This document shows positions 1 to 64,000 of a stretch of DNA of 64,000 nucleotides, piece by piece. This DNA is from Verrucomicrobiota bacterium (GTDB lineage: Bacteria > Verrucomicrobiota > Verrucomicrobiia > Verrucomicrobiales > DEV007), in contig JAHDID010000012.1 of NCBI GenBank assembly GCA_020630975.1, positions 23,216 through 87,215 of the forward strand. The letters are read 5' to 3'. Within the stretch, counting starts at the first letter, position 1; each line of letters starts with the position of its first letter. Below the pieces are notes generated by a model that did not search any database, was not told the DNA's origin, and saw only the letters and a program-made list of their open reading frames with translations. Made by a program: the position numbers and the translations under genes.

Positions 1-56
1 CAAAGGTCGTGCGGTTTCAGCACGGTCGAGTGGTGCAGTACCGAAAGAAGAAATAA
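1..56 (+). CDS. C-terminal tail of an upstream gene (partial)
   Basis: The third frame is open from the window edge to a TAA at 54-56 and encodes a very basic tail, KVVRFQHGRVVQYRKKK. The rest lies outside the window, so the family cannot be named. It would be convergent with the small gene that ends at 61. The fragment is short enough to be an accidental open frame. Confidence 0.3.
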   Translation, partial: KVVRFQHGRVVQYRKKK

Positions 57-60
57 GGCC

Positions 61-246
61 CTACTTGAGCAAACGTAGCCACCATGGCTCGCGGACTGGC
101 TTTTCACCACGCTCTACCCGCTCCTTGTTACGATGTAGCATGAAAAGGGTGTGATCATCAGTCATCGTGTGATGGAACCGGCGATTATTGGCATGACGGG
201 GATCAAATACCTTCTCGCGCACCTCGTGCTCTTTTAAAGTCGACAT
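61..246 (-). CDS. Small charged hypothetical protein, 61 aa
   Basis: A 61-residue highly charged protein with no signal peptide or membrane segment, His- and Arg-rich in the middle and ending in a Trp-Trp-Leu-Arg motif. It starts at ATG 246 and faces an AT-rich 150-bp spacer shared with the divergent dipeptidase gene, which suits a promoter region. I recognise no family. Support is the clean start, a plausible upstream region and no better ORF in this stretch. Confidence 0.45.
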   Translation of the reverse strand: MSTLKEHEVREKVFDPRHANNRRFHHTMTDDHTLFMLHRNKERVERGEKPVREPWWLRLLK

Positions 247-396
247 TGGGTTGAAACGTTTTTCTTATAAACGGGAGTCTCGAGCATCTTCTTGTATTTA
301 TTATAAGAAGTCAATTAACTATTGTTGATATTTAAGTTTTCTTAACAAATTAACGGCAGTATTCGCAAACTTTTCTCTCTGCGCTAAATTGGCGGC

Positions 397-1737
397 ATGT
401 CTCAACAGTCAGCTTATTTAGACGCGTTTTTCGATTATCTCCGGTTTCCGAGTATCTCCACCGACTCCAGACATGCGGCCGACGTGGAGGCCTGTGCCGA
501 CTGGCTGGTGGCGCGCTTTACCAAGATGGGGCTCAGCGCTGAGAAATACCCGACCGCTAAGCACCCCGTAGTGGTGGCCAAGAGCGAGAAGAAGCCAGAT
601 CGTCCGACGGTGCTGATCTATGGTCACTACGATGTCCAGCCAGTCGATCCGGTGGAGGAGTGGGATACGCCGCCATTCGAACCGACGATCCGCGATGGTC
701 GCATTTTTTGCCGAGGTGCCACAGATAACAAAGGGCAGAACTTCGCTCACCTACTGGGGATCGAAGAGGCTCTGAAGGAGGATGGTGAGCTGCCGGTAAA
801 CATCATCTACCTGCTCGAGGGTGAGGAAGAGATCGGTAGCCCGAATCTACCGGCCTTTCTCGAGGCACATCGCGACCTGCTAGCTGCAGATATCTGCGCG
901 GTGTCGGACACCGGCATGATCGGTCCTGGCATTCCTACGATGACTTATGGGCTGCGTGGCATCGCTTGCTTGGAGTTTTTGATCAAAGGCCCAGGCTTCG
1001 ACCTGCACTCTGGTGTTTATGGTGGTGCTGTGGCCAATCCAGCCCAGATCGTGGCCAACCTCGTGGCTTCGCTCCACGATCAGAATGGTCGAGTGCAGAT
1101 TCCGGGTTTTTATGATTCGGTGGTCGAGCTGGAGAGCTGGGAGCGCGATATGTGGGCCGCTCTGCCAGACGGCGATGCTGCCACACTCGCAGAGACTGGC
1201 TGTCCGGGGCACTGGGGCGAGCTAGGCTACACAGCTCTAGAAAAACGCTGGGGTCGCCCGACTGCCGAGGTGAACGGTATCGGCGGCGGCTATCAGGGCG
1301 AGGGCTCGAAGACGGTGATCCCACGCGAAGCCATGGCCAAGCTGAGCTTCCGTCTGGTGCCGGATCAGGACCCGGTAGCGATCATTAATGCCGCGACGGA
1401 GTACCTGAAAAACCAGGTCGGTGATTACTGCGAGATCGAGGTGGAGCCAGGGCACGACGGCCCTGCCTACGTCATGGATCCGCACTCACCCTACGGCAAA
1501 GCAGCCCAGCGTGCATTGGAGTCGACCTTTGCCGACAAGCCACGCCTGATCCGCGAAGGCGGCTCGATCCCAATCATCCAATCGATCAAAGATGTCTTAG
1601 GTGTCGATACCCTCATGCTCGGTCTAGCCCTGCCAGACTGCCAGATCCATGCGCCGAACGAGAATTTCACACTGGAGAACTTCGAGGCGGGGATAAAGCT
1701 GAACCGCGCTCTGCTACGAGAGTTGGCTCAGGGGTAA
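397..1737 (+). CDS. M20-family metallo-dipeptidase (CNDP/DUG1-like)
   Basis: Cytosolic zinc peptidase of the M20 family, expected to cleave dipeptides or similar small amide substrates. At 446 aa it has the usual length. Metal-site motifs are in order: GHYDVQP (His77), RGATDNKGQ (Asp110), EGEEEIGS (catalytic/metal Glu143-144), an SDTGM Asp at 171, and a late His in DCQIHAPNE. The central lid/dimerisation domain lies around residues 190-320. There is no signal peptide. The gene stands alone and converges on the LysR gene, with a palindromic repeat between them. Family assignment is firm; the substrate is inferred. Confidence 0.93.
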   Translation: MSQQSAYLDAFFDYLRFPSISTDSRHAADVEACADWLVARFTKMGLSAEKYPTAKHPVVVAKSEKKPDRPTVLIYGHYDVQPVDPVEEWDTPPFEPTIRDGRIFCRGATDNKGQNFAHLLGIEEALKEDGELPVNIIYLLEGEEEIGSPNLPAFLEAHRDLLAADICAVSDTGMIGPGIPTMTYGLRGIACLEFLIKGPGFDLHSGVYGGAVANPAQIVANLVASLHDQNGRVQIPGFYDSVVELESWERDMWAALPDGDAATLAETGCPGHWGELGYTALEKRWGRPTAEVNGIGGGYQGEGSKTVIPREAMAKLSFRLVPDQDPVAIINAATEYLKNQVGDYCEIEVEPGHDGPAYVMDPHSPYGKAAQRALESTFADKPRLIREGGSIPIIQSIKDVLGVDTLMLGLALPDCQIHAPNENFTLENFEAGIKLNRALLRELAQG

Positions 1738-1742
1738 ATCGT

Positions 1743-1762
1743 ATAGGTCGTATATGACCTAT
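1743..1762. repeat. Palindromic intergenic repeat, TATAGGTC family, copy 1 (short form)
   Basis: Arms ATAGGTC (1743-1749) and GACCTAT (1756-1762) flank a 6-nt spacer. It sits between the convergent dipeptidase and LysR genes. Longer versions of the same element lie at 10665-10703 and 23002-23032, also between convergent genes. A bidirectional terminator-like role is inferred. Confidence 0.75.
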
Positions 1763-1770
1763 CGCACTGC

Positions 1771-2655
1771 CTAGTCGCCACTTTCGAGAAAATCGACAAA
1801 ACCCCGCAGTGCCGCCGATTGGTGGCGCTTAGGGTTGGTGATGACAGCGATGGTGCGGGTCGGCTTTGGCTCGGCAAAGGAGCGGTAGGTGCGCCGATCG
1901 CTCTGGTCCATTACCTTGGCCATGTGCGGGACGATAGATACGCCGTGCTCGAGCGAGACCAGCTCCTGCACGGTGGTGATCTGGCTGGTGCGCTCGATGG
2001 AGATGGGCTGGACCTCTTGCCTTTGGCAGAAAGACTCGACCTGGTCGGACAGGCAGTGCCCCTCGCCGAGCATCACAAAGGGGATATCCTGCACGTCAGA
2101 GATAGCTATCTCATTCTGCCTAGCGAGGGCGTGATTGCTGGGCATCACGAGATACAGCTCCTCAGTGAATAGCTCGGTGACGGCAAAATTCTCGACGTCG
2201 AAAGGTAGGGCTAGGATGGCGGCATCGATCTCGCCAAGGGCGCATTTTTTGATCAGCATCTCGCTGGGGCCTTCAAAGACGGCGACTTTGATATCGGGTG
2301 ACTGAGTCGAGAAATCGCGCAGCGCCTGCGGCAGAAAGTAGGGGGCGATGGTGGGAATCGTGCCGAGTCGGATCTGCCCGCCCTCGCCGATCTCAGATAT
2401 CTCGCGAAACGAGTCCTCGACCAGTCGGAGGATCTCCACAGCCCTAGGGTAAAAGATCTCGCCGACTGCCGATAGCGATACCGAGCGCGGATGACGCTCA
2501 AACAGTGGCTTGCCCACCTGCAGCTCCAGTTTCTGCACGGATCGGCTCAGGGCGGACTGGCTGAGCCCTAGCTCGCCTGCTGCCTTGGTGAAATTGCCCG
2601 TCCGTGCCACGGCCAGAAAGGCTCGGATGTGATGAAATTCAAGATCTGGAAACAT
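1771..2655 (-). CDS. oxyR: OxyR-type LysR regulator with both redox cysteines
   Basis: LysR-type transcription factor, 294 aa, with an N-terminal winged HTH (residues about 5-65, AAGELGLSQSALSRSVQKLE) and a periplasmic-binding-like sensor domain (about 90-290). The sensor carries GHCLSDQ with Cys201 and a second cysteine at 210 (ESFC). These match in sequence and spacing the peroxide-sensing disulfide pair of OxyR (Cys199/Cys208 in E. coli). It is divergent from katG 97 bp away, the classic target arrangement. It should sense hydrogen peroxide by disulfide formation and activate katG. The identification as OxyR rather than a generic LysR is strong. Confidence 0.93.
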   Translation of the reverse strand: MFPDLEFHHIRAFLAVARTGNFTKAAGELGLSQSALSRSVQKLELQVGKPLFERHPRSVSLSAVGEIFYPRAVEILRLVEDSFREISEIGEGGQIRLGTIPTIAPYFLPQALRDFSTQSPDIKVAVFEGPSEMLIKKCALGEIDAAILALPFDVENFAVTELFTEELYLVMPSNHALARQNEIAISDVQDIPFVMLGEGHCLSDQVESFCQRQEVQPISIERTSQITTVQELVSLEHGVSIVPHMAKVMDQSDRRTYRSFAEPKPTRTIAVITNPKRHQSAALRGFVDFLESGD

Positions 2656-2752
2656 AACTATTCCTCAGGTGCATAGCTGTCATTCTCTCTATGAATGGCC
2701 AACCGGCAACAAGGTCTCGTAAAACTTTTTTGGATCGGATAAAAAGAAGACT
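2656..2752. promoter_or_regulatory. Divergent oxyR-katG control region
   Basis: This 97-bp spacer separates the divergent start codons. It contains CTAT (2658-2661), ATAG (2673-2676) and CTAT (2689-2692), spaced 11-12 bp apart. These are the tetranucleotides of OxyR half-sites, although canonical OxyR sites use 7-bp spacings, so the match is partial. The katG start at 2753 is preceded by AAGAAG, a weak ribosome binding site. The operator call is inference. Confidence 0.4.
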
Positions 2753-4972
<2,220 letters not shown>

Positions 4973-4983
4973 CTTCAGAAAAA

Positions 4984-5036
4984 CCAAGGAGGGGCTGCCT
5001 TCAGTTGCCCGGCAGGCTGAGCCACAGCCTGTCGGG
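4984..5036. repeat. Intergenic GC-rich repeat (AAGGAGGGGCTGCC family) with hairpin
   Basis: Bases 4984-5024 match the reverse complement of 8902-8942 with a single mismatch over 41 bp. Inside it, CCCGGCAGGCT (5008-5018) pairs with AGCCTGTCGGG (5026-5036) across a 7-nt loop. The hairpin lies just downstream of katG and could act as its terminator, although no T-run follows. A short fragment of the same family is at 56857-56870. Confidence 0.7.
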
Positions 5037-5124
5037 GCATAGCCTCGAACCCTTCAGATAACTTCAAGGATTACTGGCCAACTCGAGTCTTATTTCATAA
5101 CCTTCGACCCTAGAAACTCTAAAG

Positions 5125-7143
5125 ATGGTTGTGAAATTATATTTGCTGGTAGGCTGGTTTTGTTGCTTCTCGCTTTCACTCGGTGTGAGCCGAGCTGGGG
5201 ATGAGGCTGTAAATGCGCTAGTAGAGACTCATCCAGCCAAGCGTGTACAGGCAGTCTTTCACTTCGCCCGAGACGCTAGTTTAGAGCAAGTGACTGTGGC
5301 CGTTCCTCTCCTGCTAGAGGCGTGGCCTGAGAGGTGGGAGTATGACGAACGCGTCTATCTGCTGCCGCTTTTGGTGAGATGGGCAGAGCTAGATTCGCCT
5401 AGTCTTACGACATTTGCCCGCGAGAATAAGTATTACTATCGCTTTGAGCAAATGGCCGAAGAGGCGATCGCTTTTACCAAGCCTCCGGTCGGATTTTTGG
5501 AGCAGCTGAGTCGGTTTGAGCCTGGCGATGAAATAGGCGATATCTTATCTCAGTGGGCCGAGCAGGATATCGGGGCTGCACAGCAATGGTATCAGAACCA
5601 TGAACTGCGCTATCCCCGAGAGGCCTCGATCATCTCCCAGGCGATGGGTACTCAAATAGGTTTTGAGGAAGCCAAGCAGTGGGCCGATCAGAGAGCCGGG
5701 CTTGTATCTCGCCAGATGGCGATTGTGGGCTGGCTACGTGCAAGAGCTGAGACAGAGCCCGAAAAAGTCTGGCAGGAATGCTCTTCGATGCCCGATGGCC
5801 GAGCCCGACAGCTCGGAAGCCAAGCAGCACTAGTAGAAATGTCCGCACTCGATACACGGACTGCATTAGCACGCGCAAAAGGGCTAGGTGATGAAAGTAC
5901 TAAGACCATTAGTCAGATCTTTCATAAGTCTGCTCTAGACCGTGTGCAAAATCCAGAGCCTGACTACGATCGACCTCCACGGTTTGAAGAAAGCGCTCTC
6001 GATGCGTGTTTCAGTTTTGTCTCCTCCCATTCAAATCACGTTTATATCGACGAATTTCTAAAGGTTCTCGCAGAGTTTCCGTTGGCAGATATCACTATTG
6101 CTTATCTGAAAGAGTGGCATTCCGGTAGCTCCTATGAGCCGATAGAGGAGCTGTTTCCCATCGTTCAACAGTTGATTACCAGTGATCTGGACACCGCAGT
6201 AGACATCGCTCTGAAGTCGTTAGACAAAGAAGCAACAATTCAAATTCTTCAGGCGTTTGCCTTTGAGCGCCCTGCAGAGGCTATCGCGCTAGCTCATAAG
6301 ACCTACAATAAAACGGCTTTATTGGGTATTTCGAATGGCCTGTTCCGCAATGACTCTCCCGAGCTTGAGGAGTTTTTATTTGTGGATTATGAGCATGTAG
6401 AAGATCTGGATTCTCAGAGGGCGCGCTATCTCTGGGCTGAAATGGCTAGAGATAGCAATAAGGCTGGGGATTTGTTTGATCGCTACATGCCACCGTGGCC
6501 AGAAGGTAAGCAGCTGGATGATGAGTTTAGAGGGCTGTGGTTTCATTTCTCTTACAATTTCAATCGCAAATCAATCGCATTCGAGGAGAGGAAGCGAGTG
6601 GCACTATCGATCCCTGATTCTCGTTACAGGTTGAAGGCATTAAACGGTTTGGATTTCAATTGCACAGATTTGCGAACCCAGCCTTATGATCCTCATATTG
6701 CATCGGTGTTTCAACAGCAGGTATTGAATGAAGGTTTAGGGCGTTTGGCCTGGCAGTTTACTACTTTGTACGATTCTCCTTATCTGGAATCTATCCTGCG
6801 AGGTATTGAGCAAGGTATCGAATCTGAGAGGTTTCATTGCGGTGAGTTACTCCACTTCTTGGGGGACATCGAAAGTGACGAATTGAGAGAATTGGCTTTC
6901 GAGAAGATCTTGATTGAAAATGCTGATAAATTTGAGCGATCGGAATTCATGGTTAAAGTGATCAACGAATCCGAGCTTAGTGCAGAGCAGAAGCAGCGTA
7001 TGATCGATCTGTTGGCTGAGCCAAGTGACGACTCCGTATCAAGTGATACCCCTATTCTGGACCCATTTGCTCCGATGGATAATTTGACGGGTAGCGAGCC
7101 TGTGGACCCGTTTCAATCTGATTCAGAAGATCCATTTGAGTAG
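5125..7143 (+). CDS. Exported helical-repeat-like hypothetical protein, 672 aa
   Basis: No named family recognised. It starts with a signal peptide (hydrophobic stretch to about residue 24, ending SRAGDE). It continues as a Trp-, Glu- and Leu-rich, probably all-helical protein with recurring A..W units such as WAEQDIGAAQQWY and WLRARAETEPEKVW, reminiscent of helical repeat solenoids in verrucomicrobial secretomes. The tail (about 640-672) is acidic and disordered. The next gene starts 14 bp downstream and encodes a protein of similar style (WAYYDPAGAMRW), so the two are probably tandem paralogs in one transcript. The role is unknown. Confidence 0.75.
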   Translation: MVVKLYLLVGWFCCFSLSLGVSRAGDEAVNALVETHPAKRVQAVFHFARDASLEQVTVAVPLLLEAWPERWEYDERVYLLPLLVRWAELDSPSLTTFARENKYYYRFEQMAEEAIAFTKPPVGFLEQLSRFEPGDEIGDILSQWAEQDIGAAQQWYQNHELRYPREASIISQAMGTQIGFEEAKQWADQRAGLVSRQMAIVGWLRARAETEPEKVWQECSSMPDGRARQLGSQAALVEMSALDTRTALARAKGLGDESTKTISQIFHKSALDRVQNPEPDYDRPPRFEESALDACFSFVSSHSNHVYIDEFLKVLAEFPLADITIAYLKEWHSGSSYEPIEELFPIVQQLITSDLDTAVDIALKSLDKEATIQILQAFAFERPAEAIALAHKTYNKTALLGISNGLFRNDSPELEEFLFVDYEHVEDLDSQRARYLWAEMARDSNKAGDLFDRYMPPWPEGKQLDDEFRGLWFHFSYNFNRKSIAFEERKRVALSIPDSRYRLKALNGLDFNCTDLRTQPYDPHIASVFQQQVLNEGLGRLAWQFTTLYDSPYLESILRGIEQGIESERFHCGELLHFLGDIESDELRELAFEKILIENADKFERSEFMVKVINESELSAEQKQRMIDLLAEPSDDSVSSDTPILDPFAPMDNLTGSEPVDPFQSDSEDPFE

Positions 7144-7157
7144 ATAGAGCTTCGAGT

Positions 7158-8846
7158 ATGGAAATGAAATTTTTTACCGTTATCGCTAGTGTTTCGATTT
7201 TGGCTCCGGTCCTCGGACTGTCTGCGGAAGCTGAGCGGTCCTCTTTTTGGGAGATGATGTCCCCGTATTTCGAAGAAGAGCGTGAGTCTGATCCTGCCGC
7301 TGGCTCGGTCACATGGTACAATCAGCTATTCGAAGCTGAAAACCACCTATCGGGATCGGCTAGTGATTTGGCGAAGGAGCAAATCACGGCAAAGTGGACG
7401 GTGCACGATATACGGACGCCACTACAGATCAGTAACTGGCGCAGTCTATTATCTCAGAAAGTAGCCTCCTACTACGCCTGCTATGCGGATAGGGATCTTG
7501 CTTGTAAACTAGCAGCGAGGCTGTGTCTGGGAGGGCTGGTTCAGTTTAAACAGAATGATTTTTATCAAGACGAAGGCTACTTCGCCGTGGTAAAGGCGGT
7601 GACCACGGAGATGGGGCGAGAGGCTGTGCCGTATCTCAGGCAATATGGTTGGCTGTGTGATGAGGATGACTTTGCCCATGTAGAAACGGCGTGGGCTGGC
7701 TACACGATCGATGTGAGTAATGTCGCTGAGGAATTGTGTTCGCAAGATCCCGCTAACCTTGCCTGGTTGCTGGAGACCTATCCAGAGCTCGGTCGCGAGT
7801 TGGTGTCAAAAGGCGCAGCGCGGGCCAGAGTCCGGCAAATGGGGGATGACTATGTGAAAGTCGTAATGGGTGTGAACACCAACTTCCATTTCAACCCTAG
7901 TGAAGAGCAGATGGCTGATATGCAGGAGCTGCTAAAGATCGAAGATCCTAAACAGGGGCTTGATCGATTGCGCGCAGATATGCCGTGGGGCATGTTATGT
8001 ACCTTGACATCGCTTTTTGCCAAGGAGTGGATAGAACTACAGCCACGGGAGTTTCTGCAGTGGTATGATCGGGATAATCATTTTGAGTGGTTGTGCAATG
8101 TGTTTAAGGGACATTATATCGAATTGGCTATCGATCGCATGGCACTGCAGTCCGAGGTGCTAGCCGTGGAAGCGGTAGCTGAACTATCTGATCCTAGAGT
8201 TCAGTCGACAGCGTCACGAAAGCTATTTCGATGGCTCGAAACGTACAGCGACCGAGATCCAACTGAAGTGCTGCTAGCCGCAGGAGTCGATTGGTTGATC
8301 GCCGATGCCATGGATCTAGGCCGCGAGGATGCCGTCAGCTCTGATCCTGATGGATTTTTGGATTTTCTTCTCCAGCATCCCGAAGAGAGCTGCTACAAAC
8401 TCGCATCACAGTTTACGATTCGGTCTCTTCTCGAGAGTGATCCAGAGGCTTACAGGAAACAGGTTTCGAGTCTGGAAAGTAAGCCTGATCAAGATAGTCG
8501 TATAGAAGACCTGTTGGTTAGATCGCTCATCGAAAAGAATCTCAGTGCCGTACATGATCGGATAGCAAAGTTGCCTGAGCGTCTTCGAGGCGATGCGGTG
8601 TTACTGGCGATACGGAGAGGCCACCGCTCTTCGGCAGATGCCATGAGTGAGACGATATCGCTAGTGCCAGAAGGCGAGCAACGTGACGACTGTTATACCT
8701 CCTTCATAGGGCGCTGGGCTTACTACGATCCGGCTGGTGCGATGAGATGGGTGCTCGATTTTCCAGATGCCGAGCTAAAAGCTTCTTTGATCGAGACTGT
8801 TCGAGAAAGATGGCAAAGAGTGTCTCCTGTAGAAGTTAATTTCTAG
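7158..8846 (+). CDS. Exported helical-repeat-like hypothetical protein, 562 aa
   Basis: Likely paralog of the preceding gene and probably co-transcribed with it (14-bp gap). The signal peptide spans about residues 1-24 (VIASVSILAPVLGLSAEA). An alternative start is the Met two codons later. The mature part is helical, with repeated A..W units and frequent Glu/Asp-Pro turns, and contains several cysteines in the first third (YYACYADRDLACKLAARLC). No catalytic motif was seen. It ends before the GC-rich bidirectional repeat at 8857-8942. Function unknown. Confidence 0.72.
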   Translation: MEMKFFTVIASVSILAPVLGLSAEAERSSFWEMMSPYFEEERESDPAAGSVTWYNQLFEAENHLSGSASDLAKEQITAKWTVHDIRTPLQISNWRSLLSQKVASYYACYADRDLACKLAARLCLGGLVQFKQNDFYQDEGYFAVVKAVTTEMGREAVPYLRQYGWLCDEDDFAHVETAWAGYTIDVSNVAEELCSQDPANLAWLLETYPELGRELVSKGAARARVRQMGDDYVKVVMGVNTNFHFNPSEEQMADMQELLKIEDPKQGLDRLRADMPWGMLCTLTSLFAKEWIELQPREFLQWYDRDNHFEWLCNVFKGHYIELAIDRMALQSEVLAVEAVAELSDPRVQSTASRKLFRWLETYSDRDPTEVLLAAGVDWLIADAMDLGREDAVSSDPDGFLDFLLQHPEESCYKLASQFTIRSLLESDPEAYRKQVSSLESKPDQDSRIEDLLVRSLIEKNLSAVHDRIAKLPERLRGDAVLLAIRRGHRSSADAMSETISLVPEGEQRDDCYTSFIGRWAYYDPAGAMRWVLDFPDAELKASLIETVRERWQRVSPVEVNF

Positions 8847-8856
8847 CCCCAGAAAA

Positions 8857-8942
8857 CAAGGAGGGCGACGTCTCGTCGCCCGGCGACCCTAGCCATTACT
8901 TTGGCTCAGCCTGCCGGGCAGCTGAAGGCAGCCCCTCCTTGG
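8857..8942. repeat. Bidirectional repeat/terminator, AAGGAGGGG family
   Basis: The element is bounded by CAAGGAGGG on the left and CCCTCCTTG on the right, so its ends form an inverted repeat. GGGCGACG and CGTCGCCC near the left end make a strong inner hairpin (about 8863-8881). Bases 8902-8942 are an inverted copy of 4984-5024 with one mismatch. It separates the convergent 7158-8846 gene and trmB. Confidence 0.72.
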
Positions 8943-8963
8943 CCTAGCAATTTCGACGTCTTC

Positions 8964-9581
8964 TCACTTAGCGATCAGGCGCACTCGATTCATCGTGCGG
9001 CCTTGGTCTAGCCAGTGCCTTTCGAAATCGGTGATGGGGTAAAAAAAGTCGTCTTCGCCCCATTCGGCGATCTCGAAGAAGTCGCATTTCTCATGAAAGT
9101 GCTCCATCGACTCTTCGAAGTAGTCTAGGGAATCGGTCTTGAAGAGAAATTCGCCACCGGGCACGAGAAGATTGTGGATCGACTGGAGAAAGGTCAGCTG
9201 GCACATCTGGCGACGGTTGGCGTGCTTCTTTTTCGGCCAGGGATCTGGGCAGAGAAAGTGCAGGCGACTGGTCACACCTTTGGGGAGCAGCCATTTCACC
9301 GCGTAGTTGGTGTCGATGCGCATGATCTTCACATTATCCAGTCCATCGCGCTCCGACTTCTTCCACACCTTGCGGCAGCGGCCGAGTAGGCGCTCCACGC
9401 CCAGGAAGTTGCGCTCTGGGTAGTGTTTGGCCATCAGGTTGAGAAAGGTGCCATCGCCACAGCCGAGATCGATCTCGAAAGGCCGATCTGCGGTCTCTGG
9501 AAAGATATCCTGAACGGCCAGCTCGCGGAACCAATCTTCGGGATAGACTTCGTTGGGATAAGGAAATGGGTCTAGCGCCAT
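8964..9581 (-). CDS. trmB: tRNA (guanine-N7-)-methyltransferase TrmB
   Basis: S-adenosylmethionine-dependent enzyme that makes 7-methylguanosine at position 46 of tRNA. At 205 aa it has the family length. The SAM-binding motif is EIDLGCGDGTFL, followed by a GVER loop. The TrmB signature is DPWPKKKHANRR, and FKTDSLDYFE carries the late TD motif. It is cytosolic. It is followed upstream on the same strand by a small membrane protein (2-bp gap at 9581/9584), suggesting a two-gene unit. Confidence 0.95.
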   Translation of the reverse strand: MALDPFPYPNEVYPEDWFRELAVQDIFPETADRPFEIDLGCGDGTFLNLMAKHYPERNFLGVERLLGRCRKVWKKSERDGLDNVKIMRIDTNYAVKWLLPKGVTSRLHFLCPDPWPKKKHANRRQMCQLTFLQSIHNLLVPGGEFLFKTDSLDYFEESMEHFHEKCDFFEIAEWGEDDFFYPITDFERHWLDQGRTMNRVRLIAK

Positions 9582-9583
9582 GG

Positions 9584-9997
9584 TTAGTTTTGATTCTGGG
9601 TATGATAGAGTCGACGGATTCGGCGATATGCCATGAGGATAGGGGCTAGGAGGCAGAGTAGAATGCCGATACTGAGATCGAGGTGATTAGTTGTGTCGGT
9701 GAAAAGATTGCGATCGAAACTGCCTGCGGCTAGGACTGCAGTAAGAAATCCCATACCCCATTCTTGAGGCATTAGACTTCCGCTCAAGCGCATTGGTTTT
9801 CTACAGCTATTCTTATTCAATCCTCCAAGCCAAGTCAGAACTCCTGAGGATAAAACAGTCCACAAGAACACCGAGGTTAGGAAGATAAAATATTTGTCTA
9901 GGCCGACCATAGCTAACGATCGGCCATAGTCGGTCTTGAAATCTATCTGATCAAGCCAACCTTTTGCCGTTCGCCGATAACGCGTGATTTCTTCCAT
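9584..9997 (-). CDS. Small membrane hypothetical protein
   Basis: About 137 aa from ATG 9997. A longer frame from 10051 is open, but it would overlap the start of the divergent phosphatase gene. Three probable transmembrane segments: YFIFLTSVFLWTVLSSGV, GMGFLTAVLAA and LSIGILLCLLAPILMA. The C-terminus is basic. It ends 2 bp before the trmB start and is probably co-transcribed with it. No family recognised. Confidence 0.6.
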   Translation of the reverse strand: MEEITRYRRTAKGWLDQIDFKTDYGRSLAMVGLDKYFIFLTSVFLWTVLSSGVLTWLGGLNKNSCRKPMRLSGSLMPQEWGMGFLTAVLAAGSFDRNLFTDTTNHLDLSIGILLCLLAPILMAYRRIRRLYHTQNQN

Positions 9998-10007
9998 TTC
10001 TGTTAAA

Positions 10008-10673
10008 ATGGCTCTTCCGACTCTTCTTTTCGATCTCGACGGCACGATCACTGATCCGGCGCCGGGTTTTCTCGCCAGTATCCACTACGCGCTGGAGGAG
10101 ATGCAGATACCGGCGCCACCCGATAACCAGCTGGTCCGCTACATCGGTCCGCCGCTGCGTGAGTCGCTGGGCGAGCTGCTAGGCACTGAGGATAGTGAGG
10201 CGATCGAGCGTGCGCTGGAGCTGTATCGCTGGCGTCTGGACAATGGCGGGAAGTTCGAAGCACGAGTGCATGATGGTATGCGCGAGCTACTGGAGCACTA
10301 TGCTGGGGCAGGGCATGCGCTCTACGTCTGTACGGGAAAGCCAGAGGGCGTGGCCACCGAGATCATTGAGTATTTTGGGCTGTCGAAGCACTTTCAGCAC
10401 GTCTATGGAGCCAAACTAGATGGCCGCTTTTGCGAAAAAGCTGAGCTGATCGCCCATATCTGGGAAGTCGAGGCGATCGATGATCCTGCCGGTGCGATGG
10501 TGGGCGACACGGTCTTCGATATGCAGGGTGCCAAGGCTAACGGGCTAGGCACAGTGGCTGTCGATTGGGGCTTTGGCCAAAAGGCCGATCTGCTGGCAGC
10601 GGGGGCTGATCACTATGTGAGTAGTGCTGCAGAGTTGCAGGCTGCTATAGACGAGTTGATAGCAATGCTATAG
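10008..10673 (+). CDS. gph: HAD-family phosphatase, phosphoglycolate phosphatase-like
   Basis: Cytosolic HAD hydrolase of the Gph type, 221 aa from ATG 10008. This start places LFDLDGTITD immediately at the N-terminus, as is normal; an open frame extends to 9984. The four HAD motifs are visible: FDLDGTITD (nucleophile Asp and acid Asp), VCTGKPEG (motif II Thr), the EKAELI Lys (motif III) and MVGDTVFDMQGA (motif IV). The helical cap lies at about 15-85. Phosphoglycolate is the usual family substrate but is not provable from sequence. The stop codon lies inside the stem of the downstream palindromic repeat. Confidence 0.88.
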   Translation: MALPTLLFDLDGTITDPAPGFLASIHYALEEMQIPAPPDNQLVRYIGPPLRESLGELLGTEDSEAIERALELYRWRLDNGGKFEARVHDGMRELLEHYAGAGHALYVCTGKPEGVATEIIEYFGLSKHFQHVYGAKLDGRFCEKAELIAHIWEVEAIDDPAGAMVGDTVFDMQGAKANGLGTVAVDWGFGQKADLLAAGADHYVSSAAELQAAIDELIAML

Positions 10674-10703
10674 GTCCTATAGGCCTTATATGACCTATAG
10701 CAT
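10665..10703. repeat. Palindromic intergenic repeat, TATAGGTC family, copy 2 (long form)
   Basis: Perfect 12-bp arms ATGCTATAGGTC (10665-10676) and GACCTATAGCAT (10692-10703) enclose a 15-nt spacer that is itself partly palindromic (CTATAGG/CCTTATA). The left arm contains the stop codon of the phosphatase gene. It lies between convergent genes, as do the other copies. Confidence 0.85.
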
Positions 10704-10722
10704 CTGGCTCCGTGATCTTTCG

Positions 10723-13506
10723 CTACTCGCCAGCGACCAGCTCGATCCGCTTGAGCAGACTGGCATGCTCAGGCGCACTCAAATCTAGCCCCTGTCGTGT
10801 ATTCGCATCCGTTAGGGTGATGGTAAAGGTCGAAATCTTTGACCACTCGATCGTTTTCTCGTCCTTGCTCTTAAAGTCGCTGGGACTTAGCAGGACTGTC
10901 GTCTCGCCATCGCCATCTAGGCGGCGACCATGGTGAAAATTGCCTTGGTCTCTGCCACCACCGAGGAATTTACTGTCGGTGCCTATACCAAAAAGGATGG
11001 GCTGATCGGCCTTTAAATTCAAGGTGACTGCGAGCTTTGCGCCACTGGTGTCCAGCTCGGGGTCCTGAAACTTGTAAGTCTTGTAGCTGGAGCCATTGCG
11101 GCTGCTCCAGTTTTGCATGCCGTTGGCGAAGTCGTCGACCAGCCCAGTTTTGGGTAAGCTCTGATACTGGGCGAGATCGATATCGCTAGGGATATGGGTG
11201 TGATCATCGCTGCATAGCACAAAGGTTTTTGTGCTGCCGCGCTCTAAAGGCTGCTCGGCATCGAGCTGGTAGCGGCAGAGGGCGTAGGTGTAGAGAGGTA
11301 GCTGAGCGTGCACAGGGATCTGCGCGGTCCAGGTGTTGTTGGCTTTCTCGACCTGCTCGGCTCGCCTCCAAAAGCGGGCCACCGAGTTGGGATCGTAGCT
11401 GTAGTAGATCTCGACCACCTGGAGTCGCTCTGGCTGCTCAGGTGTCACGGCGAAGGAGGCCGTATTTCCCTCGATCGAAAAGGTCGAGGGCGGGGTGGCC
11501 GGTATGTTCTGCTCTTTGCCGCCTAGGTATTGGTGAAACCAATGGTTTAGCACCACCCATTGCTCGGGCCCGGGGCCGTGGTTGGCGTGGACATTGCCGG
11601 TCACACGCCACTCGTCGTGTGGTAGCATATCCATCGAGCGGTAGATCCGCTCCTGGGCAGAGTGGAAGTCATTGCTCGAAGTGATGAATAGGACCGGTAT
11701 CTCGACATGTGGCCAATAGGCAGCGGGATCGATGGTGTTTTGGTAGAGCTCGATGTCTTTGATATTGCGGATCACCCCTCCAGTCTGCATACCCGCGTAG
11801 TTTTCCCACAGATAGGCAGTGCCGCCTACGAATGGGGCCACGGCTTTCAGCCTAGGGTCGATCGAGGTCATCGAGGTGATGGTACCGCCCATGGAAAATC
11901 CGGTGAAACCGAGACGCTCGGCATCGACCTCGGGCTGCTGCTCCAGAAAGGTCAGCGCCCGGCGCCCTGCTAGAGCTAGCATGAACCAATTCGAATTCCG
12001 CGGGCTCATGATCGGGTCGACGCTATGCTTGTCGGGCTGAAAGTCGCTCTTGAAGTGCTTGCGCAGGGCTTTCTTGTAAAAGCCAGGGCCCTGAGTGGGA
12101 TCGATCTTGCCCCAGTCGGTCAGGTCTTGAGTGTCATTCTCCAGCGGGCGACCGAGCCAGTTGATATCGACCGTGGCAAAGCCCTGCGTGCCGAAATAGT
12201 GACCACGATTGCGATCTGCTCGCTGACCGCCACCATGGCTCCAGACAAATGCGGGATTTTTCTGCCCGTTTTTGGGAAAGCAGTAGTAAGCCGAGATGCG
12301 CGAGTCGACGCCTTTGAACGTACCGACCTTAAAGGTGATCAGGCGCGAGACCACGCCATCGGCCTCCCACTCGCCGTGGACTTTCACATCTAGATCCTCC
12401 GCTCTGGGATCGTAGCTGCCCCACATCTCTCGTGCGTCCTTTGGCAGCTGGCTGGCGTCGGTGTAGGGGGCTAGCGAGTCAGGGCTATCGGATAGCGGCA
12501 GCACTAGGCGAGTTTTCTCCAGTTGGCTGATGACTTGGTCGCCATTGCGGTCGAAGGCGCTGAACAGGTCGGGAAACGAGCCAGTCCACTCTGCCTGCTC
12601 CACCGTACCGTTTTTGTCAGTATCGAGCTTGGCTAGAAGGGCGGGGGAGGCGATTTCTGCTGCGTTGAGCGATCCGTTGCCATCGAGGTCGGATTTGGTG
12701 AACCCTGTTAGCCAATAAGCGTCAAAATCAGCCTTGTTGGTGTCGGGGCTTTTTTTGTCCGTGCGCATCACGTGCAGCAGGTATTTCCAGCAGGGGGTAT
12801 CCACGCTCTTTTCTGGGCGAGTCGGCTTGGTCAATCCGATCTCGGCGAAGAGATGAGGGGTGATCACATTCAGCGCGCCGTCGCGCATCGGGTGGATGGT
12901 ATCCGGCACGTAGGCGAGAAAGGTGAGGGGCGTCTCGTCGAGCACTCGCTGCCAGTTGGGGTAGTGGTCGATCAGCTGCAGGTCTCGCTCTTTCGCCACG
13001 TCGCGATACATTTGATTGAACTCTGCTAGCTGCGGGCGGCGAGTCGAGGTGTGGCCCACGGCGGGATTCATCACCTGTAGGATGATCTCGCACTGCTCAT
13101 TCTGTGCCAGTAGTTGATCGATCATCGAGTTCAGGTTCGCTTTGGCGTGCTCGACGGTTGTCTTTCGCTGCCCCACTGCATCATTCACCGAGAACTCGAT
13201 CAGCACGGTATCGGGCTGGTGTTTGAGCACCTTCTCTTCGATATTTTTGATGCCCCAGTCGGAGTTGGCTCCCCCCTGTGCGCCATTGATCACCTTGGCC
13301 TGTCCTGGGTAGGCCTGCTCCAGAGAGACGGCTAGCTGGTCCACCCATGCTCCGACAGCTGTCAGACTGGTGCCAAACGTCACCACGGTCTGCTGCTTCC
13401 CAGCCTCGAGATTCTGAATGAGAGTCGAGGTGTCTGCGCCCTTTAGAGACAGTGATGGTGCGAGGATCAAGAGGAGCGTCAGTCCGTAGGTAATGGGTGA
13501 TTTCAT
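10723..13506 (-). CDS. Secreted SGNH hydrolase / EF-hand / alpha-beta hydrolase fusion
   Basis: About 927 aa from the Met at 13506, which opens a signal peptide (PITYGLTLLLILAPSLSLKGA); the frame is open to 13584. Residues about 35-225 form an SGNH/GDSL hydrolase: GTSLT (Ser47), NGAQGG, SVND (Asn108) and PDTIHP (Asp202, His205). Next come three EF-hand-like calcium loops, DLDGNGSL, DTDKNGTV and DRNGDQVI (about 272-325). Then an acetyl-xylan-esterase/dienelactone-hydrolase-like domain has an SHGGGQ oxyanion segment and nucleophile Ser538 in GFSMGG. The C-terminal about 130 residues resemble a beta-sandwich binding domain. Two different esterase folds in one exported protein suggest deacylation of decorated polysaccharide; the substrate is inferred. 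Confidence 0.85.
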   Translation of the reverse strand: MKSPITYGLTLLLILAPSLSLKGADTSTLIQNLEAGKQQTVVTFGTSLTAVGAWVDQLAVSLEQAYPGQAKVINGAQGGANSDWGIKNIEEKVLKHQPDTVLIEFSVNDAVGQRKTTVEHAKANLNSMIDQLLAQNEQCEIILQVMNPAVGHTSTRRPQLAEFNQMYRDVAKERDLQLIDHYPNWQRVLDETPLTFLAYVPDTIHPMRDGALNVITPHLFAEIGLTKPTRPEKSVDTPCWKYLLHVMRTDKKSPDTNKADFDAYWLTGFTKSDLDGNGSLNAAEIASPALLAKLDTDKNGTVEQAEWTGSFPDLFSAFDRNGDQVISQLEKTRLVLPLSDSPDSLAPYTDASQLPKDAREMWGSYDPRAEDLDVKVHGEWEADGVVSRLITFKVGTFKGVDSRISAYYCFPKNGQKNPAFVWSHGGGQRADRNRGHYFGTQGFATVDINWLGRPLENDTQDLTDWGKIDPTQGPGFYKKALRKHFKSDFQPDKHSVDPIMSPRNSNWFMLALAGRRALTFLEQQPEVDAERLGFTGFSMGGTITSMTSIDPRLKAVAPFVGGTAYLWENYAGMQTGGVIRNIKDIELYQNTIDPAAYWPHVEIPVLFITSSNDFHSAQERIYRSMDMLPHDEWRVTGNVHANHGPGPEQWVVLNHWFHQYLGGKEQNIPATPPSTFSIEGNTASFAVTPEQPERLQVVEIYYSYDPNSVARFWRRAEQVEKANNTWTAQIPVHAQLPLYTYALCRYQLDAEQPLERGSTKTFVLCSDDHTHIPSDIDLAQYQSLPKTGLVDDFANGMQNWSSRNGSSYKTYKFQDPELDTSGAKLAVTLNLKADQPILFGIGTDSKFLGGGRDQGNFHHGRRLDGDGETTVLLSPSDFKSKDEKTIEWSKISTFTITLTDANTRQGLDLSAPEHASLLKRIELVAGE

Positions 13507-13722
13507 AAGGCGTATGGCTGGGGAGTCTAGCATAGTTCGGAATCGAATCTGTCCATAATCGTGCAGGCGTTTTTTAGTCGGCACAATAGGGTGGATAGTT
13601 AGCTTCTCTATTAGCTCTCAGATCGCCAAATAGATCATCGTAAAGATCATCACGATTCGCGTAGTTTTGAAGTGTTTGCTTTTGTTAATCCTCTTATTTT
13701 CAATGGTTTGAAAGAAATATAA

Positions 13723-14481
13723 ATCGTCGTATCAATCATCGCGAAATGTGTTAAAGAGAGTATCGATAGTCTAGCTCCTATTTTGCTTCGGCTATTCTAT
13801 TCGACGACTGATCGAGCTGAATTTTCGGAACTGACCGCTGAAATCTTCGCATTAACTGGGGCGCTGGATCAGATCGTGTCTGCTCAGGAAACGAGGCAGT
13901 CCATTGCACAGCTGATGGCGTGGATCCACCCTTTCTTCGATGGCAATGGTCGGATCTCGCGTCTGTACTCGCATGCCTGTCTGATTCGTGCCGGAGCAGA
14001 TGGAGGTGGTCTATGGTCGCTGTCTCGTGGTTTGGCCAGAAGTCGAGAGGACTACTACCGGTATCTGTCGCGTGCCGATCAGAGCGAGCCATACGAGCAG
14101 CACAGGCGTCTCAGCGAGGCTGGTTTGGGCGATTTCACTCGATTCTTTTTGGAGTCACTGTTGGATCAGATCCGCTTTATGCTAGAGCTGCTAGAGTTGC
14201 AGCAGATCACGGAGCGCATGGAGCGCTATGTGCGATTTCAGCTACGCCCAGCCAAGCATGAGGAGGCACTGGCCAAATTGCTCCGCTGGACCTTCATCGA
14301 ACGCTCCATCCCGCGCGGCAAGGTTAAGGAGATAACCGGCCTCAAGGATACAGCGGCTAGAGAGGTGATCAATTTGGCCTTCGAAGATCGGCTCATCCAA
14401 TCACCAACTCCGAAGGGGGCGATTTCGCTCGCGTTTCCGGCCCGGGTTTTAGATTTCTATTTTCCTCGGTTGTATGTTTAG
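13723..14481 (+). pseudogene. 5'-truncated Fic-family protein gene
   Basis: The frame opens after a TAA at 13720-13722 but has no ATG or GTG; the first possible initiator is TTG 13783. Numbered from that TTG, the Fic motif HPFFDGNGRISRL (His49) is intact, followed by the GLWSLSRGLARS region and a C-terminal winged-HTH-like segment. Related Fic proteins with this C-terminal layout are usually over 350 aa, with a substantial domain before the Fic motif, and that part is missing. The remnant borders the cassette-like island, so truncation may date from that insertion. A TTG-started short protein cannot be excluded. Confidence 0.7.
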
Positions 14482-14926
14482 TACACAGCGGATTCATTTC
14501 CGATACAATGAAGTTATCACGAGTACGAGGGTACATGACTGCGAGCTAGTCCTTAAAGAGCGACTAAGAAAATTGGGCTTTGAGGTAGCAGGGAGGCCAT
14601 TGTTCAATGGATCAAGCGAAAAGCGAAACTGCAGCTTATTGCAGCCTAAAATTTGGTTATCCAAACAATATCAGTGTTAACCTGAAATCTGTAAATTTGA
14701 ATTGTTTTAATTCACAAAAACGAAGCTGAGCCTGCAAATACACTCCTAATCTCTCCTAACCTAAGGATATCAGCATCGCGCCATCAAGAACTTTGGGCTC
14801 CTTTTCAATACCTGGATATCATCACCGAAACAGTGGAAAAACCTTGTTACAAAGGGACTTTCAGGGTATTAACTGACCTAAGTAGCTTCGTGGATATCAC
14901 TTTGCGAGGTGTTACGAATCAATACT
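14482..14926. other. Gene-free stretch at left edge of cassette island
   Basis: No convincing coding region: the only open frame is about 68 codons, overlaps the Fic remnant and has no family resemblance. Base composition turns AT-richer than the flanks. The motif GGATATCA occurs three times (around 14764, 14814 and 14891). A TCCTAAC at 14754-14760 could be an older attC left box. No integrase gene is present here. Confidence 0.5.
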
Positions 14927-14933
14927 GTTAGCT
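14927..14933 (+). other. attC/attI-like right box (GTTAGCT)
   Basis: GTTAGCT lies 7 bp before the ATG of the first cassette-like gene. It is the exact reverse complement of AGCTAAC at 15630-15636, just after that gene. This is the arrangement of integron R'' and R' core sites (GTTRRRY / RYYYAAC), although the last bases deviate from consensus. Confidence 0.5.
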
Positions 14934-14940
14934 CAAAAAA

Positions 14941-15621
14941 ATGAACCTCACCGTCGATCTTCTCATCAAGGAAGCCCTGGATATGCAACTACCATGCTAT
15001 CGCCTTCTTGAGAATGTAGACGCACCTATTATGGGGTATTGGAAAGGAGATCGAAGCGATTTTGATCTATCCGATTCGGAAGACGGTTTTCACCTATTAA
15101 GCCTCCACGAAGAATACCTTAATGATCTGGACCTTTTCCAGTGGAAAAGAGAAACTCCGTATTCTGTCCGCGGTATTCGCAGAAGTCCTGAATGGTATGG
15201 TATCGTTCCCGATACGACCGAAACACCGGGGTTTGACGATCTGGAGTTTACTGGTACACCGCTAAACGGGCTGAAAGCTATTTCTTACCCGCCATTTTCA
15301 GCAATCTGCCTCTATGGTTCGGGTAAGGTTGCTCAAGCTTTGAATGATCAGGGACTTACTAGGGGGCAGTACCAGCGAATTATCAGCACACAATACAATT
15401 TGTTTCAGGAGTACGTGCAGTGGTCTGACGAGAACTTTTGTGATCTGTCCGACTCTGCTGTTCGGATAGGTGGTTGGACGCCTTATTACCCAACACAAGA
15501 TTTTTACACTCCCCCTGAATACCGATTCATCGCTTGTTCGAGCATCGACGCTGAACCTTGGTATGAGATAACTCATAATTGGGCTACTAATCTCACTCGT
15601 GTAGAGTCTCACATTACATGA
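14941..15621 (+). CDS. Cassette-borne hypothetical protein, 226 aa
   Basis: An acidic, Tyr- and Trp-rich cytosolic protein without signal peptide, membrane segment or recognised domain. The start ATG follows a GTTAGCT box by 7 bp and the stop is followed 8 bp later by AGCTAAC. There is little room for a promoter. Composition is AT-richer than the chromosomal genes on either side. Context suggests an integron-type gene cassette. Such cassettes often carry toxin-antitoxin, immunity or novel genes, but nothing in this sequence identifies one. Confidence 0.72.
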   Translation: MNLTVDLLIKEALDMQLPCYRLLENVDAPIMGYWKGDRSDFDLSDSEDGFHLLSLHEEYLNDLDLFQWKRETPYSVRGIRRSPEWYGIVPDTTETPGFDDLEFTGTPLNGLKAISYPPFSAICLYGSGKVAQALNDQGLTRGQYQRIISTQYNLFQEYVQWSDENFCDLSDSAVRIGGWTPYYPTQDFYTPPEYRFIACSSIDAEPWYEITHNWATNLTRVESHIT

Positions 15622-15629
15622 GCACAAGG

Positions 15630-15755
15630 AGCTAACAAATCGTGGCTGGTAAGGGCTAACCTTTTGGTTGTTTGAGCGTGACAAGACTTCGATTTAACCT
15701 ATCCTTTTAGGAGTGGTGCGAGGCGGACGGGCCGCCCTACCAGCACTCAGACGTT
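15630..15755 (+). other. attC-like recombination site, interrupted by a group II intron
   Basis: Left box AGCTAAC is at 15630-15636. The inner arm GCTGGTAAGGGC (15645-15656) pairs with GCCCTACCAGC (15734-15744), leaving one unpaired A on the left arm; attC inner arms likewise carry extrahelical bases. Nine bases on is GTT (15753-15755), where an R'' box would start, but at that point the intron 5' end GTGCG begins. The right half-box appears split by the intron. The total arm-to-arm span of about 125 bp is within known attC sizes. Confidence 0.55.
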
Positions 15756-16384
15756 GTGCGCCGTGCAAAGCGGGGCGCTTCTTATTCGGTGAAAGTCCGA
15801 TTATGATCAAACCTTAGCCAGAAATCATTACCGAGTGTTGCGTTGATGTTAGTTAAGCCCTTAAAACAGAGCGGTAGGTGCCCGCTCCTAAGCTCCTAAT
15901 CAACACTGTGGACCCCGTCCTTGTGGCGGATGGCGAAACAGCATCGGTGAAGAGTACACAGGGAATCATGCAGACCGCACGGAGGCTCGCACCCTCCTCA
16001 AGATTGTTAGAGCTCCGTAAACTGCTTAGGAGTGAGGGCCGACTCAGTAACGCTATGAGGAATGCTGGGTAAATGGTGACAGGCGAATTGTGGAAGTGCC
16101 GAAGCTACAACTGGGCCCAGCTCGCCAAGCTATGGGACGCCGAGGGGTAAATATTAGGCCCAGGCCCAGGTCCTGGCATAGTGGAGAAGCTTTGGTCTCG
16201 AGAGGGTCAACGAGAGTTGAACTTGGCAGGAAGACCAAAGTAAGGTATGAGAGTAGAGAATAAACTGAAAGTAGGGAGGACCCGACGGTTATGTGCGCGG
16301 ATCATCGAGCAACCCTGTGCGGGGAAACCGCACGCAGGGATCTGCGAGGGGGGGGCGTCAGGTAACTGGCGTTCCTGCCTTAAT
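15756..16384 (+). ncRNA. Group II intron-like RNA without an intron-encoded protein
   Basis: The 5' end GTGCGCC is followed by the group II hallmark GGTGAAAGTCCGA (near 15800). Other intron-like segments include an ACACAGGGAATC stretch near 15960. Domain V is a hairpin starting GAGC at 16307, with stem pairs CCCTG/CAGGG and TGCGG/CCGCA, a GAAA-containing loop and a 2-nt CG bulge. A domain VI-like hairpin GCGTCA/TGGCGT follows near 16357. The lower domain V pairing is imperfect (GATC where GTTC is usual), and the 3' boundary is approximate. The longest ORF inside is about 65 codons with no reverse-transcriptase or maturase motif, so any splicing would need a protein in trans. Confidence 0.75.
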
Positions 16385-16396
16385 GTGAAGAAATAT

Positions 16397-16774
16397 ATGA
16401 ACTATGAAAAATATATAATTGTTGACTGCGCCACTTATGGATCGAAAAACTTGTATTACCCTGATTCAATGGCAGAGCAAGTAAATGGACGGCTACTGCT
16501 TACAACGTTAGAAGAAAAGTGGGATGAGTATTGGTCGTTGGTCATTAAAACTACAAGTGAAATGGCAGAGCAAGTAATAGGGGTTTATGATTTTCAAGCA
16601 AGTTTTGAAACCCATGATTTTCAAATGAAAGTTTACGATTCGAAGGGCTGGGATAGTGCAGATTACTTAAAGTTGTGGATTCAGTTTATAGATTCTGATT
16701 CTGAAACTATAGTTCCGATTTTTGACACTACTTTTGAAAAACTAGAAGTAGTTCACTGTCAGCCTGTATTTTAG
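16397..16774 (+). CDS. Cassette-borne hypothetical protein, 125 aa
   Basis: The frame is open from 16247, inside the intron. The sensible start is ATG 16397 just after the intron end, where codon use changes to AT-rich and the peptide becomes normal. The product is acidic with many Tyr, Trp and Phe (IIVDCATYGSKNLYY, DYLKLWIQFIDSDSE) and two similar SEMAEQV/DSMAEQV segments. It has no signal peptide and no recognised domain. TGCTAAC follows the stop directly, as expected for the left box of a cassette attC site. Function unknown. Confidence 0.7.
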   Translation: MNYEKYIIVDCATYGSKNLYYPDSMAEQVNGRLLLTTLEEKWDEYWSLVIKTTSEMAEQVIGVYDFQASFETHDFQMKVYDSKGWDSADYLKLWIQFIDSDSETIVPIFDTTFEKLEVVHCQPVF

Positions 16775-16927
16775 TGCTAACTAGTGACCGAAATTAGAAA
16801 ATGCATAACACGGTGCGGTACGATAATGACTCTGTATCAGGGGTTCGAACTTTTTTTGCCTTGATTTAATTTACCTTTCTTCGAGCCTATTGGCGTTGGG
16901 CGCCGTATGTTCGCTCAAGCGTTAGAC
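16775..16927 (+). other. attC-like recombination site between second and third cassette genes
   Basis: The left core TGCTAAC (16775-16781) abuts the stop codon; a second candidate, GCATAAC, is at 16803-16809. The right core GTTAGAC (16921-16927) fits GTTRRRY exactly and is preceded by GCTCAAGC, resembling attC right ends. AACACGGTGC (16807-16816) pairs imperfectly with GCGCCGTATGTT (16900-16911). The span of 120-150 bp is compatible with attC. No gene fits in this spacer. Confidence 0.55.
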
Positions 16928-16940
16928 TTTATATATCCCT

Positions 16941-17318
16941 ATGAATTCCAATTGCAAGATACTGTGGGTCGATGCAGTCACTGCTAACCCCGAAGAAACA
17001 TCGTCATTTTACAATAAGGTTTTGGGGCTTTACCCATGCGAGGTCCTAGAGGGAGATAATCAGATATCATATTCGATGCAATCAGGCGGAGATGACATCA
17101 TGGGTGTCTTAACCGATCAGAAATTCAAAGACTGGATAAAGGGATGGGTTCTATATTTCAACGTTCAAGACTATGATCACGCGATAGATCAAGCAACAGC
17201 TAACGGCGGTGAGATCTTTAAGGAATTCACACCTAGCAACCTAAAGCACCCGAGGTCATGCCTATTGAAGGATCCCGCTGGGAATCCTATAATGATATCG
17301 GAAGACAACCAAACCTGA
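16941..17318 (+). CDS. VOC-superfamily (glyoxalase/bleomycin-resistance-like) protein
   Basis: A 125-residue single-domain protein of the vicinal-oxygen-chelate fold. The first beta-alpha-beta unit (ILWVDAVTANPEETSSFYNKVLGL) is followed by MQSGGDDIMGVL, and the second unit carries YFNVQDYDHAIDQATANGGEI, with LLKDPAGNPIMI at the C-terminus. Such proteins act as lyases, dioxygenases or drug-binding proteins. The specific activity cannot be assigned, and the usual glutamate metal ligand near the end appears as Met/Ile (NPIMISED). It starts 13 bp after a GTTAGAC box and is followed directly by GGCTAAC, consistent with a gene cassette. Confidence 0.85.
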   Translation: MNSNCKILWVDAVTANPEETSSFYNKVLGLYPCEVLEGDNQISYSMQSGGDDIMGVLTDQKFKDWIKGWVLYFNVQDYDHAIDQATANGGEIFKEFTPSNLKHPRSCLLKDPAGNPIMISEDNQT

Positions 17319-17350
17319 GGCTAACAACAAAGCGGCTGGATAACCTGCTA
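17319..17350 (+). other. Left half of a third attC-like site
   Basis: GGCTAACAACAAAGCGGCTGG directly follows the stop of the VOC gene and matches the left-end layout after the two preceding genes. No matching GTTRRRY right box was found before the chromosomal YdjY-like gene at 17493, so this end may be degraded. The remaining spacer to 17492 holds nothing else I can recognise. Confidence 0.4.
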
Positions 17351-17492
17351 GTCTTTACCTACCTAGTATTATCGCAAAGGCTTCGGTTTCACTTTGTACT
17401 GCCATGGGTTGGAGTTCACATGGAAGGTCATGCGAGAAAGGGATATGGCCGCAAATTCACTTTGGCACGAATAAACGCCCTCGGTTGTATCT

Positions 17493-18191
17493 CTAAAATC
17501 TCAGCACCACCCGAATTGGTCGACCGACTTTTGGCAGTGCAGCTTCATTTGGCACATGGACCTCGTCGTTGTCTTTGGTTTCGCCTTGGTAGTTCACGAG
17601 GGCGATTGGATCGTGGAAGATGGCGATGAGTGAACCTGTGGTGTCAGCTGCAAACTGGCCGTTAGTCACCTCTGACCCATTGTAGGCCCAAGTGCCTTGG
17701 ATGGCTTGCTCGGCAGTTTTTTGAGTGCTCGGGTCGATGAGGCTGATGGCTTGATCAAAATTGAGCTTGGCGACTCGGCCGTTGAGGTCCCACTCGATCC
17801 AGCCTCGGATTGGGGTGTCTTTTGGGGGGGGCTCAGCATCGGGTTGGCTCTGGGCTTTTGCGCCGAGTAGTAGGGCTACCACATGTAGGTCCGAGGGGCG
17901 GATTTTGGTGGTCAGGACACTCTCATGAGTTTTACCGGTCTCAGAGACGAGTAAGTACTCGACCACGCCGGTCCGCATGTTGACCTCGGCAGGAAAGGAT
18001 AGGGAGCGGCGTTTCGGGTCGAAGGTGATGCCCTTGTAGGCGAGGCGTCCGTCGGGGAGCTTAGTGACGCCTTGAGGCAGCTCTTCGGCCAGAGTGGCCA
18101 AGCTGATCGTCAGAAATACGAAAAGTATGGTGGCTAGCCTGAAAAATAATGCCAACTGCCGTGGCTGGCAGGGCGAGTTTGGCCTTGTCAT
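17493..18191 (-). CDS. Exported YdjY-domain protein
   Basis: 232 aa with an N-terminal signal segment (ALFFRLATILFVFLTISLATLA) and a body matching the YdjY-type domain. The domain recalls segments such as GITFDPKRRSLSFPAEVNMR, VEYLLVSETGKTHESVL and GWIEWDL. This family is found in secreted proteins of Planctomycetes and Verrucomicrobia; its biochemical role is not established. The start lies 27 bp from the divergent giant-protein gene at 18219, so their promoters must overlap or lie within coding sequence. Confidence 0.8.
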   Translation of the reverse strand: MTRPNSPCQPRQLALFFRLATILFVFLTISLATLAEELPQGVTKLPDGRLAYKGITFDPKRRSLSFPAEVNMRTGVVEYLLVSETGKTHESVLTTKIRPSDLHVVALLLGAKAQSQPDAEPPPKDTPIRGWIEWDLNGRVAKLNFDQAISLIDPSTQKTAEQAIQGTWAYNGSEVTNGQFAADTTGSLIAIFHDPIALVNYQGETKDNDEVHVPNEAALPKVGRPIRVVLRF

Positions 18192-18218
18192 TCAGGACAT
18201 TAGATCGGTTATTTAGAG

Positions 18219-21200
18219 ATGCAAACTAGTCCCTTCAGCCTCTTGATGAGGCTAGCCCTTTCTTTCGCTTTTGGGGGAATGAGCACACTCGTGATCAGCT
18301 ATGCCCAGGATATCCCGATGGGCACGATCGGCGGCACCTGTCAGCCTGTGGCGGGTACGGGGCTGATCGAGGTGATGTCGGTCGCAGATGGCCAGGCTGG
18401 GGCTGTAGCGGGACTGCAGGCGGGCGACTTCATCCTCGGTGTGGATGGCCAGAATTTTAGTGCGACGAGCACGGATACCAATATGGGCTATCTTGGGGCG
18501 ATACAGGAGCTGGGCCACGCTATCGATCGAGCTGAGGGTGGCGGTGGCGGTGGCGTGCTGCGGCTGGAGATTCTGCGCAGTGGCGTGGGTGGTGTGACCC
18601 TGGATGTGGACCTGGGCGCGACAGGGAGCTTTGGCCCCGCCTGGCCGATGGGCAGTGCCAAGGCCGATGCGATGTATGAGTGGAGCTGCCAGGAGATCCA
18701 CACGCTGGTGATGAATAGCTCTTCGGATAATTTTGGCTACCTGTCGGGGTTCATGGGCATCATCCTGCTCTCTCATCCCGACTGGGCGGAGACGACTGGT
18801 GCTCGGCCCTACCGACTATCGATCGACCAGCTCCGGGTGCGCTGCGAGGCGATGGTGAATGGCGAGATCTACGAGCCGCTGGAGGCGGTGCACCACGATG
18901 GCACGGGTATGGTGGACACGCCGGGCTATGCCAGCAGCGGGCTGAATAACTGGGATTTCACCACTAGCGCGATGTTTCTGGCGCTGTATCGGTCCAAGAC
19001 GGCGGATGCCACGGTCGACGCCACTCTGCAGCGCACAGCCGAGGCTCTGGGCTATCGAGTGCAGCACTGGCAGCAGTATGACGATGCCGATGCTCCCGAT
19101 GTGCTCGGTGGTCGAGTCGGGCGCATGGGGCACGGCGGGGTGTCGGGCGATTACTCGCGGCGGGGTAGCATCGGCGCGCTGAATATCATCAATGCCCACG
19201 CTCTGCCAGCCTTCGCCCTGCTGCGCAATGCGGGTGCCGATATGTCGGTAAACCTGGGGCTGAGTGCCAATGCCTTTGGCTACAATGCGGGGCTGGCCGA
19301 GCCGACGATCGAGCAAAAGGTGCGCTACTGCTGGGAGATCATGAAAGCAGGCACCCGAGACGGTGGCGATGACGATGGCAATGTCGGCTACGTAGGCCAG
19401 CAGAGTGGCTGGGATAGCTCGGGCCGTACTGCAGGCTCTGCCGCTGGGTGGAAGCTCTATGGACTGACTCCCGATGGCACCGACGAGTCTGTAGTCGATC
19501 GGCAGGTGGATTATTTCATCCGCCACTGGCACCGCCAGCAGCATACCCACGCCTACACTGTGGGCGGTGTGGTGCTCTCGCAGATGGCACTGCCCTTTGT
19601 CAGCGATCTGGATAGGCGATTCTTTCAGCAAAATACCCGCTTCTACGCCGCGCTGGCTCGGCAGGCCGATGACTCGGTGGTCTACATACCAGGTAGGCAG
19701 AATAATGGTGGCGATAGTTACCTGAATTTCTACCGAGTCGGTCTGGTGAATATGGCCATGCCTCGGGCGATTCGCTCGGGCAATCTACCCGGATTTCCTG
19801 CACCAGCAGCCGATGTACTGCTATCGGAGCTGGTCAATCTACCGCATACCTACCCGAGTCGCGATGCGCGGCGGATCGTGCTAGAGACGACGGGGGCTCA
19901 CGCGCTCGATGTACTGGTGACCGATCGTGATGGCATCGAGCAGACGAGTGGTGTGACGGCCAGCTGGCAATCGATCAGTGGACCCTCGCCGATCCAGTTT
20001 TCTGCCGCTGATCAGATCGATACCACCGCGACTTTCTCTACCGATGGCGACTACCGGGCGCAGCTGACACTACAGAAAGATAGCTATACTCTGGTCGAGA
20101 CCTACGACTTCGCTGTGGATAGTAGTCCGACTACCGAGGGCGTGGCGCCATTCATCATGTCTCAGCCTGAGCCCACTACCATACCCATGGGCGAGGCGGC
20201 CGCGCTATCGGTAGTCGCACAGGGCGATGCACCGCTGCTGTACCAGTGGCGACTGGATGGGGAGAATATCGGTAGTGCCTCTAGCGAGCCGACCCTACAG
20301 ATCAGCAGTGTGTCGGGTGGGCATCAGGGCGATTACGATTGTGTCATCACCAATGCGCATGGCTCCGCCATCAGTCAGGTGGCCGCGCTGGTGGTATCGG
20401 GTGCGGGAGAGTTTCTGCCAGGGGGACTGTGGCGCGATGTGTTTTCCAGTATCGATGGATCGTCGGTGTCGACTCTGACCAGTGCCGATAGTTACCCGCG
20501 CTTTCCAGACTCGGGTGGGGTGGTGACTCTGGCGGAGGCACCTGCGGAGTATGGTAGCGACTACGGTCAGCGCATCTCAGGGTGGATCACGCCACCAGAG
20601 TCGGGCGATTACCGCTTTTACCTAGCGGCGGATGATCAGGCCGAGCTGTGGCTATCGACTACCGATCAGCGGGCGGATCGGGTGCGGATCGCATCGCGCA
20701 CTGGCTACAATAGCTACCGCGCGTGGAGCACAGCGACGACGTCGCCTAGCATCTCGCTAGTCGCGGGGCAGCGCTACTACATCGAGATACTGCATAAAGA
20801 AAACGGTGGTGGAGATCATGTATCGGTGACCTGGGACTGGCTATCTGCCGGAGTCTTTGGCACCCCTAGCAATGGGAGTGCTCCGCTACCCGGTGCGCTG
20901 CTGCAGTACCAGGTAGGCGGCACCTTTGACGATACCGCTAGCCCGCCGCAGAACTACGCTCCGACTAGTGGCGACCAGACGATACTCATACATGGCGGGC
21001 AGGCGACTGCGGTAGAGATAGCAGCTAGCGATTTCGAGGGCGATGCGCTGAGCTATCAGGTAGTGGCTGCTCCCCAGCAGGGCACTGTGTCTGGCGTAGG
21101 ACCTAGCTATACCTACACACCCGGAGCTAGCGCCGAGGGTGTCGATACCTTTACCATACGCATCGGCGATGGGGTGAATACCACGGACGCGGTGGTCACC

Positions 21201-22985
21201 GTGGTGCTAGTCGCGCAGGATGTGTCGATCTGGTCTGGCGATACTGATACCAGCTGGTCGGCCAGTGACAACTGGGTGGGCGGAGCGCTGCCTGCTGCCG
21301 ATCGGGCGGTACTGTTTACACCTAGTTCGGATGAGAATCTATCTACCCAGATACCGACAGCGACTAGTATACATAGCCTGGTGGTATCAGCTCCCGGTGG
21401 GCCTGTGGACATAGGTGGGCAGACTTTGACCCTGAGTGGCGGAATCAATATGCTGGCCGCGACAGAATCGGTATCTATCTCGGCTCCGGTAGTATTGGGC
21501 GCGGCTCAGAGCTGGCAGGTAGGCGAAGGAGTCGAGCTGAGTGTGTCCAGCGCGGTCACGGGGAATGATGCTTTGACCAAATCTGGGGTAGGTAGTCTCA
21601 CGCTGGGGGCTGTCAGCTCGCGCTCTGGCGAGATCGTCGTCGATCAGGGTTCGTTGATTTTGAATGGTGGAGGCTGGTACCAGGGCTACGTCGGTGGTAG
21701 TGGGCCGATCACGGTGAATGCCGGAGCGACACTGGTGAACCAGACGAGCCATGCCTTTGGCTCCAGCAATAATGCTAGTCGGGATTTGTATCTGTATGGG
21801 GGCACTTTTCAGGTGGTGAGTAGCACCTACATCGACGATCTGACTCTGCGTGCCGGACGCGTGGAGCAGGGCTTCGGAGGGAGTGGCAATCTACGCAGTC
21901 GCAGTGGTGGCTCGGAGGTGATCGTGGAGGCGGCCGATGCATCGTCGGTATTGGCAGCGGATTACAATGCGGTGGGTAGTGTGGTATTCGATGTGGCCGA
22001 TGGGAGCGCAGCGATCGATCTGCTAGTCGAGGCGCTGACCGGAAGTGGCGCAGCGACCAAGCGCGGGCCGGGTAGTATGAGGGTCTCGGGCCAGGCCACT
22101 CATACGGGGAGTTTCGACCTAGAGGCAGGTACTTTGCTGGTGGATGGCACCCTGTCCTCTGCGACGGTGGCACTACAGGCAGGTACAATTCTACAAGGGG
22201 CAGGCGATCTAGCTGGCGCGGTCGACTCTAGCGCTAGTATCGAGCCCGGTGGGTCCACCACGGCGATTCTCAGTATGGGCCAGCTTCAGCTACAGGGTGG
22301 GGGGCGAGTGGTCGCTCAGCTCGGTGGAACTGGTGTGGGTGCAGGCTACGATCGCTTGACCGTGGATGGCACTGCGACTTTGGCAGGGACTCTACAGGTC
22401 GAGCTGGCAGATGGCTTTGTCCCCAGCGCTGGAGATGCCTTTCGAGTCGTGGCCGCAGGTTCGCGCAGTGGCGAGTTTGACAGTGTGTCGCTACCTACGA
22501 TACCATCAGATCTGCGCTGGCAGGTGAGCTACGATGTCGGCGGGATCGCTGGTGTCAGTCTAGAGGTGGAGCCTTTGTACAACTACGAGCGCTGGAGCGA
22601 GGCACTGCTATCGAGTGTGGCCACTGGACTGCGCGGCAGGACTGCCGATGCCGATGGCGACGGCATCAGCAACTACGAGGAATACGTGCATGGCCTCGAT
22701 CCTGTGAATGGCTACCCAGATCTGAATAGCGATCCCTACTCTGGACTGCCTACCATCGAGATCGAGGGGGGCGACGCTGCCGTCTACTACCGCAAGCGGA
22801 ACGATGTCGATCACCTCAGCTACACTGTGGAGCAGAGCGCGACTCTAGAGGGGCCTGCCTGGACCTCTGCGGGAGCTAGCGAGACGAGTGTGTCGACCGC
22901 TGGCGATATCGAGCTGATCAAGGCCACCGTGCCAGCCACTCCACCGAAGCTGTTTTTCCGTGTCTCGGTGAGCGAGGGCCCGTAG
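18219..22985 (+). CDS. Giant mosaic surface protein: PDZ, DUF6288, Ig, PA14, autotransporter repeats
   Basis: 1588 aa exported protein with N-terminal signal peptide (to about residue 28). Domains in order: PDZ-like (about 45-115, AGAVAGLQAGDFILGVDG); a DUF6288-type helical toroid region (about 140-520, GHGGVSGDYSRRGSIGALNI); a linker; Ig-like (about 645-730, YQWRLDGENIG and GDYDCVITNAHG); PA14 (about 735-885); a cadherin-like repeat (about 910-1000, SYTYTPGASAEGVDTFTIRI); and autotransporter-associated beta-strand repeats (about 1005-1430, LTKSGVGSLTLGAV). A DADGDGISNYEEY calcium loop (about 1475) and a terminal module follow. No beta-barrel was seen. Likely anchored at or released from the cell surface to bind glycans; function inferred. 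Confidence 0.85.
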   Translation: MQTSPFSLLMRLALSFAFGGMSTLVISYAQDIPMGTIGGTCQPVAGTGLIEVMSVADGQAGAVAGLQAGDFILGVDGQNFSATSTDTNMGYLGAIQELGHAIDRAEGGGGGGVLRLEILRSGVGGVTLDVDLGATGSFGPAWPMGSAKADAMYEWSCQEIHTLVMNSSSDNFGYLSGFMGIILLSHPDWAETTGARPYRLSIDQLRVRCEAMVNGEIYEPLEAVHHDGTGMVDTPGYASSGLNNWDFTTSAMFLALYRSKTADATVDATLQRTAEALGYRVQHWQQYDDADAPDVLGGRVGRMGHGGVSGDYSRRGSIGALNIINAHALPAFALLRNAGADMSVNLGLSANAFGYNAGLAEPTIEQKVRYCWEIMKAGTRDGGDDDGNVGYVGQQSGWDSSGRTAGSAAGWKLYGLTPDGTDESVVDRQVDYFIRHWHRQQHTHAYTVGGVVLSQMALPFVSDLDRRFFQQNTRFYAALARQADDSVVYIPGRQNNGGDSYLNFYRVGLVNMAMPRAIRSGNLPGFPAPAADVLLSELVNLPHTYPSRDARRIVLETTGAHALDVLVTDRDGIEQTSGVTASWQSISGPSPIQFSAADQIDTTATFSTDGDYRAQLTLQKDSYTLVETYDFAVDSSPTTEGVAPFIMSQPEPTTIPMGEAAALSVVAQGDAPLLYQWRLDGENIGSASSEPTLQISSVSGGHQGDYDCVITNAHGSAISQVAALVVSGAGEFLPGGLWRDVFSSIDGSSVSTLTSADSYPRFPDSGGVVTLAEAPAEYGSDYGQRISGWITPPESGDYRFYLAADDQAELWLSTTDQRADRVRIASRTGYNSYRAWSTATTSPSISLVAGQRYYIEILHKENGGGDHVSVTWDWLSAGVFGTPSNGSAPLPGALLQYQVGGTFDDTASPPQNYAPTSGDQTILIHGGQATAVEIAASDFEGDALSYQVVAAPQQGTVSGVGPSYTYTPGASAEGVDTFTIRIGDGVNTTDAVVTVVLVAQDVSIWSGDTDTSWSASDNWVGGALPAADRAVLFTPSSDENLSTQIPTATSIHSLVVSAPGGPVDIGGQTLTLSGGINMLAATESVSISAPVVLGAAQSWQVGEGVELSVSSAVTGNDALTKSGVGSLTLGAVSSRSGEIVVDQGSLILNGGGWYQGYVGGSGPITVNAGATLVNQTSHAFGSSNNASRDLYLYGGTFQVVSSTYIDDLTLRAGRVEQGFGGSGNLRSRSGGSEVIVEAADASSVLAADYNAVGSVVFDVADGSAAIDLLVEALTGSGAATKRGPGSMRVSGQATHTGSFDLEAGTLLVDGTLSSATVALQAGTILQGAGDLAGAVDSSASIEPGGSTTAILSMGQLQLQGGGRVVAQLGGTGVGAGYDRLTVDGTATLAGTLQVELADGFVPSAGDAFRVVAAGSRSGEFDSVSLPTIPSDLRWQVSYDVGGIAGVSLEVEPLYNYERWSEALLSSVATGLRGRTADADGDGISNYEEYVHGLDPVNGYPDLNSDPYSGLPTIEIEGGDAAVYYRKRNDVDHLSYTVEQSATLEGPAWTSAGASETSVSTAGDIELIKATVPATPPKLFFRVSVSEGP

Positions 22986-23001
22986 CAGCTAGGACCATGG
23001 C

Positions 23002-23032
23002 TATAGGTCGTATAGGGCCTATATGACCTATA
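23002..23032. repeat. Palindromic intergenic repeat, TATAGGTC family, copy 3
   Basis: Arms TATAGGTC (23002-23009) and GACCTATA (23025-23032) surround a 15-nt spacer containing a second palindrome (ATAGGGCCTAT). It lies between the convergent giant-protein and ion-channel genes. The layout is nearly the same as copy 2. Confidence 0.82.
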
Positions 23033-23046
23033 CCGCCGAAGGGTGG

Positions 23047-23961
23047 CTACTCTTTGTTGGGTAGCGTCTTCGACAGTCGGTTTACGGCGTTCTCGAGATC
23101 TTTGATCTGTTTGCTCAGCAGGGTTATCTGGTTGCTGGGCTCTAGCTCGCCTTTGGCTCCGAGGGCTTTTTCGGCGGCTTTGATCTTTTCGATCTCGGCA
23201 TCGACACGGGCGTCGTCCATACCATTGATGATCACGCCGATCACGAGGTTTAGCATGACCATGGTGCCGATCAGGACAAAGCTGACGAAATAGATGACGC
23301 CGATCACCGGCATGGCTTTGGGCTCGAAGGCATAGTCAGTCATCGCGGCAGCTTCTAGGTTGTAGCCGGAGTAGTTGTCGGAGCCATAGATCTGTAGGTA
23401 CATCACATCGGTCCAGTCTTCGAGCGTGACCACGCGGAAAAGAGATAGCAACGAGATACCGATATCGCCGAAGTGCACTGGATCGTTTTTGCCAAATAGG
23501 ATGACTCCGGCTACGGCGTAGATGTAGAAAAGCAAGGTCAGCAGGATGGTCACGTAGACCATAGAGGGCAGACTCTTCAGCAGAGCTGAGACGAGTAGCT
23601 GTAGCTTGGGCACGGCGGTGAGTAGACGTAGGACACGTAGCAATCGCACCAGGCGTAGGACCGGGCCAAAGCCGGGTAGACCAGGGACTAGACAGACTGC
23701 TACGATGAGAAAGTCGAACACATTCCACGGATCTTTGAAGAACTCCTGGGGGCGCGGGGCCAGGGCGATCATCTTCAGCGCGATCTCGATGATGAAGATA
23801 GCCAGCACCAGCTTGTCGGCGATGGCTAGGGCGGTGTGGTAGCGACTGGCGATACCAGGGTAGGTCTCTAGGCCCACAAGCACACCGGCGAAGATGATGA
23901 CGCCGATGATAAAATTGTGAAAGAAGTCAGAATGAACGATACGGTGGCTCCAAGCTTGCAT
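23047..23961 (-). CDS. NavBac-like voltage-gated cation channel
   Basis: 304 aa from ATG 23961 (frame open to 24141, but that would overlap the carbonic anhydrase gene). A six-transmembrane ion-transport domain. The S4 voltage sensor has regularly spaced arginines ([14 protein letters not shown], about 101-114). The pore loop has TLEDWTD (about 179-185) at the position of the TLESW selectivity filter of bacterial sodium channels. A large hydrophobic S6 ([20 protein letters not shown]) follows. The C-terminal about 50 residues form a predicted coiled coil ([18 protein letters not shown]), as in tetrameric NavBac channels. Ion preference for Na+ versus Ca2+ cannot be decided. Confidence 0.9.
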
Positions 23962-24131
23962 CGGTCGAGATTTTAAGAGCGAAACGGCGCTTGTCGTGTG
24001 GATTTTTTTCGGATTTGTCGTTCGGATTACGAGATCATTACTTTCATTACGAGTCGGTGGCGGAGTATTACAAATGTGTAATTGGTAACTTTTTGGCAAC
24101 CAGGAGGTTGGATCTGTGCGAACCGTAAGTG

Positions 24132-24824
24132 ATGAATGCAAAAACCATCTCTCTAGCCTTAGGTGTCGTCGTGTGTGGCGGCTTTGCCCTGCTAGCTCTG
24201 GCGGATGTTCAGCCAGATCAGGCAGCTCAAGATCAACTAACTCCGGCTTCCGTTTTGGCCGATTTGAAAGCGGGGAATGAACGCTACCAAGCGACGAACC
24301 TCACTCAGCACGACACGGCCAAGCGTCGCGAGGTCGCGACTGGCGGCCAGTTTCCCAAGGCTTACGTGCTGTCCTGTGTCGACTCGCGGGTGCCTGTGGA
24401 GCAGGTGTTCGACCAAGGGATTGGCGATATCTTCGTGGGCCGTGTCGCGGGGAATGTGGAGAATGAAGACCAGCTCGGCTCTATGGAGTACGCCGCTGCT
24501 GTCGCCGGTATCAAGCTGATCGTGGTGATGGGTCACGAGTCCTGTGGCGCGGTAAAGGGTGCCTGCGACGATGTGAAACTGGGGAATCTCTCGGCTCTTC
24601 TGCAGAAAATCCGCCCAGCGGTGCGCTCTGTCGATGGCTATCAGGAGAAGTCGTCCAAGGATAAGGATTTCGTGAAGAAAGTCATACAAGCCAATGTGAA
24701 GCGCACCGTCGAGGATATGCGCACTCGCAGCGAGGTGCTCGCTGGTCTCGAGGCCGATGGCAAGATCCAGATCGTCGGCGCCTACTACTCGCTGCAGGAC
24801 GGTAGTGTGACCTTTTTTGACTAA
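24132..24824 (+). CDS. Exported beta-class carbonic anhydrase
   Basis: Catalyses interconversion of CO2 and bicarbonate. The zinc site is complete: Cys82 and Asp84 in SCVDSRVP, His135 and Cys138 in [11 protein letters not shown]. The 230-aa protein begins with a hydrophobic signal sequence ([19 protein letters not shown]), so the enzyme probably works in the periplasm. ATG 24132 is preferred; GTG 24129 is just upstream, and an AGGAGG lies further off (about 24101-24106). Divergent from the cation channel gene. A GC-rich hairpin follows the stop. Confidence 0.93.
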
Positions 24825-24854
24825 TTTGGGGGGGGACTAAACCAAAAACGATGG

Positions 24855-24884
24855 GATGGGCGGCGGCCCTTCTGCCGCCCGTTC
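24855..24884. terminator. Bidirectional hairpin between carbonic anhydrase and glycosyltransferase genes
   Basis: GGGCGGC (24858-24864) pairs with GCCGCCC (24874-24880) around a 9-nt loop, with further partial pairing outside (ATGG/CCAT). It separates convergent stop codons at 24824 and 24887. There is no clear T-run, so the terminator call rests on position and stem strength. Confidence 0.6.
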
Positions 24885-24886
24885 CA

Positions 24887-25657
24887 TCACTCGCCTCCTT
24901 TGGCCAGCTGCGGTAGGATGACCTTTCGCTTCAGCAGCCAACAGACACCGACTAGATCGTAGATGCCACGTATGGCTCGGTCGAAATTGGTATATTTGCT
25001 ATTACCCGCATGGCGTTCGCGGTGATTCACATCGATCTCGGCTATTTTCAGGCCGGCGTGGGTGAAGATAGCAGGTAGAAAGCGGTGCAGTCCATTGAAC
25101 GGCACCAGCAGATCGACATGATCTTTCTTGATCGCCTTTAGCGAGCAACCGGTATCGGAGATACCATCGTGGATGAAAGTGCGGCGCACCTTATTGGCGA
25201 TACGGCTGGCGGCACGGCGGCTCCAGGTATCCTTGCGAGTAGCACGGCGACCGCAGGCCACATCGCACTCGCCTGCGCGCAGGAGCTCGACGAGTTTCTG
25301 GATATCGGCAGGGTCATTCTGCCCGTCGCCATCCAGCATCACTAGGATATCGCCAGAGGCATACTGTAGCCCGGCGTAGAGAGCACCACTCTGGCCCCGG
25401 TTTTCGGTGAGTCGTAGAGGGGTATAGCCCTCGACACCACACATGATTTCCCACGTCTTATCCGAGCTACCGTCGTCGATGCCGATGATCTCGGCGTCTG
25501 GCTGGCACTCGATGATCTCGCGTAGCACCCACTCCACGCACTCTTCCTCGTTGTAGAAAGGCACGATCACGCTGACTTTCTGCATATCGCGGTCGGGCGA
25601 GCCGAGGCCGCTATTCAGTGGAAAAGGCGAAAGGTATCCTGTGCTGGTCTGGCTCAT
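24887..25657 (-). CDS. Family 2 glycosyltransferase (dolichol-phosphate-mannose-synthase-like)
   Basis: GT-A-fold glycosyltransferase, 256 aa from ATG 25657. A later Met just before [14 protein letters not shown] (25585) is also possible. Visible are the NDP-sugar segments [16 protein letters not shown] and [14 protein letters not shown], and the metal-binding LDGDGQNDP (about 109-116). The GCSLKAI and HAGNSKY regions are typical of polyprenyl-phosphate hexose transferases. No C-terminal membrane anchor is present, so it is likely a soluble or peripheral DPM1-type enzyme transferring a sugar from NDP-sugar to a lipid carrier. Its upstream region carries the AATAGGGT tandem repeat. Confidence 0.9.
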
Positions 25658-25715
25658 ACGAAGATAAGAAGAAAAAATGGCAAAGTCGGCTCCCAGAGCC
25701 CTCAGAATGGTCAGA

Positions 25716-25776
25716 TTCAATAGGGTATAGTCAAAATTCAATAGGGTACAATTTTGACTGAATAGGGTCTAATCGG
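25716..25776 (+). repeat. AATAGGGT tandem element, three units, 21-bp period
   Basis: The nonamer (C/G)AATAGGGT starts at 25718, 25739 and 25760, exactly 21 bp apart. Each unit continues with an AAT- or AGT-like triplet, and the last ends in AATCGG. The element lies between the divergent glycosyltransferase and M48 peptidase genes. Two-unit copies occur at 40348-40385 and 51937-51975 in the same orientation. The 21-bp period equals about two helical turns. Confidence 0.75.
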
Positions 25777-25905
25777 ACTTAGCAGTCGATGGCCCTGCCA
25801 GCAACTGGTAAGTTGCAGGGGTTTTGGGTTCACACAGTTTTAGGGATGCGTTTTGTGTCTGCATTTTGCTTGCACTTCTACGGTGGCATTATCCATTCTA
25901 AAATC

Positions 25906-27105
25906 ATGACTGCAGAAGACATCCGCTGCTCGAACGACCTCTCCATGTACCAGCGGCTGCGCGAGCACCGCGATGTGAAACGGGTGAATGAGCTGATCGC
26001 CGAAGCTGAAGAAGAAGGCCCGACAGGCATCCGTAGAAATCTACTAGCTACCTCGGTACGGTTGACGGAGCGGATGGCTCCGAGCATCGCCAAGATGGCA
26101 GACGAGTGTGTCGATCTGCTCGGTGTGGAGATGCCGGTGGAGATCTATGTCTACTCCAGCCCACAGTTCAATGCCGCGTGTTTCAAGCCGGAGGAGGATC
26201 GGGTGTACGTCATGTTTTCCTCCGCATTGTTGGAGGGATTCACCGAGCCGGAATTGCGCTTTGTCATGGGCCACGAGCTCGGGCACCACGTCTACGATCA
26301 CCACGGTATACCGATCGGCTACCTGCTAAAAGGGCAGTCGCGGCCAGATCCGGCGCTGGCGTTGGATCTTTTCTCTTGGTCGCGCTACGCCGAGATATCG
26401 GCCGATCGAGCGGGCGCGCACTGTGCTCAGGATATGGGTGCGGTGGCCAAGTCGTTGTTTAAATTATCCTCCGGACTCACATCAAAGATCGTCGAGTTCA
26501 GTCTGGATGATTTCGTCGCTCAGGTCGATGATATGGAGGTCGGTGATCAAGAGCCTGGTCAGGGATCGTCGCAGAGCGATTGGTTTTCCACCCATCCCTT
26601 TAGCCCGCTGCGAGTGAAGGCGCTGAAGCTGTTTGAGGATTCGGAGATTTACCAGAAAGGCAAAGTCAGCAAAGCCGATCTCGAGCTGGGTGTGCAGTCG
26701 GTCCTGAGCCTGATGGAGCCTAGCTATCTCGATGCCAATACCGGCACGGGCGAGACCATGCGACGTATGCTATTTGCCGGGCTGCTGGCGGTGGCGGATG
26801 CCCATGGCGGTATCAGCGAGGAGGAGCTGGAGATTTTTGAGAAGTTCTTTGGAAAATATGCCTTCAGCGACAAGCTCGATGTGGCAAAAATCAAAGCGCG
26901 TCTCGACGATCGGGTGCTGGAGGTGAAGAAAAAAGCCTCGCAGACACAGGCCATGCAAGTGCTGCGCGATATCTGTACCATCGCCAAAGCAGACGGCGGT
27001 GTGCAGGCGAGCGAGCGCAAGGTGCTGAATCACATCGCTAAGCTGCTGGATCTGCCCACATCGTTTGTGGTGCAGGCGCTGGATGTGGCGGTGGAGCTGG
27101 ATTAG
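25906..27105 (+). CDS. M48-family metallopeptidase fused to a TerB-like domain
   Basis: 399 aa from ATG 25906; the frame is open to 25789, but the conserved part begins after 25906. The zinc motif HELGH (123-127) sits in RFVMGHELGHHVYDHHG, with the third ligand Glu163 in YAEISADRAG, as in M48 peptidases. M48 proteins usually have membrane helices, but none is evident here. Residues about 285-399 (LLAVADAHGGISEEELEIF and ICTIAKADGGVQASERKVL) form a paired-acidic-helix TerB-like domain known from tellurite/stress-response proteins. The fusion suggests a soluble, possibly metal- or stress-responsive protease; substrate unknown. Confidence 0.85.
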   Translation: MTAEDIRCSNDLSMYQRLREHRDVKRVNELIAEAEEEGPTGIRRNLLATSVRLTERMAPSIAKMADECVDLLGVEMPVEIYVYSSPQFNAACFKPEEDRVYVMFSSALLEGFTEPELRFVMGHELGHHVYDHHGIPIGYLLKGQSRPDPALALDLFSWSRYAEISADRAGAHCAQDMGAVAKSLFKLSSGLTSKIVEFSLDDFVAQVDDMEVGDQEPGQGSSQSDWFSTHPFSPLRVKALKLFEDSEIYQKGKVSKADLELGVQSVLSLMEPSYLDANTGTGETMRRMLFAGLLAVADAHGGISEEELEIFEKFFGKYAFSDKLDVAKIKARLDDRVLEVKKKASQTQAMQVLRDICTIAKADGGVQASERKVLNHIAKLLDLPTSFVVQALDVAVELD

Positions 27106-27130
27106 TCAGAGCGGCGACTTTTTTTCTTAG

Positions 27131-27195
27131 CCTACGCGATCACAGCCTACGTGATCACAGCCGTTGCTATTCTGTTGTAGGCCGACGTTCCTACA
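27131..27195 (+). repeat. 15-bp direct repeat and hairpin before the DUF3604 gene
   Basis: CCTACGCGATCACAG (27131-27145) is repeated at once as CCTACGTGATCACAG (27146-27160). A small hairpin, TGTAGG/CCTACA (27176-27181 / 27190-27195), ends two bases before the ATG at 27198, so the start codon of the next gene lies at the foot of a stem. The role is unknown. Confidence 0.5.
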
Positions 27196-27197
27196 GC

Positions 27198-29747
27198 ATG
27201 CGTTTTGGAGTACTGCTTGTTCTGGCTTGTTCGTTTGTCGCGATAGGGGGCTTTTCTCAGGAGGAGAAGCCAAAATCTGAAGACAAACCCCAACCCAAGC
27301 CGAAACCGAAGGCCAAAGTCGTGGGCTTTTCGACTCCTGCTTTAGAGCTGCCTTCAGCTCCGCTTCAATTATCCAAGCCGGGCAAGCAATTGGATCTGCC
27401 GGCTGCTGTCGCTGCCCCAAATGATCGGATATGGGTCGGCTATCTGGAGTGGAATGGGCAGAGTGACGCGCTAAGGCTGGCTGAGCAGACGGAGGATGGC
27501 CTGGCGGATGTGGCGACTCTCGTCGAGGACGGCCTCCTGCACCAGCCGACACTGGCGGTGGATGGCTCAGGCACAGTCTGGTGCATCTATGGTGAGACGA
27601 ATGTCGAGGATGATACGGTGAATCTGCTAGCTCTACCTTGGACGGCTGAGGGTGGGGTTGGTGAAGCAGTGGTATTGGCCGATAGTGATGCGAGCGAGGC
27701 CTTTGCCCAAGCCAGAACCGATGCCGAGGGTCGAGTCTGGGTGACGTGGCAGTCGTTGCGAGCCGGTGAGGGCGATATCTACGCTCGCTACTACGAGGAT
27801 GGCCGATGGTCTGAGGAACTGGCAGTGTGCATCCAGCCAGGCGGAGAGTGGGAGCCAAGTATCGCCTGTGTCGGAGGCGATGCCTGGATACTCTACGATA
27901 GCTCGCGAGGTGGGGAGTTTAATCTCTATCTCGCAAAGGTATCGTCGGATGGGACTGTCGAGGAAGTGCCAATCGCCCATAGCGAGCACCTGGAGGCACG
28001 TGGATCGCTGGCTGCTGCTGCAGATGGATCGGGCCTGTGGATCGCTGCAGAGCGTGGCAAACGCCGATGGGGGCTGGATGCTAGAGGACATGGTAATGCG
28101 ACAGGTATCAATGCCGGGAAGAGCATTCTTTTTGGCAAATATGACTTTGCCACACAGCGCTTCACCGAGATACCGATGGGCACCGCAGGTGAGGCCGGTA
28201 ACCCCGTGAATGTACCCGTGGTGGGTGTGGGTAGGGATGGCAATCCGTGGGTAGCGTATCGGTACTTCAAATCTGCTTTATGGCGTATCGCCCTGTCTGC
28301 CTATCGGCAGGACTCGGAGACATGGAGTGCCCGGCGGCGACTGGAGAACAGTAGCTATGGGCAGGATCGATTAGCGATGTTTTTGCCACCCGTAGGCGAT
28401 GGCGATGCACGGTTTTGTTGGGCATCGGATCAGCGACTGCACAAAGCGCACCAGACGGCTTCTGTGTTTTTGGCAGAGTTGCCTGCATCCACATCGCTGC
28501 CCGAGGCGACGCCGCCAAAGGCAAAAAAGCCGCAGGATGCAGTCGATTACCCGCTATCGCAAAACACCCCGGAGCGACCAGCCGACGATCGCCATACCTG
28601 GCAGGTGGATGGCAAGAGCTATGGCCTCTACTGGGGGGATGTACATCGCCATACCGATGTGTCGAACTGCCGCACTGGCTACGATGGCTGCATCATGGAT
28701 CATTTCCGCTACGCCTACGATCTGGCGAAGATCGACTGGTTGGGCACCTCGGACCATACTGATATCGGCAAGATCTATCACCCCTACGAGTGGTGGCACA
28801 ATCAACGCATGCACGATGCTCTGCATAGCCCTGGCCGGTTCAATACGGTCTACGTCTACGAGCGCGAGCAGCGCTGGCCATGGGGGCACCGGAATGTGGT
28901 CTTTTCCCAGCGCGGCGGGCCAATTGTCTACATCAAGCGTACCACTTACCGAAACTCTCCGTGGCAGTCCCAGTATCCGGTAAAGGCGGGGTTGAATGAA
29001 ATCCAGCCAACAGAGCTGTGGGATCTGCTAGCAGGGCTGGATCAGCCAGTGGCAGTGATCAGCCACACAGGGGCGACTGGCATGGGCACCGACTGGGGCA
29101 AATATGAGACCGGTATCGATCATCGTGTCGAGAATGTGGTCGAGATCTTTCAGGCAGCTCGTGTCTCCTACGAGGGTGCCGGTGCTCCGCAGCCAACGGC
29201 TGGGATGAAGGACGGCCAGGCCTACACCATCAATGGCGATGCCAAAGCCACGGCACCAGAGCCGATCATGGATTTTGGTAAATTCAGCGGTGGAACGTAT
29301 CAAAACGCCCTCGATCTCGGGCGTCAGCTGGGAGTCTTTACCAGCTCAGATCACATCGCCCAGCACACTAGCTATGGCGGCGTGTATTGCGAGGAGTTCA
29401 CTCGAGAGGGTATCATCGAGGCGCTGAAGCAGCGTCGGACCATCGCCGCGACGGATCGGATTTATCTGAATTTCACCGCGAATGACCAGCCTCTGGGCTC
29501 GATTTTTGAATCAGGAGAAGATGCCAAGCTGTGGTTCCGCGTCGATGGCACAGCTCCGATCAAGCGCATCACCATCGTTCGGAATGAGAAAGACTGGAAG
29601 GAGTATCACGATCTGGAGGCTAAGCAGTTTGAGACCGAGATCGTAGATACTGAGATGCTAGACGGGGAGAACCGGTATTATGTGAGAGTGGTGCAGGCCG
29701 ATGGTAATATGGCTTGGTCTTCGCCCATCTGGATCACTAGGAAGTAG
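27198..29747 (+). CDS. Exported DUF3604 protein with beta-propeller-like N-terminal half
   Basis: 849 aa with signal peptide (VLLVLACSFVAIGGFS), then a Lys-Pro-rich linker. The N-terminal half (about 60-410) has repeated W.....G..W.....SRGG strands resembling a beta-propeller. The C-terminal half is DUF3604, a PHP-like metallohydrolase domain, with GLYWGDVHRHTDVS (His483, His485), TSDHTDIG, an AVISHTGATG segment and SSDHIAQH. A C-terminal beta-sandwich (about 760-849) ends the protein. DUF3604 proteins are abundant in PVC genomes with uncharacterised hydrolase roles. It is probably periplasmic or secreted. Confidence 0.9.
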   Translation: MRFGVLLVLACSFVAIGGFSQEEKPKSEDKPQPKPKPKAKVVGFSTPALELPSAPLQLSKPGKQLDLPAAVAAPNDRIWVGYLEWNGQSDALRLAEQTEDGLADVATLVEDGLLHQPTLAVDGSGTVWCIYGETNVEDDTVNLLALPWTAEGGVGEAVVLADSDASEAFAQARTDAEGRVWVTWQSLRAGEGDIYARYYEDGRWSEELAVCIQPGGEWEPSIACVGGDAWILYDSSRGGEFNLYLAKVSSDGTVEEVPIAHSEHLEARGSLAAAADGSGLWIAAERGKRRWGLDARGHGNATGINAGKSILFGKYDFATQRFTEIPMGTAGEAGNPVNVPVVGVGRDGNPWVAYRYFKSALWRIALSAYRQDSETWSARRRLENSSYGQDRLAMFLPPVGDGDARFCWASDQRLHKAHQTASVFLAELPASTSLPEATPPKAKKPQDAVDYPLSQNTPERPADDRHTWQVDGKSYGLYWGDVHRHTDVSNCRTGYDGCIMDHFRYAYDLAKIDWLGTSDHTDIGKIYHPYEWWHNQRMHDALHSPGRFNTVYVYEREQRWPWGHRNVVFSQRGGPIVYIKRTTYRNSPWQSQYPVKAGLNEIQPTELWDLLAGLDQPVAVISHTGATGMGTDWGKYETGIDHRVENVVEIFQAARVSYEGAGAPQPTAGMKDGQAYTINGDAKATAPEPIMDFGKFSGGTYQNALDLGRQLGVFTSSDHIAQHTSYGGVYCEEFTREGIIEALKQRRTIAATDRIYLNFTANDQPLGSIFESGEDAKLWFRVDGTAPIKRITIVRNEKDWKEYHDLEAKQFETEIVDTEMLDGENRYYVRVVQADGNMAWSSPIWITRK

Positions 29748-29824
29748 GAATAGATTTTTATGAGTTTAGATTTTGAAATTTGATTTCTGGAGTCAAATTT
29801 GGAAATCCATGCTAATCCCTTTAA

Positions 29825-29897
29825 ATCCATGTTCAATCCATGCCTGATAGCAAAGCCTGAGAATTTTTACATGGATTTGGACGGATTGAACATGGAT
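29825..29897. repeat. Long inverted repeat with 15-bp perfect arms
   Basis: ATCCATGTTCAATCC (29825-29839) is the exact complement of GGATTGAACATGGAT (29883-29897). Further ATCCATG/CATGGAT words surround and fill the loop (29813 onward and 29870 onward). It occupies most of the 29748-30025 spacer, which is otherwise gene-free and AT-rich. Confidence 0.7.
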
Positions 29898-30025
29898 GAT
29901 ACGGATTATTTCTGGAGCCTTCGGCTCGCTATATGATTTCGGTTTTGAAGGAGAAAATTAATAAAGAGTTGCAGCTAGCGCGTAGCGAGTGGATATCGCT
30001 ACCCTTGTATCGTTGGGCAGGGCTG

Positions 30026-30553
30026 ATGAAACTCCACTCGCTGGCGCTCGCCGCCACTTTTCTCTGCTTGTTGTCTACCGGTGTAGCGAATGCCCACAAG
30101 GTGTCGGCTGCGTCGGTTGTGATCTTTCTGGATACTGAGCAGGAGGTGCCTGGGTATCGGCTGTCGCTGGCGATGGAGGTGGAGTCGTCTGGCGATGAAG
30201 TACTGGATGATCAGATCAGCCCGGAGGATGCGGCACGGATCTTTGTGGAGCAGCATCTGCAGCTGATCATCGATGACGAGGAGCAGCCTCAGGATCTGAA
30301 AGTGACTCTTGAGAGCCAGTCGGATGAGGGCACCCCAGAGGAGCTACAAAAGATGGCAGCTGTGGTGGAGTGGAAGGCCCCGCTCCCAGAGGGGGCTGAG
30401 AAGCTCTGGCTGTTCCTAAAAGAGACAGCTGATCTATCGATCGTGATCGCGACTGTGCGAAATGGCAAAACCGAGCGCCGCATGCAGGTGCTTTTCCCGG
30501 GAGAGATCAGCCGAGTGGCTGCGCTACAGCCTGAGCCAGAATCGGCTCAGTGA
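30026..30553 (+). CDS. Exported hypothetical protein, 175 aa
   Basis: The frame is open from 29933, but ATG 30026 gives a classical signal peptide (LHSLALAATFLCLLSTGVANA) cleaved before HKVSA. The mature part is an acidic beta-rich domain (VVIFLDTEQEVPGYRLSLAMEVES, ADLSIVIATVRNGKTERR) with no recognised catalytic motif. A His immediately after the predicted cleavage site is notable, because mature N-terminal His occurs in some copper-binding secreted proteins. That is only a suggestion here. Convergent with the next gene. Confidence 0.7.
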   Translation: MKLHSLALAATFLCLLSTGVANAHKVSAASVVIFLDTEQEVPGYRLSLAMEVESSGDEVLDDQISPEDAARIFVEQHLQLIIDDEEQPQDLKVTLESQSDEGTPEELQKMAAVVEWKAPLPEGAEKLWLFLKETADLSIVIATVRNGKTERRMQVLFPGEISRVAALQPEPESAQ

Positions 30554-30590
30554 TTGTTTAGGCAAAACGGTGTCCTAACTGTTTAAAGGC

Positions 30591-31481
30591 TTAGCGACCG
30601 CCCTGCATGGCTTCGCGCATCATGGCCTGGATTTTTGCCTCTTCGGCCGCTTTTTTCTGTGCAGCGCGCATCTGAGCTTCGTAGTCACGCTTGGCCTGAG
30701 CCATTTTGCGCTTGTGGGAAGCCTCTTGGGCGCGCATCTCACGGACGATCTGGTCGGCGGCACTGGTCGAGCGAGATTGCACATCGTTCCAAGAGTTGTA
30801 GACGATGGTGTCGCCCTCTTTGCGAGGTGCCTGAGCTGGACCTGTATTGGTCTGGTTTGGAGTGGTGAATTTGAAGTTATTGGTCTCGCCACCTCCAGAA
30901 GGGCGCAGGGTGCCATTATCGTTCACGAGTACTGCTGCATTTGATGTGTCGACGGGTGCGGTAGTGGGGACTGCTTTTTCTTTCTTCCAAGGAAGCTTAG
31001 GTTTGGGAAGAGTCAGCCGGCGTTCTTTCTTAGGCTCAGGCAGGCCTGCTCCACTGGCGGTAGCTTCGTTCATGGCGGCATCTGCTGGAGCGGGCTCGGC
31101 GGAAGCGATTACTGGTGCAGGAGCTGGTGGTGGGGTGGATGCGACTGGCTTTGCTGGTTTAGCAGGCTTTGGTGCATCTGGCACATCAAAGACCGGTGTG
31201 TCAGCCTCGGGGTAGGCTGCAGGTGGTGCAGTAGGAGTGGGGGCTGCTGCACTGCGCTTGCTCTTATCGACTCGGAATTTGCTGAACAGACCTCCGCCGG
31301 ATTTTGGCTTTTCAGAAGGTTCCTCTGCGGTCTCTACCTTCACTCCATCGCGGATCACATAGGAAGTCTCTTTGACCTCAGCAGGCTTACCACCTTTAAA
31401 AATGGCATTGCCTTGGGCAGAGGCGGTGGATGTCAGGCCTATGGCCGCGAAGATCAGGGGTAGAAAACGAGTCAGCATCAT
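30591..31481 (-). CDS. Exported Pro/Ala/Lys-rich hypothetical protein with C-terminal coiled coil
   Basis: About 296 aa from the first of two adjacent ATGs at 31481/31478; the frame is open to 31517. The signal peptide is LTRFLPLIFAAIGLTSTASA. The middle is low complexity, rich in Pro, Ala and Lys (APTPTAPPAAYPEA, TLPKPKLPWKKEK). The last about 60 residues are a charged helix (VREMRAQEASHKRKMAQAKR) ending in MQGGR. It resembles periplasmic linker or envelope-spanning proteins, but no family is assigned. The coding frame is convincing from the signal peptide and composition. Confidence 0.7.
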   Translation of the reverse strand: MMLTRFLPLIFAAIGLTSTASAQGNAIFKGGKPAEVKETSYVIRDGVKVETAEEPSEKPKSGGGLFSKFRVDKSKRSAAAPTPTAPPAAYPEADTPVFDVPDAPKPAKPAKPVASTPPPAPAPVIASAEPAPADAAMNEATASGAGLPEPKKERRLTLPKPKLPWKKEKAVPTTAPVDTSNAAVLVNDNGTLRPSGGGETNNFKFTTPNQTNTGPAQAPRKEGDTIVYNSWNDVQSRSTSAADQIVREMRAQEASHKRKMAQAKRDYEAQMRAAQKKAAEEAKIQAMMREAMQGGR

Positions 31482-31651
31482 TGTCGAGAAGTGGTAAAAG
31501 CTTTGGCAGATTAGCACAGGGCAATGGCAAAAATCAACCCTACACCATGACTCTCACGCGCTGAAAGGTAGTTTATTAGGGGATTTTTCCGAGAATCGCG
31601 GCAGAGAACTTCCTGGTTGATATGAGTCCAGCCTGCACCCATCATCCCAGC

Positions 31652-32008
31652 ATGGCAAAAGTCACCATCTACCACAATCCTCACTGAGGCTCTTCGAAGA
31701 ATGCTCTCGCGGTCGCGGATGAGCTGGGTGTCGACTATGAAGTCGTGCTTTACATGAAAACTCCACCCGATCGCGAGGCGCTGCAGGCGATCGTGGACGG
31801 TCTGGAGGACCCCGTAGAGGATCTGGTGAGAAAAGATTCGGTATTTAAAAAACTCGAACTCAATCCTGATGACTTTGTCGGCAATGCCGAGGCAGTGATC
31901 GACATTCTGCTGCAGAAAAAAGCTCTGCTGCAGCGTCCGGTCGTGGTGAAGGGGAAGAAAGCCATCATTGGCCGTCCCAAAACTCGGATCGCTGAGCTGC
32001 TAGGATAG
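31652..32008 (+). CDS. arsC: ArsC-family arsenate reductase with in-frame TGA (selenocysteine) at the catalytic position
   Basis: Read from ATG 31652 (an in-frame ATG also exists at 31622), this is a full-length 118-aa glutaredoxin-dependent ArsC protein. Codon 12, at 31685-31687, is TGA exactly where the catalytic Cys12 of plasmid R773 ArsC lies: YHNPH-U-GSSKN. All other catalytic residues are kept: His8, Arg60 (LVRKD), Arg95 (LLQRPVVV) and Arg108 (IIGRP). Their numbering is identical or within one of R773 (His8, Arg60, Arg94, Arg107). The frame after TGA is intact to TAG 32006-32008, and a hairpin with a GGUC loop follows the TGA. I read it as a selenoprotein. A nonsense-mutated gene is the alternative, and Sec machinery is not in this window. 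Confidence 0.8.
31703..31724 (+). promoter_or_regulatory. Candidate bacterial SECIS hairpin
   Basis: GCTC (31703-31706) pairs with GAGC (31721-31724), and CGC (31708-31710) pairs with GCG (31715-31717), leaving the apical loop GGUC (31711-31714) with small internal bulges. The loop guanines lie 24-25 nt after the TGA, inside the 16-37 nt window described for bacterial SECIS elements. A GGUC loop resembles the GGUCU loop of E. coli fdhF. The short, bulged stem makes this suggestive rather than certain. Confidence 0.5.
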
Positions 32009-32020
32009 TTATCTGGCCGC

Positions 32021-33733
32021 CTACCTAGAGTGATCAGGTGTCAGCTCGACTTTAGAAGACCCTTCGACTGTTCGGTTGCGATTGTCGATCGAGCGGTACT
32101 CGAAGGAGTCCGAGGATGGCACTGCGATCTGCTCAAGGTCGAAGGTCATATTGTGAGAGCCTGGACCTGCATCATTGAGGCTGCCGACTCGGATCGTTTT
32201 GGTGGTGAATTTATCACTGGGGATGGTGCCATCGGCTTGGAAACCGAGATCTTTCAAGCCCATGCCGCTGATGCGATCGTAGCCACCGCCAGTGTTCATC
32301 TTATTGGTGGGACCGCCTTTTCCAGGGATCACTTGTTGGCCTGCCCAGGTGGCTACCACCTCTGTCGAATTTGGTTTGATCACGACTGAGAAAGACATAG
32401 GCGATGCGTCCACCCATGGGCGGTAGCGTAGACCTCTGTTTTGGTAGGCATCACCCTGAGTGACGACGTAGTCGATTTTGTCATCGCCATTGAGATCGAT
32501 AGCGATCGAGTCGTCGTAAGTACCGCCGATATTCAGCTCGAAGGCGAGTTGGTTGCCCGGGAGTTTTTTGCCTTTCATACCATTGAAGTAGAGGGCTCGA
32601 GCATCGTAGCGCTGGTCGAGATTGGCAGTGGTGCTCACCTCTGGGTCTAGCCATTGCACGTTGTCTGCCACTTTGATCTGGGAGCTGTACTCCACGAGTG
32701 TCGCGTCGAAGTCCACAGTGCCATCATCATTGAGCGTGACCACCGCACCGCTATCTAGAGTAAGCGCCTGTCCGGGTGAGATTTTTTGCCATTCGCCGCC
32801 TGCTTTTAAGTGAGTGATACGTAGATCGTCTCCGCCATCGTTTGCCAGCACATCTAGGCCGTCGGTATCTCCGACTGATACTTCATACTCATCGTCACTA
32901 GCGAATGGGTTGGAACCTACGAGACCGAGAGAAACTCGTCGAGTGATCTCCTCCCCCTTGCTATTGGTAAAGGTGACATCAAATTCTTCGTCAGCCTTTT
33001 TGCCATGGTCTAGAGCGGCTAGGTCTTTGCTCGCCTCGTAGAGAAATTTTCCGTTGCCGAGCGAGGCTAGTTCGGAACCACTCTCCAGCTTGTTTATGGA
33101 TTTGACATCCTGACCATTGATCTTTGTCACTCTCGCGAAGTCGTCGCCTTCGTAGTCTTTAGCTAAGTTGAGTTTGGTAAAAGTGGAGCTGTCGGCCCGT
33201 TCATTACCCTCTTCTGAGAAAGAACTGGCTGAGCGGTAGTCTGGGCGCCAGTTAAGAGCAGCTAAGTCTTGAGTTTCTTCATTGCTGTCTCCATCCAGTG
33301 CTACAGGTATGGGGTCGGAGGCGAATAGCCCTGTTCCATCTAGTCCATCTACGCCGGTGAAAGCAAGATTGCCATTGGGGTCAAAGACTAAGAACTCACT
33401 GGCAGCGACCTGGTCTTTGATCGATAGGCCAGGTACTTGAAACACCTCTCCTGCGAATATACTATCGGCGGCGCCTTCTTTTCCCTCCACCATGGCGCGT
33501 ATGGTCGCCAGTTTATCATTTGTTGTATTAAACTGAATACCCGCAGCACTAGCTGCAGAAGCAATGTTAGCGATCTGCTTGGCGTTGGCCATTGCCGCGT
33601 TTTTTCGAGAGGTCTTATTGACCTTGGTAATCGATGGGACTGCTATCGCTGCAATCACGCCAATCACCGCAATTACGATGAGCATCTCGACTAACGAGAA
33701 TCCAAGGCGTTTTGTTGGGTTAGTTGCCTGCAT
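32021..33733 (-). CDS. Giant type IV pilin-like protein (pseudopilin), 570 aa
   Basis: The prepilin signature is KRLGFSLVEMLIVIAVIGVI (cleavage before Phe12), with Glu at +5 and a hydrophobic N-helix. Ordinary pseudopilins are 130-250 aa. Residues about 30-260 are shared with the neighbouring pilin gene (IQFNTTNDKLATIRAMVEG, FDPNGNLAFTGVDG). The remaining about 300 residues are unique: a VCBS/Ig-like segment (DDEYEVSVGDTDGLDVLAND) and a beta-rich module (SIAIDLNGDDKIDYVVTQGD). Exported by a type II secretion or type IV pilus system not present here. The C-terminal module may bind surfaces or glycans. Confidence 0.85.
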   Translation of the reverse strand: MQATNPTKRLGFSLVEMLIVIAVIGVIAAIAVPSITKVNKTSRKNAAMANAKQIANIASAASAAGIQFNTTNDKLATIRAMVEGKEGAADSIFAGEVFQVPGLSIKDQVAASEFLVFDPNGNLAFTGVDGLDGTGLFASDPIPVALDGDSNEETQDLAALNWRPDYRSASSFSEEGNERADSSTFTKLNLAKDYEGDDFARVTKINGQDVKSINKLESGSELASLGNGKFLYEASKDLAALDHGKKADEEFDVTFTNSKGEEITRRVSLGLVGSNPFASDDEYEVSVGDTDGLDVLANDGGDDLRITHLKAGGEWQKISPGQALTLDSGAVVTLNDDGTVDFDATLVEYSSQIKVADNVQWLDPEVSTTANLDQRYDARALYFNGMKGKKLPGNQLAFELNIGGTYDDSIAIDLNGDDKIDYVVTQGDAYQNRGLRYRPWVDASPMSFSVVIKPNSTEVVATWAGQQVIPGKGGPTNKMNTGGGYDRISGMGLKDLGFQADGTIPSDKFTTKTIRVGSLNDAGPGSHNMTFDLEQIAVPSSDSFEYRSIDNRNRTVEGSSKVELTPDHSR

Positions 33734-33794
33734 ATGATGTTAAGTTAGATTGTTCCTATACCAGTTGATTGATCGTGTAAGGGCAGGGATGCTC

Positions 33795-35570
33795 CTAGAA
33801 GAGTTTGACGTTATCTATATCAAAGTCGAGTAGCTTGCCTTCGGTGTGTGTGAATCGGATCGTCATCTGGCTCTCAGATGCGGTGAAGCCTATTTTTGTC
33901 TCGACCAATCCTTCTTTCTTATCTTGAGAGACTTCTTCGCTGAATACAGAGGAACCGCTGGAGTCTAGTACATCCAGCATCAAGCTTGCCTTTCCAAGGC
34001 CCCAGCGTATGCGAGTATCGAAAGTGAGGACATAAGTGGCACCGGGTTCTAGTATTACATCCTGACTGAGTGTCATACCAGTGGCGCTAGACCAGCCGCC
34101 GAGAGCGACGTATTGATTGCCATCGGAGGCGCGCGAGGTACTGCGGTGTAGACCGCCTCGGTTTGGTGGGCCGCCGATCGTCCAGTCAGCTGGGGCCACA
34201 TGGGGGCTACCCGACCAGATGCTATCTTGGAATGAGCCGTTTTTGATTCGGTCGATTTTTTCGGAGCTAGGTGCGAGGGTGACATTGTCGAGGTCGAGGT
34301 CGAGAGCCTTGCCCTCGGTATGTGTGAAATGCACTGTCATTTCTTCGGAAGATGCGACAAAATCGATATAGCGGTTTTGCTTACCTTCTGGCTTTTCGAT
34401 AAAGAATTCCTCCGATGCGGCTGCTTTACCATCGTCGCCCAGCATTTGGGCAAGGAGCCCGCCACGTCCTGATCCGTAGTGAATTGCCATGTCAAAGGCC
34501 AAGCGGTAAGTACTACCGACTTCGAGTTCTACTCCTTGACTTAGAGTCAGCCCTGTCCGGCTAGACCAGCCTCCCAGTGGCATATACTGTTCCCCATCAG
34601 AGGCTCTACCTGCACTGCGATGCAGGCCGCCACTGCCAGCAGGGCCTCCTAAGGTCCAGCCGACAGGAGTTTCCGTTCTGCCGCCTCTGTATGGCGAGTC
34701 CTCGAATGAACCATTCTGGAGCAGGCCATCCCCAGGTGCTGCCTGGGAACCCACTAACCCTAGGCTGATCACTTGTTCGGTTTCATTGCCCTCATCATCC
34801 ACGTAGGTAGCGGTGAAAGTATCGTTACTCTTCACACCAGCTTCCAGTCCTGCTAGCCCCTCGTTAGCTTCGTATAGGAATTTACCACCGCCTAGGCTCT
34901 GGAGTTTTGATCCACTGTTTAGTGTGTTAGTTGATTGCACGTCTTGGCCGTTGATCTTGGTTAGTCTCACATTCCCTTCACCTGCATAGTCGTTTAGCAG
35001 ATTGAGTTTAGTGAACTTGGAGGCATCAGCACGCTCATTGCCTTCTTCGGAGAATGAACTAGCAGATTGGTACTCAGGTCTCCAATTGAGGACCGAGGGG
35101 TCTTGTGATCTGTCGCTGCTAGTATTGCCGCCACCATTCAGAGCTACAGGGATCGGATTTTGAGAAATCACGGGGTTGCTATCGAAGCCATCGACTCCAG
35201 TGAAAGCCAGATTACCATTGGGGTCGAATTCTAGGAACTCGGCAGCTGCTAGCTGCTCTTTCACGGTCAGACCGGGAACTTGGAAGAGCTCGTCGGCAAA
35301 GATACTTTCAGCATCGCCCTTGCGGCCCTCTACCATAGCCCGGATTGTTCGCAGTTTATCGTTGGTAGTGTTGAACTGGACTCCGGCAGCGCTAGCTGCG
35401 GCGGCGACATTAGCGATCTGTTTGGCGTTAGCCATCGCGGTGCTTTTCCTGGAATTCTTGTTCACCTTCGAAATTGAGGGCACTGCTATCGCCGCGATGA
35501 CACCGATCACAGCAATGACGACTAGCATTTCAACAAGAGAAAATCCGGGGGATTTGCGGTAGTATCTCAT
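33795..35570 (-). CDS. Giant type IV pilin-like protein with duplicated C-terminal domain, 591 aa
   Basis: Prepilin motif SPGFSLVEMLVVIAVIGVI with cleavage before Phe10. The N-terminal about 280 residues are closely similar to the adjacent 32021-33733 product, so the two are tandem paralogs. The C-terminal part is different: two copies of a roughly 150-residue beta-sandwich (about 285-435 and 440-591). Each contains a GW.LGGP or DWTIGGP motif, GLHRS..RASDG.QY, LGGWSS.TG.TLSQ and FTHTEGK.LD.D.DN. This resembles secreted carbohydrate-binding-like or DUF642-type domains. The 61-bp gap allows co-transcription, with this gene first. Confidence 0.85.
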   Translation of the reverse strand: MRYYRKSPGFSLVEMLVVIAVIGVIAAIAVPSISKVNKNSRKSTAMANAKQIANVAAAASAAGVQFNTTNDKLRTIRAMVEGRKGDAESIFADELFQVPGLTVKEQLAAAEFLEFDPNGNLAFTGVDGFDSNPVISQNPIPVALNGGGNTSSDRSQDPSVLNWRPEYQSASSFSEEGNERADASKFTKLNLLNDYAGEGNVRLTKINGQDVQSTNTLNSGSKLQSLGGGKFLYEANEGLAGLEAGVKSNDTFTATYVDDEGNETEQVISLGLVGSQAAPGDGLLQNGSFEDSPYRGGRTETPVGWTLGGPAGSGGLHRSAGRASDGEQYMPLGGWSSRTGLTLSQGVELEVGSTYRLAFDMAIHYGSGRGGLLAQMLGDDGKAAASEEFFIEKPEGKQNRYIDFVASSEEMTVHFTHTEGKALDLDLDNVTLAPSSEKIDRIKNGSFQDSIWSGSPHVAPADWTIGGPPNRGGLHRSTSRASDGNQYVALGGWSSATGMTLSQDVILEPGATYVLTFDTRIRWGLGKASLMLDVLDSSGSSVFSEEVSQDKKEGLVETKIGFTASESQMTIRFTHTEGKLLDFDIDNVKLF

Positions 35571-35688
35571 AATTAGAAAGATTTAATATAATTTCCATAA
35601 TTATTATGTCAATTTTTGCGTGTTTATATGAGAGTGCCTAATAGTTAGGAATTGTTTATGATAATCTGTTCATGATTATCTGTAGATC
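35571..35688. promoter_or_regulatory. AT-rich upstream region of the pilin pair
   Basis: Very AT-rich compared with the surroundings, with TTATGATAATCTGTTCATGATTA-like palindromic stretches (ATGATAATC / CATGATTATC near 35658-35680). It lies directly upstream of the minus-strand pilin genes and is their likely promoter region. No specific sites can be assigned. Confidence 0.35.
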
Positions 35689-35835
35689 TCACGCATTCAG
35701 AAGCAGACCTTGGTTCACAATCCAATAAGGAGCGTTGACTAGTAGCACTAGGTAATCGATATCCTGACTGGTTTGGTAGGCAATCGGGTTAACCACACCG
35801 CCTCGCTGCCTCCAGTAAGTGGCCGGGAAAGGCGG
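35689..35835 (-). pseudogene. Possible C-terminal remnant of an unknown gene
   Basis: A 49-codon minus-strand frame is open from a TAA at 35836-35838 to a TGA at 35689-35691. It has a protein-like composition (YWRQRGGVVNPIAYQTSQ, then DYLVLLVNAPYWIVNQGLL) but no start codon. It looks like the end of a degraded gene. The family is not recognised, and chance openness cannot be ruled out at this length. Confidence 0.3.
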
Positions 35836-35847
35836 TTATCTTTCTCG

Positions 35848-35878
35848 GATCAGTCCTATCCGTCCGATAGGACTGATC
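35848..35878. terminator. Strong hairpin downstream of carB
   Basis: Perfect 13-bp arms GATCAGTCCTATC (35848-35860) and GATAGGACTGATC (35866-35878) with a 5-nt loop, 10 bp beyond the carB stop codon on the minus strand. The following bases on that strand are not T-rich, so it is either a T-less terminator or an RNA-stabilising stem. Confidence 0.65.
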
Positions 35879-35888
35879 TGTCTCACGA

Positions 35889-38800
35889 CTAGCCGTGGTA
35901 GTCTTGAAGCGGAGTCACGGCTAGAGCGGCCTGCTTCTGCGAGGCGATCGCGTTCACACTGGCGCGGGCGGCGCGTAGTGTTGTCAGGATCGGCACTCGG
36001 TTGGCTAGGGCTCCAGAGCGGATGCGAACCTCGTCGCGGCGAGGGGTCTGACCACTTGGCGTATTGATCACTAGGGCGATCTCGCCGTTCTTGATCATAT
36101 CGAGCACGTTGGGGCGGCCTTGAGCGAGTTTGTTGAGTCGCTCGACTGGTACTCCCTGTTCTTCGATCATGTCGGCAGTTCCGTAGGTCGAGCATAGCTC
36201 AAAGCCTAGCTCGTGGAATTGCTTGGCCAGCTGCACGGCTTCATCTTTATCGCGGTCTTTCACGCTGATGAAGATCTTGCCCTCTAATGGCAGTGGTGAG
36301 CTGGCAGCCATCTGGGCCTTGGCATAGGCCATACCGATGTCGGAGTCGATACCCATCACCTCGCCGGTGGACTTCATCTCGGGTCCGAGAGAGATGTCGA
36401 TACCGGGGAATTTGCTGAATGGGAAGACCGCTTCCTTCACTGAGAAATGATCTGGTAGAATGGACTCGGTGAAGCCGAGGTCGGCGAGCTTTTCACCAGC
36501 CATGATCTTGGCAGCGAGCTTGGCCAGTGGCACACCGATCGCCTTGGAGACAAATGGCACGGTACGTGAGGCACGTGGGTTCACCTCGATCACATACAGC
36601 TCCTCGTCTTTCACGGCGAACTGGATATTCATGAGACCGCGCACCTCTAGCTCGATGGCCAGGGCTTTGGCGGCGACCACGATCTGGTCTTTCATCTTCT
36701 GGCTGAGGGTGAAAGATGGGATCACACAAGCCGAGTCGCCGGAGTGGATACCGGCCTCCTCGATGTGCTCCATGATGGCACCGACCACCGCGATCTCGCC
36801 GTCGCAGATACAGTCCACATCCACCTCGGTAGCGTCCTCTAGGAATTGGTCGACTAGGATCGGGCGCTCGGGGCTGGCCTCTACGGCATTCTGCATGTAC
36901 TCCTGCAGTTGCTCATCATCATAGACGATCATCATCGCCCGTCCACCTAGGACGAAAGATGGGCGCACGAGCACCGGATAGCTGATGCGGTTGGCGATCT
37001 CGATCGCCTCATCCACGGATACAGCGGTACCAGCAGGGGCCTGCTTTAGCTCCAGCTTGTCGAGTAGGGCTGAGAAAAATTTGCGGTCCTCGGCCAGCTC
37101 GATACTCTTCGGCGAGGTACCGATGATGTTGCAGCCGTGGCGCTCCATGTCGGCAGCGAGGTTTAGCGGTGTCTGACCGCCAAACTGCACGATCGCTCCC
37201 CAGCACTCTTCCTGCTCGTAGATATTCAGTACATCCTCTAGGGTGAGTGGCTCGAAAAACAGCTTATCCGAGATGTCGTAGTCGGTGGAGACGGTCTCGG
37301 GGTTCGAGTTGACCATGATGGTCTCGAAGCCCAGCTCCTTCAGCGCGAAAGAGGCGTGTACACAGCAGTAGTCAAACTCGATGCCCTGGCCGATACGATT
37401 CGGGCCACCACCGAGGATCATCACCTTCTTCTTGTCGGTCTGGCGAGCTTCATTCTCGATGCCGTAGGTGGAGTAAAAATAAGGCGTGTACGCCTCGAAC
37501 TCCGCCGCACAGGTATCCACCAGGCGGTAGGTTGGCGTTACGCCAGCTTCCTTACGCGCAGCGCGCACCTCGTCGGCAGTGGTGCCGGTGAGATGGGCGA
37601 TCTGGGGATCGGACATACCGATCTTCTTCGCTTTGAGAAAGTCGTACTCGGCGAGGTCGGTGCCGAGAGCGGCTTCCTTCTTCAGGATGTCCTCGATATT
37701 CTGCAGGAACCAGGGGTCCATGCCGGTCAGGCGCTGGATTTTCTCCAAACTCAGACCTGCCTCGAAGCCGAGACGGATGAAGAAGATGCGCATCGCATTG
37801 GGCGTAGCTAGGCGCTCTTTGATGTAGTCGACATTCGGCGTACCGTCTTTGCCATCACTACCCAGGCCAAAGCGCCCGATCTCGAGCGAGCGCAGGGCTT
37901 TTTGCAGCGATTCTTTGAAGGTGCGTCCGATCGACATGGCCTCGCCGACACTCTTCATCTGAGTGGTCAGCGTGGCATCGGCATCGCGGAATTTCTCGAA
38001 AGTGAAGCGAGGGCACTTGGTGACCACGTAGTCGATCGATGGCTCGAAGCTAGCCGGTGTCTCGCGAGTGATGTCATTCGAGATCTCATCGAGCGTGTAG
38101 CCGACAGCCAGCTTGGCAGCGATCTTGGCGATCGGGAAGCCAGTGGCCTTTGAGGCTAGAGCCGACGATCGCGATACCCGTGGGTTCATCTCGATCACGA
38201 TCATCCGACCATTCTCGGGATTGATGGAAAACTGGATATTCGATCCACCAGTCTCCACACCGATCTCGCGGATGATGGCGAAAGACGCATCGCGCATCCA
38301 CTGATACTCGCGGTCGGTCAGGGTCTGGGCAGGAGCCACGGTGATCGAGTCGCCGGTGTGCACACCCATGGGGTCGAAGTTTTCGATGGAGCAGATGATC
38401 ACGCAGTTGTCCGCACGGTCGCGCATCACCTCCATCTCGTACTCTTTCCAGCCGAGCAGGGATTCCTCGATGAGCACCTCCGTGACGGGCGACATATCCA
38501 GTCCGCGCTTCACGATGGTGTCGAGTTCTTCCTTATTGTAAGCGATACCACCGCCGGTGCCACCTAGGGTGAAGGCGGGTCGAATGATCAGGGGGAATGA
38601 GCCGATCTCCTCAGCGATCTGATGGGACTCATCCATCGTGTGCGCCACGCCGGACTGGGGTAGATCGAGGCCGATTTTCAGCATCGCCTCTTTAAACTTC
38701 AGTCGATCCTCGCCCTTCTCGATGGCATCAGCATTGGCACCGATCATTTTCACTCCAGCTTTGTCCAGAAAGCCCGAGTGGAATAGCTCCATCGCTGTAT

Positions 38801-39089
38801 TCAGCGCGGTCTGGCCACCTAGAGTCGGTAGCAGGGCATCGGGCTTTTCCTTCTCGATGATCTTCTCCACCACAGCCGCCGTGATCGGCTCCACATAAGT
38901 CCGCGAGGCGAACTCTGGGTCGGTCATGATGGTAGCGGGGTTACTGTTGACCAGTACCACCTCATAGCCCTCCTCTTGCAGGGCTTTACAGGCTTGGACT
39001 CCAGAATAGTCGAACTCGCAGCCCTGGCCTATGACAATAGGTCCAGAGCCGATTAGCAGGATCTTTTTGATCGAATTATCGCGCGGCAT
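35889..39089 (-). CDS. carB: Carbamoyl-phosphate synthase large subunit
   Basis: Makes carbamoyl phosphate from bicarbonate, ATP and ammonia supplied by the CarA glutaminase, feeding pyrimidine and arginine synthesis. At 1066 aa it has the normal length. Two homologous ATP-grasp halves are visible: first half [23 protein letters not shown] through [20 protein letters not shown], second half [20 protein letters not shown] through [22 protein letters not shown]-terminal MGS-like allosteric domain (about 930-1066) includes [10 protein letters not shown]. Cytosolic. carA is not in the window. No truncation or odd residue was noticed. Confidence 0.98.
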
Positions 39090-39419
39090 TTTCTCTTATG
39101 AAATTCGCTCACCTTGAAGCGGAATTTAAGAAGTTCAAACGGATTCGAGAGGGAAAGGCGTTTCGTTTGTCGCTCTGGAGTGTTTGTGCGAAAAACAGTC
39201 GTTAGGCAGGGTTGCGGGCTTTGGGCGAACTTCCAAAATGGGCGGTAAAAATGAGAAAAAATGGGATTCACGATTTTAGTTAAGATGTCTTAGAAAAAAC
39301 TTGAAATTTACGCTCGTGCATCCCATAGGTGACCCGTTCTCAGTTCTTAGTCAGATTTGGGGGGGCTCCCTTGCTTCAAGATTGCTGGTTTAGAGAGAGG
39401 ATACTCAACAAGATTAACT
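39090..39419. other. Gene-free spacer between carB and porin-like gene
   Basis: 330 bp separating the divergent carB and porin-like genes. It contains no credible ORF. Poly-A and poly-T rich segments near 39250-39300 and a G-run near 39359-39366 were noted. Promoters for both genes should lie here, but no clear motif or hairpin was identified. Confidence 0.5.
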
Positions 39420-40205
39420 ATGACTACTAAACTATTAACTCTGAGCCTCCTGATTGGAGGTATGATGTTCAGCGGCAACGCTGGTGATTATACTATTTCT
39501 TGCAAGCAGCCTGCCGATGCTTGCCCTAGCTACGATGGCTCTATCTCTTTTGGCTACGATTCTGATTACATTTGGCGTGGTATGCAGTTCGCTGACGAGT
39601 CTATTTGGGGTGACATCAACTACACTTTCGGTGACTTGACGGTTGGAATCTGGGTGCTGAAGGCACTGCCTGGCGATGCACGTTTTGGTGATGAAGTTGA
39701 TCTTTATGCCAGCTATGCTCTACCAAGCTTTCTTGGATTTGATGCAGAGGTTGGTTACACAAACTATCGTATTGATCAAATCAACGGTGTTTCGCAAAAC
39801 GATAGCCATGAGTTTTATTTGGCCCTAAGTCGCGAGGTAGCTCCTCTCAATGCGACAGTAGCTTATTCCTTTGCTCATGACATCACTTTGGAGACTACCT
39901 ATCAGGAGTTGACTCTTAATCGCACGATCCCATTGGCTGGTCTAGATTTGGACCTAACTTCTGGTATTGGTTATTGGTCTGGGCAGGCGTTTTCCGGGCA
40001 GTCTGGTGCGAGTCACACATTCTCAGTGCTTTCCACGACTTTCGATGTGAACTGTCAGCTTTCGCTCACACCTTATGTTGGTTACACTAATAGCCTTCCT
40101 GGTGGTCCATCTCACCCAAATGCAATGGGTGGTCGCTTTTCTCAGGGTGGTGGTTCTGCTGGAGACCAGTTCTACGGTGGTGTTTCTGCTAGCTGGGCAT
40201 TCTAA
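39420..40205 (+). CDS. Outer-membrane beta-barrel (TorF-like putative porin)
   Basis: 261 aa from ATG 39420, which opens a signal peptide (LLTLSLLIGGMMFSGNAG); an upstream open frame starts at 39357. The body alternates amphipathic beta strands (SISFGYDSDYIWRGMQFADE, DLTVGIWVLKAL) and ends in Phe (GVSASWAF), the usual C-terminal signature of outer-membrane barrels. The YIWRG segment and overall layout recall the TorF/TIGR02001 group of putative porins. Two cysteines (ISCKQPADAC) lie near the mature N-terminus. A factor-independent terminator follows. Confidence 0.8.
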   Translation: MTTKLLTLSLLIGGMMFSGNAGDYTISCKQPADACPSYDGSISFGYDSDYIWRGMQFADESIWGDINYTFGDLTVGIWVLKALPGDARFGDEVDLYASYALPSFLGFDAEVGYTNYRIDQINGVSQNDSHEFYLALSREVAPLNATVAYSFAHDITLETTYQELTLNRTIPLAGLDLDLTSGIGYWSGQAFSGQSGASHTFSVLSTTFDVNCQLSLTPYVGYTNSLPGGPSHPNAMGGRFSQGGGSAGDQFYGGVSASWAF

Positions 40206-40235
40206 GCTAGTTGCTAAATACATTTTTATTGGGAG

Positions 40236-40263
40236 CGCTGACCTTAGGGTCAGCGTTTTTTTT
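40236..40263 (+). terminator. Rho-independent terminator of the porin-like gene
   Basis: CGCTGACC (40236-40243) pairs with GGTCAGCG (40248-40255) around a TTAG loop, followed by eight T residues (40256-40263). It is 30 bp after the stop codon. This is the clearest classical terminator in the window together with 54321-54360. Confidence 0.92.
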
Positions 40264-40347
40264 GTCGGGAGCGCATGGGGTGTAGTTTTTTGGGGCAGGT
40301 ACTCGCTGGTATTGTTTTAGAATACGGCGTGTGATATTTGGGTAGAA

Positions 40348-40385
40348 TTCAATAGGGTGTAATTTCCGCTCAATAGGGTTTAATC
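40348..40385 (+). repeat. AATAGGGT tandem element, two units, 21-bp period
   Basis: CAATAGGGT at 40350-40358 and again at 40371-40379, exactly 21 bp apart, framed by TTC on the left and TTTAATCG on the right, as in the copies at 25716 and 51937. It lies in the spacer upstream of the DUF697-like gene. Confidence 0.75.
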
Positions 40386-40529
40386 GTTTGAATATGCTCT
40401 GAAAGATCAACATAGCGCCATTGTGGTCGTGGTTTTGTGCTTTGTTGAGCATCTAGAGGTCGGCGCGATTGTAAAACTAGAGGCGGTTTGTAATGGTCAA
40501 AAGATGGGTGGTCCCGTAATCTCAGCGCC

Positions 40530-41168
40530 ATGCAAGAAAACGAACCGCACGCAAATCATGGTGCAGAAGAGTCTGAGAATCCGATCGTCCTTTCAACACA
40601 GTCATCCCTAGAGCTGGATGCTGCTTCAGACAAGATCATCCGTACGCACACGGTATGGGCGATTTGTGCGGGTGCGATGCCTTTGCCGCTATTTGATATT
40701 GCGGCCGTTACGGCGGTGCAGATGGATGCGCTGAAGCAGTTAGCGAAACTGCATGGTGTCGATTATTCCGGTGCTACTGGCAAGAACTTTGTGACGGCGC
40801 TGACTGGGAGTACCTTTGCTCGGTTGGGTGCTAGTCTGATCAAGGTGATCCCCGGTGTGGGCTCTGCTATTGGTGGTGTGAGCATGATGGCGATGTCTGG
40901 TGCTTCGACCTATGCGGTCTGTCAGGTGGCTGTGAATCACTTCAAAACCAAGGGGGATTTTCTCGATGTCGATTTGGAGCCTGCTAAAAGCGCCTACAAG
41001 GAAGCGCTGGAAAAGGGGAAGAAGTTCGCCAAGTCCTTTGAGGGGAAAGAGAAGCAGGCTAACTCAACCTACGATCTGCTAAAAGAACTCGAACACCTGA
41101 AAAGTGAGGGCCTGCTCACGGAAGAGGAGTTTGAGAAAAAGCGCGAAGAAGTCCTGGGTCGGCTATAG
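40530..41168 (+). CDS. DUF697-like protein with C-terminal SHOCT domain
   Basis: 212 aa. The central segment has the hydrophobic, Gly/Ala-rich pattern of DUF697-type membrane-associated proteins (ICAGAMPLPLFDIAAVTAVQ and LIKVIPGVGSAIGGVSMMAM). The C-terminal about 35 residues form a SHOCT module (LLKELEHLKSEGLLTEEEFE), a short helical hairpin often appended to proteins of varied function and thought to aid oligomerisation. No signal peptide was seen, so it is probably associated with the inner membrane. The role is unknown. Confidence 0.8.
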   Translation: MQENEPHANHGAEESENPIVLSTQSSLELDAASDKIIRTHTVWAICAGAMPLPLFDIAAVTAVQMDALKQLAKLHGVDYSGATGKNFVTALTGSTFARLGASLIKVIPGVGSAIGGVSMMAMSGASTYAVCQVAVNHFKTKGDFLDVDLEPAKSAYKEALEKGKKFAKSFEGKEKQANSTYDLLKELEHLKSEGLLTEEEFEKKREEVLGRL

Positions 41169-41234
41169 GCGACAAGGGGTAGCGAAAGTTCCGATGGTGT
41201 TTATTTATGGCACCTGAGGTGTGGCTAGGATATT

Positions 41235-42767
41235 TTAGTCCCGCAACTCGACTGGTAGGGCCTGTTGCGGAAAGTCCTGATAACTCACAGCTCGCGCGAA
41301 GCGGTAGATCGCCATGGTGCCGACTGAAGTCGAGCGGCCATCGGATGTGGCTGGGAAAGGACCGCCATGGACCATACTGGAGCACACCTCCACGCCTGTG
41401 CCGAAGCCATTGAAGATCACTCGGCCGGATTTTTGCTCGGCCACGGCGACTAGAGGTAGGGCGCTATCGCTATCCTCCTCAGGACAGTGGATGCTGATCG
41501 TGAGCTGGCCCTCGAGCGGCTGTAGAGCCCTGGCTAGCTGATCGGTATCGCGATAGGTCACGAGTAGTGTAGCGGGGCCAAAGACTTCTTCTGCTAGGTC
41601 GGCATTGGCCTGAAAGGTTTCCAAGCTAGTCTGAAACACAGCTGGTGCTGCCTGTCCCGTTCCCTCGGCGTCGGTTTTTGCGATAGTTTGGACGCCTACT
41701 TGTTCACTCAGGTGGTTCACTCCTTCGCGATAGCTCTGGCAGATGCCGGTATTGAGCATCGTCGCTCCGGAACCCTCCTGGGCCAGCCGGCCCAACTCCT
41801 TGACAAAGTCCTGGCTGCCAGACTCCGGGATGAACATGAGGCCGGGATTGGTGCAGAACTGCCCGACACCCATGGTGAGAGAGGTGTAGGCAGAGGCAGC
41901 GAGAGCCGTACTGCTCTCGCCCAAGGCGCTAGGCAGGATGATCACAGGATTGATCGAGCTCATCTCGGCGTAGACGGGGATGGGCTGCTTTCTCTGGGCA
42001 GCAGTATCCATGAGTGCTCTGCCTGCCTGGAAAGAGCCAGTGAAGCCGACTGCTTGGATCGCATCGGCCTGGACTAGACTTTGGCCCAGAGATCTGCCAG
42101 GGCCATGTAGCATGGAAAACACACCCTCTGGCATGGAGGTGGACTGAGCCGCATCGACGATGCACTGGGCGACCAGCTCCGATAGCCCAGGGTGAGAGCT
42201 GTGTGCCTTGACGATCACAGGGCAGCCTGCAGCTAGAGCGGAGGCGGTATCGCCACCGGCGACTGAAAAAGCTAATGGGAAATTCGAAGCGGCGAACACC
42301 GCGACAGGGCCGATCGGGCGATACATCGAACGGATATCGGGTTTCGGCACTGGGGCGCGATCTGGCTGTGCCGTCTCGATGCGGGCGTCGACCCAGCTAC
42401 CATCTCGCACGAGAGCCGCAAACATCCGGAGTTGTCCGATGACTCGGCCGCTCTCGCCTCGCATGCGTGGCTCTGGCAGGCCTGTCTCCAGAGGGCCGCG
42501 CTCGGCGATGGCGTCTACCGAGGCCTCGACATTGGCGGCGATAGCTTCGAGGAAGGCGGCGCGCTGCTCACCAGACGTGTTTTTGTACTGATGAAAAGCC
42601 TGTTCCGCGAGAGCGAGGGCTTTTTCTACCTCGGCGTCGCTAGCCTGGTAAATTGGCGGGTCTAGAGGGCTGTCAGTCGCAGGATCGATCGCATGGCCGC
42701 ATACGGTGTCGGTCACACCTCGCTGATAGCCTATGAAAGAAGTTCCGGTGAGAGCTGATGATGACAT
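41235..42767 (-). CDS. Aldehyde dehydrogenase, 2-oxoglutarate-semialdehyde-dehydrogenase type
   Basis: NAD(P)-dependent aldehyde dehydrogenase, 510 aa, with Asn162 (AASNFPLAF), general base Glu268 (PVYAEMSSINP) and catalytic Cys305 (GVGQFCTNPGL). The CTNPG context, long N-terminus and AEMSSINP motif are those of 2-oxoglutarate (alpha-ketoglutaric) semialdehyde dehydrogenases, the last enzyme of oxidative pentose, glucarate or hydroxyproline routes. The FAH-family protein at 47668-48825 resembles the dehydratase preceding it in such routes. The physiological pathway is inferred. Confidence 0.9.
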   Translation of the reverse strand: MSSSALTGTSFIGYQRGVTDTVCGHAIDPATDSPLDPPIYQASDAEVEKALALAEQAFHQYKNTSGEQRAAFLEAIAANVEASVDAIAERGPLETGLPEPRMRGESGRVIGQLRMFAALVRDGSWVDARIETAQPDRAPVPKPDIRSMYRPIGPVAVFAASNFPLAFSVAGGDTASALAAGCPVIVKAHSSHPGLSELVAQCIVDAAQSTSMPEGVFSMLHGPGRSLGQSLVQADAIQAVGFTGSFQAGRALMDTAAQRKQPIPVYAEMSSINPVIILPSALGESSTALAASAYTSLTMGVGQFCTNPGLMFIPESGSQDFVKELGRLAQEGSGATMLNTGICQSYREGVNHLSEQVGVQTIAKTDAEGTGQAAPAVFQTSLETFQANADLAEEVFGPATLLVTYRDTDQLARALQPLEGQLTISIHCPEEDSDSALPLVAVAEQKSGRVIFNGFGTGVEVCSSMVHGGPFPATSDGRSTSVGTMAIYRFARAVSYQDFPQQALPVELRD

Positions 42768-42904
42768 GTTCTCATAGTGCGAGAGTTTGATGCTATTGCG
42801 AGTTCAATCGTCCCCAACTTGTGTCCTTGAATTCTAGAATTTAAAGCTTTTATAGAGATCGAAAATGTAGTAAGGAAAAAGACGTGTTGATGATATAGGG
42901 TAAA

Positions 42905-43636
42905 ATGAGCAGCAAGCTACACTTGGTTACTTACCTGAGTAAGATCTGTAAGGTGCAGAACCCCAATGGCTTAGAATTGTCAGATCGGATCCTTGAGAAG
43001 TCTCGTCCATATAATCAGTCTGTCGGGATTTCTGGTGTATTGGTGATGTGTGACGGTTCTTTCCTGCAAGTTCTAGAGGGACCTGAGGAGCACGTGCGCT
43101 CATTGTTCGCAAAGATCGAAAAGGATCCGCGTCACACGGATGTGAGGGTCTTAGTGGATCGGCCGATCGAGCATCGCCAATTCGGTGATTGGGCGATGGC
43201 GTGCGCTGACTTGGCTAGTGATGGGATGGCTCTCAAAAGTGCTTTTATTCGGTTGGAGACCACATCTTCAATGGATCTAGCTCGGGATTTTGAGTTTATT
43301 TCGGAGTATATCACACTGCTCCAGCGTCACATCCAGTCACAAGAGGGGCGTGTCGAAAGCGACCGACAGATTCAGGATCGGATTCACATCCTTTATGATA
43401 AGGCCTGTCGCTATGCCCACATTATCAAACAGTTGAGCCTACTCACTCAACGTGAGCGCGAGGTTATGCGCTGGGTGGTTGCTGGTAATACCAATCGCGA
43501 GATAGCGGATGAGTTGAACATCGCTGAGACTACGATAAAAATCCATAGAGGTCGGGTGATGCGCAAGTTGGGGCTAAAGTCTTTACCAGAATTGGTGCGA
43601 GCCCACGATCGACTCGCATTGATATCGATGCTCTAA
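42905..43636 (+). CDS. BLUF-domain blue-light receptor fused to LuxR-type DNA-binding domain
   Basis: 243 aa. Residues 1-100 form a BLUF flavin domain with the photochemical residues in place: Tyr10 (HLVTYLS), Asn37 (SRPYNQSVGISG), Gln55 (GSFLQVLEG), and Trp96/Met98 (GDWAMAC). Residues about 110-170 are a helical linker. The C-terminus is a GerE/LuxR helix-turn-helix (LTQREREVMRWVVAGNTNRE, IADELNIAETTIKIHRGRVM). It should bind FAD, respond to blue light and regulate transcription directly. Divergent from the aldehyde dehydrogenase and followed by a BlaI-like gene; the targets are unknown. Confidence 0.93.
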   Translation: MSSKLHLVTYLSKICKVQNPNGLELSDRILEKSRPYNQSVGISGVLVMCDGSFLQVLEGPEEHVRSLFAKIEKDPRHTDVRVLVDRPIEHRQFGDWAMACADLASDGMALKSAFIRLETTSSMDLARDFEFISEYITLLQRHIQSQEGRVESDRQIQDRIHILYDKACRYAHIIKQLSLLTQREREVMRWVVAGNTNREIADELNIAETTIKIHRGRVMRKLGLKSLPELVRAHDRLALISML

Positions 43637-43711
43637 TTAGTTGACAATAAAGGAAATACTACCTTAGTATAATTATGGTGACACATTGGTGTCGCCGCTG
43701 CCTCTTGGCAT

Positions 43712-44143
43712 ATGCCATCCCTTCCTTTTATGTTTATACAGACTAACCCAAGTCCTCGATCACCAATCATACTCAGCGACAATCAGTGGGCCATTATGGA
43801 AATCCTTTGGGAATGCCAGATGGTTTCTGACGTTGCATTATTAGAGCAGTTACAGAAAGTCGGGAAATTTTCTGATTCTCCTACTGATTTTGGTATCTGC
43901 ATCACTGAATTGGAGGTAAAGGATGTGATACAACGCGTCGGCCGAGGTCGTGAGGCAAAAATCCTGCCTTCGATCACGATGGAGGAAGCTTGCCAGTCAA
44001 CAGCTCATCATCTAATCAAAACGCTGCCTGCAGCGGCGGTTTTGCCGGTAGTATTGATTTTGGTGCAGCGGTTCGACTTGAGTCAGGGTTTGAAAGATCA
44101 GATCCAAAACCTTCTTGAAATGGTCATGACTCGCGATAGCTAG
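43712..44143 (+). CDS. BlaI/MecI-like winged-helix protein, divergent
   Basis: 143 aa. Near the N-terminus LSDNQWAIMEILWE matches the opening helix of BlaI/MecI/CopY repressors, and the following pattern up to VGRGREAKILPSITMEEAC fits a winged helix with its wing and the start of the dimerisation helices. The rest (about 105-143) is a hydrophobic helix (AAAVLPVVLILVQRFDL). ATG 43712 or the Met six codons later could be the start. It follows the BLUF-LuxR gene on the same strand 75 bp away. Regulatory function is plausible but weakly supported. Confidence 0.6.
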   Translation: MPSLPFMFIQTNPSPRSPIILSDNQWAIMEILWECQMVSDVALLEQLQKVGKFSDSPTDFGICITELEVKDVIQRVGRGREAKILPSITMEEACQSTAHHLIKTLPAAAVLPVVLILVQRFDLSQGLKDQIQNLLEMVMTRDS

Positions 44144-44215
44144 TTTGGTTTTTGCGGTTTTTCTATTCCTTTATTCCGTAATTGCGGCTACTAGCTTCGA
44201 TAGTAGTATCGGCAT

Positions 44216-46789
44216 ATGAAGCTGAGTTTCCTTCTTCTCGGAATTTTATTTTTCACCGTTTCACCTGGACATACCAGTGAGCAGGTCAAGGTGTATGAGC
44301 CAACGGGCTCCGTCCCCTATCTGTCGGTGGAGGAGAGTTTAAAAACCTTTCACCTGCCTCCTGGCTACCGCCTCGAGGCCGTGGTGACAGAGCCCGAGAT
44401 CGCCGAGCCGGTGGTGGCTGCTTTTGATGGTAATGGCCGTCTCTATGTGGCGGAGATGCGCACCTACATGCAGGATGCGGATGCCACTGGTGAGCAAGAG
44501 CCTAAGAGCCGAGTCTCTGTGCACGAGGATACTGATGGTGATGGCCGGATGGATAAGCACACCGTCTTCGCAGATGATCTCCTGCTACCTCGGATGATTT
44601 TGCCGCTGGATGACCGCGTGTTGATCGGCGAGACCAATACACTCGACATCTACTCCTATCGCGACACCGACGGCGATGGTGTCGCTGAAGAGAAACAAAT
44701 CTTCTACCAAGGCGGTCCCCGTGGTGGCAATATGGAGCACCAGCCCAGTGGCCTGATCTGGTCGATGGATAACTGGCTGTACACCACATACAACGCCTAC
44801 CGCTTACGCTACAATCCGGACGGTTTAGCTCACAAGGAACCAACGGCGCCGAATGGTGGGCAGTGGGGGCTCTGCCAGGATGATCATGGCAAGCCGTGGT
44901 TCGTCAATGCAGGTGGAGAGATCGGTCCGCTTAATTTTCAGCAGCCGATTGTTTACGGCAACTTTAGCGTGTCGGATGAGTTTCCGGTCGACTATCGCGA
45001 GGTGTATCCGCTGGTCGGCCTACCAGATGTTCAGGGAGGCCATGGACGTCGCCGAGAGGAGGATTCTACGCTCAACCATTTCACAGCGACCTGTGGCGAA
45101 GAGATTTTCCGTGGTGACCGCTTACCATCAGATCTGAAGGGAGACTTAGTATTTTCTGAGCCTGTCGGACGCCTGATTCGCCGCAGCAAGGTGACAGTTC
45201 GCGATGGGATCACCTATCTGAAGAATGCTCATCCGGGGAGTGAATTTATCCGCTCTACCGATCCCAACTTCCGCGCTATGAATGTGATGAACGGTCCTGA
45301 CGGCTGTCTCTACATCGTAGACATGTATCGCGGTATCGTGCAGCAGGGAAACTGGACGAAACCGGGGAGCTACCTGCGAGGCGTGATCGATGAGTATGGA
45401 CTGGCGAAAAATACCGGTCGAGGAAGAATCTATCGTTTGGTACACGAGGATCACCCCCGAGATACCACCCGCCCCAATATGCTCGATCAGTCTACGGAGC
45501 AGTTGGTCGCTCATCTCGAGCATCCCAATGGCTGGTGGCGGGATACCGCTCAGAAACTATTGGTACTGCGAGGCGATAGCGCGGCTGTCCCTGCTCTAGA
45601 GAAGATGGCTCGTGAGAGCGAATTTGATCTAGCCCGTATGCATGCGATTTGGGCACTAGAGGGTATCGGTGCCTTATCCGCTGAGTTTGTGAGGGAGAAG
45701 ATGGAAGATCCGCATGGCTCTGTGCGGCGTGCGGCGATCCGAGCTAGTGAGACTCTGTATAAGGCGGGCGATAAGTCATTGGCTGGCGATATCATCGCTA
45801 TGGCAGAGGACTCGGACGAGAATGTCGTGGTCCAGGCCATGCTAACGGCTAAGCGGCTCAACTTTCCTGATTTCCGCAGTTTTGTCGAAAAGACCAGGGC
45901 TGACAGCGACAGTGCGGGTGTGCAGTCCGTTGGTAAGCAGATCATCACTGGGACTGCGCAGAAGCCATTGAGACTGCACGGTGATCAGCTGTCTCTGTAC
46001 AAAGAAGGGCAGACTATTTATGGGTCACTATGTTTCTCCTGCCATGGAGCTGATGGCAAGGGCACGCCCATACCTGGTGGCGATGATTTGCGGCTGGCTC
46101 CGCCGTTTATCAATTCGCCTATCATGGAAGGGCACCCCGAACTGGCGACCAAAGTGGTGCTCCATGGCCTGACTGGTCCGATCCATGGAAAGACTTATCC
46201 CGGTGAGATGATCGCGATGGCCTCGAATGGTGATCGCTGGGTAGCGGCAGTGTTATCTTACATCAATAATAGCTTCGGCAATCAGTTGGGCTTCGTCACC
46301 GAGCAGATGGTCACCCGCGTGCGTGAGGACCATGTGGATCGCAAGACGCCCTGGACCTTGGAAGAGCTATACGCCAGTGTGCCGCAGGTCATCGAGAATC
46401 GTAGCGATTGGAAGCTGACCGCGAGTGATAATGATGGCGACTGTAGCAAGGCGATCGATGGAAACTTTGGCACACGCTATAGTACCAATCGCAGCATGGC
46501 GCCGGGCATGTGGCTGCAGGTCGAGCTACCCGAGGTCACAGAGATCGCAGGGCTCATCCTCGATGCGGCAGGATCTCGAAATGACTATCCTCGGGGCTGT
46601 ACGCTGGAGTTTTCCGAGGATGGCAAGACGTGGTCCGAGCCATTGACCCACAAAGAAGTGCAGAAAAGCAAAGTCGAAATCGAGTTTCCCAAGCGGAAGA
46701 CGAAATACATCAAAGTCACACAGACCGGTAGTCATCATTTGTTTTGGTCGATACATGATCTTCAGCTGTTAAAACCCGGGGAACAGTAG
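44216..46789 (+). CDS. PVC-type heme-binding CxxCH protein with discoidin domain
   Basis: 857 aa, exported (signal LSFLLLGILFFTVSPGHTS). Residues about 40-400 form a beta-propeller dehydrogenase-like domain (FDGNGRLYVAEMRTYMQDAD, DTDGDGVAEE). Residues about 420-570 are HEAT-like helices (ALEKMARESEFDLARMHAIW). A cytochrome c module follows with Cys606, Cys609 and His610 (CFSCHGADGKGTP). The C-terminal about 130 residues are an F5/8 type C discoidin-like domain (AIDGNFGTRYSTN, GMWLQVELPE). This architecture is characteristic of Planctomycetes and Verrucomicrobia. It probably oxidises sugars or related compounds in the periplasm; the substrate is unknown. Confidence 0.93.
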   Translation: MKLSFLLLGILFFTVSPGHTSEQVKVYEPTGSVPYLSVEESLKTFHLPPGYRLEAVVTEPEIAEPVVAAFDGNGRLYVAEMRTYMQDADATGEQEPKSRVSVHEDTDGDGRMDKHTVFADDLLLPRMILPLDDRVLIGETNTLDIYSYRDTDGDGVAEEKQIFYQGGPRGGNMEHQPSGLIWSMDNWLYTTYNAYRLRYNPDGLAHKEPTAPNGGQWGLCQDDHGKPWFVNAGGEIGPLNFQQPIVYGNFSVSDEFPVDYREVYPLVGLPDVQGGHGRRREEDSTLNHFTATCGEEIFRGDRLPSDLKGDLVFSEPVGRLIRRSKVTVRDGITYLKNAHPGSEFIRSTDPNFRAMNVMNGPDGCLYIVDMYRGIVQQGNWTKPGSYLRGVIDEYGLAKNTGRGRIYRLVHEDHPRDTTRPNMLDQSTEQLVAHLEHPNGWWRDTAQKLLVLRGDSAAVPALEKMARESEFDLARMHAIWALEGIGALSAEFVREKMEDPHGSVRRAAIRASETLYKAGDKSLAGDIIAMAEDSDENVVVQAMLTAKRLNFPDFRSFVEKTRADSDSAGVQSVGKQIITGTAQKPLRLHGDQLSLYKEGQTIYGSLCFSCHGADGKGTPIPGGDDLRLAPPFINSPIMEGHPELATKVVLHGLTGPIHGKTYPGEMIAMASNGDRWVAAVLSYINNSFGNQLGFVTEQMVTRVREDHVDRKTPWTLEELYASVPQVIENRSDWKLTASDNDGDCSKAIDGNFGTRYSTNRSMAPGMWLQVELPEVTEIAGLILDAAGSRNDYPRGCTLEFSEDGKTWSEPLTHKEVQKSKVEIEFPKRKTKYIKVTQTGSHHLFWSIHDLQLLKPGEQ

Positions 46790-46834
46790 AGGTCGAAGGG
46801 TATCGTTTACTGGATGGTTGAGTTTTAGTTCCGG

Positions 46835-47656
46835 ATGATTCGTAGATTGGTATTTCTTTATGCGGTACTTTGCCTAGGATTCGTCTCAGGAGTAGCGCAG
46901 GAAGCGGCGCAGCCCGAGTCGAAGGCGAAACTGGGCGAAGCACGAGCTTTGTATATGCAGCTCTGGACCTTGCGTGAGAATCCCAAATTTCACGAGTATG
47001 GTCTGTCCGGTGCTAGTCCAGCCTACAAATGGCATCAGCGGTATCAGCAGTTTGTCGAGATGGAGGGCGGGGGATTCATCAAGCGTAATATCGCTCCTAC
47101 AGAACTCTATATCTTGGCGATGGATTGGGTGCGCCACAAAGGGGAGGAGACGGAGTTGAGCCAGTTTACCACCAAAAACTGGGATCGAGCTTTTGGGCTG
47201 CGCAATGGTGCAGAGCGTGAGCAATATCACCAGACCGGTGAGCCAGGAGTGCTAAGGGCAAAGTCTCTGGTATTTGACTCTTATGAAAAAATAAAAGCTT
47301 ACGATGCGACTTTTGATCTGCCGCATGAGCAGGGAGTCGCTGCGCGTAGCGAGATAGGCGATGCGGGGCATATCACGATGTTTCCAGGTGTGCGGCCCGC
47401 CACGATCCTAGAGGTCGAGCCGGTACCGACGAATCCCGGTCTGGGCGCACTATGTATCGAGCTCTCTGGTGAGGGGGCAGATGCTCAGTACTGGGTGATG
47501 GCTAATAAGTTCTTCACTCGAAAGTATTTACTCGATTACACCAAAGATCTGGCTGCTCAGAGTGAGCATGCGCGAATCGTGAAGTTTTTAGATCTGTACC
47601 AGCTCTCTGATGATCCAGTGTTTTCACCGTATCTGCCCGAGCGCGAGAGCGAGTAG
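46835..47656 (+). CDS. Exported hypothetical protein, 273 aa
   Basis: Signal peptide RRLVFLYAVLCLGFVSGVAQ. The mature protein is mixed alpha/beta with many Trp and Tyr (LYMQLWTLRENPKFHEYGL, YWVMANKFFTRKYLLDYT) and no recognised domain. It lies 45 bp after the PVC heme protein on the same strand, so it may be co-expressed and act with it in the periplasm. Convergent with the FAH-family gene. Confidence 0.7.
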   Translation: MIRRLVFLYAVLCLGFVSGVAQEAAQPESKAKLGEARALYMQLWTLRENPKFHEYGLSGASPAYKWHQRYQQFVEMEGGGFIKRNIAPTELYILAMDWVRHKGEETELSQFTTKNWDRAFGLRNGAEREQYHQTGEPGVLRAKSLVFDSYEKIKAYDATFDLPHEQGVAARSEIGDAGHITMFPGVRPATILEVEPVPTNPGLGALCIELSGEGADAQYWVMANKFFTRKYLLDYTKDLAAQSEHARIVKFLDLYQLSDDPVFSPYLPERESE

Positions 47657-47667
47657 AGCGGGATCAA

Positions 47668-48825
47668 CTAAGAAGGCCAAAGACCGCGTTGCGCGAGATT
47701 GCGCATCAGTGCCGTGGTGCCAAAAGACCAAGGGGATAGACTGTCTGCGGGCTGCATAGTGCTCACTAAGGTGCCTAAGCGAGGCGAGCTGATGGTTACT
47801 AGATCATCGGGTTTGTGGGTGAAGCCTGCGCCTGCTGTATCGCGGTCGTCGGTAGGGATTACCATGGTTCCCAGAAACAATACAGCACCGTCTGGATAGC
47901 CGTGGTTATGGAATAACTGTTCGGCGAGAGACTGCGGGGAGCGGGAGATTTTACCCATATCATTGACGTAGGTCTTCTCAAACCCATCGGCAGAGTTGGA
48001 GACTGCCAGATGGATTTCGGCGGTCTCGATATCTGCCAGGGTGAAGTGCTCGTCGAAGAGCCGAATCACTGGACCTAATACGGTAGACCCGGTGGTGTCT
48101 TTGGCCTCGCCTAGGAGTAGAGGCGATTGCCCTTCAGTGCCGCGGTCGTTGATGTCATTCCCTAGAGTGGCCCCGACTATCTCGCCACGGGAGTTGAGCA
48201 CCAGGACTATCTCTGGCTCTGGGTTCACCCAGTCTGATAGAGTCGAATAGCCAGCAGTCTGGTGGCTGCCCACACTGGAGCCAGGAGGGGCTTTGGTAAA
48301 GATCTCCGCTAGAGGGCCTAGGCCGACTTGTAGATAAGCGGTGTCCACGCCTTGGTCTTTGAAAAGCGATATGATACGTAGAGCCTCGGCACTACCTGGC
48401 GCGACGCTCGACATATCGTCTCCGACTAGGTCGACGATTTGTGCGCGCAGGGCGGTAGCGATTTGTTTGGCGTTCTCCTTCTTGCCTGCCGCAGCATTTT
48501 CGATCGTGCGTTCGATCATCGAGTCGGAGAATGTCACTCCAGCGGCTTTAAGAGACTGCAGGTCGACTGGGCTGAGTAGTTGCCCCGCCTCTGCATAGTC
48601 ATTCAGTAGGCCTAGAGGTACACCTGATGCAGATCGAACGGCAGTAGCAGGGGCTGTCTGCTCGAATAGCAGATTCGAGGTGGGGTAGAGAGCGGTCAGA
48701 TCGGTCAGTGTGCCATCTGGCTCGACCCGCGCTAGACAGGGCCCCGCTTGATCTTCTGACCAGACACGGGCTACTAGAGTGGCACGCTCGTGGTCTATGG
48801 GTAGGAGGTTCGGTCGCTCACTCAT
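47668..48825 (-). CDS. Fumarylacetoacetase-fold enzyme, 2-keto-3-deoxy-pentonate-dehydratase-like
   Basis: 385 aa cytosolic protein with a C-terminal FAH-fold domain (about 165-385). Metal-binding acidic residues are visible: Glu203 and Glu205 in NPEPEIVLVLN, and Asp224 in LGNDINDR with nearby Lys242. Length and N-terminal region match XylX-type 2-keto-3-deoxy-pentonate dehydratases rather than short FAH hydrolases. That reaction yields 2-oxoglutarate semialdehyde, the substrate predicted for the dehydrogenase at 41235-42767. The metabolic link is inference; the fold is secure. Confidence 0.85.
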   Translation of the reverse strand: MSERPNLLPIDHERATLVARVWSEDQAGPCLARVEPDGTLTDLTALYPTSNLLFEQTAPATAVRSASGVPLGLLNDYAEAGQLLSPVDLQSLKAAGVTFSDSMIERTIENAAAGKKENAKQIATALRAQIVDLVGDDMSSVAPGSAEALRIISLFKDQGVDTAYLQVGLGPLAEIFTKAPPGSSVGSHQTAGYSTLSDWVNPEPEIVLVLNSRGEIVGATLGNDINDRGTEGQSPLLLGEAKDTTGSTVLGPVIRLFDEHFTLADIETAEIHLAVSNSADGFEKTYVNDMGKISRSPQSLAEQLFHNHGYPDGAVLFLGTMVIPTDDRDTAGAGFTHKPDDLVTISSPRLGTLVSTMQPADSLSPWSFGTTALMRNLAQRGLWPS

Positions 48826-48910
48826 AGCCGATGGTGATACTGAAAAATCACCATCGGGTCCAGTCGACTGTTATACGGATAAGCGCTCAGGGAAGAGGCT
48901 GACCTACTGA

Positions 48911-50758
48911 TCAGACGACGATCTGGCCTGGGCCGATGCCATCTGGGCGTTTCTCGTATAGAGCGATCTCTATGACGGTGTCGTCGGCGATGCTTTTGCC
49001 CGCCCAGCCGCAGTTTTGTTTGGTATTGGCACTATCGCCATCGGCGAGGTGGCCAAATCCCCAGCCTCCGTAGGTGAAGCGAGTCTCTACTTCTCCTGCA
49101 CATTCTTCCGAGAAAAATCCCAGGTGTCGTGCGCCGTAGAAAAATTCGTTCGTTCCGTTGAAGCCAAAAGTCTGGTCATCGTGGCATTTGAGGATGGTAT
49201 TGTGCTCGATAGGCGCGTACATGATCTCACCTGTATCGGTTCGCTTGATGCTGATCCAAGTGGCTTCGCCATCGATGTCTTGCAGAGCGATGGATCGATC
49301 ATTGGCCCCCCGGTAGGTATCGGTATTCCAGATCTCTGGGTCGTTGGAGCGGAAGATCACTAGGCTAGCTACATTCTTCAGCGAGTGGGCCTTGGGCTCG
49401 GCTGGAGCGGTATCTGGGCTCATCCATGGGCTGTCCGGCACGATGCTATCGACTTCGCTCCTGGGAGTGAAATGGTAACTATCTCCTAGGGCCGCATCTT
49501 TGGCAGACTCAGGTTTTTCGCTAGGGACCGAGGGGGGCTCGGCTGAGAGGCGGCTGGATTGGAATTGATAGCCGCTGGTTTCGCCCCTGGGGCTTTCGGA
49601 TTTGAGTGTCGCTCCGCTGGCTTGGCTAGTAGGGGTTTTCCAGGTGTAGCCCTTGCTCGAGCTAGTCGGTGTCGATTGCTTCTTTTCGCTGGGAGCGGGT
49701 TTCTCGGGTTTGGATGTGGGCTCTGCTACCGTCGGCTTTTCTGGTGTGATCTCTAGCAGGCTCTTGGGCTCGGTTCTTTTGGGGATAGGAGCGAGAGGCT
49801 TAGGTGGGGCTGGAGGGGATGCAACAGCAGCCGAGGCTGGGGCTGGAGTCGGAGCGGCTGGTTGGCTCGCCGCTGGAGAGGTGCCAGTGGGCACGGGGCC
49901 AGTTTTGAGGGCATCGATTGCTGCCTCTGCTGCGGCGATGGTGTCGGTCGGCTCGCCGCGGTAGCGTCTGCTGCTAAAAATATCGAGAGTGGTCTGCTCT
50001 TTGCCTATCGACTGTAGGGTGTCGCTCGGCAGGTACTCTCCTGCCTCTGCCATCAGTTCGGTGGCCTCTAGCTCAGCGTGTTTGGCGATGTCTAGGACAT
50101 CGTCTGGGATCTGAGTCAGGTCCGTGCTCAGTCGCTCGATGGTGTCGATACTCTTCTCGATCTGAGCTGCGTCCAGGCGGTTGAAGCGTGCTTGTTGCTC
50201 GATCTTTAGTACATCGCCTAGCCCTGTCCGCAATACTCCCTGAGCTTTGCGGAGGGTTTGCAGTTCTGTGGTGATGCCTTGGCGACTGCTCTTCATCTTC
50301 TCGAGCCACTCCTTGGCGTCGGCAGAGCTACCCCCATGCTCCGCGCCAGTTCGCCCGAGGCGAGCTAGACGGCGGTCCAGCACGGACAGTTTGGAGATGC
50401 CATTTCCCAGTTGTTGGCGCTGCTCGCGGATGCTTTCTGCGAGAAAGAACAGGCGGTACGCGGCATTGGATAGGGGATGGTTTTTGTCTGGCGCCAGAGA
50501 TTCCACCAGTTTCGACAGGCGGGAGTGCTTCTCCAGAGTCTGATGCTCCTGTAGCAGGCTCTTCTCGCGTTGCCACTCGAGCTCTTCGTTTTCAGCGGGA
50601 CGCTCAGGCTGGGCTGAGTCGGTTTCGATGCTCTTGGAGAGCTTACGGATCTTGCTGCGTTGGGCGAGCAGCATGATGAAGAGTAGCAGCAAGATCAGTA
50701 GTCCTACTGCTAGCGCAGTTAAAATATTGGCTGGGTATGGCGGTGTGATGTCTGTCAA
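48911..50758 (-). CDS. Membrane-anchored hypothetical protein with coiled coil and Pro/Ser-rich linker
   Basis: 615 aa. A single N-terminal transmembrane helix (ILTALAVGLLILLLLFIMLL) is followed by charged coiled-coil segments (about 40-240). A long low-complexity Pro/Ala/Ser/Lys linker (about 285-440) leads to a folded C-terminal domain (about 455-615). That domain is rich in Trp, Gly and Asp (DGEATWISIKRTDTGEIMYA, YGGWGFGHLADGDSA). The layout suggests a cell-envelope-spanning or stalked protein. No family recognised. Confidence 0.75.
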   Translation of the reverse strand: MTDITPPYPANILTALAVGLLILLLLFIMLLAQRSKIRKLSKSIETDSAQPERPAENEELEWQREKSLLQEHQTLEKHSRLSKLVESLAPDKNHPLSNAAYRLFFLAESIREQRQQLGNGISKLSVLDRRLARLGRTGAEHGGSSADAKEWLEKMKSSRQGITTELQTLRKAQGVLRTGLGDVLKIEQQARFNRLDAAQIEKSIDTIERLSTDLTQIPDDVLDIAKHAELEATELMAEAGEYLPSDTLQSIGKEQTTLDIFSSRRYRGEPTDTIAAAEAAIDALKTGPVPTGTSPAASQPAAPTPAPASAAVASPPAPPKPLAPIPKRTEPKSLLEITPEKPTVAEPTSKPEKPAPSEKKQSTPTSSSKGYTWKTPTSQASGATLKSESPRGETSGYQFQSSRLSAEPPSVPSEKPESAKDAALGDSYHFTPRSEVDSIVPDSPWMSPDTAPAEPKAHSLKNVASLVIFRSNDPEIWNTDTYRGANDRSIALQDIDGEATWISIKRTDTGEIMYAPIEHNTILKCHDDQTFGFNGTNEFFYGARHLGFFSEECAGEVETRFTYGGWGFGHLADGDSANTKQNCGWAGKSIADDTVIEIALYEKRPDGIGPGQIVV

Positions 50759-50905
50759 GGTGTGTGCGGTGTGGGAATTCGTTATTAAAATGACAAGATC
50801 TTATGGTAGTTCAAGGAAAATTGTTGAAATTTAGAATCAAGTCTGACGATTATCCGTCAAAAGATACGTGACTCACAAGGCTTGAGCACTTTATGAAATC
50901 ACTTT

Positions 50906-51919
50906 ATGATAAAAATCATGAGATTGCTTTTTTCGTTGTTCCCATCAGTTTGTCTTTTTCTAGCGCTCAACCTTACAGTCAGCACTGCTGGCGACCTGAC
51001 GCCTCAACAGCGAGAGTCTCTCAAGGCTCAGATGAAGCAGATCAAAGAGTCGCTCGACCAACATATCAGTACTCGCAACACAGATGCACGCTCAATCTTC
51101 AGTCGAGCATCGTCAGACCCTCGCGCGGCAGTGGACCTCTACCTCGAGTGCTATAAGAAGGTGAACTACACCATGGAAAATCGGAGCGACGCGGATTTCC
51201 GAGCTTGGAAGGAGACTCAGGAAGAGCGTCTGAGGGATAAGGCCTTTGTCCAGTCGCTGATGCTACAGCTGCGCTACCTGGCGCTCTCCTGCCACGCCGC
51301 CGAAGTGGAGGAGATCGACGAAGTCTTTGGGCCGCTGACTCAGTATGTCGAGAGTCTCAGCCAGCTCGATGAGATGCCCGACCAGGTCCTGCTGCAGGGA
51401 GTGAGTGGCTCGATTTTTGCCAAAGCTTTTTTCATCGAGGATATGCTGAGCAGCAACGAGGGCTGGGAGCAGTCACCTTTTAACATCCCAGGCATGTATC
51501 AGCGCACTATCCTGCCACATCTGCGTGCTAATCAACCCGATGCACTGATGAATGCATGGGATCGCCGTATCGCTCAGCAGAAGCGCATCGTGATGTTCTT
51601 TGAGGAGAAAAAAGAGGAAGCGCTACGCGGGCTCGATCGCGATGAAAAAGTCAAAGCGCGCGATCGGCAGGAGCGCCGGGGCGGTATCGTTGGTTCTCAT
51701 GATATCGATGAGTTCACCAGAGAGACACTGCCGCGCTTGATTTGGGATAAGCATAAGGACATGTATCAATACATCGATCAGCTAGAGGCGGCCAAAGCCA
51801 TGCTCCTGATCGTGAAGGAGAATCTCAAAGGCGAGAATGGTGAATTTTACTACGACGACTTCATGTCCACCATTTCAGGTGAGGGGGAGGCTACCGAGAC
51901 CCCTGAAGCCGCTGAATAG
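50906..51919 (+). CDS. Exported helical hypothetical protein, 337 aa
   Basis: Signal peptide LLFSLFPSVCLFLALNLTVSTAG; starts at 50906 or the Met four codons on (50918). The mature protein is strongly helical and charged, opening with LTPQQRESLKAQMKQIKES and ending with an acidic tail (GEGEATETPEAAE). The middle has a clear Tyr/Met/Leu heptad-like pattern but no catalytic motif. Alone in its orientation, with an AATAGGGT repeat and hairpin immediately downstream. Confidence 0.72.
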   Translation: MIKIMRLLFSLFPSVCLFLALNLTVSTAGDLTPQQRESLKAQMKQIKESLDQHISTRNTDARSIFSRASSDPRAAVDLYLECYKKVNYTMENRSDADFRAWKETQEERLRDKAFVQSLMLQLRYLALSCHAAEVEEIDEVFGPLTQYVESLSQLDEMPDQVLLQGVSGSIFAKAFFIEDMLSSNEGWEQSPFNIPGMYQRTILPHLRANQPDALMNAWDRRIAQQKRIVMFFEEKKEEALRGLDRDEKVKARDRQERRGGIVGSHDIDEFTRETLPRLIWDKHKDMYQYIDQLEAAKAMLLIVKENLKGENGEFYYDDFMSTISGEGEATETPEAAE

Positions 51920-51936
51920 AGGAGAAAACCGCCCGA

Positions 51937-51987
51937 TTCAATAGGGTACAATTTTCATTCAATAGGGTACAATCGGTATTGTACCCT
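51937..51987. repeat. AATAGGGT tandem element (two units, 21-bp period) plus hairpin
   Basis: CAATAGGGT at 51939-51947 and 51960-51968, exactly 21 bp apart and ending in AATCG as in the other copies. The second unit also forms a perfect hairpin: AGGGTACAAT (51964-51973) with ATTGTACCCT (51978-51987) around CGGT. Its last base overlaps the stop codon of the convergent sulfatase gene, so it may serve as a bidirectional terminator. Confidence 0.8.
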
Positions 51988-53480
51988 CAATCTGCTTTGG
52001 TTTTAGTCTTCTGGTTCTTTCTCCTCTCTTCGCGGCGGGCTTTGGCCATGGCTTCGATTTCGGTGATCAGAGCGTCGAGTTTCTTGGGGGCATTGCGTAG
52101 TGTGAGTGCTTCTAACATGGGGTCTTCGGTATCTTCCATCCATGCCTTTAGCTTGCGGCGTAGGGAGCCAGCCACAGTTTTGTGATCTGGCGAGTCGATG
52201 AGGTTGTGTAGGCAGTTGGGATCTTTTCGCACGTCGTAGAGCTCTTCGAGAGTGCGATGGTCGAATATCTCCAGTCTGGCGGCTACCTCGGGATTGGTCT
52301 CGGCTACCTTCTTCATCTGCTTGTAGGTGGCTGTGCCCTGGGTCGCAGTCTTGCACTGGCGTGTGCCGTTGGACCAGGGGTTGAATAGGTAGAGGTAATC
52401 GGGAGTTTGGACACCTCGTATCGGGTGGCGCACGCCTCCGGAGTTTTCGGCGTATTCTTTGATGACGTGGGTTAGGCCTTTCACTTTCTGGCCTTTTAGC
52501 GCGCCGAGGTGGGAGGTGCCCTCGACACAGTCTGGGATAGGTGCGCCGACGATCTCGCAGAGAGTCGGCAGCATGTCGACGGCGGAGATCATGTGCTCTG
52601 AGTCGACTGAGCCGGGCTCGACTACCCCGGGCCAACGCACCATCCATGGAGTGCGGGTACTGTGGTGGTAGAGTTGGGTTTTGGCAAAGGGCAGTGGCAT
52701 GCCATGGTCTGAGAGAAACAGTACGACGGTGCTATCGGCCTGGCCGGAGGCATCTAGCGCATCGAGGATCGATCCCACAGCATCGTCGGCGCGGCGCACT
52801 GATGTGTAATAGAGCGCGAGTTCCTCGCGGACCACCGGATCATCCCAGAGGAAGCCGGGAATAGGCACCTCTTCAGCGGTGTAGATCTTCGAGGCCGGGT
52901 GGCGATCGTTGGGCTTCCAAAATGGCTTGTGGGGATCGGAGATGTTGATGTTTATCACGAAAGGTTTGCCTGCCTTTTTGGCATTCTCTATGCCGCGGCT
53001 GGTGCTGCGGCCGAAGCTGGCGACATCTTTTGGGTGCTCTTTTTTGCCCGTTTCGGGGATGATGGTCAGATCGTCGTCCCAATGGTAGGGCTGGTAGGGT
53101 GTGGAGTGGGAGACTTTGCCCCGGATGCCGACGTAGTAGCCTGCCTCCTGCATGACGTCGCACATTGGCTTGAAGGTGAAATCTCGTACTTGGAAAAAGC
53201 CATCCACACCGGTGGAGTGTGGGAACATACCGGAAAACATGACATTGCGTGATGGGTAGCAGTTGCCGACTTGCACGTGCGCCATCTCAAATCTCATGCC
53301 TTCTGAAGCGAGGCGGTCCATATTAGGGGTGATGTCGGAGAGGGGGCAGCCATAGATACCGACGGAGTCGCAGCTCATATCATCGACAGTGATGATCAGG
53401 AGGTTTGGCCTGTCTGCCCCGATGGTGCTGAGCAGTGGGGCAAAAACACAATAGAGCAACGCAAAATAACGAGTCAACAT
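51987..53480 (-). CDS. Secreted sulfatase
   Basis: 497 aa, type I formylglycine-dependent sulfatase with signal peptide (YFALLYCVFAPLLSTIGA). The maturation motif is CYPSR at Cys74 (VGNCYPSRNVMFSG), which should be converted to formylglycine. N-terminal metal ligands are in TVDDMSCDS, and later sites include FLSDHG and KTQLYHHSTRTPW. The target is probably a sulfated polysaccharide or glycan in the periplasm or outside, in line with marine Verrucomicrobia. No cognate FGE-type maturase is in the window. Confidence 0.93.
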   Translation of the reverse strand: MLTRYFALLYCVFAPLLSTIGADRPNLLIITVDDMSCDSVGIYGCPLSDITPNMDRLASEGMRFEMAHVQVGNCYPSRNVMFSGMFPHSTGVDGFFQVRDFTFKPMCDVMQEAGYYVGIRGKVSHSTPYQPYHWDDDLTIIPETGKKEHPKDVASFGRSTSRGIENAKKAGKPFVININISDPHKPFWKPNDRHPASKIYTAEEVPIPGFLWDDPVVREELALYYTSVRRADDAVGSILDALDASGQADSTVVLFLSDHGMPLPFAKTQLYHHSTRTPWMVRWPGVVEPGSVDSEHMISAVDMLPTLCEIVGAPIPDCVEGTSHLGALKGQKVKGLTHVIKEYAENSGGVRHPIRGVQTPDYLYLFNPWSNGTRQCKTATQGTATYKQMKKVAETNPEVAARLEIFDHRTLEELYDVRKDPNCLHNLIDSPDHKTVAGSLRRKLKAWMEDTEDPMLEALTLRNAPKKLDALITEIEAMAKARREERRKNQKTKTKAD

Positions 53481-53712
53481 GACGATACTAGATCGAAAAA
53501 TGCCGACGCTGGCAATCTCGCAGTCATGGCTTATGTCAGTGAAGCAGAAAAAGCTATCAGCTGATGTTTAAGACTTGTTGATTATAAGTGATTGACAGGA
53601 GCACACTAGGGGGCGATTCAAATTTTGGTGTCTTTCTGTCTCTATTCGGAGTCTAGGGAGGCGACGACGGGGTTTTGCCTCATCTCATACCAATCTAACT
53701 ACTACAATAACT

Positions 53713-54144
53713 ATGATCAAAGAATTCAAAGAGTTCGCCTTCAAAGGCAATCTGATCGATATGGCTGTCGGTATCATCATTGGCGGCGCCTTCGCTACTG
53801 TGATGAAATCGCTGGTGAGCGATATCTTCATGCCTGTTCTTAGTCTGATCACCGATGGGGTCGACTTTAAGAATATGTATATCCCGCTTAGTAAAGACGT
53901 GGATCCGAAAACTCCACTCGCAGAAGCTCAGGAATCCGGTGCTGCACTGCTCACATATGGAAACTTCATCAATGAGTTGGTCGCTTTCCTTCTCGTTGCC
54001 TTGGCCGTCTTCATCGTGATCGTGAAGGTCATGGGATCTCTAAAGAAGAAAGAGGAAGAGCCAGAAGAGGAGCCAGATCCAGAGCCAACCAACGAGGAGA
54101 AAATGCTGGAGCTTCTCGGCGAGATCCGCGACAAGATTTCCTAA
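53713..54144 (+). CDS. mscL: Large-conductance mechanosensitive channel MscL
   Basis: 143 aa inner-membrane channel that opens under hypo-osmotic shock. Typical features: N-terminal amphipathic helix KEFKEFAFKGNLIDMAVG, then TM1 GIIIGGAFATVMKSLV, a periplasmic loop, TM2 (LVAFLLVALAVFIVIVKVM) and an acidic/basic cytoplasmic helix (EEEPEEEPDPEPTNEEKML) ending EIRDKIS. The length is normal and the acidic linker is longer than in E. coli. It is followed by the structured gene-free region and terminator at 54172-54360. Confidence 0.97.
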   Translation: MIKEFKEFAFKGNLIDMAVGIIIGGAFATVMKSLVSDIFMPVLSLITDGVDFKNMYIPLSKDVDPKTPLAEAQESGAALLTYGNFINELVAFLLVALAVFIVIVKVMGSLKKKEEEPEEEPDPEPTNEEKMLELLGEIRDKIS

Positions 54145-54171
54145 CCCCGATTTGGTTAAGAAATCAAGAAA

Positions 54172-54311
54172 GCGCATTTTAGTGAATCAGTTTTGAAAAA
54201 CTTATCGACAAGGCTGAAAATGCGCCTAATAATCCTGTAATGAAGTTCATACGGCGCAAGCCACTGAGCTTCATTGCTTGGTTGTTGTTGTGAACAGGTC
54301 GTGGTGACCTG
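54172..54311 (+). ncRNA. Candidate structured RNA downstream of mscL
   Basis: Three consecutive hairpins lie in a gene-free spacer: GCGCATTTT/AAAATGCGC (54172-54180 with 54217-54225), AATGAAGTTCA/TGAGCTTCATT (54239-54249 with 54265-54275, one G-U pair), and CAGGTC(G)/(T)GACCTG (54295-54311). A rho-independent terminator follows at 54321-54360. It could be a 3'-UTR-derived or independent small RNA on the plus strand. No known RNA family is recognised, and strand and 5' end are inferred. Confidence 0.4.
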
Positions 54312-54320
54312 ATTACACTG

Positions 54321-54360
54321 AAAAACCTCTCAGGGATTTCCATCGCTGAGAGGTTTTTTT
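54321..54360 (+). terminator. Rho-independent terminator
   Basis: ACCTCTCAG (54325-54333) pairs with CTGAGAGGT (54346-54354), extended by A-T pairs, and is followed by T residues (to 54360). The A-run on the left would give T-tail function for minus-strand transcripts too, suiting its place 60 bp beyond the stop of the convergent isomerase-like gene. Confidence 0.9.
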
Positions 54361-54419
54361 GTGTCTGTCTGGTTAGTTGTAGCTAGTGAGCAGCTTAAAA
54401 CTGGCTCGGAATTGGTCCG

Positions 54420-55292
54420 CTAGCCGAGGGCCGCGATAGATTTTTCGATCAGTGTTTTAGAGGCTTTGACCCCAGGGATGGGCTCGAGTTTGTGGCCTTC
54501 CCACTCGATCGCGAGGATACCTTTGTAGCCGCCATCGGCGATGATTTTGATCAGTCGTGGGTAGTCAAAATCCGGCTGGTTGCCAGCTTCATCGAAGCTG
54601 TGCATCTTGCAGGAGACAGACACGGTGTGTGGCATCATGACCTCGGTGCCATCGTAGACATTGTCGACTTGTTTACCGAAGTCGGGCATCAGCTTACAGG
54701 CGGGGTGCTTTAGTTCCTCCATCACATCGACGAGGAATGCCCCTTTCGTGCTAAGAGGAGACGAGCCTGGCTCGATCGCGATAGTCAGGCCGTGGTCGCC
54801 AGCGGCGTCGGCTAGTGGCTTGAGAGCCTCGACGCTAGCTTTCACACCTGCCTTTGGATCTTCTCCCGGAGCTTTCAGAAACACTCGGACCAGATCGGAG
54901 CCAGCGGCCTTAGCTCTTGGTAGGCTGGTTTTGATTTTGTCGAGATTGGACTTTTGGGGATCGGCATTGAGCGAGCCGGCCATCCACAGAAAGATATGAC
55001 TCTTCTGCTCTTCGGCCTTGGCTTTGAGCTGGGCGATGTAGTCTAGGTCATCGAGCTTGTCTTTTGGGAGGCCTCCCTCCCAGACATCGATAGCATGGAT
55101 GCCGAACTGCTCGGCAGCAAAGGCGGGATAGTCGAGCGCCTGGAGTGAGCCTGCTTTGATGAGGGCTCTTAGCGAATACATCGATAGGCCGATGGTGAAG
55201 CGATCGTCGGCTGCAGTAGTCATATGAGGAATCGTGCTGGCGATCGCTGCAGTAGAGCTGGTAGCTAGGAAGTGACGTCTAGATAAGTTCAT
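54420..55292 (-). CDS. Tat-exported sugar-phosphate isomerase/epimerase-like TIM-barrel protein
   Basis: 290 aa. The N-terminus LSRRHFLATSSTAAIAS has a twin-arginine motif and hydrophobic stretch, indicating Tat export. The body is a xylose-isomerase-like TIM barrel (AP endonuclease 2 superfamily) with IDVWEGG, TIAIEPGS (metal-site Glu), MPDFGKQVD, VSCKMHSFDE (His) and GILAIEWEG (Glu), so the usual metal ligands seem present. It lies next to a sulfatase on the same strand (37-bp gap), suggesting joint periplasmic carbohydrate work. The exact substrate is unknown. Confidence 0.88.
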   Translation of the reverse strand: MNLSRRHFLATSSTAAIASTIPHMTTAADDRFTIGLSMYSLRALIKAGSLQALDYPAFAAEQFGIHAIDVWEGGLPKDKLDDLDYIAQLKAKAEEQKSHIFLWMAGSLNADPQKSNLDKIKTSLPRAKAAGSDLVRVFLKAPGEDPKAGVKASVEALKPLADAAGDHGLTIAIEPGSSPLSTKGAFLVDVMEELKHPACKLMPDFGKQVDNVYDGTEVMMPHTVSVSCKMHSFDEAGNQPDFDYPRLIKIIADGGYKGILAIEWEGHKLEPIPGVKASKTLIEKSIAALG

Positions 55293-55328
55293 GGATTACT
55301 TTGTCTGTATTTGATATTGGATGATTTT

Positions 55329-56720
55329 TTAGTTGGAGAGATTGTCCCGCTGCCAAGGGTGGCGGCCGGCTTCATTGATGTGGATCATGAGTGCGTTGAA
55401 TAGCTCGGTATACACTTGGTTAGCTTTTTGGCGCGGTATTGGGTTTTGCTCGCCAGGATCGTTTTTGAGATTGTACAATTGATACGGTTCGAAACCTGAG
55501 TTTCGCAGGAGCTTCCAGTCCCCTCGACGCACGGCGTGGTAGGGGATGCCGCCGTACTTCAGGTTACCCTCGAGGCGCACCCAGAAGAGATTGCGCTCGT
55601 CTTTGGGAAAAGGCTGGCCAAAGAGAAATGGCGCGAAACTGCGGCCATCGATGGCGTGTTGCAGCGGGTGCCCAGCGATTTCTGCTAGGGTGGGGTAGAA
55701 GTCCATAGTCAGCGATACTAGCTGGTTATCGACCGCTCCGGCTTCGATATGGCCGGGCCACGAGACGCAGGTGCCTACGCGTATTCCGCCTTCGAGCATG
55801 TTTTGTTTACCACCATTTAGCGGTAGATTGCGGGCACCGACGTTGGATTGGCCGCCATTGTCACTGGTGAAGACGACTAGGGTATCCTCGCGTAGGTCGA
55901 GCTCGTCGAGCGCGGTCATGACTCGGCCGACTCCTGCATCGAGGTGCTCGATGAGTGCGACTAGAGCAGCGCGCTTGTCATCGATACCAGCTTCGCGTTG
56001 TTTCACTTTCTCCAGCCAGTCTGCTGGAGGCTGGATGGGTGTGTGTGGTGCATTGTAGGCGAGGAAGATGAAGAAAGGCTGATCTGGAGCCGCGGCTTTT
56101 CGGTCTTTCATGTAGTCGATCGTCCAGTCCGTGAACAGATCTGTGGCATGGCCTTCGGGGCGGATATCTTCTTCATTCAGTCGCATGTAGTGGTGGCCGA
56201 AGCGAGTGTGCTCGTAGTAATCGTCCATCATATCGCCGAGGAAGCCGTGGAAGTGATCGAAGCCCACATCATTGGGGCGGTCGGGTTTTTCCAGACCGAG
56301 GTGCCATTTGCCGATGAGAGCCGTGTGGTAGCCTGCCTCGCTGAGGTGCGATGGCAGGGTCTTCACATCGTTTCGCAGGTCGCCCCAGTTGGTCGGGCGT
56401 CCTGTTTGATTGGTGCGGATCACACCCGGTACGCCGGCTTTGTCGGGATAGAGACCAGTTAGAAAAGAGGCGCGAGTCGGTGAGCAGACTGGGCAATTAG
56501 CGTAGAATTGATCAAAGCGCATCCCGTTGGCCATGAGGCTATCGATATGAGGCGAATGCAGGTCTGGAGCACCGTAGCAGGACAGATCGCCGTAGCCCAG
56601 GTCGTCGACCATGATGAATAGGATATTCGGCGGTGGCCTGTCCTGTGCCTGGCTGGGTGTGACTATGAGCGGGGAGGATAGGAGCAGTAAGGATACAAGT
56701 GCCGACAGTCGGATTATCAT
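55329..56720 (-). CDS. Secreted arylsulfatase-A-like sulfatase
   Basis: 463 aa from the Met at 56720, which opens a signal peptide (IRLSALVSLLLLSSPLIVTP); the frame is open to 56756. The formylglycine motif is CSPTR (Cys79 from this start, NCPVCSPTRASFLTG). The metal site is MVDDLGYGDLSCYG and the catalytic region GKWHLG, with FTSDNGGQS providing the Asp-Asn ligand. All hallmarks of an active sulfatase are there. Unlike the 51987-53480 enzyme it is an arylsulfatase-A-type member, so the two likely act on different sulfate esters. Confidence 0.94.
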   Translation of the reverse strand: MIIRLSALVSLLLLSSPLIVTPSQAQDRPPPNILFIMVDDLGYGDLSCYGAPDLHSPHIDSLMANGMRFDQFYANCPVCSPTRASFLTGLYPDKAGVPGVIRTNQTGRPTNWGDLRNDVKTLPSHLSEAGYHTALIGKWHLGLEKPDRPNDVGFDHFHGFLGDMMDDYYEHTRFGHHYMRLNEEDIRPEGHATDLFTDWTIDYMKDRKAAAPDQPFFIFLAYNAPHTPIQPPADWLEKVKQREAGIDDKRAALVALIEHLDAGVGRVMTALDELDLREDTLVVFTSDNGGQSNVGARNLPLNGGKQNMLEGGIRVGTCVSWPGHIEAGAVDNQLVSLTMDFYPTLAEIAGHPLQHAIDGRSFAPFLFGQPFPKDERNLFWVRLEGNLKYGGIPYHAVRRGDWKLLRNSGFEPYQLYNLKNDPGEQNPIPRQKANQVYTELFNALMIHINEAGRHPWQRDNLSN

Positions 56721-56856
56721 TTGAGGAGTTAAACAGAACCACTGCCATAGCTCCACGGCTCATATGCGTGCGATTTTAGCTGGCCACTTCTGCTGGAGTG
56801 GGGATCTAGAGGGAATAGAAGATTGAGTCCAACTATTCATATTGAAGTTTAAGGCT

Positions 56857-56870
56857 CAAGGAGGGGCTGC
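56857..56870. repeat. Fragment of the AAGGAGGGGCTGCC repeat family
   Basis: CAAGGAGGGGCTGC is identical over 14 bases to 4985-4998, placed just beyond the stop of the minus-strand gene ending at 56873. The remainder of the element is missing. Confidence 0.5.
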
Positions 56871-56872
56871 TT

Positions 56873-57424
56873 TTAGCGTGAGACTTGCTGTGATAGGTGC
56901 GTTTTTGGAGCGCCGCCTGCTGAGATCAGATCTCGAAGCATAGCTTCGATTTCGATCCGTCTCGAATCGTCGTCTTTCTCTTCGTGACCCAATTCGAGGA
57001 CAGTTTGACCGCTGTGTGTCACGAGGCGGGTGAAGCGCCGAAACACAAAGTGATGGATGACTTCGCCTAGGGCGATGATCCCGCCCAATGCCGTCGAGGC
57101 GAAGAGCCAATTCATGGAGCAAACGAGATAGATTGTCGCTGAGATATAGGCACAGATGAATATGGCTCTGCCTTTTGGACGCTGCTGTTCAAAGACTGGA
57201 TTGATAGAGCGGAGGGGGATGAGGGTCCCAGTTCGTTTGCCCTCGTAGAAATGAGTGATTCTTAGGTTCGTGCCCTCCAGCTCTAAATTATAGCAACCTC
57301 TCCGTCCGATAACGTCCATCAGTGCTGACTTTAGCCATCGGGTGAGCCAAATGCGAAGCCAATTATTTGCGGAGTTAGACAATCGCTTGATTGGTTTGAG
57401 AATGTTGACATTTTGGCTCTCCAA
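56873..57424 (-). CDS. Membrane hypothetical protein, 183 aa
   Basis: Two central transmembrane helices (AIFICAYISATIYLVCSM and LFASTALGGIIALGEVIHHF) lie between a basic N-terminal domain with a PH-like feel (NLELEGTNLRITHFYEGKRT, LIPLRSINPVF) and a C-terminal charged segment. Divergent from the MscS gene 17 bp away, so control sequences must overlap coding sequence. No family firmly recognised. Confidence 0.65.
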   Translation of the reverse strand: MESQNVNILKPIKRLSNSANNWLRIWLTRWLKSALMDVIGRRGCYNLELEGTNLRITHFYEGKRTGTLIPLRSINPVFEQQRPKGRAIFICAYISATIYLVCSMNWLFASTALGGIIALGEVIHHFVFRRFTRLVTHSGQTVLELGHEEKDDDSRRIEIEAMLRDLISAGGAPKTHLSQQVSR

Positions 57425-57441
57425 AGCCTATTCTCGTCCTT

Positions 57442-58284
57442 ATGACTGCTTGGTGGGGAGAGCTCAATAACTGGTGGCAGATGGGGGTGGCTTGTTGCAT
57501 CGCCTTTCTCGTCCATATTTTTGTGAAGTGCGTGTTTCTGCGAGCGCTTCATCGCATATCGGAGCAGACCGAGAATGATCTCGATGATCGGCTGACTCAT
57601 TTCGTGAAGCGCTTTTACTTGGTGCTGCTGTTTTTTGTACTGATCATGGTGTGCCTACGTATCAACGACATCGAGATCACTCCATTTTTGGCAAGTGCGG
57701 GCATCGTAGGAATCGCTATCGGTATGGCCGCCAAGGAGACGCTGGCCGATGTGCTGGCAGGCATCTCGCTGATCGCAGATAGACCTGCACGTATCGGAGA
57801 TCGGGTGAAGATAGAGTCGATCGGCAAGCACTGGGGTAGCTGGGGCGATGTGGTGGATATCGGCTTACGGCGCACCTGTATCCGCAATACAGATGGAGTG
57901 GTGGTCAATTACCCCAATAATATTTTGGCCAATTCGGTGATCACGAATTTTTCTTTCGAGGATCAACCAGTACGCGTGCGAGTGCGCTTTCAACTAAACT
58001 ACAATGTCGACTTGGATCAAGCGATCGAGGTCGCGACCCGATCAATCCAGTCTCATAGCGAAGTGCTCCCTGATACGGCACAGGTGATCGTGCGGTCTCT
58101 ATGGGATGAGACGGCGGGGCATGCCGCATCGGGCATCCTGATGGAGGGGCGCTATCGGATCTCGGATGTACGCAACCGTACGCGTATCCGATCCGAGGTC
58201 TTACACGATCTGACGATCGCATTCCAAAAGGCGGGTATCTCTTTGGCTTCACCAAGGGTGCGTGTCGAGCAGGTCGAGGATTGA
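57442..58284 (+). CDS. MscS-family mechanosensitive channel
   Basis: 280 aa. It has N-terminal transmembrane segments (MGVACCIAFLVHIFVKCV, VLLFFVLIMVCL) and a pore helix with the MscS Gly/Ala pattern (ASAGIVGIAIGMAAKETLAD). The beta domain follows with IADRPARIGDRVKI, RTCIRNTDGVVVNYPNN and ANSVITNFS, and then the alpha/beta cytoplasmic cage. A small MscS-type osmotic safety valve or ion-selective variant. With mscL 13 kb of gene order away, the region encodes both major mechanosensitive channel types. Confidence 0.93.
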   Translation: MTAWWGELNNWWQMGVACCIAFLVHIFVKCVFLRALHRISEQTENDLDDRLTHFVKRFYLVLLFFVLIMVCLRINDIEITPFLASAGIVGIAIGMAAKETLADVLAGISLIADRPARIGDRVKIESIGKHWGSWGDVVDIGLRRTCIRNTDGVVVNYPNNILANSVITNFSFEDQPVRVRVRFQLNYNVDLDQAIEVATRSIQSHSEVLPDTAQVIVRSLWDETAGHAASGILMEGRYRISDVRNRTRIRSEVLHDLTIAFQKAGISLASPRVRVEQVED

Positions 58285-58451
58285 TGGGTTGTTTGGGCTA
58301 AGGGGCCGATCGCAGCCGTTCCTTTTAAAAAGTCGGTCTATTTTTAGCAAAAACTTATCTTTTGCCTGATTTGAGCTTTTCTCTATTTTTGGCCAGCTAG
58401 GTTCGTTTCGATTGAGGAGAAGCTTCCTGAAAAAATTTCCGTGTTACTACC

Positions 58452-60704
58452 ATGTCCTATCGACTGCCATCGACCACTGTGGTCAGTTTTTGGGCTATCG
58501 TCACTGTCTGTACCTTGTGGTGTGGACTGGCGATGGCATACCCGCCGACGCTAGAGCAGCGACTGAGACTGCAGACCTATCTGCCGCAGACTTTTATCAA
58601 GCTGGAGAGCCGCGACCCAGTGCATGTGGTGGCTCTGGGCGATGGCAATCTACAGGGCTATACGCTAGATCCTGCTGAGCGTGCCTCGGGCGATGCGTTA
58701 TCGAGCTTTTCTGGGGTGTTTTTGCATAAGCTGGCTCAGGAATTTTTCTACACAGGAGGTGTGCGCCAGCTGAATGCACCTAGCGGTGTGCGAGCCAAGG
58801 TGGACGAATCGAAGGGGCCAGAGATCTGGCTGGAGACTCTGGCCAGTCCTGGGCAAAAGATACTGACGGGACTGCAGCGTGTACGGGCCGATGCGTTTTT
58901 GCACAAGCCGGACTTGATCATCATCCAATACGGGATGGCCGATGCATTGGACCGTACGTCGATGTTTAGCTTTCGGCTGACCCTGTATCGTTTGCTAGAG
59001 GAGTGTCGGCAGCAAAATACCGATGTGATCCTGCTAGGTCCGACTCCGATCAATAAAGGTAGTGGCGCTATGGAGTGGGGTATCACACGGCCCTATGCTG
59101 CAGCAGTGGAGGGCATGGCGCAGGCGCAGAATTTACTTTACCTCGACCCGGGGAACATCCTGATCGGGCCTTGGGGAGGCGCGGCCGATCCCCAAGCGGC
59201 ACCTCTGGCTGGGACTGCGGTGATCGGCGATCGGCTACGCCGGATGTTCTTTATCTCGGGGGCGGCGAACCCGAATAGCGGCGATCGTTACCTAAACCAG
59301 CGTGCTCACGAGCATCTCGGTAGCTCGCTTTTCTACCAGTTGATCGATGGGGTGCCTAAGTCGGACTTCGTCTTAGCAGGTACCGCCACGCTGAATGCTC
59401 AGGGTGAGGTAGAGGTAGCTGTGTCGATGCGTAATGTGAGCAAGGCGCAAAAGTCTGGAATCGTAGGGGCGATGACGATCGGCGGACTGCGACCGAAGAT
59501 CGCTGCACAGCGCTATGATGTGGCGCCCAATCAGTCGGCTAGCCTTAGCTTTACCTACGGTCGGCCTAGTGTCGGTAAGTCGGCCGAAAATAAGGATGTG
59601 CTCTACCCACTGGAGCTGAATGATGAGTCGATCCGCTTTCCGTTTGTGGTGGAGGATGGGCAGAAATCAGAATTTCTCGAACTTCCCCTGCGCCTGCGAC
59701 CGGTGTCGATCGCGTGGAAATCGCCCCAGCACATCGATGTGAGCCAGCAGATCGCTCTGCAGTGGGACTTCGTGAATGGTACGGACAAGGCGATCCAAGG
59801 TACTTACAAAGTGGGGATAGGCAGTGCCATCTCTGAGGCGAGAGGGTTCTCGGTAGCAGCGCTGAGCAAGGATGGTGCCAGTGCTATCTTACCGCTGGAA
59901 GTGCCGGGGAATACCGGGTGTTTTCAGAATCATCTGTTCGTCGAGGTGTCTGTGGGCGGAGCGAGTTACCGCTTTACCCGCGAATTCGAGGCTAGTCGGG
60001 ATCTGGTACTGGGCGAAAAGACGCTGTTGAGCGCGGCGAAGACTTATGCGGCTGGACCATCGACACCGCGCAGTGTGCAGCCAGGTGGGTGGAATCCGAG
60101 CGTCTACTTCGATGCCCTGAGCAAGAAATCGGGCAATGCGGATGCAGGGCTCTATGCCGTGGTCGACCTAAGTGGGCTGCAGCTGCCTGCGACTCGGGGC
60201 GATAGTCCGGCTCTACGTGTGGAGCTGACCATCGATGCTCGTAACTCGCCAGATGGCGATGTGCGCCAGGGGCGTGCCCGGGATTATGGAGTGGTCAGCC
60301 CGATCACCATCGATTTCCCCAGCTCTGGGGGCAAAGGCAAGGTCTACTCGATCCCAGTGGGGGCCTTCGGCGACAATCAAAATCTATCCTACCCGAGCTC
60401 CGGTATCGGGGCTGTGCTGCGCGATCAGAAGGTGCAGCTGCGGGTGCCGAAAGCTTTCTTGAATCAGCACGACTGGTCGATGGATGAGGGCTCGATCATG
60501 GGGGTGGGTGTGACAGTATCGATCGCCGATCCGAGCCAGCCCGGCGCACCCTTTACCATTGATCGCTCTTACCAGCTAAATAGCCCCACTCTGTATTACC
60601 AGAATGAGGCTGTGCGAGGTATGAGCGAGCAGGATGCTCGCAGCCTGTCGACTTTGCGCTTTTCACGCACACCGGTCGACACGTGGTCTGTGCGGATCTA
60701 TTGA
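58452..60704 (+). CDS. Exported SGNH-like protein with degenerate catalytic blocks
   Basis: 750 aa with signal peptide (FWAIVTVCTLWCGLAMA). Residues about 50-310 follow the SGNH/GDSL hydrolase layout: VVALGDGNLQGY in place of GDS, an LIIIQYGMADAL block resembling GxND, VILLGPTP, and a late NQRAHEHLG segment. The nucleophile serine position reads Gly and the Asn of block III is not conserved, so it looks catalytically dead or altered. The C-terminal about 430 residues are beta-sandwich-like and unrecognised. Its 3' end overlaps the convergent 3D-domain gene by 7 bp. Confidence 0.75.
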   Translation: MSYRLPSTTVVSFWAIVTVCTLWCGLAMAYPPTLEQRLRLQTYLPQTFIKLESRDPVHVVALGDGNLQGYTLDPAERASGDALSSFSGVFLHKLAQEFFYTGGVRQLNAPSGVRAKVDESKGPEIWLETLASPGQKILTGLQRVRADAFLHKPDLIIIQYGMADALDRTSMFSFRLTLYRLLEECRQQNTDVILLGPTPINKGSGAMEWGITRPYAAAVEGMAQAQNLLYLDPGNILIGPWGGAADPQAAPLAGTAVIGDRLRRMFFISGAANPNSGDRYLNQRAHEHLGSSLFYQLIDGVPKSDFVLAGTATLNAQGEVEVAVSMRNVSKAQKSGIVGAMTIGGLRPKIAAQRYDVAPNQSASLSFTYGRPSVGKSAENKDVLYPLELNDESIRFPFVVEDGQKSEFLELPLRLRPVSIAWKSPQHIDVSQQIALQWDFVNGTDKAIQGTYKVGIGSAISEARGFSVAALSKDGASAILPLEVPGNTGCFQNHLFVEVSVGGASYRFTREFEASRDLVLGEKTLLSAAKTYAAGPSTPRSVQPGGWNPSVYFDALSKKSGNADAGLYAVVDLSGLQLPATRGDSPALRVELTIDARNSPDGDVRQGRARDYGVVSPITIDFPSSGGKGKVYSIPVGAFGDNQNLSYPSSGIGAVLRDQKVQLRVPKAFLNQHDWSMDEGSIMGVGVTVSIADPSQPGAPFTIDRSYQLNSPTLYYQNEAVRGMSEQDARSLSTLRFSRTPVDTWSVRIY

Positions 60705-62029
60705 GGGATCCGGCGAAAGACCCGCATGCGGCGCGGCTGCTGGGATAGTAGCGAATTGGTATACCGAGTGCGCAGTGGGCGAGTCAGGCCTCTGCTCTGG
60801 CTGAGTAGCTTACTCCCGATCTGGGTGAGTGGCTGTGGCTGGGCAAAGAGCTTCGATGGGGCTAGCACCGCCTCGGGGCGAGAGGGTAGCTCATCCAGCG
60901 GCTGTGGCTGGGCGAGGGCTGGAGAGATCTCGGCGAGCTCTCTTAGCTGTGGCTTCGGCAGTGATTGGTGCTGGGATGGTGATGCCTGTGGCAGCGCCGG
61001 TGGCTGTGGGATGGGCAGCGGTAGTGGTATCGGCTGCATCTGAGCCGCAGCTAGGCGGCTGGGCTGCACGGGCTCAGCCACAGGTTTGGCTTTGGGCACA
61101 GGGATCGCTTTGAAAAAGTCGTTGGGATTCTCGTTGCGGTTCGCGATCGGGGCTTGGCCACCGAAAGCTCGCTCGGTAGGCACCGATACGGACATGATCT
61201 CGCGGTAGGCACGGCGCAGGCGTACACCCTCGTCCACAGCAGCCACTGTGACAGGTGGTCTGGGTTTGGGACGGGCGATGACTTGTCTGGCTAGTAGTGC
61301 GGAGATCAGTGGATTGGCTGGTTTCAGCGGTGGGGTGCCGACTACAGGTCCATTGCTGGCGACGAGGATCGGTGCATCGGAGCTGGCAGGTGTACGAGGA
61401 TCCTGCTCGACGGCGGGAGAGGCTTTTCTCCACTGCCACTCGGGTATCGAGGCTGCCACCATGAGATGTGGGTCGATGTAATCTGGTATCTGTGGGATGC
61501 TCTTGAGTGCTGGCGCATTGCCATCGGCGTTGCGCTTGTTCTTCTGGATGTCGGTGAGCATCGCTTTGCAGTGCCAGTATTTTTTGCGGTACTCGAGGAT
61601 CTTCGCACTCTTCTCGTAGTCGCCATACTTGGTGATGACGATGTCGACGTGCTGCACACCCCACTTGTTCATCGCTTTCTTCGATGGGAAGTAGAGATCG
61701 ATCGTGTCCTTGCCGACTAGGGCGCTGCCGTAATCGTCGATGACAAAGTGGCGGTTCATGCCTTTGATGCGGAACTCGGTACCCACTGGAAAGCGCGACC
61801 AGTCTGCAGCTGCCGAGGTGTACTCTTGGGTGAATTTTAGAGTGGTTCCGATGGCGGTCTTTCTACCATAGGAGAGATGGTCGCTCTCGGTGTGGGTGTA
61901 CGCCGTGGTTCTCACGTGCTGTTCGCGCTCTTTAAAGGTGTAATCCTCAGCGTTGGCTGAAGGGCTAGCTACGAGGCTGCCGAACGTGGCGAGGGTGACC
62001 ACTAGAAGATAAGATTTTCTAGAAAGCAT
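60698..62029 (-). CDS. Exported 3D-domain (MltA/Rpf-like) protein with Pro/Gln-rich tail
   Basis: 443 aa with signal peptide (LLVVTLATFGSLVASPSANA). Residues about 38-140 form a 3D (Asp-Asp-Asp) domain of the double-psi barrel type: VRTTAYTHTESDH, KTAIGTTL, FPVGTEFRIKG, HFVIDDYGSALVGKDTIDLY with the expected aspartates. This domain occurs in lytic transglycosylases and cell-wall proteins. The remaining about 250 residues are Pro/Gln/Ala-rich low complexity (PIPLPLPIPQPPALPQASP). Likely a peptidoglycan-associated protein. It starts in an AT-rich region facing the partial gene at 62178. Confidence 0.82.
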   Translation of the reverse strand: MLSRKSYLLVVTLATFGSLVASPSANAEDYTFKEREQHVRTTAYTHTESDHLSYGRKTAIGTTLKFTQEYTSAAADWSRFPVGTEFRIKGMNRHFVIDDYGSALVGKDTIDLYFPSKKAMNKWGVQHVDIVITKYGDYEKSAKILEYRKKYWHCKAMLTDIQKNKRNADGNAPALKSIPQIPDYIDPHLMVAASIPEWQWRKASPAVEQDPRTPASSDAPILVASNGPVVGTPPLKPANPLISALLARQVIARPKPRPPVTVAAVDEGVRLRRAYREIMSVSVPTERAFGGQAPIANRNENPNDFFKAIPVPKAKPVAEPVQPSRLAAAQMQPIPLPLPIPQPPALPQASPSQHQSLPKPQLRELAEISPALAQPQPLDELPSRPEAVLAPSKLFAQPQPLTQIGSKLLSQSRGLTRPLRTRYTNSLLSQQPRRMRVFRRIPQ

Positions 62030-62177
62030 GGACTGTTTACTGTTTGTGTTATTAAAAATATAACATTTATGAAATATTATGTAAACCTGTTAACTTTGTT
62101 TTCTTTGGAAAATTTAGATTGGACGAGATAGCGAGGTTCTCGATGTTGTAGTGGGGTATTGGTTTTGCCTCTTTGTT

Positions 62178-64000
62178 ATGCTGCTTTTCGTCGTCGCCAT
62201 CTTTCTCAGTGCGTTTCTGCTCTTTCAGGTTCAGCCGATCATCGCGCGCTATATTTTGCCCTGGTATGGCGGGAGCCCTGCGGTGTGGACGACGTGCATG
62301 CTGTTCTTTCAGTTCGGGCTATTGGCGGGCTATAGCTACGCGCATGCACTGGTCACGCTGTTTCGCAGTCGGCCGAAGCTGCAGTTTTTCATTCACTTGG
62401 CGGTGGTGGCTATCGCGCTCATTTTTCTACCCATCACTCCAGCGGACGAGCTGAAGCCGACTGGTGGTAGCGAGACGTCGGATCTCTGGGGTATCGTGCG
62501 CCTGCTGGCGCTCACGGTGGGGCTGCCCTATGTGGCGATCTCTGCGTCGGGACCTTTGTTGCAGCATTGGTTCGCTGGAGCGCATCGTGGGGTATCGCCA
62601 TACCGGCTCTATGCGGTGTCGAATTTGGGGTCGCTGTTAGGCCTGCTCAGCTATCCGTTTGTGTTTGAGAGGATGCTCGGGCTGAAGCACCAGACGTGGT
62701 GGTGGTCGGGAGGTTTCGTGGTGTATGGCGTGCTGGCACTGGCCTGTGCGTGGCGGTTTTGGCGGGGAGGTATGGTGGATCGTGCTGAGGAGGATGGGAT
62801 GGCTGATGGCGCTGATACCGCGGCCGAAGGTCCACCAGTCGCGCCCACGATGGGGTCGCGACTGCTGTGGGTAGTGTTCGCGGCCTGTGGCTCTGCCGGT
62901 ATGCTCGCGATCACCAATCAGATGTGTCAAGATGTGGCTGTGGTGCCATTCCTCTGGGTGCTGCCGCTGGCGCTGTATCTGACCAGCTTTATCATTTGTT
63001 TTGACCAGCCTCGCTGGTACTCGCGCATGGTGTGGATACCGGTGGTAGTCGTCGGTGTCGGGCTGATGGTGTGGCTGCTCAATCGCCAGCACGATGTGAA
63101 CGCCGGCGAGTGGCATATCGGCTGGCAGATCGGTATCTTTCTGCTGGCGATGTTTGGCATCTGTATGGTCAGCCATGGCGAGATGGTACGGCGCAAACCA
63201 CATAGCCACTATCTGACTGGCTTCTATCTCCTAGTGTCGGTAGGCGGAGCTTGTGGTGGTTTGTTTGTCAGCCTAGTGGCCCCGAAGATCTTTGATAACT
63301 ACTGGGAGCTGCATTTCCTGCTGATCTTTTTGACGCTGCTGGTGGGTATCCTGATAGCTGTCGAAGCGTTTAATAGATACCGGAACAAGATCTGGGGTGG
63401 GGTGGCACTGATCGCTACAGTACAGGCTCTGGTAGTGCTTTGCCTGGGACTGAAGCTCCACTACGAAGAGACCAAGTCGGGTGTGATCGCGACACAGCGC
63501 AGCTTCCATGGTGTGATCCAGGTGGTAGAGGGCGATGAGGGGACTGAGGATCATTTCCGCACGATGTTTCACGGGCGGATCAATCATGGGGACCAATACC
63601 TCGACCCAATCCACAAAGGCATCCCGTCTACCTACTACAGCGAGTACAGTGGCGTCGGAGCGCTCATGCAGAGTCTGCCTCAGCGGCAGGAGGGTAGCCG
63701 CGCTCCGGTGAAGCTAGGGGTGATCGGCCTAGGCAGTGGCTCGCTCGCGGTGCATACCGAGCCGGGAGATGAGATCGTCTTCTACGAGATCAATCCTTCG
63801 GTCTATGATCTGGCTCAGAATTACTTCACCTACCTATCCGATAGCGAGGGCGACACCTCGGTGGTGCTCGGCGATGCGCGCACTATGATGGAGGTGGAGC
63901 TGCGCGATGGCCAGCCACGCGAGTATGACGTGCTGTTTGTCGATGCCTTTAGCGGCGACTCGATCCCCATCCACCTAGTGACTGAGGAGGCGTTTGAGAT
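62178..64000 (+). CDS. Membrane protein fused to spermidine-synthase-like domain (partial, runs off window)
   Basis: The frame is open from ATG 62178 to the window edge (607 codons). The N-terminal part has multiple transmembrane helices (LFVVAIFLSAFLLFQVQP, IIARYILPWYGGSPAVWTT, SNLGSLLGLLSYPFVFERML), typical of bacterial fused MFS-like/spermidine synthase proteins. The soluble C-terminal domain begins near residue 510 with GVIGLGSGSLAVHTEPG, VFYEINPSVYDLAQNYF and LFVDAFSGDSIPIHL, the Rossmann-type methyltransferase/aminopropyltransferase fold. Whether it makes polyamines is unknown in this subgroup. The 3' end lies outside. Confidence 0.9.
   Translation, partial: MLLFVVAIFLSAFLLFQVQPIIARYILPWYGGSPAVWTTCMLFFQFGLLAGYSYAHALVTLFRSRPKLQFFIHLAVVAIALIFLPITPADELKPTGGSETSDLWGIVRLLALTVGLPYVAISASGPLLQHWFAGAHRGVSPYRLYAVSNLGSLLGLLSYPFVFERMLGLKHQTWWWSGGFVVYGVLALACAWRFWRGGMVDRAEEDGMADGADTAAEGPPVAPTMGSRLLWVVFAACGSAGMLAITNQMCQDVAVVPFLWVLPLALYLTSFIICFDQPRWYSRMVWIPVVVVGVGLMVWLLNRQHDVNAGEWHIGWQIGIFLLAMFGICMVSHGEMVRRKPHSHYLTGFYLLVSVGGACGGLFVSLVAPKIFDNYWELHFLLIFLTLLVGILIAVEAFNRYRNKIWGGVALIATVQALVVLCLGLKLHYEETKSGVIATQRSFHGVIQVVEGDEGTEDHFRTMFHGRINHGDQYLDPIHKGIPSTYYSEYSGVGALMQSLPQRQEGSRAPVKLGVIGLGSGSLAVHTEPGDEIVFYEINPSVYDLAQNYFTYLSDSEGDTSVVLGDARTMMEVELRDGQPREYDVLFVDAFSGDSIPIHLVTEEAFE

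Follow-up and report, generated by a model that had tools for sequence, protein, structure and literature searches.

Selenocysteine-containing (Sec) proteins of the arsenate reductase family ArsC with a UxxS motif have been known since 2005, and the gene described here is not of a new kind. The relevant passages of the Sargasso Sea report of 2005 (PMC1088965) describe 14 Sec arsenate reductases of COG1393, with the motif UXXS and a figure of the SECIS. In those of the GOS report of 2008 (PMC2398784), 77 proteins named 'ArsC 1' (pfam03960, UxxS) are counted, together with 42 proteins of a second type with the motif UxxC. The Sec-ArsC family, with MBT3519430.1 as exemplar, is listed in the corresponding parts of two reviews, published in 2022 (PMC9312934) and 2026 (PMC13188914). 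According to the more recent one, in the part that deals with these families, bioinformatics accounts for the discovery of almost all such proteins, whose functions are largely uncharacterised. An earlier sequence-only reading of the locus studied here, made by a model, had mentioned arsenate-reductase-like selenoproteins from marine metagenomes, in agreement with the Sargasso Sea and GOS reports. Our search of the literature on selenoproteins and selenocysteine, with the name stems Acidimicrobi and Verrucomicrobi, returned no title devoted to a Sec-ArsC gene.

The locus lies in a stretch of 64,000 nucleotides (the window) from a genome of the order Verrucomicrobiales, contig JAHDID010000012.1. 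As far as the published passages describe the known Sec-ArsC proteins (COG1393/TIGR00014, UxxS), the window protein shares with them the ArsC family, Sec in a UxxS motif and a SECIS just after the UGA. It differs in that its genome is assembled and contains the Sec machinery, and in that its relatives can be named; the two are compared by description. The passages on NF041106 (PMC13188914) and on the GOS 'arsenate reductase 2' also describe an ArsC-like protein with Sec, but their motif is UxxC and that of the window gene is UxxS. NF041106 was not among the NCBIfam matches of the 16 rows searched at E <= 0.001. With E. coli R773-type ArsC (1i9d, 1jzw) the window protein has in common the fold (Z 13.5) and the alignment of His8, position 12 and three arginines, whereas it has Sec for Cys12, no cysteine, about 33% identity, no ars gene recognised among its six nearest neighbours and a score below the TIGR00014 cut-off. 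Beyond what the published passages contain, this study adds a lineage placement (Verrucomicrobiales, Acidimicrobiia and one Pirellulaceae), a proposed cross-phylum transfer, several Sec/Cys switches and a SECIS with covariation. A selenoprotein catalogued at first from metagenome reads is now tied to assembled genomes with the full Sec machinery, and provides a compact test case for the readability of a SECIS after cross-phylum transfer and for the frequency of catalytic Sec/Cys interchange. Our explanation of the locus as a whole, to which we give a probability of roughly 0.8, is that it encodes an ArsC-family selenoprotein with Sec12 as sole redox residue, a proposed arsenate chemistry and an origin in an Acidimicrobiia-type lineage.

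An ArsC-family frame with a single internal UGA

The ArsC-family frame comprises 118 codons and a TAG stop codon (32006-32008), starts with ATG at 31652 on the forward strand and is intact once the TGA at 31685-31687, its sole internal stop, is read through. The coordinates and the translation given in the sequence-only reading, YHNPH-U-GSSKN around the Sec, were confirmed, and His8, Arg60, Arg95 and Arg108 are found at the positions that it had claimed. We assign the roles of these four residues by assumption from R773 ArsC. The features of the coding sequence are as follows.

31652-32008, forward strand: predicted ArsC-family selenoprotein gene (118 residues, Sec at 12; Pfam match; start and length conserved across orthologs)
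31673-31675, forward strand: codon of His8, presumed active-site neighbour of residue 12 (invariant, 46/46 orthologs)
31685-31687, forward strand: UGA codon 12, very probably read as Sec, corresponding to the catalytic Cys12 of R773-type ArsC (TGA in orthologs and public relatives)
31829-31831, forward strand: codon of Arg60, presumed oxyanion-binding (45/46; alignment to R773 ArsC 1jzw and 1i9d)
31934-31936, forward strand: codon of Arg95, Arg94 of R773 ArsC (46/46; alignment)
31973-31975, forward strand: codon of Arg108, Arg107 of R773 ArsC (46/46; alignment)

With C written for U, the window protein reaches 56.1 bits against Pfam ArsC (PF03960, cut-off 24), and thus belongs to the family. 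Its top NCBIfam model is arsC (glutaredoxin), TIGR00014, with 95.6 bits, below the equivalog cut-off of 106.05. The protein aligns end to end with E. coli ArsC (1jzw, 1i9d) and with other solved arsenate reductases; the TGA falls on Cys12, and the UxxS motif (U-G-S-S) thus sits at the ArsC catalytic cysteine position. An AlphaFold2 model (16 rows, mean pLDDT 90.5) has as top solved matches 3f0i (Z 14.5, rmsd 2.3, 115 residues) and 3rdw (Z 14.1). The match with E. coli ArsC 1i9d (Z 13.5, rmsd 2.3, 114 residues) is accompanied by one with Spx 3gfk (Z 14.0, rmsd 2.4, 113 residues); since Spx structures match almost equally well, the fold alone cannot choose the function. A mechanical ORF listing yields only an 87-codon piece of the gene, from GTG at 31745 to 32008. 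Such truncation could mean that Sec-ArsC genes are undercounted in Verrucomicrobiota and Acidimicrobiia.

Conservation of the UGA codon and selection on the gene

Among 288 genomes of the order, 58 have a match, and 46 full-length orthologs were obtained, the window gene included. The 45 others are 67-80% identical to the window protein, and each of the 46 genes has exactly one internal TGA, which is codon 12 in all of them. A 47th genome (G039) contains a fragment, and the remaining 11 matching genomes have distant relatives without TGA (identity <=34%). Four of 50 loci were excluded from the ortholog set: two Cys forms (L067 and L068) and two fragments (L069 and L070), both with TGA at codon 12, L069 reaching a stop after codon 46. 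The scan of public genomes gave 211 relatives; of the best 80, all 80 likewise have TGA as codon 12. Eighteen of them share their contigs with genomes of the order, and the 126 records correspond to 108 distinct genes (public part: best 80 of 211), namely 52 verrucomicrobial genes, 55 acidimicrobial or otherwise non-verrucomicrobial ones and one from Pirellulaceae. The homolog alignment proposed in the sequence-only reading thus finds Sec in all close relatives examined.

Codons outside position 12 are under purifying selection, with a median dN/dS of 0.09 for the 501 of 1035 pairs that gave values (534 gave none, and many pairs were saturated) and 0.16 for the 33 pairs whose dS is below 1. 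His8, Arg95 and Arg108 are invariant in the 46 orthologs, and Arg60 is found in 45. The exception is L041 (G155), in which Arg60 is replaced by Cys, possibly by error as the contig of L041 is only 3 kb long. No cysteine is present anywhere in the window protein. Only two of the 108 distinct Sec-ArsC rows have one, L041 (at position 60) and L048 (at position 100), and Sec12 is therefore normally the sole redox residue.

It could be argued that the gene is a Cys-type arsC disrupted by a nonsense mutation or a sequencing error. The one point in favour of a pseudogene or error is that the codon is a stop in table 11. Against it stand the same TGA in all 126 records (108 distinct genes, the public part being the best 80 of 211), the purifying selection and the covarying SECIS described below, and we regard this explanation as extremely improbable. 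The sequence-only reading had likewise judged a chance nonsense mutation at precisely this codon improbable, and the 46 orthologs and 80 public relatives bear it out.

A SECIS hairpin supported by comparison

The sequence-only reading had also noted a hairpin with a GGUC apical loop 15 nt past the TGA. Two further features are proposed within the gene.

31703-31724, forward strand: putative bacterial-type SECIS hairpin within the coding sequence (fold -7.8 kcal/mol; 7-bp consensus stem with covariation)
31711-31714, forward strand: apical loop GGUC of the putative SECIS (last base of codon 20, followed by codon 21)

The hairpin, with G in its apical loop, is thus placed just downstream of the UGA as expected of a SECIS. 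It folds as had been described; its energy, taken by itself, is no better than that of shuffled sequences (z -1.09 for 25 nt, -0.16 for 45 nt and -0.44 for 54 nt). We therefore dropped hairpin energy alone as evidence for a SECIS. No Rfam family matched the SECIS region at E <= 1.

Comparison of the genes was informative. Codon 21 is GTC and codon 20 ends in G in 108/108 distinct genes (public part: best 80 of 211). In the 46 orthologs, where codon 21 is GTC throughout, codon 20 is GCG in 42 of 42 cases of Ala, where codon use in the rest of the genes predicts about 0.4, and the choice of codons 17-19 and 22-24 is likewise skewed. The per-codon skew test is not specific by itself, because codons 15, 26 and 33, outside the stem, are skewed too. 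In 105 distinct stretches, 97.6% of the cells of a seven-pair stem around GGUC are paired. Two-sided changes that keep the pair occur in 25 cells, versus 4.6 +/- 1.9 in shuffles (0/500 as high), and slid versions of the stem have at most 3 cells with a two-sided change. The number of stem pairs with a two-sided change is 3, not above shuffles (2.0; 55/500 as high). A TTA at codon 19 is paired with GCT at codon 22 in 11/11 cases, and the window gene alone combines CTC with GCG, a compensatory change that gives C-G where most genes have G-C. RNAalifold recovers five of the seven stem pairs unprompted. In the hairpin of the window gene, two of the seven consensus pairs are lost (columns 21-36 and 22-35) and the lower stem is a different one: in the minimum-energy form, an outer GCUC/GAGC stem takes their place. 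Covariation and synonymous-site conservation, that is comparison alone, establish that the predicted hairpin is real.

Selenocysteine machinery and co-occurrence with selB

The genes for Sec decoding, the presence of which the sequence-only reading had proposed to check, are all found in the window's genome: selA (522.4 bits, cut-off 267.9), selB (272.6 bits, cut-off 242.25), selD (301.1 bits, cut-off 125) and tRNA-Sec (58.6 bits, gathering score 47), which ARAGORN also reports as tRNA-Sec, with anticodon TCA. The tRNA-Sec score is weak evidence by itself since 5 of 14 control genomes pass the gathering score too. The selD gene forms the second half of a 754-codon frame without internal stop codon (L018 1387-3651, G000:C77). 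From its look, we take the first half to be an NADH-dehydrogenase-like oxidoreductase; the presumed catalytic position of SelD reads Cys.

The distribution of selB follows that of the Sec form. Within the order, selB (E <= 1e-60) was found in 41 of the 47 genomes with Sec-ArsC versus 42 of the 241 others (p 3e-20); five of the six Sec-ArsC genomes without it are 53-83% complete, and the sixth (G132) 95%. Public carriers outside the order have selB in 22 of 24 genomes tested and lack it in two (24 chosen from 56 distinct ones of the best-80-of-211 set). In the class of L073 (a record titled Acidimicrobiales), 100 of 296 genomes have an ArsC relative, 37 with the Sec form and 63 with TGA-free forms only, and selB is present in 37/37 of the former versus 30/63 of the latter (p 5e-9).

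A further reading, that the UGA is translated as another amino acid through a genome-wide code change or a suppressor, found no support. TGA terminates 9 of the 43 ORFs of the window, as a normal stop codon would, which argues against such a reading. When the window was searched for frames interrupted by TGA (8 or more codons upstream of it, 50 or more downstream, and over 60% outside plain ORFs), this gene and one other, partly antisense to it, emerged; the ArsC gene is the only convincing case. Together with the presence of a SECIS and of the Sec machinery, these results make reassignment to another amino acid a very remote prospect. That UGA codon 12 is read as Sec is, on the other hand, very probable from the sequences compared, because the TGA is conserved, the gene is under purifying selection, the SECIS covaries, selA, selB, selD and tRNA-Sec are present, and selB tracks the Sec form. 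The computational checks proposed in the sequence-only reading thus favour Sec, and no observation that it had named as refuting was made. By analogy with established bacterial Sec decoding, SelB with Sec-tRNA would bind the hairpin and insert Sec at the ribosome.

Arsenate or another substrate

All 16 rows compared with NCBIfam match arsC, and all also match the Spx/MgsR and Spx models at weaker E-values. The window protein scores 55.2 bits for Spx/MgsR and 23.6 for the YffB-type model, far below its arsC score. The cut-offs of these models are not reached (TIGR01617, 55.2 versus 75.05 bits; PRK01655, 40.5 versus 123; PRK10853, 23.6 versus 121). Identity is also higher to ArsC structures (30-34%) than to Spx structures (21-26%), and the equivalents of the oxyanion-binding Arg60, Arg94 and Arg107 are present. 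Judging from these sequence features, we would give arsenate slightly better than even odds of being the substrate. The Sec12 selenolate, activated by the pocket of His8 and Ser15, would then attack arsenate held by Arg60, Arg95 and Arg108; a selenol might speed the reaction, as the sequence-only reading had suggested. A low-molecular-weight thiol and a glutaredoxin-like protein would resolve the adduct, with release of arsenite, as in the chemistry of the family. In lineages without glutathione, an equivalent thiol system could take over this step.

The genetic context does not point to arsenic. None of the six nearest neighbours matched an ars family in Pfam, two of the six matching nothing, and no window ORF within 6 kb of the gene in either direction, ArsC itself excepted, matches flank ORFs of the public loci (best 80 of 211 relatives, some of the loci short). 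No Acr3 was found in the window's genome, which is 95.8% complete. An arsenic operon was rejected on these three grounds.

The protein could thus be a selenoprotein without being an arsenate reductase, namely a stand-alone ArsC-fold selenol oxidoreductase that reduces thiols, peroxides or another oxyanion, or an Spx-like redox sensor. Such another selenol chemistry is a serious contender, somewhat short of an even chance. Besides the context just described, it draws on the score below the arsC equivalog cut-off and on the nearly equal match of Spx structures. The usual thiol in Actinomycetota is mycothiol, not glutathione, and many carriers of the gene belong to this phylum, which also fits a function other than arsenate reduction. 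The retention of His8 and of the three oxyanion arginines (Arg60 in 45/46), the large excess of the arsC score over those of the Spx/MgsR and YffB-type models and the higher identity to ArsC structures speak against it, and in favour of arsenate.

Probable transfer between phyla, and Sec/Cys changes

A tree of 216 ArsC proteins, for which column 12 was masked, requires at least six changes between Sec and Cys. This tree includes 67 rows from the class of L073, with weak matches only partly included. A 175-row group with a support of 99 contains each of the 52 verrucomicrobial Sec rows together with the Pirellulaceae row; the rest of the group consists of rows from L073's class and their public relatives. 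A second tree was built from 68 chosen rows, 20 of the 55 acidimicrobial public rows being drawn at random. Here the 12 verrucomicrobial rows and the Pirellulaceae row lie inside the acidimicrobial group (100/99), and the verrucomicrobial Sec rows are apart from the Cys-type ArsC of other Verrucomicrobiota and of Planctomycetes. The protein most similar to that of the window is L071 from Acidimicrobiales (84%).

A scan of 387 genomes from the whole phylum, the order included in part, returned a single Sec gene, that of the window, and TGA-free relatives in 14 genomes. In the class of the Pirellulaceae record, 52 of 297 genomes have a match, and only that of the Pirellulaceae genome has a TGA. 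From the tree placement together with these counts in the phylum and in the Pirellulaceae class, cross-phylum transfer appears as the simplest reading of the verrucomicrobial Sec-ArsC genes inside the acidimicrobial group. An Acidimicrobiia-type lineage is the probable donor to Verrucomicrobiales, and the SECIS would have come over unbroken with the gene. The 80 public records (the best of 211) have titles that describe them as MAG or uncultured, and single genes could be misbinned; misbinning is nevertheless an unlikely cause of the pattern, because the 46 orthologs come from two families within the order. In the neighbouring Sec clade, relatives are found on multi-megabase contigs (G680, G655 and G810).

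The number of entries into Verrucomicrobiales was also considered. The window gene pairs with that of its genus-mate L022 at 83/90 in the 68-row tree, which is not firm, and the free trees separate these two from the other verrucomicrobial genes. Starred branches of the 68-row tree force two label changes, and the Pirellulaceae row falls among the verrucomicrobial genes. In an AU test with 119 rows, the tree in which one verrucomicrobial clade was kept was not rejected and was the likelier (p 0.73). In view of this test, we make no claim of two separate transfers.

Ten Cys rows lie in the 142-row group to which the main Sec family belongs, and nine of them come from genomes without a selB match (G657, G693, G672, G748, G942, G882, G843, G740 and G802); the tenth genome, G928, has selB. 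The nine rows fit a change from Sec to Cys where the machinery is absent, the direction being an assumption. A general rule that Cys forms beside Sec clades lack selB was rejected: it is true for 9/10 rows in the 142-row group, but it fails beside a second Sec group, where the adjoining Cys-form genomes G701, G709, G717, G725, G838 and G668 do have selB. One may go further and imagine a mobile single-gene, Cys-free selenoenzyme of ArsC fold that crosses phyla (from Acidimicrobiia to Verrucomicrobiales and Pirellulaceae) with its own SECIS, relies on the SelB of the host, turns to Cys where there is no selB and, outside arsenic operons, acts on another substrate, either in place of arsenate or in addition to it. 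We consider this extended scenario speculative and rather unlikely.

A second set of Sec-ArsC proteins was observed in the class of L073 (L246, L252 and L257-L265). Its motif is GUG(K/Q/T)(S/A), Cys forms are interspersed among its members, and none of the nine examples inspected has the GGUC loop seen in the window family. This set probably represents an independent Sec lineage with a SECIS of its own.

Relatives in mobile elements and other observations

Relatives in plasmids (3038 records) and phages (9 records) are all below 60% identity, and there is no relative among 15 pattern matches in viral contigs. The closest of the nine phage records is MT836529.1, unverified and from human faeces; the ArsC relative that it encodes (L266 601-948) is 49.6% identical and has Cys and not Sec. 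A phage or plasmid source of the gene was thus rejected.

At the acidimicrobial loci (L071-L149), a gene adjoining ArsC downstream recurs in 14 of 81 loci, and an upstream gene that we take to be PII-like recurs in 12 of 81; none of the recurring neighbours is obviously arsenic-related by eye. Next to the ArsC gene in the window, two adjacent genes on the reverse strand (32021-35570) encode large type IV pilin-like proteins of 570 and 591 aa. Both have N-terminal methylation motifs and their N-terminal halves are similar; the second matches DUF642 and HpiC1-like. Elsewhere in the window, a single protein encoded on the forward strand (25789-27105) matches both peptidase M48 and TerB in Pfam.
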